Assembly: GCA_026417795.1 (NCBI GenBank)
Contig: JAOACP010000015.1
Coordinates: forward strand, 1 to 46,445
Reading direction: 5' to 3'
Source: Thermanaerothrix sp.
Lineage (GTDB): Bacteria > Synergistota > Synergistia > Synergistales > Synergistaceae
DNA: 46,445 bases
The position numbers and the translations under genes were made by a program. This document shows positions 1-46,445 of this stretch, piece by piece (within the stretch, counting starts at the first letter, position 1; each line of letters opens with the position of its first letter). The notes under the pieces are model-generated. The model was not told the origin of the DNA. It did not search any database and saw only the letters and a program-made list of their open reading frames with translations.

Positions 1-2
1 GG

Positions 3-599
3 ATAAGGGAGTGCGCCAGGGTGATAAGGGACATGGCGGGGGAGAGCGACGCTTCCACCATGCGGGACCTCATAAGGTCAAGCCACGGGGTGGCCATATT
101 CCCCTCCGTGGTAAAGGCGGGGCTCGGCATAGGGGGCAAGTACGGTCAAGGAGTGCTGCTCAAGCACGACCCCTACACGAACCGCTGGTACGGCCCAAGC
201 TTCGTAAACATAGCGGGGCTCTCCTGGGGAATCCAGATAGGCGTTCAATCCACCGCGCTGGTGCTGGTGATAAACAACCAGAAGGGGATCGAAGCCTTCG
301 AAGGGGACAAGATAACCTTGGGAGGCGACCTTTCCGTATCCGCCGGGCCCGTTGGCAGGAACGCCCAAGCGGGGACGGACTCAAGCCTCAAGGCGTCCAT
401 TTACAGCTACTCCATGTCAAAGGGCCTCTTCGCGGGACTTTCCCTTGAAGGGGCGGTTATATCCACCGAGGGGGACACCAACCGGGCCTACTGGGGAAGG
501 GATATGTCGGTTCAGCAGATCCTTTCCAAACGGGCATCGGGGACAAAGATGGCACCCCTCCTGAAGGCCCTAAGGGATGCCGTAAAATCCAGAGACTAA
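3..599 (+). CDS. SYLF (YSC84/DUF500) lipid-binding domain protein, 5' end cut by contig edge
   Basis: The open frame runs in from the window edge (in-frame codons from position 3), so the true start and any signal peptide are missing. About 199 residues remain. The remaining part reads as a SYLF domain: an ATMRDLI-like helix, then AIFPSVVKAGLGIGGKYGQG, a WYGPSFVNIAG block and a WGIQIGVQST block, followed by a later GLSLEGAVIS segment. In eukaryotic relatives this domain binds phosphoinositides; bacterial members are usually exported or envelope proteins of unknown role. A GTG at 21 could be read as a start but lies inside the conserved domain, so it is unlikely to be real. A hairpin terminator follows 55 bases after the stop. 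Family call is firm, cellular role unknown. Confidence 0.85.
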   Translation: MRECARVIRDMAGESDASTMRDLIRSSHGVAIFPSVVKAGLGIGGKYGQGVLLKHDPYTNRWYGPSFVNIAGLSWGIQIGVQSTALVLVINNQKGIEAFEGDKITLGGDLSVSAGPVGRNAQAGTDSSLKASIYSYSMSKGLFAGLSLEGAVISTEGDTNRAYWGRDMSVQQILSKRASGTKMAPLLKALRDAVKSRD

Positions 600-653
600 T
601 TGGTTGTCATCTTTAAGACGACAACCTGCCGATATATTATCAAGAAGCGGCAA

Positions 654-684
654 CCGGGAGCTCCTTCGGGGCTCCCGGCTTTTT
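654..684 (+). terminator. Rho-independent terminator after the SYLF gene
   Basis: CCGGGAGC (654-661) pairs with GCTCCCGG (671-678), extendable inward by TCC/GGG around a TTC loop, and is followed by CTTTTT (679-684). It points downstream of the plus-strand SYLF gene. Confidence 0.8.
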
Positions 685-694
685 GCCCCGCAGC

Positions 695-725
695 CAGGCG
701 CGGAGAATCCAAAGATCCGCGCCTG
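695..725. repeat. 10-bp perfect inverted repeat between SYLF gene and comB
   Basis: CAGGCGCGGA (695-704) and TCCGCGCCTG (716-725) are perfect inverted copies separated by 11 bases. No T-tract follows on either strand, so it is not a standard terminator. It lies downstream of both convergent genes and could stabilise 3' ends. Confidence 0.5.
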
Positions 726-757
726 TAGCTTCGCTAGCAGCCCAACGTCTAAATATC

Positions 758-780
758 AAAACGCCAAAACGCCAAAAGCC
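758..780. repeat. Short tandem repeat, AAAACGCC twice plus partial copy
   Basis: Two exact copies of AAAACGCC (758-765, 766-773) are followed by AAAAGCC (774-780), immediately downstream of the comB stop. Too short for a CRISPR or a satellite; probably slippage. Confidence 0.5.
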
Positions 781-1536
781 TCACCCTACCAGGAGAAGCT
801 CTGCGAAGCCGTCGCGGAATCGGCTTGCCTTCGATAAGATCTCGGTGACATCCACACGGCACGCCTCCTCTATGTCCCCCATAAACCCCATCTCGGCCAG
901 GAAGGCCCCATGGGAGGACCTCTCCAATATACACCCCATGATATCCCCCCTTACACTCCTATGCTCCTCAAGGGCCACGCGGGCGGAGGAGGACAAATCA
1001 ACGCGGGACGCCCCTTTGATGTCAAGCAGTCGATCCACCAGGGCCCCTGCGGCGACCACGTCCTCATAGGACTCAGATCCTTCGTGCCCGGCGCACAGAA
1101 CCGCCACAGGCCCCGTCTCATGGGCCACAAGCCCCGCCGCGGCGCTAAGGTTTCTCAGACAGAATGGATAAACCCGGTCTGACGCCTCAAGGGCCCGAAG
1201 GATGGCACCGGTGCCGTTTGTGGTGGTCATTACCACACGAAGCCTGCGGTCTTGAGGCATCGCCATGAGTTCCCTGGGAGAGTTTCCACCGTCGAAGCCA
1301 CGGGGAGCCACCCCACCCCTTTCCCCAAGGAGGGACCAACCTTCCCCATCTTCCTCAAGCTTCTTTTTCAAAACCCTTGCCTCTTCCACATCTCCCGCTA
1401 GGACAGCCCTGACACCTCCCAATTCAAAAAACACGCTCATCTGAGTGGTGGCCCTCAGCATGTCCACCACAAGGCAGAAGGCGAAGGATCCCGATATCTC
1501 CCTTGGGGTAAAGAACACCTGGACCCTGCATACCAT
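781..1536 (-). CDS. comB: 2-phosphosulfolactate phosphatase family protein (ComB)
   Basis: A protein of 251 residues, near the usual ComB length. Family landmarks are VVDMLRATTQM near residue 24, LLGERGG with GFDGGNSP near residue 80, VVMTTTNGT near residue 105 and VAVLCAGHEG with a following acidic stretch. ComB is a Mg-dependent phosphatase that removes phosphate from 2-phosphosulfolactate, a step on the way to coenzyme M in methanogens and to sulfolactate in some bacteria. No comA, comC or comDE homologue is in the window, so the pathway here is not shown and the substrate may differ. GGGGGTGG lies just upstream of the ATG. It is divergent from the universal stress gene and ends toward the SYLF gene. 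Confidence 0.85.
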   Translation of the reverse strand: MVCRVQVFFTPREISGSFAFCLVVDMLRATTQMSVFFELGGVRAVLAGDVEEARVLKKKLEEDGEGWSLLGERGGVAPRGFDGGNSPRELMAMPQDRRLRVVMTTTNGTGAILRALEASDRVYPFCLRNLSAAAGLVAHETGPVAVLCAGHEGSESYEDVVAAGALVDRLLDIKGASRVDLSSSARVALEEHRSVRGDIMGCILERSSHGAFLAEMGFMGDIEEACRVDVTEILSKASRFRDGFAELLLVG

Positions 1537-1607
1537 GTGGATACCACCCCCACAACGATGTGATAGAATAAAACCAAGATTTTCAGCACATGAAAGGAGT
1601 GATCCCG

Positions 1608-2066
1608 ATGCCCAAGAAAATGCTCGTGGCGGCGGACCTAAGCAAGCTCGGCGAGTCGGTGGTAAAGTACGGCTACTCCCTATCCCACAGGCTCAACATC
1701 GAGGCCACGTTCCTCCACGTGATCCCAAATTACTACATATGGAGGGGTTACGAGCCCTGGCTTCCCCCGGAGATAAACCAGGAGGTTCAGCAGATAGCAG
1801 ACAAGAAGATGCGGTACTTCCTCAAAAAGGCGGAGGAGCAGCTGGGCTACCAGGATCATCCCGCCCATAAATTGGAGATCCTCTTCGGCGACCCCGCGGA
1901 GCAGATAATCGAGTACGCAAAGAAGGAGTCCATGGACCTCATCGTGCTGGGATACAAGGGACACAGCACCCTGGAGAACATCATCGTGGGAAGCACCGCC
2001 TCCAAGGTGGCCCGCTACGCTCCATGCTCGGTTCTCATATACCGCCCCGGCCACGAACCCATATAG
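1608..2066 (+). CDS. Universal stress protein (UspA family)
   Basis: A 152-residue single-domain Usp. The N-terminal strand KKMLVAADLSKLGESVVKY and the C-terminal ATP-binding motif G-x2-G-x9-G-S (GYKGHSTLENIIVGS) are both present, which places it with the nucleotide-binding, not the UspA-like, subgroup. An in-frame ATG at 1590 is rejected as the start because AAAGGAGTGA, the ribosome binding site for the ATG at 1608, lies on top of it. Usp proteins are cytoplasmic and tied to survival under starvation or respiratory stress; the partner here is unknown. It stands alone, with a bidirectional terminator downstream. Confidence 0.9.
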   Translation: MPKKMLVAADLSKLGESVVKYGYSLSHRLNIEATFLHVIPNYYIWRGYEPWLPPEINQEVQQIADKKMRYFLKKAEEQLGYQDHPAHKLEILFGDPAEQIIEYAKKESMDLIVLGYKGHSTLENIIVGSTASKVARYAPCSVLIYRPGHEPI

Positions 2067-2134
2067 GGCATCGCAGGCAAAATCCATCCCCAACGGATAA
2101 TGGATGATTCGAACCAGTTAGCGTAAATGCACAG

Positions 2135-2161
2135 GGAGGGAGAGGCAGCGCCTCCCCCTCC
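2135..2161. terminator. Hairpin terminator between convergent usp and helical-protein genes
   Basis: GGAGGGAGAGGC (2135-2146) pairs with GCCTCCCCCTCC (2150-2161) over 12 positions with a single mismatch and an AGC loop; TCTATTT follows on the plus strand. Its position between convergent genes suggests that it serves both. Confidence 0.7.
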
Positions 2162-2215
2162 TCTATTTGCGTTCTGCCTAACAAACGCCAACGTTCAAGG
2201 CAGCACAAAATCCGG

Positions 2216-2653
2216 CTATATTATCAGCTTGCCGCCCCCCTTTGGGCCCCCCATCTTGTCAAGCTGCTGCAGCACGTTGGAGGAGGCCACCGCGATGCTG
2301 GGCTTCTTAGCCTCCTGGGCGGCATACTCCTGAAGCCTGCGCTCGTACTCCTTGAGGCTCTTCTTCAGGGCCTCCACGTCACCCTTCACCCACTGGAGTA
2401 TGCCCTCCACCATGGCCTTGACCATCTCCTCCGGGGGATCGGAGTTGAGCAACCCAAGCTCCTTGAGCATCCTATGCTCCTCCCGCACGGACTCCAGGAT
2501 GTCATCGTCGGTCACGAGACCCTTCTTGTACAGGACCCTAAGGACTATGTTGAACTTGGTCTTGTTGTTCTCATCGTTTATGGCCAGGGAATCCACCCGG
2601 GCCAGCAACATGGAAAGCACCTCTTCAAGACTTATCTGCATGGGCATGGCCAT
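2216..2653 (-). CDS. Hypothetical small helical protein
   Basis: 145 residues with no domain I recognise. It is predicted almost wholly helical and highly charged, with a heptad-like stretch in the region KGDVEALKKSLKEYERRL (about residues 90-110), suggesting a short coiled coil. The C-terminus ends in a glycine-rich GGPKGGGKLII tail. There is no signal peptide or membrane segment. AGGAGGAGG stands upstream of the ATG with good spacing, which supports real translation. It diverges from the yitT-like gene. Probably a cytoplasmic, oligomeric protein; no function is proposed. Confidence 0.7.
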   Translation of the reverse strand: MAMPMQISLEEVLSMLLARVDSLAINDENNKTKFNIVLRVLYKKGLVTDDDILESVREEHRMLKELGLLNSDPPEEMVKAMVEGILQWVKGDVEALKKSLKEYERRLQEYAAQEAKKPSIAVASSNVLQQLDKMGGPKGGGKLII

Positions 2654-2803
2654 CGCCGATCTCCTCCTCCTTGTACAGTAAGCCCAATTTTACCACCTCC
2701 ATGGGAAAACCGTTATATACTTTACATGCAAAGCCCCGTCCGGAACGTCATCTTAAACACGGCTCATCGCCACACAAGGACTCCATAAGGAGGTGTAATC
2801 CCG

Positions 2804-3688
2804 ATGAACAACGTCAAGCGACAGGGTATGCGGCTTATGATAGCCATAAAACAGGAATGGCCCGCGCTGCTCAACATAACCTTCGGCTGCGTGATACTTA
2901 CCATAGGTATAATGGGGCTCACCATTCCCTATAAACTTCCCGATTCAGGGTTAACCGGCCTTGCGGTGTTGGCAAAGTACGCCTTCGGGCTCTCCCCCGC
3001 CTGGATAATAGGTTTGGGGAACGTGGCCCTTCTTTGGTGGAGCTGGAAGGAGCTTTCCCCAAGGTTCGTGGTTCTCACCACCTACGGGGTCACACTGCTC
3101 ACGGTGCTGATAAGGCTGGCGGACAACCTTCCCCACCCCACCATCCATGACACCCTGCTGGTGGCCATACTGGCGGGGGTCATAAAGGGGATAGGTGGAG
3201 GCATAGTGTTCCGATGCGGAGCCTCCCTGGGCGGAACGGACATCATCGTAATGGTGCTTCGAAAAAGGCTTGGGGTTGAGGTGGGCAAATACTCGTTCTA
3301 CATAAACCTGTTCATCCTGGCGCTCTCCAGCGTGGTGGTGGGGATCGAAGGGGCCCTCTTCGGGCTGGTAAGCGTCTACGCCAACGGGGTGGTCACCGAC
3401 AACGTGCTCAGCAGCTTCGACAGGAGAAGGTTGGTCTTCATAGTCTCCAAGGAACACCGGGCCATAACACAGTACATAATCCAGGAGATGAACCGCGGTG
3501 TAACGGAGCTCATGGGCAAGGGGGGCTACTCCGGTGAGGACAGGCCTACCCTCATGTGCCTGTTGACCCCCAAACAGGCCATGGACCTGAAGCGTTTCGT
3601 GGCCCAGCTGGACCCCAAGGCCTTCATGGTGATCTCCGAAGCCTCCGAGGTTTTGGGCCGTGGCTTCAAAACCTGGAAGCAGCTCTAG
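2804..3688 (+). CDS. YitT family membrane protein (DUF161 + DUF2179)
   Basis: 294 residues. A short basic N-terminus leads into five or six hydrophobic segments (about residues 24-195), including the glycine-rich GVIKGIGGGIVFRCGASLGG loop typical of YitT_membrane. The soluble C-terminal DUF2179 domain follows (about 205-285), with FIVSKEHRAITQYIIQEMN and TLMCLLTPKQAMDLK. Family function is unproven; transport or sensing at the inner membrane is usually assumed. AAGGAGGTG sits ideally before the ATG. A possible promoter, TTTACC (2689-2694) and TTATAT (2713-2718) with an 18-base spacer, lies upstream but is weak evidence. Confidence 0.9.
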   Translation: MNNVKRQGMRLMIAIKQEWPALLNITFGCVILTIGIMGLTIPYKLPDSGLTGLAVLAKYAFGLSPAWIIGLGNVALLWWSWKELSPRFVVLTTYGVTLLTVLIRLADNLPHPTIHDTLLVAILAGVIKGIGGGIVFRCGASLGGTDIIVMVLRKRLGVEVGKYSFYINLFILALSSVVVGIEGALFGLVSVYANGVVTDNVLSSFDRRRLVFIVSKEHRAITQYIIQEMNRGVTELMGKGGYSGEDRPTLMCLLTPKQAMDLKRFVAQLDPKAFMVISEASEVLGRGFKTWKQL

Positions 3689-3724
3689 GGCCGCAAATCC
3701 CGCTCCCGGGCCCTTCGCTCCAGC

Positions 3725-4624
3725 CTACCGTTGGACATCTCCTGCCATGGCGGCCCCCACCAAGGGGGCCTTCTCCATCAGGGACGACAAGATCAGCCTC
3801 ACCTTCCGGCGAAAGGCATCCGCCAGGTACAGATCAAGCCTGGCGGCCAGCATGGGCACCAAACCTTCAGCCCTGGATATGCCCCCGCCAAGCACCACCG
3901 CTTCGGGATCCAAAAGATGTACCGCCGAGGCCATCCCCCTGGAAAGGGCGTCTAAAAACTCCTCCATAACTTCCGAAGGGTTGCCCCTCAAGAAATCCTC
4001 CCACTGCTCCTTAAAGCTCCCATTACCCCTAGCTTCCACCCCATCGGCCCCCGCCAGGGCCTCAAGGTGTCCTAGGCCGCCGCAGCCGCAGGGACGGCTG
4101 CCCCTTACCACCATGTGCCCCCCTTCTCCCGCCATCCCGTTGGAGCCCGTCAAAAGACGCCCCCGAACCACCACACCACAGCCAACCCCGGTTCCCAGGG
4201 TGAAGAGCACGAAGTCCGAAAGCCCCTTGGCGGAGCCGGCTATCATCTCCCCAAGGGCGTAACAGTTGGCGTCGTTCTCAGCGTATAACTCCACGGGAGA
4301 ACCCGCGGCGGAGGAAACCACGGAGGATATCTCCCTGACTGACACGTTACGCCAACCTAGGTTTGGGGCGCTCACCAACACCGAACGGGATCTGTCCAGC
4401 ATACCCGGCAAAGCCACCCCGCCCATGCTTGGGAACGGAAGTCCCTGCTCCTCGCATAGCTCAAGGGCCTTACGGGCCAGAGCGGTCCCCACCGAGCCAA
4501 CGCTTCGGTCCGAAGGGGTATCTATCATGCCGTACCCCAGCAGCACAGCCCTTTCGGGGTCCCATAGGCCCACCGAGATGCTGTGTCCCCCAACGTCCGC
4601 CGCAAGGCGAAGCCCCAACGCCAT
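3725..4624 (-). CDS. ROK family protein (sugar kinase or regulator-like)
   Basis: 299 residues from the ATG at 4624, chosen because GGGGGAGGGG lies 8 bases upstream; a GTG at 4633 overlaps that site. The N-terminal phosphate loop reads DVGGHSISVG, with His where ROK kinases usually have Thr. The catalytic region ENDANCYALGE and the GTGVGCG loop are intact. The zinc motif, normally CxCGxxGCxE, reads CGCGGLGHLE with His replacing the third Cys. There is no N-terminal helix-turn-helix, so it looks like a kinase rather than a NagC-type repressor. ROK kinases phosphorylate glucose, fructose, N-acetylglucosamine or N-acetylmannosamine; no sugar genes nearby identify the substrate. It is last in the minus-strand operon, 20 bases after the M55-like gene. 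Confidence 0.85.
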   Translation of the reverse strand: MALGLRLAADVGGHSISVGLWDPERAVLLGYGMIDTPSDRSVGSVGTALARKALELCEEQGLPFPSMGGVALPGMLDRSRSVLVSAPNLGWRNVSVREISSVVSSAAGSPVELYAENDANCYALGEMIAGSAKGLSDFVLFTLGTGVGCGVVVRGRLLTGSNGMAGEGGHMVVRGSRPCGCGGLGHLEALAGADGVEARGNGSFKEQWEDFLRGNPSEVMEEFLDALSRGMASAVHLLDPEAVVLGGGISRAEGLVPMLAARLDLYLADAFRRKVRLILSSLMEKAPLVGAAMAGDVQR

Positions 4625-4644
4625 GAAGCACACCCCTCCCCCAG

Positions 4645-5424
4645 TTAGCAGGTTCGATCCGCTATCATCGTGGCGGAAGCCAAAAAACGCCTCACGTCAA
4701 AGGGATCATCGGTCTCAAAGGAAACCTCGCAGGCCCCAACCCGGCGGCTCATAGGAAGCAAACTCACCGCATCAGCGATCTCCGGCCTTGTAAGCTCCAC
4801 GCTCACCCTGTAAGGGGGCTTCATCGGATCAGGGCGCGGGACCCTCCCAGCATCCATGGACCACAGGGCGGACTTTGCCCCCTCCATGAGCACCTCCACG
4901 CCTCCCTGAAGGGCCGCAAAGGAACGAGCCCCCAGGGACTCCTTCAGCTCGCAGATGACGGGTCTTTCTCCGTCGAAAAGCGCCTCCGCCTCAAAACAGG
5001 CGAAGTCATCCCCGGCTATAAGGATAACCGGCGTGAAGAGCACGGCGCTTGAGAACACCTCCAGCCCAATGGGCCCCATGCGCCTTCCGTTGACCCTTAC
5101 CCCCCTTATGGAAGCGGCGCCGTCCAAGGGCAAGGCCCCTTTCTCGGCACCCCACATGGCGGGATAGCCTATCAGCATCGCCGCATCGCTCTCCGACATC
5201 AGATGGGGAAGGCTTAAAAGGCTCAACGGGCTGTTAACTATGGTGCAAAACCGCATGAACCTAACAGGATCCAACAACCCCTCCGGGTCGTCCACCACCA
5301 CAGAGTTATCCCCAAGGCAGAGCATCTCGCAGAGGGGCTCCATGTAGGAGCTGACCAGGCTCTGCGGAGGGCGGGATGCCATACAGGGGAACCCCTCGGA
5401 CCTTATGGATATGAGGATCCTCAT
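4645..5424 (-). CDS. M55 D-aminopeptidase (DppA)-like protein lacking the metal site
   Basis: 259 residues. Start ATG 5424 follows the stop of the upstream gene by 2 bases, implying coupled translation; longer in-frame readings overlap that gene. The fold matches DppA: MRILISIRSEGFPCM at the N-terminus, VVVDDPEG, AAMLIGYPAMWG, IRGVRVNGRRMGPIGLEVF and PVILIAGDDFACFEAEALF. From memory, DppA binds two zinc ions through an Asp-x-Glu pair in the first strand, a His in NDSH, a His in GYHA and a Glu in VGELGLN. Here these read RSE, DDPE, GYPA and MGPIGLE, so nearly every ligand is gone. It is probably not a metallopeptidase; a binding or structural role is inferred. Confidence 0.7.
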   Translation of the reverse strand: MRILISIRSEGFPCMASRPPQSLVSSYMEPLCEMLCLGDNSVVVDDPEGLLDPVRFMRFCTIVNSPLSLLSLPHLMSESDAAMLIGYPAMWGAEKGALPLDGAASIRGVRVNGRRMGPIGLEVFSSAVLFTPVILIAGDDFACFEAEALFDGERPVICELKESLGARSFAALQGGVEVLMEGAKSALWSMDAGRVPRPDPMKPPYRVSVELTRPEIADAVSLLPMSRRVGACEVSFETDDPFDVRRFLASATMIADRTC

Positions 5425-5426
5425 GG

Positions 5427-6422
5427 CTAAGACACCCAAGCGGCGATTGAAGAGGGGCTGCTCAACAAAGGACGCCCCACCCCAACAAGATGGCATACCC
5501 CGAAATGGAGCATTTTCTCCGCCCTCTGCGGGTTGCGCACCATGCCGGTGCACTCCACGACGCAACGGCCTCCCACCGCCTCCATGACAAGCCTTGAGTA
5601 GTCGTCAAACCCTTCGGGGGTATCGTATCCACACAGGTTGCCGGAGACTCCTATGAGGTCCACGCCTAAGGATGCCAGCTCCCTTGCCACCCTAGCCCCC
5701 TCCTCCGGGGCAAGCCCTTCACCGGCGGAGCCGGGGAAGAAGTCCGCAACCCCAAGCCGCACCGATATTATGGCGTCCTCAAATGCCCCCGCCAAAGCAT
5801 CCACCACCTGAAAAAGCAACCTGGCCCGGTTCATCAAACTGCCCCCGTAACGGTCCTTTCTTTGGTTGGTAAAGGGGCTTAGGAACTGTCCCAGCAGGTA
5901 ACCATGACAGCAATGCACCTGAACCCCCCTGTACCCAGCATCCAAGGCCCGCCGGGCGGCGCTGACAAAGAGATCGGGCAGCTGCTCTATTTCATCGGCG
6001 GTCATCTCCGATGGGACGAGTTGATGCTCCCTCATCGGGTGTGGCACCGGGGAAGGAGCCACGCACCGGAAGGTTGGGTCGTCAAGAAGCGTAAGATCCG
6101 CCACGGAACTACCCGCGTGATTAAGCTGCACCAGCGGCACCGCCCCGCAACGTTCTATGAGGGATGCCACCTCCCTGTGAGGCTCCACCAAAGGATCCGA
6201 ATCCAGCCTCATCTGCCTTACCCTGGCCCTGCCCCATGGATGCACCGCATGGTGCTCCATTATCATAAGCCCCGCCCGGGATGTCAGGATCTCCTTAACC
6301 CTTAAAAGGGTCCCCTCCGTGGGACGCCCCTCAGGGGTGGCGGTGCCCGATGCCAACGGCGCCGCCACCAGGCGGTTAGGGATCCTCACCCCCTTTATCT
6401 CCAACGGCTCCTTAAGCAGCAT
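5427..6422 (-). CDS. Old yellow enzyme-type NADH:flavin oxidoreductase
   Basis: 331 residues, a TIM-barrel FMN enzyme. The start is set at ATG 6422, with AGGGGG 7 bases upstream; a GTG directly before it is possible. Landmarks: IPNRLVAAPLASG at the N-terminus, PLVQLNHAGS in the middle, and HCCHGYLLGQFLSP followed by NQRKDRYGGSL and NRARL, the OYE active-site histidine pair and FMN-phosphate region. ISVRLGV and VGVGRPLL follow. It lacks the C-terminal FeS/FAD-NAD domains of 2,4-dienoyl-CoA reductase, so it is the short form. Members reduce activated C=C bonds or related substrates; the physiological substrate cannot be told from sequence. It overlaps nothing but is separated from the M55-like gene by only 2 bases. 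Confidence 0.88.
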   Translation of the reverse strand: MLLKEPLEIKGVRIPNRLVAAPLASGTATPEGRPTEGTLLRVKEILTSRAGLMIMEHHAVHPWGRARVRQMRLDSDPLVEPHREVASLIERCGAVPLVQLNHAGSSVADLTLLDDPTFRCVAPSPVPHPMREHQLVPSEMTADEIEQLPDLFVSAARRALDAGYRGVQVHCCHGYLLGQFLSPFTNQRKDRYGGSLMNRARLLFQVVDALAGAFEDAIISVRLGVADFFPGSAGEGLAPEEGARVARELASLGVDLIGVSGNLCGYDTPEGFDDYSRLVMEAVGGRCVVECTGMVRNPQRAEKMLHFGVCHLVGVGRPLLSSPSSIAAWVS

Positions 6423-6466
6423 CACCGCACCCCCTAGAAGTTTTAGTACGATCCCGGCGTCAAGGA

Positions 6467-7555
6467 CTAAACGTTAAAGCGGATCTCCATGACGTCGCCA
6501 TCCTTAACCCGGTACTCCTTGCCCTCGAGCCTCAAACACCCCGCGTCCCTGCAGGCCCCTATGGAGAACCCGTGGGCTCGGTAATCATCGAAGGACACCA
6601 CCTGGGCCTTTATGAAACCCCTGGCGAGGTCCGAGTGAATGGCCCCAGCGGCGTCCACCGCCGTAGCTCCGTCCCTCAAGGTCCAGGCCCGGACCTCATC
6701 GGGGCCGCAAGTGAAGAAGCTTATGAGCCCAAGGAGCGAGTACGCCCCCCTTATCACCCGGTCCCTACCGGGCTCAGATATGTCAAGCCCTGCGGTGAAC
6801 TCCTCAGCTTCCTCCGGGGAAAGGTCCAAAAGGTCCATCTCGAGCTGTCCGTACACCGACACCCAAGGGACCTCTCCCAGCTCCGAAAGCAGCTCCTTCC
6901 CTCCCGGAACGTCCTCGGGGCCCTTCTGGGTCTCGTCCAGGTTGAGGACCACCATCTGGGGCTTGGCGGACAGAAAGGAAAATCCCCTTAAAAGCCTAAG
7001 CTCATCCTGGCTCAGCCCCATCTTGCCGATGGGCACCTCGGAAAGCAGGCTCTCCTGACAACGCTCCAGAAGCTCCTTTTCCACCTGCTCCTCCGGGGAC
7101 AGCTTCTTCTTGCCCCCCAGGCGGCTCAAACGGTTCTCTATGACCCCAAGGTCCCGGTATATGAGCTCCAGGTTGACGATTTTGTAGTCCCTTAGAACGT
7201 CCACCTTGCCCTCCGGGTGCTCCACCGAAGGGTTGGCAAACCCCCTCACCACGTGGAGAAGGGCATCCGCCTCCGCCACGAAGGAGAGAAAGGAGTTGCC
7301 GAGCCCCGCCCCCTTGCTGGCATCCCTGGAAAGGCCCGCAAGGTCCACGAACTCAACCTGAGCGGGGGTCCTCTTCTTGGGGTTATGATGCTCCGCCAGC
7401 AGATCAAACCGCCAGTCAGGGACGGGAACCACCGCCCTGTTGGGGTCGGTCTTGCCTCCAGGATAGGGCTTAACCTCCGCCCCAGCCCTGGTTATCACGT
7501 TAAAAAGGGTGGTCTTCCCGCTCAGGGGAAGCCCTACTATGCCGCAATGAAGCAT
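6467..7555 (-). CDS. YchF/Obg-related P-loop ATPase with C-terminal TGS-like domain
   Basis: 362 residues from ATG 7555, with GGGAGGAG upstream; this matches the usual YchF length. The P-loop GLPLSGKTT is at residues 8-16, VEFVDLAGL forms the G3 region, and VVLNLDE replaces NKxD, the NxxE type of change that lets YchF prefer ATP. A helical arm lies between (about 130-200). The C-terminal TGS-like part contains FFTCGPDEVRAWTLRDG, DLARGFIKAQVV and the closing YRVKDGDVMEIRFNV. Classic YchF has GLPNVGKST, so the LSGKTT form may mark a separate paralogue. YchF binds ribosomes and is linked to oxidative-stress control. It heads the minus-strand operon, 44 bases upstream of the OYE gene. Confidence 0.88.
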   Translation of the reverse strand: MLHCGIVGLPLSGKTTLFNVITRAGAEVKPYPGGKTDPNRAVVPVPDWRFDLLAEHHNPKKRTPAQVEFVDLAGLSRDASKGAGLGNSFLSFVAEADALLHVVRGFANPSVEHPEGKVDVLRDYKIVNLELIYRDLGVIENRLSRLGGKKKLSPEEQVEKELLERCQESLLSEVPIGKMGLSQDELRLLRGFSFLSAKPQMVVLNLDETQKGPEDVPGGKELLSELGEVPWVSVYGQLEMDLLDLSPEEAEEFTAGLDISEPGRDRVIRGAYSLLGLISFFTCGPDEVRAWTLRDGATAVDAAGAIHSDLARGFIKAQVVSFDDYRAHGFSIGACRDAGCLRLEGKEYRVKDGDVMEIRFNV

Positions 7556-7734
7556 GTGTCCACTCCTCCCAAAATAGCTGAGCCTCGCAGAAAAATCGAA
7601 TCCCTTAGACCCTATTTTATCCGAACCAAGTCGTTTCCGTCCCTCGGGTGTTAAAATGAACAGCAAGACCATTGGGACCGAAGCTTACAGAGGTCTTCGC
7701 ATACTTTATAGCTTCCAGATGGGGGGTGTCGCCC

Positions 7735-8097
7735 TTGGCCCGCATAATGATCGCCGACGATGCGGAGTTCATGAGGCTAGTGCTTAGGAAGATGATAGAG
7801 AAGGGTGGACACAAAGTGGTCGGAGAGGCGGACAACGGCAGGGATGCGGTGTACCTATACACCATGCTCCATCCGGACCTCGTGACGTTGGACATAACCA
7901 TGCCCTTTTTAAGCGGATTGGACGCGGCGGAGAAGATAAAGGGAAACCACCCGGAAGCCAGGATACTGATGGTCTCCGCCATGGGGACTAAGGACAGCCT
8001 TGAGAGGGCCAAATCCATAGGGGTCAAGGGGTTCATAGTAAAACCCTTTCAAGAGGAACAGGTGCTGAAGGCCATAGAGGAGGCCCTGGGGGACTGA
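7735..8097 (+). CDS. Stand-alone CheY-like response regulator receiver
   Basis: 120 residues, one receiver domain and no output domain. The acidic pair is in ARIMIADDAEF, the phosphoacceptor Asp in LVTLDITMP (about residue 54), the switch Ser in ILMVSAMG and the invariant Lys in GFIVKPFQ. The TTG at 7735 is preferred over an upstream in-frame start because GGGGGG precedes it and the family begins here (MARIMIADD). Such single receivers relay phosphate from a histidine kinase to a partner such as the flagellar switch. No kinase or motility gene is in the window, so the partner is unknown. It diverges from the YchF-like gene. Confidence 0.9.
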   Translation: MARIMIADDAEFMRLVLRKMIEKGGHKVVGEADNGRDAVYLYTMLHPDLVTLDITMPFLSGLDAAEKIKGNHPEARILMVSAMGTKDSLERAKSIGVKGFIVKPFQEEQVLKAIEEALGD

Positions 8098-8120
8098 TGC
8101 CGGAGATTAGCCCTTTGTTC

Positions 8121-8142
8121 GTCCCTTCTGCCACGAAGGGAC
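8121..8142. repeat. 8-bp inverted repeat upstream of feoA
   Basis: GTCCCTTC (8121-8128) and GAAGGGAC (8135-8142) form a hairpin 23 bases after the response regulator stop. Without a clean T-tract it is a weak terminator or an RNA-stabilising stem. Confidence 0.4.
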
Positions 8143-8194
8143 ATCCCTTAAAAACCGTGTTTTGCCCTTCTTTGGGTAATGAGCCGTCCGATGG

Positions 8195-8210
8195 GTTCAG
8201 ACCTTTGAAC
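8195..8210. promoter_or_regulatory. Palindrome GTTCA-N6-TGAAC before feoA, possible operator
   Basis: GTTCA (8195-8199) and TGAAC (8206-8210) form a 16-base interrupted palindrome 26 bases upstream of feoA. Feo operons are usually iron-repressed by Fur or DtxR-type proteins. The site is not a clear consensus match to either, so the call is positional. Confidence 0.25.
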
Positions 8211-8236
8211 GCAGGCGCCAAGACCAGGTGATTCCA

Positions 8237-8494
8237 ATGGACATGAGCCTTCTCAGGCTAAAGGACGGAGAATGGTGCGTGGTGACAAGGATGCCCCACG
8301 GTGAGGCGGCGTTGCGCCTTGAAGCCCTTGGGTTAAGGGTGGGGAAGAGGATACAGAAGCTGTCCGGGATGCCCTTTCAGGGCCCGGTTACGGTGTGCGT
8401 GGACGGCCGTCAGGTGGCCATAGGACACGGGGTGGCGGCCAGGATAGCGGTGCGGCCGGAGAGAAGGGAGGCCATGGGGTCTCCATGCCTTTGA
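8237..8494 (+). CDS. feoA: Ferrous iron transport protein FeoA
   Basis: 85 residues from ATG 8237, spaced correctly from CAGGTGA; a GTG at 8228 lies in that site. The small SH3-like fold shows LRLKDGEWCVVTRM, then LEALGLRVGKRIQKL and PVTVCVDGRQVAIGHGVAARIAV, the FeoA pattern of a leucine-rich turn followed by a GR-x(2)-A-I block. FeoA is a cytosolic accessory thought to interact with FeoB's G domain. Its 3' end overlaps the feoB start by 10 bases, so the two are translationally coupled. No FeoC is seen. Confidence 0.9.
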   Translation: MDMSLLRLKDGEWCVVTRMPHGEAALRLEALGLRVGKRIQKLSGMPFQGPVTVCVDGRQVAIGHGVAARIAVRPERREAMGSPCL

Positions 8495-10257
8495 TATGTC
8501 ATAGGACTCCCGACAACCCATCGGGGGACGACCGGTGCGGAAGGCTGCTTCTGATCGGCAACCCAAATGTGGGCAAGAGCGCCCTCTTCTCCCGCTTGAC
8601 CGGTTTAGATGCGGTGTCCTCCAATTACCCAGGTACCACCATAGGATTTCTTGAGGGCACCCTCGAACACCGGGGCAAGTCATATCGAGTCATAGACGTG
8701 CCCGGGGCATACACGCTTAACGCCACCAACGAGGCGGAGGAGATAGCAAGACGAATCGTGGACGAGGGAGCCCAGAGGGCCATAATCGTGCTGGACGCCA
8801 CCGCCCTAGAGCGGAACCTGGTGCTGGCCATGGAGGTGCTGGAACGCAAGATACCATCGGTGGTGGCCCTCAACATGGTGGACGAGGCGCGCCACAAGGG
8901 GATAATCATAAACATCGAGACCCTTGAGAGGGAGCTGGGGGTGCCGGCGGTCCCCACCGTGGCGGTCACGGGCCAAGGTATCAGGGAGCTCCTGGACAAG
9001 CTGGATCAGGCCAGGGAATCCCACCTATCCCCCTGTTCCAAGGAGGAGCGCTGGAACCGCATAGGAGCAGCGGTAGGAAGGGTCCAGCGGGTGGAACACC
9101 GCCACCACACCCTGGTGGACAAGCTGGAGGACATAAGTGTAAACCCCATATGGGGATCCTTGCTTGGCATACTGGTGCTGGCAGCCTCCCTTTATCTGGT
9201 CCGCCTTTTGGGGGAGGGTCTCATATCCCACGTGTTCGACCCCATTTTTGAAGGGATATTAAGGCCCCCACTGGAGGACCTGGCGGGAACCCTGGGGGAT
9301 GGAACGCTGCGCAAGGTCCTCATAGGAACCCTTTTCCAGGGGAAGATCGACTTCGAGCTCAGCTTCGGGCTTCTTACCACCGGGCTCTACGTGGAGTTCG
9401 CCATGGTGCTGCCATACATAATCGCGTTTTACGGGGTTTTGAGCCTGCTCGAGGACGTGGGGTACCTGCCGCGCCTTGCCATACTGTTCGACGCCCTTCT
9501 GCACCGAATGGGCATTCACGGGTACGCCGTCATCCCCACACTCCTGGGGCTGGGCTGCAACGTTCCCGGCATCCTGGCCACAAGGGTCCTTGAATCCAGG
9601 CGGGAGCGGTTCATAGCCTCCACCCTCATATCCGTGGCGGTCCCCTGCACGTCCCTTCAGGCCATGGTGGTGGGGGCCTTGGGTGAAAGCCCGGCGCACA
9701 TGGCAGCCGTATACCTCACGCTCCTTGCATCATGGGTCATCATCGGACGCCTTCTGCATCGGGTCCTTCCGGGCTTCAGCCCGGAGCTGATAGTGGAAAT
9801 CCCCCCCTACAGGCGTCCCTCCCCTTCGGCCCTGTGGCTCAAGATGAGGCTTCGAGTCAAGGACTTCCTGCTGGAGGCAACCCCTCTGGTCCTTGGAGGC
9901 ATACTGCTGGTAAACGGCCTTGAGGCCCTGGGGGTCATGGATCTCATATCCTCCCTGTTCGGCCCCCCCATCAGGTTTTTAACCGGACTGCCTCCAAGCG
10001 CCGCAGGGCCCATAGTAATGGGCCTGTTCCGAAAGGACGTGGCGGTTGGACTGCTCCTTCCGCTGGGACTGACGCTTAACCAGATGACCGTGGCAGTCAC
10101 GGTGCTGGCCATGACGTTCCCGTGCATAGCCACCTTCGTGGTGCTGCTCAAGGAGCTTGGGACCAAGGACACCATGAAAGCGCTCCTGATAATGGTAACC
10201 GCCGCCCTGTCCGCCGGATCAATCCTCAACATGATCCTTAAGCTGGCAACCCCGTGA
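8485..10257 (+). CDS. feoB: Ferrous iron transporter FeoB
   Basis: 590 residues from ATG 8485. The N-terminal G domain has all motifs: G1 GNPNVGKS (25-32), G2 SNYPGTT (46-52), G3 DVPG (71-74), G4 NMVD (130-133) and a G5-like VTGQG. A short GDI-like linker follows, then about eight membrane segments with two Gate-type repeats. The first gate has LGCNVPGILATRVLESRRER, standard for FeoB. The next segment reads VAVPCTSLQAMV in place of the common SCxARLPVY, a variation seen in shorter FeoB types. It imports Fe(II) across the inner membrane, which suits an anaerobe. It is shorter than the E. coli protein (773 residues). truD begins 3 bases after its stop. Confidence 0.93.
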   Translation: MPLICHRTPDNPSGDDRCGRLLLIGNPNVGKSALFSRLTGLDAVSSNYPGTTIGFLEGTLEHRGKSYRVIDVPGAYTLNATNEAEEIARRIVDEGAQRAIIVLDATALERNLVLAMEVLERKIPSVVALNMVDEARHKGIIINIETLERELGVPAVPTVAVTGQGIRELLDKLDQARESHLSPCSKEERWNRIGAAVGRVQRVEHRHHTLVDKLEDISVNPIWGSLLGILVLAASLYLVRLLGEGLISHVFDPIFEGILRPPLEDLAGTLGDGTLRKVLIGTLFQGKIDFELSFGLLTTGLYVEFAMVLPYIIAFYGVLSLLEDVGYLPRLAILFDALLHRMGIHGYAVIPTLLGLGCNVPGILATRVLESRRERFIASTLISVAVPCTSLQAMVVGALGESPAHMAAVYLTLLASWVIIGRLLHRVLPGFSPELIVEIPPYRRPSPSALWLKMRLRVKDFLLEATPLVLGGILLVNGLEALGVMDLISSLFGPPIRFLTGLPPSAAGPIVMGLFRKDVAVGLLLPLGLTLNQMTVAVTVLAMTFPCIATFVVLLKELGTKDTMKALLIMVTAALSAGSILNMILKLATP

Positions 10258-10260
10258 GCC

Positions 10261-11427
10261 ATGAGCGGTAGCTACCAACTCAAACGCCTTCCGGAGGACT
10301 TCCAGGTCCAAGAGGTGCTCGAGGAGGGCTTCATCCAGGACGGAGGAGGCTTCGCGGTTTACCTGATGGAAAAGCGGGACGTGGGGACCCAGGAGGCGGT
10401 GGAAACCATCGCCGCAAGGAGCGGCGTTCCCATACGGGACATCCGATTCGGAGGCCGCAAGGACAAGAGGGCCGTAACCCGCCAGTTCATCACCGCACCC
10501 AAAGGGGCGGACCTCTCCCGGGCGGGGTGCAGCAGGATATCCCTGCAAAGGGCAGGGTTCTCCGCCTCCCACATATCTCCCTCCAAGATAACCCACAACC
10601 GTTTCACCATAACCATCCGGGGGCTGGAGGATCCAGACCGCTTCGCAAGGCGCATCTCCATGGGAGGGCTCGGGTTTCCCAACTACTTCGACGACCAGCG
10701 CTTTGGAAGCGTGGGAGCCAGTGGAGCTTACTTCGCCGAAAGGCTCATAAAGGGTCACCTCAACGGGGCGCTTAAAGTAATTTTAACCGACGTAACCCCT
10801 GAGGACACCCCAAAGGAAGCGGCGCGAAAGTCCCTCATGGCTGAGGCCTGGGGTGACTTCGGGAAGTGCCTTTCGCTGGCGGCCCATGGGCTTGAAAAAA
10901 AGATCCTATCCCTCCTGGCGGAGGACCGCTCAACCAGGGGCATGAAGGGGGCTCTGCGTCTCATCCCAAGGGAACAGATGAGCATGCTCTTCTCCGCCTA
11001 CCAGTCATTCCTGTGGAACCTAACGGTGAGCAGGCTCTTCGAGGCCTCATCTGCGGCGGGGCTTCGGGTTGTACTAAGGGGCGGAGAGGCCTTCTTCCCC
11101 TTCATAAGGCCCCATGGGCACCCCATGATGGTACCCACCGCCTCTTACAAGATGCCAACAATGGAGGGGGCGGTGATGGAGGCTTTTAATGCGGTGCTGG
11201 AGGGAAGGGGCATAAAGACATCGGACTTTAACATCCGTTTTATACGCTCAGTGCACTTCGGTTCCTACGAAAGGAGCACCTGGCAGTTCCCCACCGGCCT
11301 GAGGCTTCTGTCATCGGGACTAGACCAACTAAACCCTGGGAAGCACAGGGCCACATTGGAGTTCAGCCTGGAGAGGGGAAGCTACGCCACTATGTTCATA
11401 AGGTACCTGATGGAGCTTCCGGCATGA
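10261..11427 (+). CDS. truD: tRNA pseudouridine(13) synthase TruD
   Basis: 388 residues. The catalytic block GGRKDKRAVTRQ carries the nucleophilic Asp at residue 68, equivalent to the GxKDxxAxT motif of TruD. Also present are VQEVLEEG near the N-terminus, HNRFTITIRG, and NYFDDQRFGS, the usual NYFGxQRFG with Asp for Gly. The middle TRUD insertion (about 190-320) precedes a C-terminal QFPTGLRLLSSGLDQL. TruD converts U13 in certain tRNAs. Placement directly behind feoB implies co-transcription with no evident functional link. The last 32 bases overlap the 3' end of the convergent ABC ATPase gene. Confidence 0.92.
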   Translation: MSGSYQLKRLPEDFQVQEVLEEGFIQDGGGFAVYLMEKRDVGTQEAVETIAARSGVPIRDIRFGGRKDKRAVTRQFITAPKGADLSRAGCSRISLQRAGFSASHISPSKITHNRFTITIRGLEDPDRFARRISMGGLGFPNYFDDQRFGSVGASGAYFAERLIKGHLNGALKVILTDVTPEDTPKEAARKSLMAEAWGDFGKCLSLAAHGLEKKILSLLAEDRSTRGMKGALRLIPREQMSMLFSAYQSFLWNLTVSRLFEASSAAGLRVVLRGGEAFFPFIRPHGHPMMVPTASYKMPTMEGAVMEAFNAVLEGRGIKTSDFNIRFIRSVHFGSYERSTWQFPTGLRLLSSGLDQLNPGKHRATLEFSLERGSYATMFIRYLMELPA

Positions 11428-12166
11428 CCGCCACCCTTCCCCTCTCCCCCCTAAGAAGGGAAAAGGGCACCTGGTAGGCATTTTCAAGGACTCCCAGATC
11501 CGGCCGGCCTCCATCCATTGAGGCCATTATCCTTCCATCCCTCATGACCATAACCCTTCGGCACCATCCAAGGGCCAGGTTGAGGTCGTGCAGCACCACC
11601 AGGACCACCCGATCCTCCGACGCGGCATTGAGGAGCTCCATAACCTCAACCGCATGTTTGGGATCCAGCGCGGCGGTGGGCTCGTCCAACAGCAGAACCC
11701 TTGGGACCCTGGCCATGGCCCTGGCCAGGGCTACCCTTGCGCATTCCCCCCCAGAAAGCCCCGCCGCCTCCCGGTTGGCAAGGTGAAGCACCCCCACATC
11801 CGCCATGGCCCTCTCCGCCATGTCCCACTCCCGCTTGCCATAGCCCCTTAAGGGCCCCACCAGGGGGTAAAGCCCCATGGTGACCACCTGGCGCACCGTA
11901 AAACCCTTCTCAAAGGTCACCGACTGGGGCATTAAGGACACCAACGAAGCCCTCTGGCGGCTTGGGAGCCTACTGAGTTCCAGCCCATCCAAAGCCACCG
12001 AACCACGAAAGGGGACGAGGCATCCAAGGGCCTTAAGCAGCGTGCTCTTGCCGCTTCCGTTGGGGCCCACCAGGGCGGTCACGCCCCCTTCGGCAAGGGA
12101 CAGGTCAACCCCCTTAAGTATCTCCCGGCCCCCTAGTTCTACCCATATCCCCTGGGCCCTAAGCAT
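11396..12166 (-). CDS. ABC transporter ATP-binding protein, FecE/BtuD type
   Basis: 256 residues with a complete nucleotide-binding domain: Walker A GPNGSGKST (about 34-42), Q-loop LMPQ, signature LSGGE, Walker B VLLLDEPTAALD and H-loop VLHDLNLALGW. The ordering and HDLNLAL wording match ATPases of iron-chelate and cobalamin importers. Its start overlaps the permease gene by 8 bases. With the CobT-like gene at the head of the same unit, corrinoid import is the best guess, siderophore or heme the alternative. No substrate-binding protein is encoded nearby, so it must lie elsewhere. The 3' end overlaps truD on the other strand. Confidence 0.9.
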   Translation of the reverse strand: MLRAQGIWVELGGREILKGVDLSLAEGGVTALVGPNGSGKSTLLKALGCLVPFRGSVALDGLELSRLPSRQRASLVSLMPQSVTFEKGFTVRQVVTMGLYPLVGPLRGYGKREWDMAERAMADVGVLHLANREAAGLSGGECARVALARAMARVPRVLLLDEPTAALDPKHAVEVMELLNAASEDRVVLVVLHDLNLALGWCRRVMVMRDGRIMASMDGGRPDLGVLENAYQVPFSLLRGERGRVAVMPEAPSGTL

Positions 12167-13136
12167 CGCCGCGGCCCCTCCAAACCAGCCATAGGAACAC
12201 CGGCCCTCCCATCAGGCTGGTAACGACACCCACGGGCATCTCATCCAACATCCGACACATCACATCCGCCCACACCAGCAGGACTCCTCCCAGAAGGGCG
12301 GAGCAGATGGAGAGCCCAAGGCTGGAAGGACCTAGGACAAGCCTTATCATGTGAGGGGCCACCAACCCAACAAAGCCTATCACCCCAAACTGCCCCACCA
12401 CCAACGCCGCCGCACAGGATGCCCCAATCAGGGCCAAGACCCTCACCAGCCTCTCCCGGGCCCCCAGGGAAGACAGATCCGCACCGGAGGCTAAGAGGTC
12501 CAGCTCCTTGCGAAGCCCCATGGATGTAAGCAAACCCGAGAGGGCCCCCAATAGGGCCAGCAAAACCCCGTACCAGGTGGCGCCGGAGAAGCTTCCCATA
12601 AGCCAAAGCACTATGGCGGACACCTTCTCCCCCGCCAGGGCTTTTAGCAACGTCAACCCCGCCCCAAGGACGGAGCTGATCACCACGCCGGACATTATCA
12701 TCCCCGAAGGGCCGGCGCCCAAGGACAAGGAGAGCACCGCCACAAGGGAGGCGAAGCTGCCCAATAGGGCGCCTCCGGAGGGGCTCATCCCCAAGAGGAT
12801 GGCCGCCGCCGCCCCAAAGGCCGCCCCTGAGGCCACCCCAAGTGTATAGGGCTCCGCCAGACGGTTCCTGAAGACGCTCTGAAATATCACTCCCGCAAAG
12901 CCAAGGGCGGCGCCGGAAAGCAGCGCCCCAAGGGTCCTTGGAAGCCTTAGGTACCAAACAACGAAAGGACTTCCCAGGCCCTCTCTCGAAGGAGGACCTT
13001 GGAGGATGGCTCGGAGCACCTCCATCAAGGGCATCCGCCACTCCCCCGTCGACGCCCCCGCGATGATCCCTCCCAAGGCAGCCATCGAAAGCGCCGCCGC
13101 TAGAAGTCCAAGATCTCCACGAAACCTTGAATCCAT
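12159..13136 (-). CDS. FecCD/BtuC family ABC transporter permease
   Basis: 325 residues, the normal size for this family. About nine to ten hydrophobic segments span the protein. Family marks include WYLRLPRTLGALLSGAALGF near residue 65, FQSVFRNRLAEPYTLGVASGA, and the C-terminal cytosolic loop region GVIGFVGLVAPHMIRLVLG, which contacts the ATPase. It forms a homodimer with the FecE/BtuD-type ATPase encoded next. It begins 3 bases after the CobT-like stop. Substrates of the family are corrinoids, siderophores and heme; the neighbour gene points to corrinoids. Confidence 0.92.
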   Translation of the reverse strand: MDSRFRGDLGLLAAALSMAALGGIIAGASTGEWRMPLMEVLRAILQGPPSREGLGSPFVVWYLRLPRTLGALLSGAALGFAGVIFQSVFRNRLAEPYTLGVASGAAFGAAAAILLGMSPSGGALLGSFASLVAVLSLSLGAGPSGMIMSGVVISSVLGAGLTLLKALAGEKVSAIVLWLMGSFSGATWYGVLLALLGALSGLLTSMGLRKELDLLASGADLSSLGARERLVRVLALIGASCAAALVVGQFGVIGFVGLVAPHMIRLVLGPSSLGLSICSALLGGVLLVWADVMCRMLDEMPVGVVTSLMGGPVFLWLVWRGRGDA

Positions 13137-13139
13137 AGC

Positions 13140-14141
13140 CTAGGGCTTGTCCTTAAATCCCATCATCAAGGAGTAAATCTCCTCCACCTTCCCGCAAAGG
13201 CTTTCCACCGAAACTCCAAGCTCCTGGGCATACCAAACGGCGCCGCCGGCCCCTACGCCTTCCTTAACGTATCCCCTCTCATAGTCCGAAAGCCCCCTGT
13301 GGCAAGACCGAGAGAAGTCCAAGGGGGCCGCATAGGGATCGGCTCCGAGGGAAGATGCCATCTCAAAGAACGCACAGGACTTATCCTGGGCCACGTACTT
13401 GGTGGTGGCCACCGATATATTCCTATCACATCCCATGGCCCTAAGAACTGCCAACACCGCCAACATCTGAGTCCCACCGGCCAGCACCACCCGGGCCTCT
13501 TTGGGCAGCCCCCAAACGAAACCCGCCACGGCGGCCTGCATGGGATCCCCCATCTCTTGAACGGCCTTAAGAGGATCACCCTTGAAGGCTCCAAAGCCTC
13601 CGCCGCACCTTGAACATCCCCTCTCCCATATGGCCTCCTTGAGGCTTATGGGATTAAGGGGCCCCGCAGAGGAGACCATTCCGTCAACACCTAAGGATCT
13701 AAGCACCATGAGGGCGGTGGTGGTGCCGCCAGGCACGGACTCCCCTATCACGTAGGGCCCCTCCAAGCCCCCCATGGACCTGCCAAGTTCCAGGGAGGCA
13801 TCGAATATCTCCATTGCGTTGGGAACCGCCGAAACGGCCGACGGATCCCCGCCGGGAGGACATTTTAGGTCCACGTGCGGACAGGCGGGAGGTAGGTAAG
13901 ACCCGCACCGTATCACGAGGAACGGGAACCTCGCCATCTCCCAGGCAGCCCTGGTTATAAGCGCCGGCGTCGGGTGCCCTTCCGGATCAACCGGAACCGC
14001 GTCAACCACCCTGGGACGTCCGTAGTAGAGCACGTCCGCGTCTGCGGCGGCGGTGAAAGGTATAACCTCCGGATTCGCACCAGCCGCAGATATACCGGGT
14101 ATCTTGCACACATCACTGGCACCGATGAACAGGAAGAACAT
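13140..14141 (-). CDS. CobT-like nicotinate-nucleotide phosphoribosyltransferase family (TIGR00303/UPF0284 type)
   Basis: 333 residues from ATG 14141, preceded by GGGAGG. The sequence matches the archaeal/cyanobacterial CobT-like group: FLFIGASDVCKIPGISAAG at the start, EVIPFTAAADADVLYYG, a YVIGESVPGGTTTALMVL block and VVLAGGTQMLAVLAVLRAMG. CobT activates the lower-ligand base of cobamides by transferring phosphoribose from nicotinate mononucleotide; the role of this divergent group is inferred from homology. It leads a three-gene unit with a FecCD permease and ATPase, and a B12-box-like sequence sits in its leader, so cobamide assembly or salvage is likely. A longer upstream frame exists but overlaps the ATP synthase promoter region. 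Confidence 0.85.
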   Translation of the reverse strand: MFFLFIGASDVCKIPGISAAGANPEVIPFTAAADADVLYYGRPRVVDAVPVDPEGHPTPALITRAAWEMARFPFLVIRCGSYLPPACPHVDLKCPPGGDPSAVSAVPNAMEIFDASLELGRSMGGLEGPYVIGESVPGGTTTALMVLRSLGVDGMVSSAGPLNPISLKEAIWERGCSRCGGGFGAFKGDPLKAVQEMGDPMQAAVAGFVWGLPKEARVVLAGGTQMLAVLAVLRAMGCDRNISVATTKYVAQDKSCAFFEMASSLGADPYAAPLDFSRSCHRGLSDYERGYVKEGVGAGGAVWYAQELGVSVESLCGKVEEIYSLMMGFKDKP

Positions 14142-14161
14142 CACATGATACCTCCCTCGCT

Positions 14162-14177
14162 GGCAGGGGTCTTGACT
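14162..14177 (-). promoter_or_regulatory. B12-box-like element, possible cobalamin riboswitch
   Basis: On the minus strand, 14177-14162 reads AGTCAAGACCCCTGCC. The cobalamin riboswitch B12 box, from memory, is rGYCMGGAgaCCkGCCd. I count 14 agreements over 17 positions including the following A. The CCCCT inside it can pair with AGGG of the ribosome binding site (GGGAGG) just downstream, which would suit translational control of the CobT-like gene. I could not identify the other conserved riboswitch segments with confidence, and the ATP synthase operon begins only 105 bases away on the other strand, so the call is tentative. Confidence 0.3.
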
Positions 14178-14204
14178 TAAATTGGACTCGGGAGTAGAAC
14201 TCCA

Positions 14205-14232
14205 TTGCCATGCACCGCCGTTGAAGGATAAT
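14205..14232 (+). promoter_or_regulatory. Candidate promoter of the V/A-type ATP synthase operon
   Basis: TTGCCA (14205-14210) and GATAAT (14227-14232) are separated by 16 bases and lie about 50 bases before the first gene. A second, weaker possibility is TTGACT (14172-14177) with TAGAAC (14195-14200), spacer 17. Confidence 0.4.
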
Positions 14233-14282
14233 CTATAAAAGGGACTTTTGAAAGCCCCTCCAGCTAAGGGGGTTAAGGACCC

Positions 14283-14909
14283 ATGAGAACCAAGCCGGCA
14301 CCTACGCGTGGTAACCTGAGCAAGGTCATGAAGGCCCTGGACCTTGCCAGGAAGGGACATGAACTCCTGGAGCAGAAGAGGCAGATCCTCATGATGGAGC
14401 TCATGAAGCACATGGAGTCCGCCAGTAAGATCCAGGGGGAGATGAGAAGGCTCTTCGAGGAGGCATACTCCTCCCTTCAGAGGGCCAACGTGTCCACGGG
14501 CATAGACACCGTGGAGGAGATGGCCCGATCCATTCCCATAACCGACGGGATAACCATCCGTCTTAGGTCCGTCATGGGCGTCGACATCCCAGAGGTGGAT
14601 CCCATAGACGAATCGCCCATCCCAAGCTACTCCCTCATAGGTTCATCGTGCCCAATGGATCGGGCATACCTTAACGCCCGGAGGGTTCTAGCCCTGATAC
14701 TGAAGCTGGCGGAGGTGGAAAACTCGGTCTACCGATTGGCGGTTCAGATAAGGAAGACCTACCGCAGGGTCAACGCGCTGAAGAAGGTGATAATCCCCTA
14801 CAACCAGGAGGCGGCAAGGTTCATATCCGATGCCCTGGAGGAGATGGACAGGGAGGATTTCGTGAGGATGAAGGCGGCCAAGGAAGGCCGAGGAGGTGAG
14901 GATAGTTGA
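14283..14909 (+). CDS. atpD: V/A-type ATP synthase subunit D (central stalk)
   Basis: 208 residues. The NLSKVMKALDLARKGHELLEQKRQIL N-terminal helix pattern is typical of subunit D, and a long C-terminal helix (YRLAVQIRKTYRRVNALKKV, about 150-170) completes the coiled-coil shaft that rotates inside the A3B3 head. The loop between (about 85-115) is ordinary. AAGG before the ATG supports the start. It is the first gene of the nine-gene operon, unlike the common order that puts D after A and B. The stop overlaps the TTG start of the next gene (TTGA). Confidence 0.93.
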   Translation: MRTKPAPTRGNLSKVMKALDLARKGHELLEQKRQILMMELMKHMESASKIQGEMRRLFEEAYSSLQRANVSTGIDTVEEMARSIPITDGITIRLRSVMGVDIPEVDPIDESPIPSYSLIGSSCPMDRAYLNARRVLALILKLAEVENSVYRLAVQIRKTYRRVNALKKVIIPYNQEAARFISDALEEMDREDFVRMKAAKEGRGGEDS

Positions 14910-15253
14910 CATCCCTTGAGGAGACCATGGCGGTCCTGCTGGGGACCGAGAGCGAGGCAAAGCGGCTGGTGCAGGAGGCCAAGGATGAGGCGGAGACCCT
15001 GATACGGAAGGGGCAGGAGGACTTCATAAGGGAGAGGGACATGCGGATATCCGCTGCCCGGCAGAGGGCGGCGGCCATGCTGGAGAACGCCCGCAACGCC
15101 GCCCAGGCGGAGGCGGAGGAGATAATCCGCAACGGCAAGGCCCGCAGGGAGCGCATGCAGAGGGCCTTCGAAGAGAACGCCCGCCAGGTGGTCCACGCCA
15201 TCGCCCTAGAGGAGGCGGAGGCCATACTGGAAGGGAGACGCAGGGGGCGATGA
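14906..15253 (+). CDS. atpH: V/A-type ATP synthase peripheral stalk subunit H (G)
   Basis: 115 residues, almost entirely one charged helix rich in Ala, Glu and Arg (EAKRLVQEAKDEAETLIRKG), as in subunit G/H, which forms the right-handed coiled coil of the outer stalk with subunit E. The TTG start at 14906 follows AGGAGGTGAGG and overlaps the atpD stop. The sequence has low information content, so the assignment rests on operon position as well as the helix pattern. The stop overlaps the atpC ATG (ATGA). Confidence 0.8.
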   Translation: MTSLEETMAVLLGTESEAKRLVQEAKDEAETLIRKGQEDFIRERDMRISAARQRAAAMLENARNAAQAEAEEIIRNGKARRERMQRAFEENARQVVHAIALEEAEAILEGRRRGR

Positions 15254-16344
15254 TCACGTTCAGCGCCAACGGAGAGAGGATCTCCAGCGGGGTTAAGGCC
15301 AAGGTAATGCTCTCCAACCTCCTCAGCGACGAAGCCCTGTGGGAGCTGCTTCATCATGACAGCATGGAAGAGATAGCCGCAAGGCTCAAAAGGGAGGAGG
15401 GCTATAAAGAGTACCTGTTGCAGCTGCCCCCCGGCGAGATCCACAGGTATGACCTGGAGGGACAGCTCAAACGGATACCGTTGGACGAAACCGGGGCGTT
15501 CATCGCAAGATCCGCCGGGCCCAGGGCCCGTTTCCTCACCGCTTGGGCATGGAGAAAGGACTCGGAGAACTTAAAGTCCATCCTAAGGCACATCCACAGC
15601 GGGAGAAAGGATCCCGCGGGGCTTCAAAACAAGCTCTACCACGTTCCCCTCTCCAAGGTGCCCTACGAAGGGCTGCTTGCCGCCTCCAGCTTTAGCCAGG
15701 TCCTGTCGTCCCTCAGGAAAACCCCCTACCACGCCTCGCTGGAGGAGCCCTTGAGGAAGCTCCAGGATGGGGAGATTAGGAGCCTCTTCAACGCGGAGAT
15801 GGCACTGGACATGACCGCGGAGGGCAACGTGGCAAAGGCGCTTTCGAAGCTCCCTACAGAGGATGGGAAACACGTCAAGGAGTTTCTGGGGGAGAGGTGG
15901 GATCTTTTCAATCTATACACCATATACAGGGCCAGGTTCTTCTTCCAGATGGGGCCGGAGGAGACCATGGGGCAACTCTTGCCCCATAGACACCGGCTCT
16001 CCCCGGAAACCCTAAGGGCCCTTTGCAGAACCCAGGGGGAGGAGGCCTTCTCCAACGCCATCTCTTCCACCCCATATGGGCATGTGTTCAATCAAAAAAT
16101 AATGAACGACGACATGGGCGTCGAGAGGAACCTAAAAAGGCACCTGTTCCTCAAGGCCATCGGGTTTCTCCGGCGTAGGCCGCCATCGTTCCAATCGGCG
16201 TTCTTCTACCTGTACGTGCGGGAGCTGGAGGTGGAGGACATCATAACCGCCATAGAGGACGTGCGGTACGACTACGACAGGAGGAACGCGGCGTTGTACC
16301 TTTCAAGGCCTCTCATAGCTAGGGGGGATTCCATGTGGCAGTGA
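15250..16344 (+). CDS. atpC: V/A-type ATP synthase subunit C (rotor collar)
   Basis: 364 residues, the expected size. The N-terminal AKVMLSNLLSDEALWELL and the repeated helical units with FNLYTIYRARFFF and VRELEVEDIITAIEDVRY near the C-terminus match V-type subunit C/d, the funnel that links the proteolipid ring to the D/F shaft. No membrane segment. The ATG overlaps the previous stop by 4 bases, and its own end overlaps the atpI GTG by 10 bases, indicating tight coupling. Confidence 0.88.
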   Translation: MITFSANGERISSGVKAKVMLSNLLSDEALWELLHHDSMEEIAARLKREEGYKEYLLQLPPGEIHRYDLEGQLKRIPLDETGAFIARSAGPRARFLTAWAWRKDSENLKSILRHIHSGRKDPAGLQNKLYHVPLSKVPYEGLLAASSFSQVLSSLRKTPYHASLEEPLRKLQDGEIRSLFNAEMALDMTAEGNVAKALSKLPTEDGKHVKEFLGERWDLFNLYTIYRARFFFQMGPEETMGQLLPHRHRLSPETLRALCRTQGEEAFSNAISSTPYGHVFNQKIMNDDMGVERNLKRHLFLKAIGFLRRRPPSFQSAFFYLYVRELEVEDIITAIEDVRYDYDRRNAALYLSRPLIARGDSMWQ

Positions 16345-18296
16345 CGAGGATGCTGGCCCTTACGATAATAGGGCCGGGAGACGAGATGGAGGCGGTGGCC
16401 CGGGAGATGGTGCTGTGCGGAGGATTTCATCCCATGCCGCTGGACTACCTGATATCCGACCGCGCCATAAGATCTAAGATAACCTCCAGACCCGAGAACC
16501 CCTATGACCAGCTTCTGATGGACCTCTCGGCCCTTTGGACCGCCTCGGGGGAACCGCTTCCCGAGCCGTTCCCGGTAATGGTGGACAAGTCCATGTGTCT
16601 TGAGGTTATATCCAGGGAAGTCCAGAAGGTGACCCAGGTAGTAAGGGTATGGAAGGAGAGGCTCTACGCCCTGGAGGAGAGGCTTGACCACCTGGAGGCA
16701 TCCCTGATACTGAGCTCCGCCGTCAAGGAGGCGGGCCATTCGGGGAAGGACCTGAGCTACACGAGCTTTTCCAGGTTCTTCTTCGGAAGGGCCAGCACCG
16801 AGAACTTCAAACGCCTTGAGGATGCGGTCGAGGAGTCCCCGGTGATCGTAAGGCCCGTCAAGGTAACGGACTCAAACACCTGGTGCCTGGTCTTCACGTT
16901 CCCAGGATACGAGACAAACGTGAGGAAGCTGTTGGACTCCATATACTTCAAGGAGTACCCCGTCATACCGTCGGATATGGAGGGCTCCGAGGAGGATCTC
17001 AAGGACCAGATCGAGAAGACCCGCAGGGCCGTAGAGGTCCTTAAGGGGGCATCCCGAAGGCGCCTTGAGAAGGACAGGAAGCTATACGAGGAGCTCTACT
17101 CCCGGGTGTACACCATGCAGCGGATATACGAGCTGTGCTCCAACAGGGGGGAGGTAAGCGGCCTGTTCGTCCTCTCGGGCTGGATACCGGAGGACACCTT
17201 TGAACAGGTAAAAGGTCGGATCATGGCGCTGGCTCCCCGAAGCCACATGATCGTGGACGACGTATCAAGAAGGGTCGACGCCATATGGGTTCCCACCCTG
17301 CTCAGGAACTCCAGGCTGGTAAGGGCCTTTCAGGACATCGTGGGGCTCTACAGCACCCCTTCCTACGGCGAGATAGACCCGTCCTTTGCGGTGGCGGTGA
17401 CCTTCTGCCTCTTCTTCGGTTTCATGTTCGGCGACGTGGGACATGGTCTCATGCTCATGGCCGGCGCATGGTTCCTAAAGCAAAAGAAGGTCATGAGGCA
17501 ATCCATGGCCACGGTGCTCTATTACGCAGGCTCGTCATCCATCCTGTTCGGGTTCCTTTACGGCAGCTTCTTCGGGATAGAAGGGCTTCTACCGTCCCTT
17601 TGGCTCTCCCCCATGAGGGATATGGAGCGCCTTATAGCCACCGCCGTGACGGTGGGGGTGGCCATGGTGAGCATAGGCATGGTCTTTAACATGGTGACCC
17701 AGTACAGGAAGGGGAACTTCGGACGGCTGCTCTTCGACGGAGGCGGCCTTGCGGGGCTCATGTTCTACTGGGGGGCCGCCGTGGTGCTCTACTCATCCTT
17801 CAAAGGGCTCCCGCTGCCGGTGCCGTCGTGGGCGATATCAGCCCTGTTAGGCACCTTGGTGCTGTGCATGGTGTTCCGGGACACGCTGGCCAGGGTCATC
17901 TTGAGGTCCCCCCAGGAAGGCCACCAGGAACCCTTCTACATGAAGGCCTTCGAGGCCCTTCACGGGATGATGTCCTTTTTAAGCAACACCGCCTCATTCG
18001 TGAGGCTGGCCGCCTTCGCCCTCAACCACGTGGGGCTGTCACTGGCGGTGATGATGTTGTCCGACATGGTTAAGGATCTGCCGGGAGGACTCTTCTTCAG
18101 GGCGGCGATACTCATAGCGGGCAACTTGGTCATCGTGGGCCTGGAGGGCCTCATCGTGTTCATCCAGACCCTGAGGCTGGAGTACTACGAGTTCTTCAGC
18201 AAGTTCTACCGGGGTGGAGGCAGGAGCTTCCGTCCGGTGGAGTGGCAGGCCAGGAACATGGACATCGAAGGCAGGCACCTCCCAAGGGGGATCTGA
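16335..18296 (+). CDS. atpI: V/A-type ATP synthase subunit I (stator, a-subunit)
   Basis: 653 residues. A cytoplasmic half (about 1-340) with long helices is followed by a membrane half with seven or eight hydrophobic segments: FAVAVTFCLFFGFMFGDVGH, a second near VLYYAGSSSILFGFLYGSFFG, and later SFVRLAAFALNHVGLSLAV, which carries the Arg expected to face the proteolipid carboxylate. The FGDVGHG motif is characteristic of the family. The GTG start at 16335 follows AGGGGGG and overlaps atpC. The protein forms the ion half-channels at the ring interface. Confidence 0.93.
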   Translation: MAVTRMLALTIIGPGDEMEAVAREMVLCGGFHPMPLDYLISDRAIRSKITSRPENPYDQLLMDLSALWTASGEPLPEPFPVMVDKSMCLEVISREVQKVTQVVRVWKERLYALEERLDHLEASLILSSAVKEAGHSGKDLSYTSFSRFFFGRASTENFKRLEDAVEESPVIVRPVKVTDSNTWCLVFTFPGYETNVRKLLDSIYFKEYPVIPSDMEGSEEDLKDQIEKTRRAVEVLKGASRRRLEKDRKLYEELYSRVYTMQRIYELCSNRGEVSGLFVLSGWIPEDTFEQVKGRIMALAPRSHMIVDDVSRRVDAIWVPTLLRNSRLVRAFQDIVGLYSTPSYGEIDPSFAVAVTFCLFFGFMFGDVGHGLMLMAGAWFLKQKKVMRQSMATVLYYAGSSSILFGFLYGSFFGIEGLLPSLWLSPMRDMERLIATAVTVGVAMVSIGMVFNMVTQYRKGNFGRLLFDGGGLAGLMFYWGAAVVLYSSFKGLPLPVPSWAISALLGTLVLCMVFRDTLARVILRSPQEGHQEPFYMKAFEALHGMMSFLSNTASFVRLAAFALNHVGLSLAVMMLSDMVKDLPGGLFFRAAILIAGNLVIVGLEGLIVFIQTLRLEYYEFFSKFYRGGGRSFRPVEWQARNMDIEGRHLPRGI

Positions 18297-18314
18297 GGGG
18301 AAATCTGGCACAGG

Positions 18315-18356
18315 TTGCCCCGGGCAATTTAAAATTTAAAGTTTAAAATTTAAAAA
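18315..18356 (+). promoter_or_regulatory. Small hairpin and AT-rich island before atpK
   Basis: TTGCC (18315-18319) and GGCAA (18323-18327) form a tight stem. It is followed by about 30 bases made almost solely of TTTAAA-type units (18326-18356), then the atpK ribosome binding site GGAGGG. Such a block is out of place in a G+C-rich operon. In E. coli a U/A-rich segment before atpE raises c-subunit translation; the same role is inferred here. Confidence 0.45.
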
Positions 18357-18380
18357 CAAACCAAATGGAGGGATGTTACC

Positions 18381-18800
18381 ATGCTTGGACTTATGATCTG
18401 CTGTTTCACCGTTGGAGCCATGATGTTGGCGGGGTACGGCCTCAGGGGTAAGCGGGTCCCCAATCCCCGGGGAGTGTTAGGCGCGGCGATGCTGCTCTCG
18501 GGGGCCCTCATGCTTGCGGGCGTCATATTGTCCCTGTCGGGCAGCGCCTGGGCCTCCGAGGGGGCTGCGAAGGCGGGGTCCCTGGGGGCTTCGGGGCTTG
18601 GATTCATAGGGGCCAGCATCTCCACCGGTCTTGCGTGTTTGGGCGCCGGCATTGCGGTGAGCGGAGTTGGCGCCGCCGCCCTGGGCCTCGTGGGAGAGAA
18701 GCCCCAGATGCTGGGCACCACCCTCATATACCTGGGTCTGGCGGAGGGGATCGCCATATACGGCGTCATCGTCTCCCTCCTCATAATGGGAAAGATGTGA
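18381..18800 (+). CDS. atpK: V/A-type ATP synthase proteolipid subunit K (c-ring)
   Basis: 139 residues. Two N-terminal hydrophobic segments (about 1-22 and 30-56) precede a classic c-type hairpin (about 70-100 and 108-136). The essential carboxylate is Glu in YLGLAEGIAIYGV. In Na+-coupled rings a Gln in the first hairpin helix and Ser/Thr after the Glu complete the site; here the Gln position in GAGIAVSG is Val and the residue after Glu is Gly, so proton coupling is more likely. Only the second hairpin holds a Glu. GGAGGGATG precedes the start at good spacing. The 84-base gap before it is the largest in the operon. Confidence 0.92.
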   Translation: MLGLMICCFTVGAMMLAGYGLRGKRVPNPRGVLGAAMLLSGALMLAGVILSLSGSAWASEGAAKAGSLGASGLGFIGASISTGLACLGAGIAVSGVGAAALGLVGEKPQMLGTTLIYLGLAEGIAIYGVIVSLLIMGKM

Positions 18801-18801
18801 C

Positions 18802-19116
18802 ATGAAGGCCTTTCTCATAAGCGACAACCACGACACCCTTGTGGCAATGAGGCTTGCGGGCATAGAGGGGGTTGTGGTCCATGGGAAGGAGGCCACCGAG
18901 GCGGCCATAGACGAAGTCCTTAGCAACATGAAGGACGTGGGGATCCTGGTCATAACGGAGCTGGCGGCCAGCGCGGCACCCCATAAGGTGCGGGATCTGA
19001 GGCAGCGGGGGGAACTCCCCCTTCTGGTTGAAATACCGGACCGGCACGGCATGAGGCGCAGCGAGGACTTCCTGACCAGGTACGTTCAGGATGCCATAGG
19101 GGTGAAGGTGGGATGA
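18802..19116 (+). CDS. atpF: V/A-type ATP synthase subunit F (central stalk)
   Basis: 104 residues with the CheY-like Rossmann shape of subunit F: KAFLISDNHDTLVAMRLAGI, then a VGILVITELAA strand and LLVEIPDRHG, the family's usual I-P-x motif. The ATG lies one base after the atpK stop. Subunit F binds subunit D in the rotor and affects regulation of ATP hydrolysis in relatives. The stop overlaps the atpE ATG. Confidence 0.9.
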   Translation: MKAFLISDNHDTLVAMRLAGIEGVVVHGKEATEAAIDEVLSNMKDVGILVITELAASAAPHKVRDLRQRGELPLLVEIPDRHGMRRSEDFLTRYVQDAIGVKVG

Positions 19117-19724
19117 CGATCCGGGATGACAAGCTGGAGGCCCTAAGGGAGCTGATCCTTGACCAGGCGGAGGCCAAGCGAAGGGATACCATAAGACAGG
19201 CCCAGGAAGAGCTGGACAGGTGGCTCAATGAACAGCGGGAGAAGCTAGAGAAGGAAGAGGAACTTATCCTTGAGGACGCCCGCCGCCGGGGAGAGGACAT
19301 AAGGCTAAGACAGGTGATAAACGCCGAGAGGGAGGATTCGCTGGAGACCTTGAGGTTCCAGAACCGGCTCATATCGGACGCCATATCCATGCTCCGGGAC
19401 GAGCTTACCCGCCTTCGGGAGAGGGATGACTACCCTTCGATACTGGCGGGGTTGGCCCTGGAGGGGCTGGAGGCGGCGGGGTTCGATGGGGCCTACAGGA
19501 TAAGGCTGAGCGCGTCGGATCAGGACCTGGGGGACCGGGTTGTATGGCTGGTGAAGACCCAATGCCCGGAAGCGGACCTGGTGTTCGATCCGGAACCGGC
19601 CCCCATAACCGGGGGACTTTGGCTATCCTCGGAAGATCGGCGCAAGGAGGTCCGCTTGGACTGGCAGAGCAGGTCCAGGGAGATGGCCGACACGGTGGCG
19701 GAGAGGCTGCTGCAACTGCTTTAA
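19113..19724 (+). CDS. atpE: V/A-type ATP synthase subunit E (peripheral stalk)
   Basis: 203 residues. The N-terminal half is a long charged helix (about 5-100, rich in Glu, Arg, Gln) and the C-terminal half a mixed globular domain with ITGGLWLSSEDRRKEVRLDW, close to the GGxxxxxxDGxxxxDNS-like block that ends E subunits. It pairs with subunit H to form the outer stalk that holds the A3B3 head. The ATG overlaps the atpF stop by 4 bases; atpA starts 12 bases after its end. Confidence 0.9.
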   Translation: MTIRDDKLEALRELILDQAEAKRRDTIRQAQEELDRWLNEQREKLEKEEELILEDARRRGEDIRLRQVINAEREDSLETLRFQNRLISDAISMLRDELTRLRERDDYPSILAGLALEGLEAAGFDGAYRIRLSASDQDLGDRVVWLVKTQCPEADLVFDPEPAPITGGLWLSSEDRRKEVRLDWQSRSREMADTVAERLLQLL

Positions 19725-19736
19725 GGGGGGAGCGAT

Positions 19737-21530
19737 TTGGAGGCTTCTGCTAGGAGGGGGCTGGTGACCATGGTCAACGGCCCGGTCATAAAAGGCTCTT
19801 CCATGGGCAGCTTCGGCATGAGGGAGATGGTCTACATAGGCCCCAGGAAGCTGCTGGGGGAGATAATCCGCATGGACGGCCAGGAGGCCCTGATCCAGGT
19901 ATACGACGACACCCAGGGATTGAAGGTGGGAGAGGCCATCGAGGGAAGCGGGCAATCCCTTTCGGTGCAGCTGGGGCCGGGGCTCATAGGCGGTTTCTTC
20001 GACGGCATAGCAAGGCCCTTGGACAAGCTCATGGAGCGCCAGGGGATATACATAATGCCCGGCGTAGACGTGCCCCAGATTGATCCGGAGAGGACCTGGG
20101 AGGTAACGGTGCTGGCGAAAAAGGGGGACATGGCCTTCCCCGGGATGGTGGTGGCCGAGGTCCAGGAGACGCCGCTTCTAAAGCACAGGATAATGGTTCC
20201 CCCCGACGTGGAAGGGGAGATAGTGGATATAAAACCCTCAGGACCAGTAAGGTCCGACCAGTGGCTGGCCCTGGTGAAGGACACTTCCGGAAGGGAGATG
20301 CAGATCCCCTTGGTCCAGCGGTGGCCGGTGAGGACCCCACGTCCCTACAGGCAGAGGCTGCTGCCCAACGAACCGCTGGTAACGGGGCAGCGGGTCATCG
20401 ACGGCCTCTTCCCCATAGCCAAGGGGGGCACCGCCGCCATACCCGGCGGCTTCGGCACCGGCAAGACCGTCACCCAGCACCAGCTGGCGAAGTGGAGCGA
20501 GGCGCAGGTGGTGGTCTACATAGGCTGCGGCGAGCGGGGAAACGAGATGACCGACGTGCTGGAAGAGTTCCCAGTCCTTGAGGACCCAAGGTCCGGAAGA
20601 CCCCTTATGGAGAGGACCATACTCATCGCCAACACCTCCAACATGCCGGTGGCCGCCCGGGAGGCCTCCATATACACGGGCATCACCATTGCTGAGTACT
20701 TCCGGGACATGGGATACCACGTGGCCCTCATGGCGGACTCCACCAGCCGGTGGGCGGAAGCCCTCCGGGAGATATCCGGACGACTGGAGGAGATCCCCGC
20801 GGAAGAGGGCTTCCCCGCTTACCTTCCCACTCGGCTGGCGGAGTTCTACGAAAGGGCGGGGCGGGTGGTAACCCTGGGGGGCGACACGGGAAGCATAACC
20901 ATAATAGGGGCGGTCTCACCGCCCGGAGGGGACTTCACTGAACCGGTTACCAGACACACCAAGCGTTACATCCGCTGCTTTTGGGGGCTCGACAAATCCC
21001 TGGCCAACGCCAGGCACTTCCCTGCCATATCATGGCTCGACTCCTACAGCGAGTACGCCCAGGAGGTGGAGGACTGGTTCGCCTCAACGGTGGATTCCCG
21101 ATGGGGGGAGCTCCGGAACCGGGCGGTCCAAATACTGGGGGAGGACAACAAGATACAACAGATAATAAGGCTCGTGGGAGAGGACGTGCTGCCCGACGAG
21201 CAGAAGCTGGTGGCTTTCACCGCCTTTCTCCTCAAGAACGGATACCTCCAGCAGAGCGCCTTCGGCCCCGACGCCTACTCTCCCCCGTCAAAGGGCTTCG
21301 CCATCCTGGATCGGATACTGTACTTCCACGACCGGTGCGAGGCCTTGATAAAGAAGGGGGTCCCCCTGTCGCTCCTGAAGGATCATGAATCGGTGGACGC
21401 CATGACCCATCTAAGGGAGCTCCAACCCGACGACGTCAAATCCTTTGAGGAGCACAAGAGGAGCTTGGACTCCCACATAGAACGGGTTGCCAGGGAGAGG
21501 ACCGCGGTGACCAGGGAAGAGAGGAGGTGA
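19737..21530 (+). CDS. atpA: V/A-type ATP synthase catalytic subunit A
   Basis: 597 residues. TTG start at 19737 after GGGGGGAG. N-terminal barrel ([13 protein letters not shown]), the V-type non-homologous insert (about 115-190), Walker [11 protein letters not shown] near residue 236, the catalytic Glu region [12 protein letters not shown], Walker B region [20 protein letters not shown], and the SYSEYAQ segment of the C-terminal domain are present. It is the ATP-hydrolysing and ATP-making subunit of the A3B3 head on the cytoplasmic side. Length and motifs are standard. Confidence 0.96.
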
Positions 21531-21536
21531 GGCCCG

Positions 21537-22904
21537 ATGGCCATAGCTGAGTTCAAGGGGCTGCAGCGCATAACAGGACCCTTTATATTCATGGAAGCGG
21601 TTCCTGACGTAGGATACGGAGAGCTTGTGGAGGTGGTCCCCGAGGACGGCCTGCCCCGCAGGGGAAGGGTGGTGTTGGTAAGTCAAAAGGCCATAACCGT
21701 TCAGGTATTCGAGGGGACCTCGGATCTGGTGCCCTCCTCCACTTCCGTGCGGTTCCTCAAAAGGCCCCTTGAGATCTCCCTGTCAAAATCCATGCTGGGG
21801 AGGACCTTCAACGGCATAGGGGAACCCATAGACGGCTGCGGCCCCGTCTACGGGGGCAAGCGAGTTCCGGTCAACGGCCTGCCGTTAAACCCCGTGGCCC
21901 GCCAGTATCCAAGGAACTTCATCCACACTGGCATCTCCGCCATAGACACCCTTACAACCCTCATAAGGGGACAGAAGCTGCCCATCTTCTCCGGCAACGG
22001 CCTGCCACACAACCGGCTTGCGGTCCAGATCGCCACCCAAGCTAAGATAGTGGGCGACGAGAGCTTCGCAGTGTGCTTCGCCGGCATAGGCATAAAGCAC
22101 GACGACGCATCGTTCTTCATGAGGGAGCTTGCCCATCGGGGACGGAACAACAACATGGTCACGTTTCTGAACCTGGCGGACGACCCGGTGATAGAACGGA
22201 TAGCCACTCCCAGGATGGCCCTTACAACGGCGGAGTATCTGGCCTTTGAACTAGGTATGCACGTGTTGGTCATCATCACCGACATGACCAACTACTGCGA
22301 GGCCCTGCGGGAATTGGGGGTCGCAGCCGGCGAGGTGCCAAGCCGGAAGGGCTACCCCTCCTACCTTTACAGCGACCTGGCAAGCCTCTACGAAAGGGCG
22401 GGGGTGTTAAAGGACAGACCCGGCAGCGTCACCCAGCTGCCGATCCTCACCATGCCCAACGACGACATAACCCACCCCATACCGGACCTTACGGGCTTCA
22501 TAACCGAGGGGCAGATAGTCCTCTCCAGGGAGCTAAACTCCAAGGGCATATACCCTCCCATAGACGTGCTCACCAGCCTCTCAAGGCTCATGAAGGACGG
22601 CATAGGGAAGGGCTACACCAGGGAGGACCACCCCAACCTGGCAAGCCAGCTCTTCGCCTCCTACAGCAGGGTCCAGGACGTAAGGGCCCTGGCGTCGGTG
22701 GTGGGAGAGGAGGAGCTGTCCAAGAACGACAAGCTCTCCATGGCCTTCGGAAGCGCCTTTGAGGAACGGTTCCTCCGCCAGGGCGCCGATGAGGACCGGG
22801 ACATCTCAACTTCACTGGACATCGGATGGGAGATACTCAAGCTGCTTCCACGGTCGGAGCTGACCCGGGTGACCCTGGGGCAGATAAGGGAACACATGAG
22901 GTAA
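21537..22904 (+). CDS. atpB: V/A-type ATP synthase regulatory subunit B
   Basis: 455 residues. The ATG follows GAGGAGGTGA at ideal spacing, 6 bases after atpA. The nucleotide-binding region has [14 protein letters not shown] in place of a Walker A loop, as in non-catalytic B subunits. [12 protein letters not shown]-like sequence ([17 protein letters not shown]), the [20 protein letters not shown] block and [14 protein letters not shown] are typical. It alternates with subunit A in the head. It is the last gene of the operon; the terminator lies just downstream, partly inside the convergent LacI gene. Confidence 0.96.
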
Positions 22905-22938
22905 GCCCTGACCCGGATCTATTCCGGATCAACCCCGA

Positions 22939-22988
22939 GGCCCTCGGCAGAGCTCACTCAGATGCTTTAGGCGCCGAGGGCCTTATTT
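22939..22988 (+). terminator. Terminator of the ATP synthase operon, overlapping the LacI gene end
   Basis: GGCCCTCGGC (22939-22948) pairs perfectly with GCCGAGGGCC (22973-22982) and TTATTT follows. The right arm lies within the last codons of the convergent LacI-family gene. Confidence 0.75.
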
Positions 22989-23751
22989 CAAGCCTTATCT
23001 TCATAGGGATTTCGGGATTCTTGATGAGCCTCCCAAGGGCCCTGCCGCAGGCAAGGCCCACCTCCCTTGGATTCAGCAGCACGGTCCAAACCCCTGGACA
23101 CGCCATCCCAGGGGGAGGTCCAAGCACAACCGACACGCCAGGAGGAACGGGATCCCAACGGGCCGTCCCATCCCATACCAAAGCCCTTCCATCAGGATCC
23201 TGGCGGCTTTGGAGAAACGAAAAGGGGCTCCAGCGCCCTCCCATGTAGCGGAAAGGCCCCACCGCCTCGTGCAGGGCCTCCACCAACATCTCCTGGTGGA
23301 AGCCTATGGAAGCCGCACCCTCTTCTTCGACGTCCCCCCAGCAGAGCACCGGAAACGGAAGGTTGAATGCCCCATGGGCGGCTGAGTGCGGCTCCCCCAT
23401 CCAAAGCGCTCCCTCCAACTTGCGCCCCACCAGCTCGTCAAAGGGCCCCCTGCCCCACCGGCCCCCAAGGACCAATACGGAGCTGCCCTTAAGGGAAAGC
23501 CCCCTGGCAAAGCCATCCAACAGGGGGCCCAGCCACCATCCGAAGTCATCCTGAACCACCACCCCACAAAGGTCCCACCGACCCGCCGCAAGCCCCGAGG
23601 CCAACCTATCCGGCCTGTAGCCGAGCCTACGCACCGCGTCCCACACCCGCTGGGCCGTGAGCTCCGATATCCTGGGGTCCCCTTTGAGCACCCGGCTCAC
23701 CGTACCCTTATCCACTCCAGCCAGCTCAGCCACGTCCTTCATCGTAGCCAC
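22954..23751 (-). CDS. LacI/GalR family transcriptional regulator, short form
   Basis: 265 residues from GTG 23751, placed 6 bases after GGGAGGTG. The N-terminal helix-turn-helix TMKDVAELAGVDKGTVSRVL and hinge helix region RRLGYRPDRLASGLA are clear. The ligand domain is about 210 residues instead of the usual 270-280; it begins normally (LCGVVVQDDFGWWLGPLLDGF) but the later half is compressed, with little of the usual D-x-A-ligand pattern. It may therefore bind a different effector or none. It diverges from the DUF2207-lemA pair, which it could control; the shared upstream region holds a perfect TATAAT (23866-23871) and a CAAGG-N7-CCTTG palindrome (23818-23834). Confidence 0.85.
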   Translation of the reverse strand: MATMKDVAELAGVDKGTVSRVLKGDPRISELTAQRVWDAVRRLGYRPDRLASGLAAGRWDLCGVVVQDDFGWWLGPLLDGFARGLSLKGSSVLVLGGRWGRGPFDELVGRKLEGALWMGEPHSAAHGAFNLPFPVLCWGDVEEEGAASIGFHQEMLVEALHEAVGPFRYMGGRWSPFSFLQSRQDPDGRALVWDGTARWDPVPPGVSVVLGPPPGMACPGVWTVLLNPREVGLACGRALGRLIKNPEIPMKIRLEIRPSAPKASE

Positions 23752-23944
23752 GCAAAGCACCTCCCGCACCAGTCCTAAGGCGCTAATCCATATTGAAAGG
23801 ACGAAAATATATATCGGCAAGGACTTTTCCCTTGATCAATATCACCAATCCACCGGACCTTGGATTATAATACCTTTCAAAATAGCTTTAACAGACTCTT
23901 TTCCCAAGGTCCCACGAGGGGGAGAGGGGAAGGGGGCGCGGACG

Positions 23945-25864
23945 GTGAGGGCAATTGGGTACGGTTTAAAGCGGCTTTGGATGATCCTTGGAATCCTTGG
24001 GTGCCTTTGGGCCTCCGGGGCCCAGGCTAACGAAGCCATCCTCAGCTTCGGAAGCCTGGTAAGGATAGGGGATGACGGCACGATCGCCGTTACGGAAACG
24101 ATAGTGGTCCGCGGGGAGGGCAACATGATAAGGCGGGGCATCTTCAGGGACTTCCCCACCGTTTACGAATCCCCCACCGGCAGGACGATCCGGGTCCCAT
24201 TCAAGGTGGTAAGCGTCAAGAGGGACGGAGCTCCGGAGGATTGGCACACGGAAGGCATGTCCAACGGGGTGAGGCTCTACATAGGATCCAAGGACAGGTT
24301 CCTTGCCCCTGGCAAGTACCGGTACGACATAACCTACACCACCACAAGGCAGGTTGGTTTTTTTAAGGATCACGACGAGCTTTACTGGAACGTGACCGGC
24401 AACGGATGGGGCTTCCCCATAGCCGCCGCCGCGTGCAGGGTGTACCTTCCCAACAATGGCCGCTTCACCGCCCTTGACGCCTTCACCGGCCCCCAGGGCT
24501 CCAAGGGAAAGGACGCCAAGTTCAAGGTGGACGACGACGGAAGCGCCCTGTTCTGGACCACAAGGCCCTTAGGGCCCGGGGAAGGGCTGACCATAGCGGC
24601 GGCGTTCCCCAAGGGGCTGGTGAAGGACGTGCCGCCAAAGGTGGCGGGGCTCAGGCCCTCCTGGTGGCGCGGCATCGGCTATGCCCTATGCGCCCTTGGG
24701 GTGTTCTACTTCGTCTTCATATGGTTTAAGGTGGGCAGGGATCCCGCGGGGGGCACCATAATACCCCGCTTCTACCCTCCCGAAGGCATTTCAGCCCCGG
24801 CGGCAAGGGCGCTCAGGCTCATGGGTTTCGACAACAAATGCATGGCCTGCTCCATAGTGGACGGGGCGGTCAAGGGATTCGTGGCCATAGAAAGGCTTGG
24901 GAAGACATACCGGCTGGAGCTCATGAACCCGGACCTCAAGGACGCCCCAACCCACGTGGCGGTTGTCCTGGCCAACCTCTTCCAGTCGGGGCAGAAGAGC
25001 ATAACCATAACCCAGGAGGAGCACAAGAGGCTTCAGGCGGCCCAAAGGGCCTTGAAGGACCTCTTGAACGACTCCCTGGAAGGAAGGTTTTATCACTCCA
25101 ACCTGCTCCACTGGATTGGGGGAAGCCTAATCTGCCTTGCATCCATCGGGGCCCTGTTGCTAAGCCTCATGGAGAGCGAGGGGGGCATCTTCATAGGCCT
25201 ATGGACTTCCGTATGGACCATCGGGGTGTTGGTCCTCATGGCGGCGGTAAGATCCGCCTGGGCGGACTACTTCAGCATGAGGGGCTTCAAGCGTTTCGCC
25301 AAGGCCCTGTTCTTAAGCCTCTTCTCCGTCCCATTCATGATAGGGGAGATAATAGGCCTCTACGGAGTTACGATGTCGGCGGGGCTTGGAGGGGCCCTTC
25401 AGGTTTTCACCGCAGGCATCTCCATTGGGATATTCAAGTTCCTGCTCAAGGCCCCCACCGAAGGGGGAAGACAGGTCCTGGACGAGCTGGAGGGCTTCAG
25501 GATGTTCCTATCGGTGACCGAAAAGGAGAGGCTGGATCGGCTCACACCTCCCGAGATGGATATCAAGACATTTGAATCCTACCTTCCATGGGCAATGGCG
25601 CTGGACGTCGAAAACCGCTGGTCAGAGCGCTTTAACGCCATGGCCCAGGAGGCCCAAAGCCGCGGGGAAACTTCCCAAAGTTACATGCCCATCTGGTATT
25701 ACGGCGGCCTGTCGGACCTTGGGAGCGGATTCGGGGAGGCCTTATCAAGCGGCATAGCCTCCTCCATAGCCTCCGCTTCAACTCCCCCCGGTTCCTCCTC
25801 GGGCTTCGGAGGCGGCGGTTCCTCCGGAGGGGGAGGCGGCGGAGGAGGAGGCGGCGGCTGGTAG
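23945..25864 (+). CDS. DUF2207 domain membrane protein with poly-glycine tail
   Basis: 639 residues from GTG 23945, which begins a clear signal peptide (RLWMILGILGCLWASGAQA); an open frame extends further upstream but overlaps the divergent regulator. The extracytoplasmic DUF2207 domain (about 30-230) includes GNMIRRGIFRDFPTVY and VTGNGWGFPI. A membrane segment (IGYALCALGVFYFVFIWF, near 245) leads to a cytoplasmic region with winged-helix-like parts and two more hydrophobic stretches (about 400-480). The protein ends in a Gly/Ser run closing with Trp. Function is unknown; family members often sit beside LemA, as here, 84 bases upstream. Confidence 0.85.
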   Translation: MRAIGYGLKRLWMILGILGCLWASGAQANEAILSFGSLVRIGDDGTIAVTETIVVRGEGNMIRRGIFRDFPTVYESPTGRTIRVPFKVVSVKRDGAPEDWHTEGMSNGVRLYIGSKDRFLAPGKYRYDITYTTTRQVGFFKDHDELYWNVTGNGWGFPIAAAACRVYLPNNGRFTALDAFTGPQGSKGKDAKFKVDDDGSALFWTTRPLGPGEGLTIAAAFPKGLVKDVPPKVAGLRPSWWRGIGYALCALGVFYFVFIWFKVGRDPAGGTIIPRFYPPEGISAPAARALRLMGFDNKCMACSIVDGAVKGFVAIERLGKTYRLELMNPDLKDAPTHVAVVLANLFQSGQKSITITQEEHKRLQAAQRALKDLLNDSLEGRFYHSNLLHWIGGSLICLASIGALLLSLMESEGGIFIGLWTSVWTIGVLVLMAAVRSAWADYFSMRGFKRFAKALFLSLFSVPFMIGEIIGLYGVTMSAGLGGALQVFTAGISIGIFKFLLKAPTEGGRQVLDELEGFRMFLSVTEKERLDRLTPPEMDIKTFESYLPWAMALDVENRWSERFNAMAQEAQSRGETSQSYMPIWYYGGLSDLGSGFGEALSSGIASSIASASTPPGSSSGFGGGGSSGGGGGGGGGGGW

Positions 25865-25948
25865 GGCTGACAAGGGAAGCCCGCCGCAAAGAAGGCTTCA
25901 CGTAAAAGTTGTTTAGATCTTTATAACCCAAAAAGGAGGCGTAGTGAG

Positions 25949-26503
25949 ATGGTGTTTTTAGGGATACTTGGGTTGGTGGTGGTCCTTTGCATTTGGTTTT
26001 TGAGCATTTACAACCGGTTCGTGAAGCTCAAGAACATGGTGGACGAGGCTTGGAGCGGCGTTGACGTTCAGCTCAAAAGGCGTTGGGATCTGGTGGGCAA
26101 CCTGGTGGAGACCGTGAAGGGCTACGCCTCCCACGAAAAGGAGGTCTTCGAGGAGGTGGCAAGGCTCAGGAACCAGATGAACTCCGCCTCATCCGTGTCT
26201 GAGAGGGCCCAGGTGGAGAACGGCCTCACCCAGACCTTAAGAAGCCTCTTTGCGGTGGCGGAGGCATACCCGCAGCTTAGGGCTTCGGAGAACTTCTCGG
26301 AGCTCCAGCGGACGCTGGGGGAGCTGGAGGATCAGATACAGCTCGCCAGGCGCTACTACAACGGGACGGTCAGGGACTACAACATAATGGTGGACTCCTT
26401 CCCAAGCCTCATAGTGGCCCGCAGCATGGGGTACTCCAAGAGGGATTTCTTCCAGCTGGAGGATCCATCGGAGCGCACAGCCCCGAAGGTAAGCTTCAGC
26501 TAA
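25949..26503 (+). CDS. LemA family protein
   Basis: 184 residues. One N-terminal membrane segment (LGILGLVVVLCIWFLSIYN, about 4-22) is followed by a helical domain with the family core: LKNMVDEAWSGVDVQLKRR, then DLVGNLVETVKGYASHEK, and later AEAYPQLRASENFSELQ and ARRYYNGTVRDYN. AAAAAGGAGG precedes the ATG. LemA is a membrane-anchored helical bundle of unclear function, often with DUF2207 or TPM-domain partners. It is probably co-transcribed with the upstream gene, and a strong terminator follows. Confidence 0.93.
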   Translation: MVFLGILGLVVVLCIWFLSIYNRFVKLKNMVDEAWSGVDVQLKRRWDLVGNLVETVKGYASHEKEVFEEVARLRNQMNSASSVSERAQVENGLTQTLRSLFAVAEAYPQLRASENFSELQRTLGELEDQIQLARRYYNGTVRDYNIMVDSFPSLIVARSMGYSKRDFFQLEDPSERTAPKVSFS

Positions 26504-26521
26504 ACACCGGCTCCTTGAAAA

Positions 26522-26562
26522 AGCCCAAGGGGGCTCTTAGGGTTCCCATGCCCCCTTGGGCT
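26522..26562. terminator. Long hairpin between convergent lemA and M18 peptidase genes
   Basis: AGCCCAAGGGGGC (26522-26534) pairs perfectly with GCCCCCTTGGGCT (26550-26562), 13 bp, loop 15. No long T-run on either side, but position and strength suggest a bidirectional terminator. Confidence 0.65.
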
Positions 26563-26584
26563 CATCTCTTGCCTTTGGGGCCCA

Positions 26585-27958
26585 CTACCTACCCTGGTAG
26601 AAGGCCTCATAGGCCGCCATGGTGGCAGCCACGTCCGCCAGGCTCATGATCTCAAACGGGGCGTGCAGGGATATGACCGCTGGCCCCATGTCCAGGACGT
26701 CAATGCCGTGTCTTGCCAGGTACTTGGCCACGGTGCCGCCCCCGCCGGAATCCACCTTGCCAAGGCTCCCCACCTGCCAGGGAACGGAGGCCTCGTCGAG
26801 CCAGCCCCTCACCTTGGCCACGAACTCCCCCCTGCTCTCGCTGCCGTCGTACTTGCCCTTCAAGCCGGTGCCCTTCATCATGGCGGGCCCATCCCCCGCC
26901 ACCGGCAGCTGGTTGAGGTCAAAGGCATCCTTGTACATGGGGTTGAAGGCCTCGGTGACGTCGGCGCTTATGGCCTCCGAAGCCGCCAGCGCCCTGTCAA
27001 GCTGGAAGGCCCCCACGGCCCCCTCCGCCTCCAGCACGTAGGACATGAGAATCCTCAAAAGGGCTCCCTGGGCACCCCCTACCCCTTCGCTCCCTATCTC
27101 CTCCCTGTCAAGACATAGGAACACCGCACCGACCTCAAGGTCCCGGGCGGACAAGAAGGCCTCGAAGGAGGTGTACACGCAGATCCTGTCGTCCAAACCG
27201 TAGGAAGTAAGAAGCGACCTGTCAAAACCAGAGAGGAAGGCGTCCCCCGCGGGGACCAGCGCCAGGTCCGCTGAGACCAAGTCGTCCTCCGATGCGCCGT
27301 AGCGGTCCTTCAGGGTGCTTAAAACCTGCTCCTTAACCGACTCGGCGCCGGGCCTGTGGCCTAATATCACGTCCAGGTCCTCGCCTTTGATGGTCTCGCT
27401 GGCCTTTCTTCCATCCAGATTGCGGTCAAGGTGGGGCGCCAGGTCGGGGATCATGAGCTTAACGTTCCCACCGTCCAGGACCGCAGTGGTCCGGTCCTTA
27501 AAGTGCACCTCTCCCCGGATCTCAAGGGGCACGTTAACCCACTGATACTTCTTTATCCCCCCGTAGTAATGGCAGTCACCCATGAGAAGCCCCTTTTCCT
27601 CGTAGAGGGGCTTTGACTTGAGGTCTATCCTGGGAGAGTCCCCGTGAGAGGCGGTTATCCTGACACCTTGAGCGGCGGGACGCTTCCCGGGCCTATAGGC
27701 CCCAAGGGCCCTGCCCTTCCAGTTGATGAAGGTTCCAGCTTGGGTCATACGCCCCCCTTCGCCGAAGCCAAGGCTCAAAAGCCTCTCCTCCAGCCACCTT
27801 ACAGCCTCCCGCTCGGTCTTGCAACGGGAAAGGAATTCCGCCGCCCTATCTCCAAGACCCTCAAAACCAGCTCGTCCCTCCAGAAACTCCCAGGCCTTAA
27901 AACCCCTGCGATCCTTCACTTCTTTGTGGTTGTCGTCTTCCTTGCTATTCTTGCTCAA
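26585..27958 (-). CDS. M18 family aminopeptidase
   Basis: 457 residues from TTG 27958, 8 bases after AGGAGG; a GTG at 27967 overlaps that site. M18 landmarks: RITASHGDSPRIDLKSKP (His and Asp ligands), CLDREEIGSEGVGGAQG (catalytic and metal Glu), FDLNQLPVAGDGPAMM, GKVDSGGGGTVAKYLA, and SLHAPFEIMSLADVA at the C-terminus (His ligand). These dodecameric, di-metal cytoplasmic enzymes remove N-terminal residues from peptides. With the PepA gene in the same window this fits a peptide-fermenting lifestyle. Upstream on its strand lies a TATAAT-containing AT-rich patch (around 27981-27992). Confidence 0.9.
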   Translation of the reverse strand: MSKNSKEDDNHKEVKDRRGFKAWEFLEGRAGFEGLGDRAAEFLSRCKTEREAVRWLEERLLSLGFGEGGRMTQAGTFINWKGRALGAYRPGKRPAAQGVRITASHGDSPRIDLKSKPLYEEKGLLMGDCHYYGGIKKYQWVNVPLEIRGEVHFKDRTTAVLDGGNVKLMIPDLAPHLDRNLDGRKASETIKGEDLDVILGHRPGAESVKEQVLSTLKDRYGASEDDLVSADLALVPAGDAFLSGFDRSLLTSYGLDDRICVYTSFEAFLSARDLEVGAVFLCLDREEIGSEGVGGAQGALLRILMSYVLEAEGAVGAFQLDRALAASEAISADVTEAFNPMYKDAFDLNQLPVAGDGPAMMKGTGLKGKYDGSESRGEFVAKVRGWLDEASVPWQVGSLGKVDSGGGGTVAKYLARHGIDVLDMGPAVISLHAPFEIMSLADVAATMAAYEAFYQGR

Positions 27959-28051
27959 AGGTCTCACCTCCTGAGTTTAAATTATTATAATGCAAATTGT
28001 GATAGCATATGGACCATCCTATCTAGTCCGAAGGGGCGCCAAGGGGGTGGG

Positions 28052-28702
28052 ATGATGCTTTGCGGGAACTGCGGGTACAACAACTCCGCCAGCGCCAAGT
28101 TCTGCATCCTGTGCGGATCTCAACTGTCCAAGGGGGAGATAATGGATCCGGACCCTAAGATATGCCCCCAATGCGGGGAACCCAACGAGGGGCACGCCAT
28201 GTTCTGCTCTGCCTGCAGATCCGACGTTTCAGCCGCCCCGAGGCGATCGGTCCTAGGGGGGGCAAAAATTGAGCAGCGCCATGATGAAGCAGCCGGCGGC
28301 CTGGAAACCGACGAACAGGAAGGGTTCCAACTGGAAGAGCAAGATCATGGCGCCGACCCAGGCGACACTCCGGTCCAAGACCTTTCAGAACACGAACCGG
28401 GGCTTTCACCTCCCATGGAGGAGCCGCCCCTTGAACCTCTTGTCCAGGAGGATCCGCCTTCCCAACCTTCCGCTTCCCAGCCCCAGGGAGTTGAGCCCGA
28501 AGGGGAGGAAGAGAGGGGAAGCGGGAAACGGTTAGGATTCCTTCCATTACCCAAGGTGCCCATTCCAAAGCTATCCCTCAACTTTAATTTCAACTCCAGA
28601 CTTCTGATGAAGAGTCTTATCCGGATTGCCATCATGATAGTCATAGCATCCATCGGGGTATCCATAGGGCTGGTTTCAATCATGGTGATCAAGGGAAGAT
28701 GA
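28052..28702 (+). CDS. Zinc-ribbon protein with C-terminal membrane anchor
   Basis: 216 residues from ATG 28052 (a second ATG follows at once; AGGGGGTGG upstream). Two zinc ribbons lie in the first 55 residues, CGNCG...CILCG and CPQCG...CSACR. A long acidic, Pro-, Glu- and Gln-rich linker (about 75-165) follows, then a short basic patch and one C-terminal hydrophobic segment (IAIMIVIASIGVSIGLVSIM, about 190-212). The layout is that of a tail-anchored cytoplasmic sensor or scaffold; no function is assigned. A good promoter for the next gene begins 27 bases after the stop. Confidence 0.75.
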   Translation: MMLCGNCGYNNSASAKFCILCGSQLSKGEIMDPDPKICPQCGEPNEGHAMFCSACRSDVSAAPRRSVLGGAKIEQRHDEAAGGLETDEQEGFQLEEQDHGADPGDTPVQDLSEHEPGLSPPMEEPPLEPLVQEDPPSQPSASQPQGVEPEGEEERGSGKRLGFLPLPKVPIPKLSLNFNFNSRLLMKSLIRIAIMIVIASIGVSIGLVSIMVIKGR

Positions 28703-28729
28703 GAGAGGGCTGAAGTTTTCGGTATAAAG

Positions 28730-28757
28730 TTGACAAATCGCGAAAAAGGCCCATAAT
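28730..28757 (+). promoter_or_regulatory. Candidate promoter of the DEAD-box helicase gene
   Basis: A perfect -35 TTGACA (28730-28735) and a five-of-six -10 CATAAT (28752-28757), 16-base spacer. Transcription from here would give a leader of about 215 bases. Confidence 0.55.
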
Positions 28758-28783
28758 GATCCAGTGACTTCGCAGGGAACTTT

Positions 28784-28813
28784 AAAAGGGGCGTGCAGGT
28801 CGCGCCCCTTTTT
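28784..28813 (+). terminator. Intrinsic terminator in the helicase leader (possible attenuator)
   Basis: AAAAGGGGCG (28784-28793) pairs with CGCCCCTTTT (28803-28812), 9-base loop, with T5 at 28809-28813. It lies downstream of the candidate helicase promoter, so it either ends read-through from the zinc-ribbon gene or attenuates the helicase transcript. Confidence 0.7.
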
Positions 28814-28847
28814 GGTGTCCTTTGGGGACATAGGCCATGCGAGTTTT

Positions 28848-28937
28848 CCGTATCGTCCCGGCATAAAGCCGTTTTTTCGAAGCTTCTTCTTAACAAGGGC
28901 ACCGACTCTTGAAGGACAGTGGGGGCGGGGACGACGG
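28848..28937 (+). promoter_or_regulatory. Second terminator-like hairpin and competing pairing in helicase leader
   Basis: CGGC-ATAAA-GCCG followed by T6 (28859-28877) is a small terminator-like stem. A competing long-range helix is possible: CCGT and CGTCCC (28848-28851, 28854-28859) with GGGACG and ACGG (28928-28933, 28934-28937). This would enclose and partly disrupt the small stem. Confidence 0.3.
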
Positions 28938-28979
28938 AAGACCCGAGCCTTCACAAAAACTTCAGGAGGTAGTGCACAC

Positions 28980-30662
28980 ATGACGATCGATCGATTTGAC
29001 CAGTATCCCATCAGGGACGAGCTTTTATCCGCCTTAAGGCGCAAGGGTTTTGACCATCCAATGCCGGTTCAGGTAAGGATGCTTGAGGATCCAACCTTGC
29101 TGGACGGGGACCTCATAGTCCAGGCCAAGACCGGTTCCGGCAAGACCCTTGCCTTCGCCTTGCCGCTTTTAAACAACATGGAAATTGGGGAACGGGCCCC
29201 CAGGGTGTTGGTGCTCTCCCCCACCAGGGAGCTGGCCCTTCAGACCGCCAGGGAGTTCCAGTGGCTGGGGTACGAGATGAGGATAAAGGTGGCCTCCCTG
29301 GTGGGAGGCATGGACATGGAGAGGCAGGTAAAGGCCCTGCGGGACGGCGCCGCGGTGGTGGTGGGCACACCGGGCAGGGTGCTGGACCACATCCGGCGGG
29401 GCTCCTTCAAAGCCGATACGGTGCGTAGCCTGGTCCTCGACGAGGGTGACCACATGCTTGACCTGGGCTTCAAGGACGAGCTGGAGGCCATAATGGAGGC
29501 CATGCCGGGGGTTGAGAGGAACTGGCTGTTCTCCGCCACCATGCCGGAAGAGGTGGTGACCCTGGCCAAGCAGTACCTGGACGCCCCAAGGAAGATATCC
29601 CTGGTGGATGATGCAGCCAAGCACGACGACATAGTCCAGAGGGCCTACATAATACCCGCCCGGAAGCGGTTCGAGGGGCTGGCCAACGTGCTCCTCTTCG
29701 AGCGTCCCCGCAGGGCCATCGTGTTCTGCGCCACCAAGCTGCAAACCCAGGAGCTGGCGGAACGGCTCTGCGACGAGGGGTTCAAGGCCGCGGCGCTGCA
29801 CGGGGACATGACCCAAAGGGAGCGGAACATGGCCCTTGAGAGCCTGCGGCGTGGAAGGAACCAGATAATGGTGGCCACCGACGTGGCCGCCCGGGGGCTG
29901 GACATAAGCGGCGTGTCCCACGTCATACAGTTCGGCCTGCCCGGGTGCCTTGAGACCTTCATACATCGAAGCGGAAGGACCGGCAGGGCGGGGCAGGAGG
30001 GGCGCAACCTGATCCTGCTTACCGCCCGGGAGGCTGGTGAGTTCCGGTCCATGATAAGGGGAACCTCTTTGGAGGTGGAGTGGCTCCCAGCGCCGGACGC
30101 GGAAGAGGTGGAGTCCCTTTCCAGGGCGGAGCTGGAGAGGTGGTGCGTAAGCAACCCTGCGGAGACCGAGGAGTACCTGGAGTGGGCGGAGGAGATACTC
30201 CAGCGGGACGACGCGGCGGAGATAGTGGCAGGGCTCTTAAGCCGGTCCCTTGCCGACGAGCCCAAGGGCTACTCCATACGGGAGGACGTTCAGATGGAGA
30301 TGGCCAAGGGCCGCAACTCCGACAGGCCGCGGCGGTCCTCCGACCGTCCCCTCAAGAAGCTCATCTCCGGGGCGGTGACCATGAAGTTCCCCTCCGGCAG
30401 GCAGGACGGATGGGAAGTGGGATCCCTTCTTGGGGCTCTGTGCAGGGGCCTTGGGGTGAAGAGGGAGGACGTGGGGAACATAAAACTGAAGGACCGTTGC
30501 GCCTTTGTGGAGCTCTCCCCCTACGCGGCTTCCCAGATCGAGCGCCGGCGGGATAGGTTGGCCCGGGAGGGGCTCAACGACTTCGTAAGGTTCGAGCAGG
30601 ACTTCCAGCCCGCCCCAAGGGATCGCAAGAGGAGCTTCTCCAACCCCCATAGAGGCCGCTAA
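28980..30662 (+). CDS. DEAD-box RNA helicase with DbpA-type RNA-binding domain
   Basis: 560 residues from ATG 28980 (AGGAGGT upstream). Two RecA domains carry motif I AKTGSGKT, Ia PTRELA, TPGR, motif II in the variant form DEGD (VLDEGDHML), SAT, then VFCATK, ATDVAARGLDI and HRSGRTGRAG. A helical linker follows (about 360-450), then a C-terminal DbpA/CsdA-like RNA-binding fold (AVTMKFPSG to CAFVELSPYAA, about 465-545) and a basic tail. Such enzymes remodel rRNA and mRNA structure, often in cold or ribosome assembly stress. The 277-base upstream gap with terminator-like structures points to leader-based control. Confidence 0.92.
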   Translation: MTIDRFDQYPIRDELLSALRRKGFDHPMPVQVRMLEDPTLLDGDLIVQAKTGSGKTLAFALPLLNNMEIGERAPRVLVLSPTRELALQTAREFQWLGYEMRIKVASLVGGMDMERQVKALRDGAAVVVGTPGRVLDHIRRGSFKADTVRSLVLDEGDHMLDLGFKDELEAIMEAMPGVERNWLFSATMPEEVVTLAKQYLDAPRKISLVDDAAKHDDIVQRAYIIPARKRFEGLANVLLFERPRRAIVFCATKLQTQELAERLCDEGFKAAALHGDMTQRERNMALESLRRGRNQIMVATDVAARGLDISGVSHVIQFGLPGCLETFIHRSGRTGRAGQEGRNLILLTAREAGEFRSMIRGTSLEVEWLPAPDAEEVESLSRAELERWCVSNPAETEEYLEWAEEILQRDDAAEIVAGLLSRSLADEPKGYSIREDVQMEMAKGRNSDRPRRSSDRPLKKLISGAVTMKFPSGRQDGWEVGSLLGALCRGLGVKREDVGNIKLKDRCAFVELSPYAASQIERRRDRLAREGLNDFVRFEQDFQPAPRDRKRSFSNPHRGR

Positions 30663-30680
30663 TGGCCTAAGATGTGCTAT

Positions 30681-30719
30681 CCTCCCCGGGAGAGAATCCA
30701 TCTTCCGGGGAGGTCTTTT
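30681..30719 (+). terminator. Terminator hairpin that also contains the next gene's ribosome binding site
   Basis: CCTCCCCGG (30681-30689) pairs with CCGGGGAGG (30705-30713), then TCTTTT. The right arm GGGGAGG is the only ribosome binding site for the gene at 30721, so the same stem can end the helicase transcript or hide that site. Confidence 0.7.
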
Positions 30720-30720
30720 C

Positions 30721-31965
30721 ATGTCCCGTCCGCAACCTAGGCTTTTCGTCCGTATCTTAGGTCTTGTGGGGCTTTGCATCTTCCTGTGCAAGGCCGCAAG
30801 GGCCCAAGGCCTAAGGCCGCTCATACCTGGCGAGCTCCAAACGGAACTTACAAGACAGTTCAAGGTCCGCTACTTCATGCCCTGGAGCCAGGAGGCCATC
30901 TTAATTGATCCGAAGGAGGACTTCGAAGGCTGGCACCGGAACATCCTGGACTCACCCCTGGCGGGGTCGAACCTCTTGATGGCGGAGCGGTCAAAGAAGG
31001 AGGCTTGGATCCGCCTGGCCTACCAGGCGGCAAAGACAAAGCTCCCGGGGATGGCGCTTAGACGATCGGACCTTCGAGTCCTTCCCACCCGGGAACCACT
31101 TTTCGAGCCCCCAGGGGGATCCAAAACATCGTTCCCCTTCGACAGGCTTCAGAACGGAACGGTGAACCCCATGGAGCCCCTTTTGGTGGCCGCCAGGTCG
31201 GAGGGGTGGCTGTTTGTGATAACCCCCTGGGCCGCGGGATGGCTGGAGGAGGACGCGGTAGGCCTGTTGGACCAGGACACCATCAAAAGGATCCAGGAGT
31301 CCCCCCTTGGGGTGGTTACAAGGGACGGGGCTTCCATTGCCTACCAGTCCGGCATTTTGGCATTCACGGCGCCCACCGGCACCCTGATACCCCTTGAGGG
31401 GGACTCGCCTCTGTTGCCGCTGTGGAACCCCCATGAAGGCCGCTTAGAGCTTGTAAGGGGCAGGAAAAGCGACTTCATAAGCCCATTCCCGATTCCCGCC
31501 ACCGCCGAGGCCCTTGAGGCCCTGGCAAAATCCTTTCTTGACCAGCCCTACGGGTGGGGCGGGATGTACGGCCACAGGGACTGCTCCTCCACCACCAGGG
31601 ACGTCCTCATGCCCTTTGGGATATGGCTGCCAAGGAACTCCCACGGTCAGGGATCCTTAGCGGGGCTGGACCTGTCGAAGCTATCAAGGCGGGAAAGGAC
31701 TAGGCTGATAGTTGAGAAGGGAATCCCGTTCATGTCCATCCTCTACATGCGGGGACACGTGATGCTGTACGCGGGGCATCACGACGGGAATCCGATGGTG
31801 CTGCACAACCTCTGGAGCCTCAAGATGAACGGAATGGAGCGGATTTTCGGGCGCTGCGTCTTGACGGATCTCAACATGGGGGACGTCCCGCTTATCGACC
31901 GGGTGACCAAACTGGTCCTGCCCGCCACATTGGAAGGTTCCAAGGCCGTTGAGGGCAAACCGTGA
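30721..31965 (+). CDS. Exported SH3/NlpC-P60 peptidoglycan hydrolase
   Basis: 414 residues. N-terminal signal peptide (LGLVGLCIFLCKAARAQG). An N-terminal NLPC_P60-associated domain with the YFMPWSQ pattern, a pair of SH3-like domains (about 105-255, with WLFVITPWAAGWLEEDAV), then an NlpC/P60 catalytic domain: Cys in YGHRDCSSTTRDVL, His in RGHVMLYAG and the third polar residue in HNLW. This architecture is that of exported endopeptidases cutting the gamma-D-Glu-diaminoacid bond or murein peptides. The GGGGAGG ribosome binding site lies in the preceding terminator arm. Confidence 0.9.
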   Translation: MSRPQPRLFVRILGLVGLCIFLCKAARAQGLRPLIPGELQTELTRQFKVRYFMPWSQEAILIDPKEDFEGWHRNILDSPLAGSNLLMAERSKKEAWIRLAYQAAKTKLPGMALRRSDLRVLPTREPLFEPPGGSKTSFPFDRLQNGTVNPMEPLLVAARSEGWLFVITPWAAGWLEEDAVGLLDQDTIKRIQESPLGVVTRDGASIAYQSGILAFTAPTGTLIPLEGDSPLLPLWNPHEGRLELVRGRKSDFISPFPIPATAEALEALAKSFLDQPYGWGGMYGHRDCSSTTRDVLMPFGIWLPRNSHGQGSLAGLDLSKLSRRERTRLIVEKGIPFMSILYMRGHVMLYAGHHDGNPMVLHNLWSLKMNGMERIFGRCVLTDLNMGDVPLIDRVTKLVLPATLEGSKAVEGKP

Positions 31966-32017
31966 TATACTTGGCGGAAAAAATCCTTCCATTAAAACCT
32001 GCGAGGAGGCGAGGACT

Positions 32018-33037
32018 TTGGAACACCGGGTTGCCCTTTTGGGCTGCGGCAACGTAGGGAAGGCTCTGGTGAGCATGTTGGCCCGCAAGCGGGATTACCT
32101 GAAGGTACGGTACGGCATAGACGTTAAGCTGACCTACGTGGGAGACGTAAGGTGCGGATCCGCCATGGACAAGGCGGGGCTGGATGAAGACAAGATCTTG
32201 CGGGGCCTTTCATCGGGCAAGCTGCCGGATCCCTTCGGTGCAATGCCATTGGAAGAGGTAATCCGGCAAAGCGGAGCCACCATAGTGGCGGATGCCACCC
32301 CCACCAACCTGGAAAGCGGCGAACCGGGGCTATCCCACGCAAGGTGCGCCCTGTCTTCCGGCGCCCACTTCGTCACCACAAGCAAGGGCCCCCTGGCGGT
32401 GGCGGCCAGGGAGCTGGAGGAGACCGCCAGGAAGAACGGCCTTTCGTTCCGCTACGAGGGAGCGGTGATGAGCGGAACTCCTCTTATCAGGCTCATCCGG
32501 GAGGATCTGGCGGGCTGCAGCGTCAAGTCCGTGGAAGGGATACTGAACGGCACCACCAACTACATGCTCTGCCGGATGGAAGAGGGCCTTTCTTACAGCG
32601 AGGCCCTCAAGGAGGCCCAGGAGATGGGTTACGCCGAGGCGGACCCCACCGCTGACGTGGAGGGCTTCGATGCGGCGGTCAAGCTCTGCGTGCTGTCATG
32701 GGTTGCCTTTGGAATGGAGCTCAAGGTGGGACAGGTGGAGAGAACCGGCATATCCGGCCTCACCCCGGAGCACATCCAAGGAGCGAAACAGGCAGGAAGG
32801 TCATTTAAGCTGATAGCATCCCTTCAGATGGAAGGAGGGGAGGTCAAGGCAAAGGTGGCGCCGGTGGAGATATCAAGAGACCACCCCCTTTTCGGGGTAA
32901 GGGGGGCCCTCAACGCCGCCACCATAACCACCGACCACTTAGGCAAGGTAACGGTATCGGGCCCCGGCGCGGGCAGGGACGAGACCGCCCAGGCGCTGCT
33001 CTCGGATATCATATCGGTGGCGAAGACAAAAATATAA
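32018..33037 (+). CDS. hom: Homoserine dehydrogenase, short form
   Basis: 339 residues from TTG 32018, preceded by GAGGAGGCGAGG. NAD(P)-binding loop LLGCGNVGKALV at residues 6-17, then the catalytic domain with KGPLAVAAREL, ILNGTTNYML and GYAEADPTADVEGFDAAVK, the homoserine dehydrogenase signature with the catalytic Lys and Asp/Glu residues. No C-terminal ACT domain, so no direct threonine feedback site is seen. It reduces aspartate semialdehyde to homoserine for threonine and methionine synthesis. It starts 52 bases after the NlpC/P60 gene; neither thrC nor thrB follows. Confidence 0.95.
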   Translation: MEHRVALLGCGNVGKALVSMLARKRDYLKVRYGIDVKLTYVGDVRCGSAMDKAGLDEDKILRGLSSGKLPDPFGAMPLEEVIRQSGATIVADATPTNLESGEPGLSHARCALSSGAHFVTTSKGPLAVAARELEETARKNGLSFRYEGAVMSGTPLIRLIREDLAGCSVKSVEGILNGTTNYMLCRMEEGLSYSEALKEAQEMGYAEADPTADVEGFDAAVKLCVLSWVAFGMELKVGQVERTGISGLTPEHIQGAKQAGRSFKLIASLQMEGGEVKAKVAPVEISRDHPLFGVRGALNAATITTDHLGKVTVSGPGAGRDETAQALLSDIISVAKTKI

Positions 33038-33103
33038 AAAACTACCCAAACTATAGAAAGTTGACTATAATTATATCAGCTTATCCGGCAGGGAGTGGTT
33101 GCG

Positions 33104-33829
33104 ATGATATCCACGAAGGGATTGTGCAGGGTTCTCCTTGCGGTGTTCCTCTTGGCATCCGCTGGAACCTGGCAAGCCATGGGAGAGGAGTACCAAGTGC
33201 CAGACGAGGCGCTGGACGAGGGGCTGGAGGCTGCGGTAAGGTCCATGACGGGGCTTGGCATCCCCCAGGACGTGGCGGAAAGGGCCGCCTACGGGCAGAG
33301 GGTAGCTTTGGAGGCCACCATAAGGGCCCAGATCAGGACCGCGGAGACGCTGCAGGGGGTGCCGGGGCAGGCGGTTAAAAGCATGGTCATGGAGACCGCC
33401 AGGTACTCGGGGCAGCACATGGGGGAGGCCCTAGCCGGGGCGGTGTCGTCCTACGGCCTCCAGGAGGCTACCCGGGCCGCCATGTCGGTGGCCTCAGCCG
33501 TAAGGAGCGGGATGGACGTGAAGGACGCGGCGGAGATGCTCTCCTCCATGGCAAGGTCGGGGTACACCGCCGACGAGGCCCTAAAGGTCATGGCCCATGT
33601 GAAGGAAAAGCTTCAGTCCCTTCCCCAAGGGGAAAGGGAGACCTTGATGGCCCATGTTAAGGTGATGATCAAGGAGCGGGTGAGGACACAGCAGATGCTG
33701 AGCTCCGTTGAAGCCCAATCGGGCAAGGGATTGGCCCTGGGTAAGGGGAATAATCCCCAAAAGGGCGCCACAGACCAACCTGGCGGCGGCAACGGAGGCG
33801 GAAACGGCAAGGGCGGCAAGGGCAACTAA
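33104..33829 (+). CDS. Secreted hypothetical protein with Gly/Asn/Lys-rich tail
   Basis: 241 residues from ATG 33104 (GGGAGTG upstream). A signal peptide ends near QAMG. The body is wholly helical, Ala- and Met-rich, with irregular repeats of the type AAxxMSSMARSGYTADEAL. The last 30 residues are a basic, low-complexity run ending GGGNGGGNGKGGKGN. No domain recognised. An AT-rich upstream patch holds a perfect TATAAT (33066-33071), suggesting its own promoter. A very strong terminator follows. Probably an envelope or secreted helical protein of restricted distribution. Confidence 0.7.
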   Translation: MISTKGLCRVLLAVFLLASAGTWQAMGEEYQVPDEALDEGLEAAVRSMTGLGIPQDVAERAAYGQRVALEATIRAQIRTAETLQGVPGQAVKSMVMETARYSGQHMGEALAGAVSSYGLQEATRAAMSVASAVRSGMDVKDAAEMLSSMARSGYTADEALKVMAHVKEKLQSLPQGERETLMAHVKVMIKERVRTQQMLSSVEAQSGKGLALGKGNNPQKGATDQPGGGNGGGNGKGGKGN

Positions 33830-33876
33830 CCGCTCAAACAAAGGATGAAAACCTGGTCGAACTACCACAAAATCAA

Positions 33877-33914
33877 AAAGACGGGAAGAGGGACAGCTCC
33901 CTCTTCCCGTCTTT
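33877..33914. terminator. Very strong bidirectional terminator
   Basis: AAAGACGGGAAGAGGGA (33877-33893) and TCCCTCTTCCCGTCTTT (33898-33914) are perfect 17-base inverted repeats around a 4-base loop, with A-runs on one side and T-runs on the other, so it works on both strands between convergent genes. Confidence 0.9.
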
Positions 33915-33948
33915 GCTGATAAAGCTCAACGAAACAACCAACCAGGGA

Positions 33949-34869
33949 TCACTTGGCAGGGCGAACCTCTACCGACCACTCGGGGCCCGACGAAACCTTG
34001 AACTTTTCGGCAAAGCTGTCCATGTTGAGGGCCAACGACAGGTTCATCAGGCTGTTATAGTACAGCAACGGCTCCCCTTCCGGCACGTCTCCAAAGGTGT
34101 TCACAAATGGGACCCTTCCGCGGTAAACCTCCTTGCCATCTTTTAAAATCCTTACGTCGTAAAGCTTGCCCTTGCTGGGCTTTAGGAGGCCAAACACACC
34201 CTCTCCAATGTTGGTCCAAACGTTTCCATACTGAACGTCTAGGACAGGTATGGTACCATAGGCCGCCCCATCCCTCACCTCAGCCCTCTGATAGGGTATC
34301 CTCACCACATCTTTTTTGAGAACCGGCCCCACCTCTTCAAAAGTTATCTTGCCTGAAGCCAGCTTGGCTCCGGTATAGGCAAAAAGGTCCCTTCCATGGA
34401 ACGTATAAGACCTCTCGGAGCCCTTTCTCATGTGTTTGGCCTGATCTATGACCCTTACCTCCGCAAGTCCCACAGAATCGGCAAGCAACGTAAGGGTTCC
34501 GTTGTCCGGGGTAACCACATACCTGCCATCCTTCGTCCTGGCTACAACCGGCTTCCGGTCCGTGCCAACCCCTGGATCCACAACCGACACGAACACCGTG
34601 CCCTCCGGCCAATACTGAACGGTCTGAAACAACCGGTATGAGGCCTCCCATATGGAATAGGGCGGTATCTCATGGGTAAGGTCATACATGGGAAGCTTTG
34701 GGTCCTCCCCAAAAGCCACTCCCTTCATTGCAGAGACGGCACCATCCTTGAGCCCAAAGTCCGTCTGGAAGACCAACGCGGAGCCCGCCTCTCCAACACA
34801 GGCAAAGACGGCCACCAGCAACATTGAGAAAAGAAACAGCCTGCCCTTCTTGAACAAACTCCTTAACAT
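33949..34869 (-). CDS. Exported SAM hydrolase/chlorinase-family protein (DUF62)
   Basis: 306 residues. The N-terminus is a signal peptide (LFLFSMLLVAVFACVGEAGS), possibly a borderline lipobox at Cys24. The mature part is a full SAM hydroxide adenosyltransferase: TDFGLKDG, VVDPGVGTDR (Asp and Arg of the water-activating triad, 7 apart), TPDNG, FHGRDLFAYTGAKLASG (the triad His) and YGNVWTN. Cytosolic relatives split S-adenosylmethionine to adenosine and methionine. An exported version with an intact site is unusual. It is last in the minus-strand unit, 42 bases after the DUF4403 gene. GGAGGT precedes the ATG by 8 bases. Confidence 0.88.
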   Translation of the reverse strand: MLRSLFKKGRLFLFSMLLVAVFACVGEAGSALVFQTDFGLKDGAVSAMKGVAFGEDPKLPMYDLTHEIPPYSIWEASYRLFQTVQYWPEGTVFVSVVDPGVGTDRKPVVARTKDGRYVVTPDNGTLTLLADSVGLAEVRVIDQAKHMRKGSERSYTFHGRDLFAYTGAKLASGKITFEEVGPVLKKDVVRIPYQRAEVRDGAAYGTIPVLDVQYGNVWTNIGEGVFGLLKPSKGKLYDVRILKDGKEVYRGRVPFVNTFGDVPEGEPLLYYNSLMNLSLALNMDSFAEKFKVSSGPEWSVEVRPAK

Positions 34870-34911
34870 ACCTCCTCACCTCCATATTAAATTAATCCGC
34901 TGATACCATCC

Positions 34912-36252
34912 CTAGCGGATAGACACCGCCAGAACTCCTTGGGCCTGCACGTCCGCCCTGATGCCCTGTGAATCCGCCTTCACCCCTATGACGCCGAAGC
35001 TGGAAGGCCTGAAGTCCAGCTTCGCCCCGCCGTAGCTAAGACCGCTTAACGCCTTTGACAACCCCTTTTGAAGCTGATCCAGCTGATCCCCAATGGGGAA
35101 CCTCAAGACGTCCCGGAGGGAAGGAACCACCGAGTCGTTAAGGAACGCCAGGGACTCACCGCCGGCGCCGACCTCCACCGCCAGATCCTCCACCGACACG
35201 GTCCTGGTGGAGATATCGTAGAAGGGCCTGCCAAGGAAGTTAACCACCGAGTTGATGGCAGCTCCCTTGCCGTCGGTGCCTATGAGCTCCGCGCCAAGGA
35301 CAAACCGGTCCCCCCTTCCGGTCATCCCGAACCTCTCAAGCCTGGCCTTCCCGTCGTTCGGAAGGGGGATGTCCCTGGGGGTCCAGTTCCTGGCGATCAA
35401 AGAGTTGGCGAAAGCGTAGTGTATGGTGGCGGGAAGTATAACCCGGAAAGAGCCGTCCCCCCTCCCGGAGACCAGATCGGGCAACGGCCTTGCCACCGGC
35501 CTCCCGGGAAAGGCGCCGCCCACCACCTTCATCCTCGCGTCCAGGCCGGCGGCCATGAACACCCCGCCGCCGTTGACCTCCAACGGGGTTGCCCAAAACC
35601 TCTCGGGGTTCATCACAAGCCAAAGTATGTCCCCTTCCCCTATGCTCAAGGGCTTAGAGATATGGTTCCAAAGCTCCTGGGCCCGGCGCTTTAACGCCAA
35701 CCGTTCGTTGAGGACCACATCTATCCTGCCCTTCTTCTGGTCCACCCAATCCCTTACAACTCGGTCCGCCACGGGCTGAAAGGAAATCCTCAAGCCCATC
35801 ATGTTAATCGCCGGCGGCTTGCGCCAAGATATCCTCACCTTGGGATCCGTGGATATCCTCCAGTCGGGCAACACCCTGGGCTTGGCCACCACGGTGGCCA
35901 GCATCTCCCCGTCGGCGTTGGCGGATAAGGGAAGGCCCATGGAGCCTCCTGAGAAGGTGGCGGTAAAGTAAAGGGGCACGTCCATGGCCACCGAATCCCC
36001 CTCCCGGCGAACCACGGGACGACCCTTTCGTATTATCACGTACTTCACGGAACCGGAGAGGGCCCCCTGGGAAAAGGACTCCCGGCCCTCGACCCTCATG
36101 GGAAGCCTGGAATCCGCCAGATCCGCAAGGTTAGCATAGGTGGCCTCAAACCTCACGGATATCTGAGACAACGTGCCGTCCCCCTGCTCCGCAAAGGCGG
36201 GGGCGAAGGATGCCAACAACATGCAGCACAACGACAGGAACATCTTCTTCAT
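34912..36252 (-). CDS. Exported DUF4403 family protein
   Basis: 446 residues from ATG 36252, which begins a signal peptide (KKMFLSLCCMLLASFAPAFA). The mature protein is beta-rich with paired domains (about 25-215 and 215-430), matching DUF4403: an opening ISVRFEATYANLADLAD, a central NERLALKRRAQELWNHISKP, and AGLDARMKVV. Proteins of this group resemble tubular lipid-binding folds, but the function is unproven. AAGGAGG stands 16 bases upstream with a closer AAAGG, so the start could be nearby. It follows recD2 by 5 bases and precedes the exported SAM-hydrolase gene. Confidence 0.8.
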   Translation of the reverse strand: MKKMFLSLCCMLLASFAPAFAEQGDGTLSQISVRFEATYANLADLADSRLPMRVEGRESFSQGALSGSVKYVIIRKGRPVVRREGDSVAMDVPLYFTATFSGGSMGLPLSANADGEMLATVVAKPRVLPDWRISTDPKVRISWRKPPAINMMGLRISFQPVADRVVRDWVDQKKGRIDVVLNERLALKRRAQELWNHISKPLSIGEGDILWLVMNPERFWATPLEVNGGGVFMAAGLDARMKVVGGAFPGRPVARPLPDLVSGRGDGSFRVILPATIHYAFANSLIARNWTPRDIPLPNDGKARLERFGMTGRGDRFVLGAELIGTDGKGAAINSVVNFLGRPFYDISTRTVSVEDLAVEVGAGGESLAFLNDSVVPSLRDVLRFPIGDQLDQLQKGLSKALSGLSYGGAKLDFRPSSFGVIGVKADSQGIRADVQAQGVLAVSIR

Positions 36253-36257
36253 AGCCT

Positions 36258-38426
36258 TTATAAACTTCCTCCTTTTAACGATGAAAGGCGCCACCTCAGC
36301 GCCCCGTACCTGCGCACGTCGGACTTGGCGTTGACCGCCATGGAAACCGCCCTGCGGGATCCCACAAGGACCGCCAGCCGCTTGGCCCTGGTAAGGGCGG
36401 TATATAGCAAGTTCCGCCTCAACATGGAGGCGTGCTGGGGCAATATGGGCACCACCACCGCGGGATACTCGCTGCCCTGGGATTTGTGGATGGTCAGCGC
36501 GTAAGCCAAGGCGATGCTCCGCTCCCCGTCGGGCCCCAGCTTTACGGGCCGCCCCTCGAAATCCAAGACCAGCCCATCCCCATGGGCTTCTCTTACAATA
36601 CCTATGTCACCGTTGTATATATCAAGATCGTAATCGTTCCTAAGCTGTATGACCTTGTCTCCCCTTCGTATTGCCCCCTCTCCCCGCCTTAGGGGCTCAC
36701 CGGAGGGGTTCAGCACCTCCTGCAGCTTAAGACAAAGCGCCCTTGCCCCCACGTCTCCCTTGTGCATAGGGGTGAGCACCTGAACATCCCACATGGGATC
36801 AAGCCCCGTTCGTCTGGGTATCTCGTAACCCACTAACTCCGCCACAAGCTCCGCCGCCGCGATGGGGTCCTCTTCCTCCACGAAGGCGAAGTCAAACCCA
36901 TCGTCCAACGAGGGCATATCCAGCTCCTCACCCCGGAGAATGCGGTAGGAGTTGCTGACCACCAGGCTCTGCCCCGCCTGCCTGAAAACTCCGCTAAGCT
37001 CCACCTTGGGCACCGCCCCGGAGGAGATCAGGTCGTTCAGCACCGTACCGGGACCTATGGAAGGCAGCTGGTTGCAGTCCCCCACCAGGACAAGGGAACA
37101 CCCCTCCCCAAGGGCCGACAGAAGACCGTGGAACAGCGGAAGGTCCACCATGGAGAACTCGTCAACCATCACCACGTCCGCTTCCAACGGCGCTCCCCTG
37201 CCCCTCTGGAAGCCGCCGGACCTAGGGTCATACCCCAAGGCCCGGTGGATCGTGCTGGCCTCCAATCCGGTGACCTCACTCATCCTCTTGGCCGCCCTCC
37301 CGGTGGGGGCCATAAGGAGCACCTCAAGCCCCATGGATTGGCAAAGGGCGGTGGTGAAGCGAAGCAAAGTGGTCTTGCCTGTGCCAGGGCCGCCGGTTAT
37401 CACGAATATCCTGTGGGAAAGGGCCCCCTTCACCGCCTCCCGTTGGGCATCCTCAAGGGTCATTCCCCATTGGGCCTCCAGGGCGGAGATCATAAGATCC
37501 AGCTCACGCTTAAGCCTGGGTCCTCCGGAGGCGGCCAAGTCCTTGACGGCCCTGGCTACCTCCTCCTCCGCCCTTTTAAGGAGCGGATGGTAAACGCACT
37601 CCATGCCGCCAAGGTTCTCCACCTCAAGGGTTCCCATCTGACACAGGAACTTCAGCCGCTGGGGCAACAGCTCCCCCTTCACGTTGAGGAGCCTCTCAGC
37701 AGCCCTTAAAAGCTCCTCCTCGGGCAGCATGGAGTGCCCATCTTCAATGGAACGCCTGAGCACGAACATAAGGCCCGCGTCCAGCCTCTCGGGGGCGTGA
37801 TCGTCAAACCCGATGGTCTTGGCTATCTGATCCGCAGTGACAAACCCTATGCCCTTCACATCATAGGCCAGCTGATAGGGGTTGCTCCTTATCACCTGGG
37901 GGGCCAGGTCGCCGTAGGCGCAAAATATCCGATCCGACATGGAGAAACCTATGCCGTACTCCATGATCTCCATCATCACACCGCGCCTTTGCCGGTGTTC
38001 CTCCCATCGCTTTCGGATCTCCTCCAACCGTTTAGGCCCCACGCCAGGTATATCAAGAAGCCGCTCCGGCTGGTTGTCCAGCACCTCCAGCGTATCAGCC
38101 CCGAAGGCCTCCACGATGCGCCTGGCAACCGAAGGGCCAACCCCCGGCAGCAGCCCGGAGGACAGGTATCTAACCAATCCTTCCTCGGAAACCGGCATCT
38201 CCACGTGAAGCTTCTCGGCCCGGAACTGAAGGCCGTAACGCTGGTGGGTTACCCACCTTCCCCACAGGGACAGCCGTTCCCCAGCCATGATCTGGGGGAA
38301 GGAGCCTACCACCGTCACCGTTTCTCCTTCTGTGGTGGCCACCTTGGCCACGGTGTACCCGGCAAGATCGTCCCTGTAGGATACCTCCAGGACCTCTCCC
38401 CTTATCCTGTCAAGGTCCAAGTCCAA
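36258..38426 (-). CDS. recD2: RecD2-type DNA helicase
   Basis: 722 residues, TTG start just after the upstream stop. An N-terminal OB-like part precedes helix-hairpin-helix motifs (LLPGVGPSVARRIVEAFG, IPGVGPKRLEEI, about 95-140). The SF1 helicase core follows: GGPGTGKTTLL near residue 350, VVMVDEFSMVD, LVGDCNQLPSIGPG, then a UvrD/SH3-like insert, ALTIHKSQGSEYPAVVV and LLYTALTRAKR. RecD2 acts without RecBC, unwinding 5' to 3' in repair or replication restart. It sits 3 bases after the cysteine desulfidase gene. Confidence 0.94.
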   Translation of the reverse strand: MDLDLDRIRGEVLEVSYRDDLAGYTVAKVATTEGETVTVVGSFPQIMAGERLSLWGRWVTHQRYGLQFRAEKLHVEMPVSEEGLVRYLSSGLLPGVGPSVARRIVEAFGADTLEVLDNQPERLLDIPGVGPKRLEEIRKRWEEHRQRRGVMMEIMEYGIGFSMSDRIFCAYGDLAPQVIRSNPYQLAYDVKGIGFVTADQIAKTIGFDDHAPERLDAGLMFVLRRSIEDGHSMLPEEELLRAAERLLNVKGELLPQRLKFLCQMGTLEVENLGGMECVYHPLLKRAEEEVARAVKDLAASGGPRLKRELDLMISALEAQWGMTLEDAQREAVKGALSHRIFVITGGPGTGKTTLLRFTTALCQSMGLEVLLMAPTGRAAKRMSEVTGLEASTIHRALGYDPRSGGFQRGRGAPLEADVVMVDEFSMVDLPLFHGLLSALGEGCSLVLVGDCNQLPSIGPGTVLNDLISSGAVPKVELSGVFRQAGQSLVVSNSYRILRGEELDMPSLDDGFDFAFVEEEDPIAAAELVAELVGYEIPRRTGLDPMWDVQVLTPMHKGDVGARALCLKLQEVLNPSGEPLRRGEGAIRRGDKVIQLRNDYDLDIYNGDIGIVREAHGDGLVLDFEGRPVKLGPDGERSIALAYALTIHKSQGSEYPAVVVPILPQHASMLRRNLLYTALTRAKRLAVLVGSRRAVSMAVNAKSDVRRYGALRWRLSSLKGGSL

Positions 38427-38429
38427 CCC

Positions 38430-39737
38430 CTAAACCCCCCCGCCAAGGCCGGCGAAGGACCGATCCAGTATGCCTATGATGACCTTGTCAACGTCCCTCA
38501 TGCCCTCCTGGTTCACCCTTGCCACGTTCTCCACCGAGGCCTCGAAGGCGCTGGAAAGCACCCCCTGGGGCTTGCAAAGAGACAATCCGGAGGCAGCCAT
38601 CCTCGCGGCTAAGTACGCCTCGTGGGAGCCGGTGCCCACCTTGAGGGCGCAGCTCTCCTTGGCGCCGTCGCACAGCATGCCCGCCAGGTTCGCCAGCACC
38701 ATCTCCATGGCGGACTGAACCCTTTGAACATCACCGCCCAACAAAAGACACATCCCCGCCGCAGCGCCGGCTCCCGCGGCCACGGAACAGCCGCAAACGG
38801 GCGAAAGCCGGCCAAGGCGCCGCTTCACAAAGCTGGTGGACAGGTGGCTCAACGCCAAGGCCCTGGCCGTCTGCTCCCTGGAACAACCCAGCTCCTTCCC
38901 CAACATGGCCACCGGAAGTATGGCGGTTATCCCGTGGTTCCCGCTGCCCGCGCTGCTCATCACCGGCATCTGAACGCCCCACATGCGGCTGTCCGCCGCG
39001 GCGGTGGCGGTGGCCCTTATCCTAAGCCCCAGGTCCCCCTGAGACGCCTCCATGATGCACCTTCCCATCCCCAAGGAACGGCCGTCCCCCGAAAGACCTA
39101 CCTCCGCCACCGCCATGTTCATCTCCACGCCCCGGAACAGAAACTCCTGATCCTCAAGGTCCATCTGATCCAACATGGCAAAAACGTCGGGGTAGAATTC
39201 CGGCAAGTCATGGTCCCCGCCTAAGGCCCCGGAACCGGCGCTGGCGCTTTCATCCTCTTCATATACCACCCGGCCGTCCAACATGACCTTGGCTATCCTG
39301 TCGTGGCTGCCCATGACGAGACAGACCGCCTTGTGGCTTGGGGTGAACACCGCGGAGAGCACGTATACCCCAGCTCGGCCGGGATCGCATACCACGCTCA
39401 CCCTTTCATCCTCAACCCACGCCCTGGCACGCTCCACGTCAGCCTCGGTGGTGTCCTTGAGCGCCTCAAGGCCATAGGAGGACTTGCCCACCAAGGCCCC
39501 CAAAGCGGCAGCCAAAGGGTTGCCCTTGGCGCCGTTGGCCCCGGGTATGCCCACCGCCATGCCGTTCTTGTAGATGCTGGAACTCACCGTCACCCGGACC
39601 GCCGCCACGTGCTCCCGATCGCTCAGCTCCTCACAGGCCCTGGCAACGCTCAAAGCCACCGCCCCAGGCTCCGTACACCCAAGGGCCGGACGCACCTCCC
39701 TGCGTAGGAACTCCTTAAGAGATATGGTCAAACGCAC
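38430..39737 (-). CDS. L-cysteine desulfidase family protein (UPF0597)
   Basis: 435 residues, the family length. Key cysteines: ALGCTEPGA near residue 20 (the catalytic Cys), SPVCGCSV, and CDGAKESC with the 7-residue spacing expected for two [4Fe-4S] cluster ligands in M. jannaschii CdsB (from memory). ENVARVNQEGM ends the pattern. It breaks cysteine to pyruvate, ammonia and sulfide with an oxygen-labile cluster, fitting an amino-acid-fermenting anaerobe; serine or other beta-substituted substrates are possible. GTG 39737 is used; a nearby TTG has a similar ribosome site. It lies 31 bases after the amidohydrolase. Confidence 0.9.
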   Translation of the reverse strand: MRLTISLKEFLRREVRPALGCTEPGAVALSVARACEELSDREHVAAVRVTVSSSIYKNGMAVGIPGANGAKGNPLAAALGALVGKSSYGLEALKDTTEADVERARAWVEDERVSVVCDPGRAGVYVLSAVFTPSHKAVCLVMGSHDRIAKVMLDGRVVYEEDESASAGSGALGGDHDLPEFYPDVFAMLDQMDLEDQEFLFRGVEMNMAVAEVGLSGDGRSLGMGRCIMEASQGDLGLRIRATATAAADSRMWGVQMPVMSSAGSGNHGITAILPVAMLGKELGCSREQTARALALSHLSTSFVKRRLGRLSPVCGCSVAAGAGAAAGMCLLLGGDVQRVQSAMEMVLANLAGMLCDGAKESCALKVGTGSHEAYLAARMAASGLSLCKPQGVLSSAFEASVENVARVNQEGMRDVDKVIIGILDRSFAGLGGGV

Positions 39738-39768
39738 CTACTCCCCTCATGAAAATCAGATCTCTTTT

Positions 39769-41385
39769 TCAACGAAGGTAACGGATCTTACCGCCGCACA
39801 CGGTAAGCCCCACCTCTATGCCGCCTATCCGATCCGAATCAACCCTGAAGGGGTCCTCCAACAGGGCTATGAAGTCCGCCGACTTCCCAACCTCCAAAGA
39901 ACCACGGCTCCTCCATCGGCCGCAAACCTTGGCGGCACCTCCGGTGTAAAGCCAGAAGGCCTCGGATATGTCCAGCCTCTGATGGGGCATCCACCCGTGC
40001 TCCGGCTCCCCGTGCAGGTCCTTGCGGGTCACCGCTATCCTTATGCCCTCCAAGGGGTCCGACATGCCATAGGGAGCATCTGACTCCCCGGAAAGAGCCA
40101 CTCCACGGTCCACCATGGCCTTCCACGCATAGCTGTTCCTGGCCCTGTCGGGCCCCAAACGGTCCAGTATTATCTTCCAATCGTTGGCCAAGAACAAGGG
40201 CTGTATGTCCGCCGTAACCCCCAGCTGCGCCATTCGGCCATAGAGATCGGGATCCCCCACCTGGCAGTGAAGAACCCTGGGCGGCAGGCCAGAGGAGTTC
40301 CCCACCCTAAGGGACTCAAAGGCCATCACCGCCTGGTCAAGGGCCCTGTCGCCGATGGCATGGCAGGCCACCTGACAGCCCAAGGGCTCCACAGCCCTCA
40401 TCAGGAACTCCAACTCCTCCTGGGTGAACGCCAGGAACCCCTTCTCCGAAGGGGCATCCCAATAGGGCTCCTTAAGGGCCGCGGTCCTAGCCCCTATGGT
40501 ACCGTCCAGCACCAGCTTAACCGGCCCTATCCCGCAGTACCTGGGTTTAACCGCCCTGAAGAGCCTTAGGGCCTCCTCCAACTCCTCAACGTCGGACCTT
40601 GAGCCTATCCTGAATATGAGGTCAACCCTCAAGGGAAGGCGCCCTTCCTTGTCCTCCTCCAGGTAGAACTCCGCCATCCGCTTGAGGCTTCCAAAGGCGG
40701 ACAGGTCATCGCTCTGAACCCACGTAACTCCCTTGGCAAGCAGCGCCTCGCAGGCCTTTTTCAGCCAGCGCCTTAGGTCCTCCTCGGAGGGCACCGGCAG
40801 TTTGGACCGCACCCACATAAGGGCCTCCTCACTCACAACCCCGTTGGGGACCCCGTCAGGGTCGGTCTCCACAAAGGGGCCCGCAATGCCGGGAGCGTCC
40901 ATGAGCCCAAGCTCCCTCAATCCCGCGGTATTAAGGACCCCCACGTGCCCGCAGGCCCTTTCGTAGAATATGGGCCTATGGCCGCTTATGAGGTCCAGGT
41001 CCCGACGGGTGGGGAATCGCCGCTCCTCCAAGGATTCCTGGTCCCATCCCCAACCAACGTGCCAACCGTTGGAAGGATCCGACTCCACTTCCTTGCGCCC
41101 CATCCCAACAATTTGAGATATGGAAGAGGCCCCCCGAAGGTCCAAGGACATCAGGGACCTTCCGTACTCCATAAGATGAAGGTGGGTGTCCCCAAAGGCG
41201 GGAAAGACGAAGGCCCCCTTAAGGTCAAGGAGGGTGGTCCTGTGATCACACCGGGCGATAACCTCCTCATCGCCTCCCACGAACTCCAGCACCCCGTCCC
41301 TGGCGAAAAGGGCCGTGGCCCTTCCGGGAGGCGCAAGGGGATAAACCACGCCGTTAATTATCCCTATGGTAGATCCTCGCTCCAT
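39769..41385 (-). CDS. YtcJ-like amidohydrolase
   Basis: 538 residues from ATG 41385, 9 bases after AGGGAG; an ATG at 41406 lies ahead of that site. Amidohydrolase-superfamily marks: FGDTHLHL (HxH metal pair), a GPVKLVLDGTIGARTAA block typical of the YtcJ group, ACHAIGDRA, VLHCQ and SGESDAPYG (metal Asp). The C-terminal composite domain ends RGSLEVGKSADFIALLEDP. These enzymes hydrolyse amide or carbamate bonds; no substrate is known for this group. It follows pepA by 36 bases, which suggests peptide or acyl-amino-acid breakdown. Confidence 0.9.
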   Translation of the reverse strand: MERGSTIGIINGVVYPLAPPGRATALFARDGVLEFVGGDEEVIARCDHRTTLLDLKGAFVFPAFGDTHLHLMEYGRSLMSLDLRGASSISQIVGMGRKEVESDPSNGWHVGWGWDQESLEERRFPTRRDLDLISGHRPIFYERACGHVGVLNTAGLRELGLMDAPGIAGPFVETDPDGVPNGVVSEEALMWVRSKLPVPSEEDLRRWLKKACEALLAKGVTWVQSDDLSAFGSLKRMAEFYLEEDKEGRLPLRVDLIFRIGSRSDVEELEEALRLFRAVKPRYCGIGPVKLVLDGTIGARTAALKEPYWDAPSEKGFLAFTQEELEFLMRAVEPLGCQVACHAIGDRALDQAVMAFESLRVGNSSGLPPRVLHCQVGDPDLYGRMAQLGVTADIQPLFLANDWKIILDRLGPDRARNSYAWKAMVDRGVALSGESDAPYGMSDPLEGIRIAVTRKDLHGEPEHGWMPHQRLDISEAFWLYTGGAAKVCGRWRSRGSLEVGKSADFIALLEDPFRVDSDRIGGIEVGLTVCGGKIRYLR

Positions 41386-41421
41386 GGGATTCATCTCCCT
41401 CTGCATTATTACAGAACTGAT

Positions 41422-42858
41422 TTAGGGCAAAAGACCCTTCATCCACCTTATGAGAGACCGGGCCCCGAAGCCGCTGGCCCCCTTCACCAGGTGCCCCCTG
41501 TTCTCGTTGACCACGTCCACACCCGCTATGTCCAGGTGGGCCCACCGCTTCCCCTCCGACACGAACTCCCCAATCAACAGAGCGGCGGTTATGGCGCCGC
41601 CGTACCGGCTGCCGCACTGGGCCAGATCCGCCACCTGGGATTTTATGCTGTCCCTCAAGGTGTCATCGTCAAGGGGAAGCCTCCATACCCTCTCCCCCGA
41701 AGCGTTGAAGGCCCTGGCAAGCTCCTCCGCCAATCGGTCATCGGGGCTGAAGAGCCCCGCCGTGTTCTCCCCCAGCGCCACGGCGCAGGCCCCCGTAAGG
41801 GTTGCCACGTCGACCACGTAGTCCACGTCCTGCTCACAGGCGTAGGCTATGGCGTCCACCAGCGTCATGCGGCCCTCCGCGTCGGTGTTCAGTATCTCCA
41901 CAGTCTTGCCCGAATAGGTCTTTATTATGTCGTCCGGCCTGTAAGCCCCGCCGTCCGGCATGTTCTCAGCAGCGGCTATGACCACGTGGATATCCACAGG
42001 CAGGTCCAGCCGACAGGCCCCAAGAAGGGCTCCCAACACCGCGCAGGCCCCGGACTTATCCCCCTTCATGGTCTTCATGGAGTCGCCGGGCTTTATGTTA
42101 AGGCCGCCGCTGTCGAAGGTGAGCCCCTTGCCTATAAGCGCCACCTTGGCCTTCGGAGATTGGGCCTTGCGGACTATGTGGATGAACCGCGGGGGATTCG
42201 AAGACCCCATGCCCACCGCAAGGATGGCGTTCATCCCCTTCTCCCTCATGGCAACCTCGTCAAGTATCGTAACCTGGCAGCCGAAGCGCTCCCCCAACTC
42301 CCTTGCCCTCAAGGCAAGCTCATGGGGGGTAACCACGTTGCCCGGCTCGTTAGCCAGATCCCTGGTGTAGTTCTGGGACTCCCCAAGCACCGCTCCTTCC
42401 TCCATGGACGACTCCTGCCCTCCCATGACGTAGACCTCTTGGGGAACCACAAAGCGGTCATCCTTGTCCTTCGCCTTGTATGGGGTGAACCGGTAGGTGC
42501 CCAGCACCGCCCCCTCCGCCACGGAAAGCCCGCCGTCGGGAAGGTCCGAAGAGGCCACCACAACCCTGGAACAACCCTTTAAGGCCAGGGACCTCATGGC
42601 CTCGGCGGAAGCGGCCATGACGTTCCGGGACGAGCCGTCCCCTATGCCCGCCAAGGCCACCCATACCCCGGAGGGAGAAATACTAAGGGCCATGTCCTTC
42701 GGCTTTCCATTAAAGCCCTCCGCAGAGGCGAGCAGCGACACAAACTCCGCCTCCGCCCGTATGTCAAGGGATTGGATGTCCTCCCCCTCTTTCAGCAGCA
42801 CCATAAGACCCTTTACGTTCTCCGGGAATGAACGCCCGTTAAGGCTAAAGAACTTCAC
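41422..42858 (-). CDS. pepA: Leucyl aminopeptidase PepA (M17)
   Basis: 478 residues from GTG 42858, 8 bases after AAGGGGGG; an ATG at 42900 lacks such a site. The N-terminal macrodomain-like part (to about 160) precedes the catalytic domain: ANEPGNVVTP, LIGKGLTFDSGG (Lys and Asp ligands), MKGDKSGA, and NTDAEGRMTLVDA, the M17 signature with Met where Leu is usual. VATLTGAC and WRLPLDDDTLRD follow. The hexameric two-metal enzyme frees N-terminal residues from peptides. It leads a six-gene minus-strand unit ending in exported proteins. Confidence 0.94.
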   Translation of the reverse strand: MKFFSLNGRSFPENVKGLMVLLKEGEDIQSLDIRAEAEFVSLLASAEGFNGKPKDMALSISPSGVWVALAGIGDGSSRNVMAASAEAMRSLALKGCSRVVVASSDLPDGGLSVAEGAVLGTYRFTPYKAKDKDDRFVVPQEVYVMGGQESSMEEGAVLGESQNYTRDLANEPGNVVTPHELALRARELGERFGCQVTILDEVAMREKGMNAILAVGMGSSNPPRFIHIVRKAQSPKAKVALIGKGLTFDSGGLNIKPGDSMKTMKGDKSGACAVLGALLGACRLDLPVDIHVVIAAAENMPDGGAYRPDDIIKTYSGKTVEILNTDAEGRMTLVDAIAYACEQDVDYVVDVATLTGACAVALGENTAGLFSPDDRLAEELARAFNASGERVWRLPLDDDTLRDSIKSQVADLAQCGSRYGGAITAALLIGEFVSEGKRWAHLDIAGVDVVNENRGHLVKGASGFGARSLIRWMKGLLP

Positions 42859-42992
42859 CTGCGCAACCCCCCTTGTGGTTTTTGTTCTATGATACACCAA
42901 CTAAAAGGTGAACGTATCGCAAAAAAACCCATCATCCCCATAAACATATCCACATAACCCTCCGGGCTTGGAAGTTTTAGAATATATCCAGG

Positions 42993-43021
42993 TTTACAAA
43001 TTCGCCACTTCCATATATTAT
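42993..43021 (+). promoter_or_regulatory. Promoter of the COG2509-type flavoprotein gene
   Basis: TTTACA (42993-42998) and TATTAT (43016-43021), each five of six to consensus, with a 17-base spacer. The start of transcription would fall near 43028, downstream of an in-frame ATG at 43020. Confidence 0.6.
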
Positions 43022-43037
43022 GCCCCTTTGGGATTTC

Positions 43038-43058
43038 GGCCGGTCAAAAGATCCGGCC
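43038..43058 (+). promoter_or_regulatory. Leader hairpin next to a ribosome binding site
   Basis: GGCCGG (43038-43043) and CCGGCC (43053-43058) form a stem with a 9-base loop, ending 4-5 bases before GGGAGGGG. It may influence initiation at the TTG at 43077. Confidence 0.35.
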
Positions 43059-43076
43059 TTATTGGGAGGGGATCCT

Positions 43077-44462
43077 TTGCGTTACGACGTTATCCTGGTT
43101 GGAGCCGGTCCTGCTGGAATATTCGCCGCCCGGGAGCTTGTAAAGGCCGGCAAGCGGGTGGCGCTGGTGGACAAGGGCAGGGACATTCAGAAGCGGCACT
43201 GTCCCCTTAAAGAGGGGAAGAGCCGCCTCTGCGTCCACTGCACCCCCTGCAACGTGGTTTGCGGCTGGGGAGGAGCGGGGGCTTACAGCGATGGGAAGCT
43301 GACGTTGACCCCCGAGTTCGGCGGAAACCTGGAGGGATACTGCGGAAGGGAGGAGCTGGTCCGTCTCATAGCGGAGGTGGACAGGGTATACGTGGAGCAC
43401 GGGGCAAGCCAGGAGCTGTTCAGCCCCAACGAGTCGCTGGCCGCAAGCGTCATGGACAGAGCGAGGCGCTCGGGGCTTCAGGTCATTCCGGCCACCATAA
43501 GGCACATGGGCACCGACCGCTCCAAGGACATACTCTCCAGCGTGATGAGGGAGCTGGAGGGCAAGGCGGACATAATCCTCAACAAGTCGGTCAAGTCCGT
43601 GTCCGTAAAGGACGGCGAGGTCCAAGGGGTGGTCCTGTCGGACGATACGAAGATGGAAGCTAAGATGGTCATGCTGGCCCCGGGACGGGAGGGGGCCCCT
43701 TGGATGGAGGAGACGGTGCGATCCCTGGGTCTTAGCATAGAATCCCTGCCGGTGGACATAGGGGTCAGGGTAGAGATACCCGCCGCATGGGCAAAGGAGA
43801 TAACCGACCAGTTCTATGAGATAAAGGCAGTGCTGGACACCCCCACCTTTGACGACAAGGTGCGCACCTTCTGCATGTGCCCCAACGGGGAGGTCACCAC
43901 CGAGTACCAGACCCATCACGGGATACTCACCGTCAACGGACATTCCAACCGGGATCCGGACAAGCGCACCGAGAACACCAACTTCGCCATACTGGTGTCC
44001 ACCCAGTTCACAAAGCCCTTTAACGACCCCAACGGCTACGGCAGCCACATAGCAAGGCTTGCCAACATGCTGGGGGGCACCGTGCTGGTTCAGCGCCTTG
44101 GGGACCTCAAACGGGGGCGAAGGTCCACCCATGACCGGATAGCCCGGGGGCTTGTAAGGCCAACGTTGACAACCGCGGAGCCCGGCGACCTCTCCTTCGT
44201 CCTTCCCTACCGGCACCTGAAGGGGATAATGGAGATGATAGAGGCCCTCGACTCCCTGATGCCTGGCATAAACGGCAACCATACCCTCCTGTACGGGGTG
44301 GAGGTCAAGTTCTACAGCTTAAAGCTGGGACTTTCAAAATACCTGGAAACCAACATAAAGGGGCTCTACGCCGCCGGAGACGGGGCTGGGGTCACCAGGG
44401 GGGTAATCCAGGCCTCCGCATCGGGCATATGGGCCGCCAGGGGGATGCTGCAAAAGCTCTAA
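43077..44462 (+). CDS. FAD-dependent dehydrogenase, COG2509 type
   Basis: 461 residues from TTG 43077 (GGGAGGGG upstream, promoter and family start agree). The Rossmann loop VILVGAGPAGIFAARELVKAG opens the protein. A Cys-rich segment follows (HCPLKEGKSRLCVHC then CNVVCGWGGAGAYSDGK, about 45-80), the hallmark of this family, perhaps a metal or redox site. Later come APGREGAPW, VRVEIPA, CMCPNGEV and the C-terminal FAD contact GLYAAGDGAGVTRGVIQA. The reaction is not known; the family is a set of uncharacterised FAD dehydrogenases. It stands alone, divergent from pepA, and a strong terminator follows. Confidence 0.9.
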   Translation: MRYDVILVGAGPAGIFAARELVKAGKRVALVDKGRDIQKRHCPLKEGKSRLCVHCTPCNVVCGWGGAGAYSDGKLTLTPEFGGNLEGYCGREELVRLIAEVDRVYVEHGASQELFSPNESLAASVMDRARRSGLQVIPATIRHMGTDRSKDILSSVMRELEGKADIILNKSVKSVSVKDGEVQGVVLSDDTKMEAKMVMLAPGREGAPWMEETVRSLGLSIESLPVDIGVRVEIPAAWAKEITDQFYEIKAVLDTPTFDDKVRTFCMCPNGEVTTEYQTHHGILTVNGHSNRDPDKRTENTNFAILVSTQFTKPFNDPNGYGSHIARLANMLGGTVLVQRLGDLKRGRRSTHDRIARGLVRPTLTTAEPGDLSFVLPYRHLKGIMEMIEALDSLMPGINGNHTLLYGVEVKFYSLKLGLSKYLETNIKGLYAAGDGAGVTRGVIQASASGIWAARGMLQKL

Positions 44463-44493
44463 AAGGAACCTTCCGTACCTTCAATCCACGGCT

Positions 44494-44544
44494 AAGGCCG
44501 GGGTGCCCGCGCCAAACGGGCCCCGGCCTTATTTTCTTATTTTA
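44494..44544 (+). terminator. Terminator after the flavoprotein gene
   Basis: AAGGCCGGGG (44494-44503) pairs with CCCCGGCCTT (44521-44530), followed by ATTTTCTTATTTT. Serves the plus strand only. Confidence 0.85.
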
Positions 44545-44584
44545 CCCCCCGCCATTTCTTACAACCCCAAAGAACCGGAGCAAC

Positions 44585-46408
44585 CTAATCGAAACTCCCG
44601 GCCTCCACCATGAGGAACCCATCCTCACTGGGTAGATATTTCCTAAGGGCCCTGGATGCAGACTCCGCAGTAACCCTAGATACGGCCTCCTCCATGGCCT
44701 TATGCCACAGGAAGTCCCTGCCAAGGAAGAGGTCCTTCTCCATCTGCCTCGGCAACTTGCCGTCCTGGGAGCGGTCCACCTTGACCCCCTCAAGGATGAA
44801 CGACTTGGCCCTCTCCACCTCCTGCTTCGAGAACCCCTCGTTCAAAGCGCGCCTTAACTCCTCCGCAAAGGACTCCTTCACCCTGGGCACGTCTTTGGGG
44901 GAAGCTATGGCCCAGAACTCAAGCCTTCCAGAGTCATCGGGGTCAAAGACCCTCAAGGAGAGCCTCACGCCATAGCTGGTACCGTCGTTATGCCTTATGC
45001 GCCTTGCAAGCCGGGAATCCAGCCATCCACCACCCAGCACGTTCACCGCCACCAAAAGGTCCGGGTAATCGGGATTCTCCTGGGTTATCCTGACCGAAGA
45101 CCACGCGGCCACCGTGGCGTTGGGCTTACCCTTTACCTGAACCCTCTTGACTCCCCCCTTAACGGGGACAAAGGGGTATTCAACCCTGCGGTACCGCACC
45201 TTCGGGGCCCAATCGGAGAACAGGGCATCAAGCCTTTGCCTGAGCCAGTTGCCGTCCACCGGCCCCACCACACCGACCTGCCCCTCCGAAAGGCCGAAGA
45301 ACCGGCGGTGAAAGGCCTTAAGATCCTTCAGGCCCACGGCTTCCATCCCCTCAAGGCGCTCCCTCATGGATAGAGGACGCCTCACATCCCCCTCGGGATA
45401 GGGGTTAAAGGCCTCGTCGAGGGCCTCCTCCGCCAGGGCAGAGGGGTCGTCCATCTGATCCTCTATCTCGGATCTCATCTCAAGCTTCAACGTCCTAAGC
45501 TGCTCCTCCGAGAACCTAGGCTCCTTAAGACACAGGGCCACCAGGTCCAGGACCTTGCCGAAGTTCTCCGAAGGGGCCTTGAGATCCACCGTCACACCGG
45601 TGGCTGAGCCAGAGAAGGAGACCCAGGCCCTCATCTCGTCGAAAGCCCTGTCCAGATCCTCCCGGGACATCTTCCCAGCCCCCCTGCCGAGGTAACGGCC
45701 CATGAGCTCCCCAACAAGGGCCATGCCCTTAAGATCCTCAAGGTTGCCGATCTCAAGCCCCAGCCTGGCGTAAACCCAGCCGCCCCTGGTCCGTTTGTCT
45801 ATGAGGGCCACCTTCAGAGCGCCCGCCGAAAAGCGCTGAACCCTGCGCTCCATCTCGTCCAGCGACGGGCCCAGGGCCTCTGCCTCCATCATGGGCGACT
45901 CCGCCGCACGACGCAGCTCCTCCTCATCAAGAACCTCACCGCTTGGAACCGTAACCCGCACCTCCGACGGGGAGGGCTCAAATATCCCCGCCGTCCTGTT
46001 GAACCTCACAAGGTAGCGTTCCGCCGCGGCGTTCACGTCCTCCTTGGTCACGCTCTCAACCCTGGACCTGTGAACGAAGAAGAGCCTCCAGTCCCCCCTG
46101 GCCACCCACTCGGTGAGCTCCACCGCCAGATCGTCCGGACTGGCGTACTTAAGGTCCATCCGCTTGAGAATCCTTTGCTTCGCCTGGTTTACCTCCTCAT
46201 CCGTAAACCCTCTCCTGCCCTCCAGGGAACTTATCATGGCCCCAAGGGCAGACTCAGGGCCTAAGCCGCCCGGCAGCTGGGCAAGGGCTATGGCGGTTGA
46301 GGAGTCCTTGAAGAGGAAAACCCCGGCCCAAACGGCACCGGCTATACCCTTCATCACCAACTCCCGGTAGAGCCTGCCGGAGGGCTCCGCCCCTATGGCC
46401 TCCATGAG
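44585..46408 (-). CDS. M16 (pitrilysin/insulinase) peptidase, N-terminus missing at contig end
   Basis: About 607 residues of genomic protein remain. The first reads as the end of an M16 domain (AIGAEPSGRLYRELV, the SRLY-type motif), then a linker and a second full M16 domain with VPVKGGVKRV, TVAAWSSVRI and LGGGWLDSRLARRIRHNDG. The HxxEH zinc site would lie in the missing N-terminal 200-300 residues, so activity cannot be judged. Two-domain M16 proteins are normally 800-950 residues. Reading on into the adapter yields a false ATG and the residues MYKRQ, which must not be taken as the real start. Confidence 0.88.
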   Translation of the reverse strand, partial: LMEAIGAEPSGRLYRELVMKGIAGAVWAGVFLFKDSSTAIALAQLPGGLGPESALGAMISSLEGRRGFTDEEVNQAKQRILKRMDLKYASPDDLAVELTEWVARGDWRLFFVHRSRVESVTKEDVNAAAERYLVRFNRTAGIFEPSPSEVRVTVPSGEVLDEEELRRAAESPMMEAEALGPSLDEMERRVQRFSAGALKVALIDKRTRGGWVYARLGLEIGNLEDLKGMALVGELMGRYLGRGAGKMSREDLDRAFDEMRAWVSFSGSATGVTVDLKAPSENFGKVLDLVALCLKEPRFSEEQLRTLKLEMRSEIEDQMDDPSALAEEALDEAFNPYPEGDVRRPLSMRERLEGMEAVGLKDLKAFHRRFFGLSEGQVGVVGPVDGNWLRQRLDALFSDWAPKVRYRRVEYPFVPVKGGVKRVQVKGKPNATVAAWSSVRITQENPDYPDLLVAVNVLGGGWLDSRLARRIRHNDGTSYGVRLSLRVFDPDDSGRLEFWAIASPKDVPRVKESFAEELRRALNEGFSKQEVERAKSFILEGVKVDRSQDGKLPRQMEKDLFLGRDFLWHKAMEEAVSRVTAESASRALRKYLPSEDGFLMVEAGSFD

Positions 46409-46445
46409 CTGTCTCTTATACACATCTCCGAGCCCACGAGACCAG
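46409..46445. other. Illumina Nextera adapter sequence, not genomic
   Basis: From 46409 the window reads CTGTCTCTTATACACATCT, the Tn5 mosaic-end adapter, then CCGAGCCCACGAGAC (46428-46442), the Nextera read-2 segment. The last three bases CAG may be index or genomic. This is untrimmed library adapter at the contig end. Confidence 0.97.

Follow-up and report, generated by a model that had tools for sequence, protein, structure and literature searches.

How a bacterium sets the level of its RNA helicases is, to our knowledge, poorly known beyond a few models, and the locus described here raises this question for a helicase gene preceded by a long and structured leader. The window, i.e., the whole stretch of DNA that was analysed (46,445 nucleotides), lies on contig C15 of a 1.92-Mb draft genome (G000). 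Its forward strand carries a DEAD-box RNA helicase gene (28980..30662) with a C-terminal DbpA-type RNA-binding domain (PF00270, PF00271, PF03880) and, upstream and in the same orientation, a zinc-ribbon gene (28052..28702; PF13240, PF12773), which lies outside the helicase leader. The helicase stays below the cut-offs of two NCBIfam equivalogs, with 388 bits for CshA (cut-off 646) and 376 bits for DbpA (cut-off 524), and the antisense open reading frames 28345-28902 and 28676-29044 have no match in Pfam. Close orthologues of the helicase occur in 139 of the 183 genomes of the order, including two further species of the genus of the window (G002, 97% identity; G001, 86%) and another genus of the same family (G006, 72%). 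The helicase leader of about 216 nt is here understood as a control region of two tiers, an early terminator followed by a switch at the Shine-Dalgarno sequence, and the probability of this reading is put at roughly 0.6.

Promoter and early terminator of the helicase leader

The sigma-70-type promoter (Table 1) is located where the original prediction had placed it. It is the sole promoter-like site within 28000-29500 (1.5 kb), and its boxes and their spacing are identical in G001, G002 and G006. Transcription is predicted from the promoter position to start near 28764. The strong terminator that had been proposed directly behind it is likewise present, recurs together with the promoter in relatives and would yield a terminated RNA of about 50 nt. 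Judged from its own sequence alone, this hairpin is only moderately unusual, with 11 of 2000 dinucleotide shuffles yielding an equally good U-tailed hairpin at that distance and a U-tract of five Us only; an automatic terminator scan did not report it, since the greater part of its Us are base-paired within the stem. The conservation of the small hairpin that follows is not clear in G001. Folded from the predicted start, the leader reaches z = -3.3 and is better than all of 200 shuffles, while the leader minus its first hairpin reaches z = -2.0.

Table 1. Positions of promoter and leader elements upstream of the helicase gene (RNA elements predicted)
Feature	Position	Strand	Details
Sigma-70-type promoter	28730..28757	+	TTGACA-16-CATAAT: TTGACA 28730-28735, 16-nt spacer, CATAAT 28752-28757; 11/12 consensus matches
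Short 5' segment ahead of terminator	28764..28783	+	purine-rich GCAGGGAAC; start predicted
Early intrinsic terminator, candidate attenuator	28784..28813	+	AAAAGGGGCG..CGCGCCCCUUUUU; stem 28784-28795 with 28801-28812; -18.8 kcal/mol
Small hairpin GUGUCC-UUU-GGGGACAU	28814..28831	+	-7.5 kcal/mol; directly 3' of terminator
Helix B, 5' strand UUCCGUAUCGUCCC	28846..28859	+	UUCCGU-AUC-GUCCC; pairs with 28928-28939
Weak stem CGGC-AUAAA-GCCG with six U	28859..28877	+	4 bp (28859-28871), -4.9 kcal/mol
Helix A, 5' strand CUCUUGAAG, anti-Shine-Dalgarno	28906..28914	+	pairs with 28960-28968 (9 bp); minimum-energy fold
Helix B, 3' strand GGGACGACGGAA	28928..28939	+	GGGAC-G-ACGGAA; pairs with 28846-28859
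Helix A, 3' strand CUUCAGGAG	28960..28969	+	overlaps Shine-Dalgarno AGGAGG (28964-28969), occluded in minimum-energy fold

Recurrence of the arrangement across the order

For the comparison within the order, upstream DNA was taken from 128 helicase loci, start codons were located, and promoters and U-tailed hairpins were searched by rule. A promoter with at least 10 of 12 consensus matches was recognised in 79 helicase leaders. An early terminator, defined as a hairpin with an energy of at most -11 kcal/mol that begins 15-40 nt past the -10 box, was found in 46 of these and in 45 after L081 (f4), an automatic match without a real U-tract, had been taken out by hand. These 45 leaders represent 19 of the 35 genera with a recognisable promoter and span six families of the order (f1, f3, f6, f7, f8, f10). 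The spacing between -10 box and hairpin is narrow (18-36 nt, median 28), whereas the stems are diverse, with 32 distinct 5' arms, and the start codon lies anywhere from 18 to 206 nt away; the terminated RNAs predicted for the relatives measure 44-73 nt. Between -10 box and stem, a GGG, GGAG or GAGG run is found in 40 of the 45.

Control DNA of 446 kb, for which the window was combined with twenty 20-kb stretches from G002 and G086, contained 33 comparable promoters, two of them with a hairpin at that place, one being the window helicase itself. With the latter excluded, one of 32 control promoters is left against 45 of 79 leaders (p = 3e-8) or, counted by genus, against 19 of 35 (p = 3e-6), values which both overstate the evidence as the genera are related and not independent. 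The recurrence of the early terminator across families nevertheless appears clear from these sequences, and the comparison lends good support to what the original prediction had proposed in general terms, namely that the leader is structured and contains a candidate attenuator.

The arrangement is not universal. More than half of the genera lack the early terminator by the rule used; g11, g12, g16 and g18 feature a conserved structured helicase leader in its place, and the f4 genera possess yet another one. No recognisable promoter was found at the helicase in g24 (24 genomes), and an upstream search of helicase homologues from other phyla, which gave no strong promoter, was uninformative.

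The downstream half: a candidate switch at the ribosome site

Two further elements had been predicted downstream, a second terminator-like stem and a competing long-range helix. The former could not be sustained: the stem is weak, neither its base pairs nor its U-run are retained in G001 or G006, it does not rise above chance, and as a terminator it is probably non-functional. The long-range helix (helix B) is indeed present and conserved in the four closest genomes (G000, G002, G001, G006), with two pairs changed on both sides, but it competes with neither terminator; it encloses the second stem, having one base in common with it, and excludes helix A. Helix B outscores all slid versions of itself, and 65 of 500 shuffles reach the same support, so the compensatory support is thin. 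Helix A has 91.7% of cells paired across the four genomes, with one-sided changes only and no compensatory support. The two helices cross and are thus mutually exclusive, each being possible in all four genomes. Helix A has the better predicted energy, with a margin of 1-5 kcal/mol within the genus and of 11 kcal/mol in G006, and is preferred at 15, 37, 55 and 65 C. According to these folding models, helices A and B represent a candidate translational switch.

This raises the possibility that control is mainly translational, with helix A hiding the Shine-Dalgarno sequence, helix B freeing it and the early hairpin acting chiefly as a 5' stabiliser. The exclusive pair of helices and their small energy difference within the genus are in line with this, as are some f1 relatives in which the 5' hairpin has no U-tract, and leaders of f3 and f8 (L088, L090, L105) that offer a similar choice, a 5' GGAGGG pairing with CCCUCC or, alternatively, CCCUCC (CCUCC) with the ribosome site. 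Still, such control would leave the U-tract and the tight spacing in 19 genera unexplained, a thermometer is not predicted by the folding energies, given the preference for helix A at all four temperatures, and the lead of helix A in G006 amounts to 11 kcal/mol. Mainly translational control is considered unlikely.

In a wider set of leaders (L088, L090, L105, L110, L112, L118), a CCCTCC located after the terminator has two possible pairing partners, the 5' GGAGGG and the Shine-Dalgarno sequence, and in L090 and L112 the anti-Shine-Dalgarno pairing persists despite an altered Shine-Dalgarno sequence.

Comparison with known systems

The Rfam covariance models (riboswitches, T-box, cspA thermoregulator and others) gave no match to the leader at gathering thresholds and a match at chance level only at a relaxed threshold. 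The closest counterpart in the literature is GraL, a terminator located 19 nt into the greA leader of E. coli with about one third read-through in dependence on GreA (PMC6829880), which lowers its own expression in this way (PMC6829880; Potrykus 2010 cited there). Both leaders feature a promoter, a segment of about 19 nt and an intrinsic terminator, with RNAs of 49-59 nt for GraL (PMC6829880) and the similar length predicted for the window, followed by a further 100-200 nt or so of leader before the gene (greA AUG at +150). Neither is a simple riboswitch, and both gene products act on RNA or transcription. Counted from the predicted start, the helicase leader carries its intrinsic terminator within the 20-30 nt that characterise GraL. 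The layout resembles that of GraL, but both the gene and the phylum are new: the regulated gene is a DEAD-box helicase instead of greA or rnk. Autoregulation and imprecise termination have been shown for GraL, whereas they are putative for the helicase leader. An antiterminator was proposed for the greA leader by Naville and Gautheret, but none was found in the helicase leader; the main text of their survey of premature terminators is silent on helicases (PMC2965389).

Other systems share single traits with the locus. The DEAD-box helicase CrhR of Synechocystis autoregulates and thus influences its own expression (PMC3485376), but a leader terminator was not described there, and transcript and protein stability are affected in connection with redox state and temperature (PMC3485376). 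In B. subtilis, the RNA chaperones CspB and CspD alter the read-through of intrinsic terminators (PMC8307031). Cold-shock domain (CSD) genes occur in the genomes studied here as well, two of them in G000, but the csp leaders sampled carry other hairpins and any link to the helicase leader would be hypothetical. The vmlR leader of B. subtilis combines transcription and translation attenuation, with expression increasing in the absence of the helicase CshA (PMC9226507); however, it controls an ABCF factor and senses translation inhibition via regulatory parts of its own (PMC9226507). The literature hence holds precedents for the helicase, the cold-shock protein and the polymerase factor ideas, none for this gene.

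Control of read-through

In a classical attenuator, the 5' arm of the terminator is sequestered by an alternative helix. Pairing of the 5' segment with this arm is at chance level, both in the window (z = +1.2) and across the leaders (mean z -0.1). A classical attenuator with an RNA antiterminator was therefore rejected, as the upstream segment does not claim the 5' arm beyond chance. Because the segment of about 20 nt ahead of the stem offers no antiterminator, read-through is probably set outside the RNA, by a protein or by the polymerase.

In the two-tier reading, transcription would start near 28764 and meet the intrinsic terminator within about 50 nt, an arrangement derived from the comparison, with termination itself predicted. 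Many messages are then expected to end as short leader RNA, and helicase mRNA would arise by read-through alone, the extent of which might be set in trans by the helicase, by a cold-shock-type RNA chaperone or by the polymerase and its factors. Messages that have passed the terminator would fold into one of the two exclusive helices, with the ribosome site predicted to be hidden by A and left free by B. Such a device would probably serve to keep the helicase at the level required, a role that GraL plays for GreA. From the sequence evidence, the cell probably throttles its helicase by the early ending of many messages, and both feedback of the helicase on its own leader and cold induction are plausible candidates. 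A more specific proposal, an autoregulatory attenuator throughout the order, is tentative and on the whole doubtful: the helicase would load on the single-stranded 5' segment and unwind (or stabilise) the adjacent terminator in its own nascent leader, the hairpin thereby gauging free helicase activity, with the second switch at the ribosome site. The very enzyme under control could plausibly act on a hairpin flanked by a single-stranded tail. More generally, a terminator fixed some 20 nt from the start of the helicase transcript in 19 genera would make the regulation readable from a single short RNA and a single read-through ratio, and would apply the principle of GraL to a further gene in a further phylum.

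Alternatively, promoter and terminator might serve to make a small RNA of about 50 nt that acts in trans, with the helicase mRNA being read-through or a by-product. Such an RNA would suit the short predicted length (44-73 nt) and the constant layout, and GraL acts both in cis and in trans (PMC6829880). Yet across genera it is the layout that is conserved and not the sequence, and the element is situated directly upstream of one and the same gene, suggesting a role in cis; a function in trans is hence deemed unlikely.

Assignment of the hairpin to the helicase transcript

The hairpin could also merely terminate the zinc-ribbon gene, the helicase being transcribed from a start downstream of 28813, an outcome named in the original prediction as the one that would contradict it. 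The zinc-ribbon gene ends 82 nt ahead of the hairpin. All four of the closest genomes have such a gene upstream of the helicase (G001, G002 and G006 a relative of the one in the window), so that from the genus and G006 alone the terminator of a leader could not be told apart from that of a gene end. However, there is no promoter-like site past the hairpin, and across the order the hairpin is tied in position to the promoter, regardless of the upstream gene. The pair of promoter and terminator is kept in f7 (L068-L070) and f8 (L106), where the upstream gene is divergent from the helicase, as read from start codon and ribosome site in the sequence, and in one f3 genus a near-identical leader stands under differing upstream DNA (L080 compared with L073 and L078). 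Since stems and upstream genes vary while the spacing of promoter and terminator is nearly constant, the terminator is assigned to the helicase leader itself. A plain gene-end terminator is thus improbable; as far as sequence comparison can tell, promoter and terminator are real and paired, and the hairpin is part of the helicase transcript.

Ribosome-mediated attenuation, in which a leader peptide translated from the purine-rich segment blocks the terminator, is very improbable. Many relatives do have Shine-Dalgarno-like GGAGGG stretches and possible starts ahead of the stem, but the frame, its length and its start codon vary even inside one genus, and the frame open in the window is closed in G001. 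In f3 g45 (L103, L138, L141, L142), a possible short open reading frame, ATGGAGTCAAT(A/G)..GAAGGCCCGTGGGTCTTCCT, runs through the terminator and reaches the helicase start in L103 only.

Further leaders and observations

The helicase leaders of g11, g12, g16 and g18 (e.g., L014, L022, L025, L036; G056:C113:324-440) comprise a conserved element of about 110 nt abutting the ribosome site, ATCGCAAATCC..AATCCTTTGAACGG..CGCG..GGATTTTTGTGCGGGATGCGAAA.GGGAGG, which is possibly a new structured RNA. A covariance model of these leaders (R1) finds further leaders of g16. Homology of the domain behind the terminator to this element was rejected, as R1 misses the window, G001, G002 and G006. The helicase leader of f4 g32 (L076, L081, L084, L100, L101) is structured without a terminator, with GAAACGT..ACGTTTC nested in GTCGA..TCGAC immediately before the ribosome site.

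Besides that of the window helicase, a single promoter in the control DNA is followed by an early terminator (-20.8 kcal/mol), namely L148:17417 (+) of G002; a long open reading frame was not found behind it, and it possibly belongs to a small RNA gene.

A leader common to helicase and cold-shock protein genes was rejected, as the latter carry other hairpins. In f3 g37, a cold-shock protein gene is convergent to the helicase about 150 nt past its 3' end (G086:C1:366397-366585 and G088:C1:1829566-1829754). The leaders of csp genes (L172, L174, L176, L178, L181, L184) feature a small conserved hairpin after the promoter, GTCGAT(T/A)GGCGCCATCGAC in f1 and CTGATAGGCGCCATCAG in f3, with a fixed loop GGCGCC and a stem that appears to covary.
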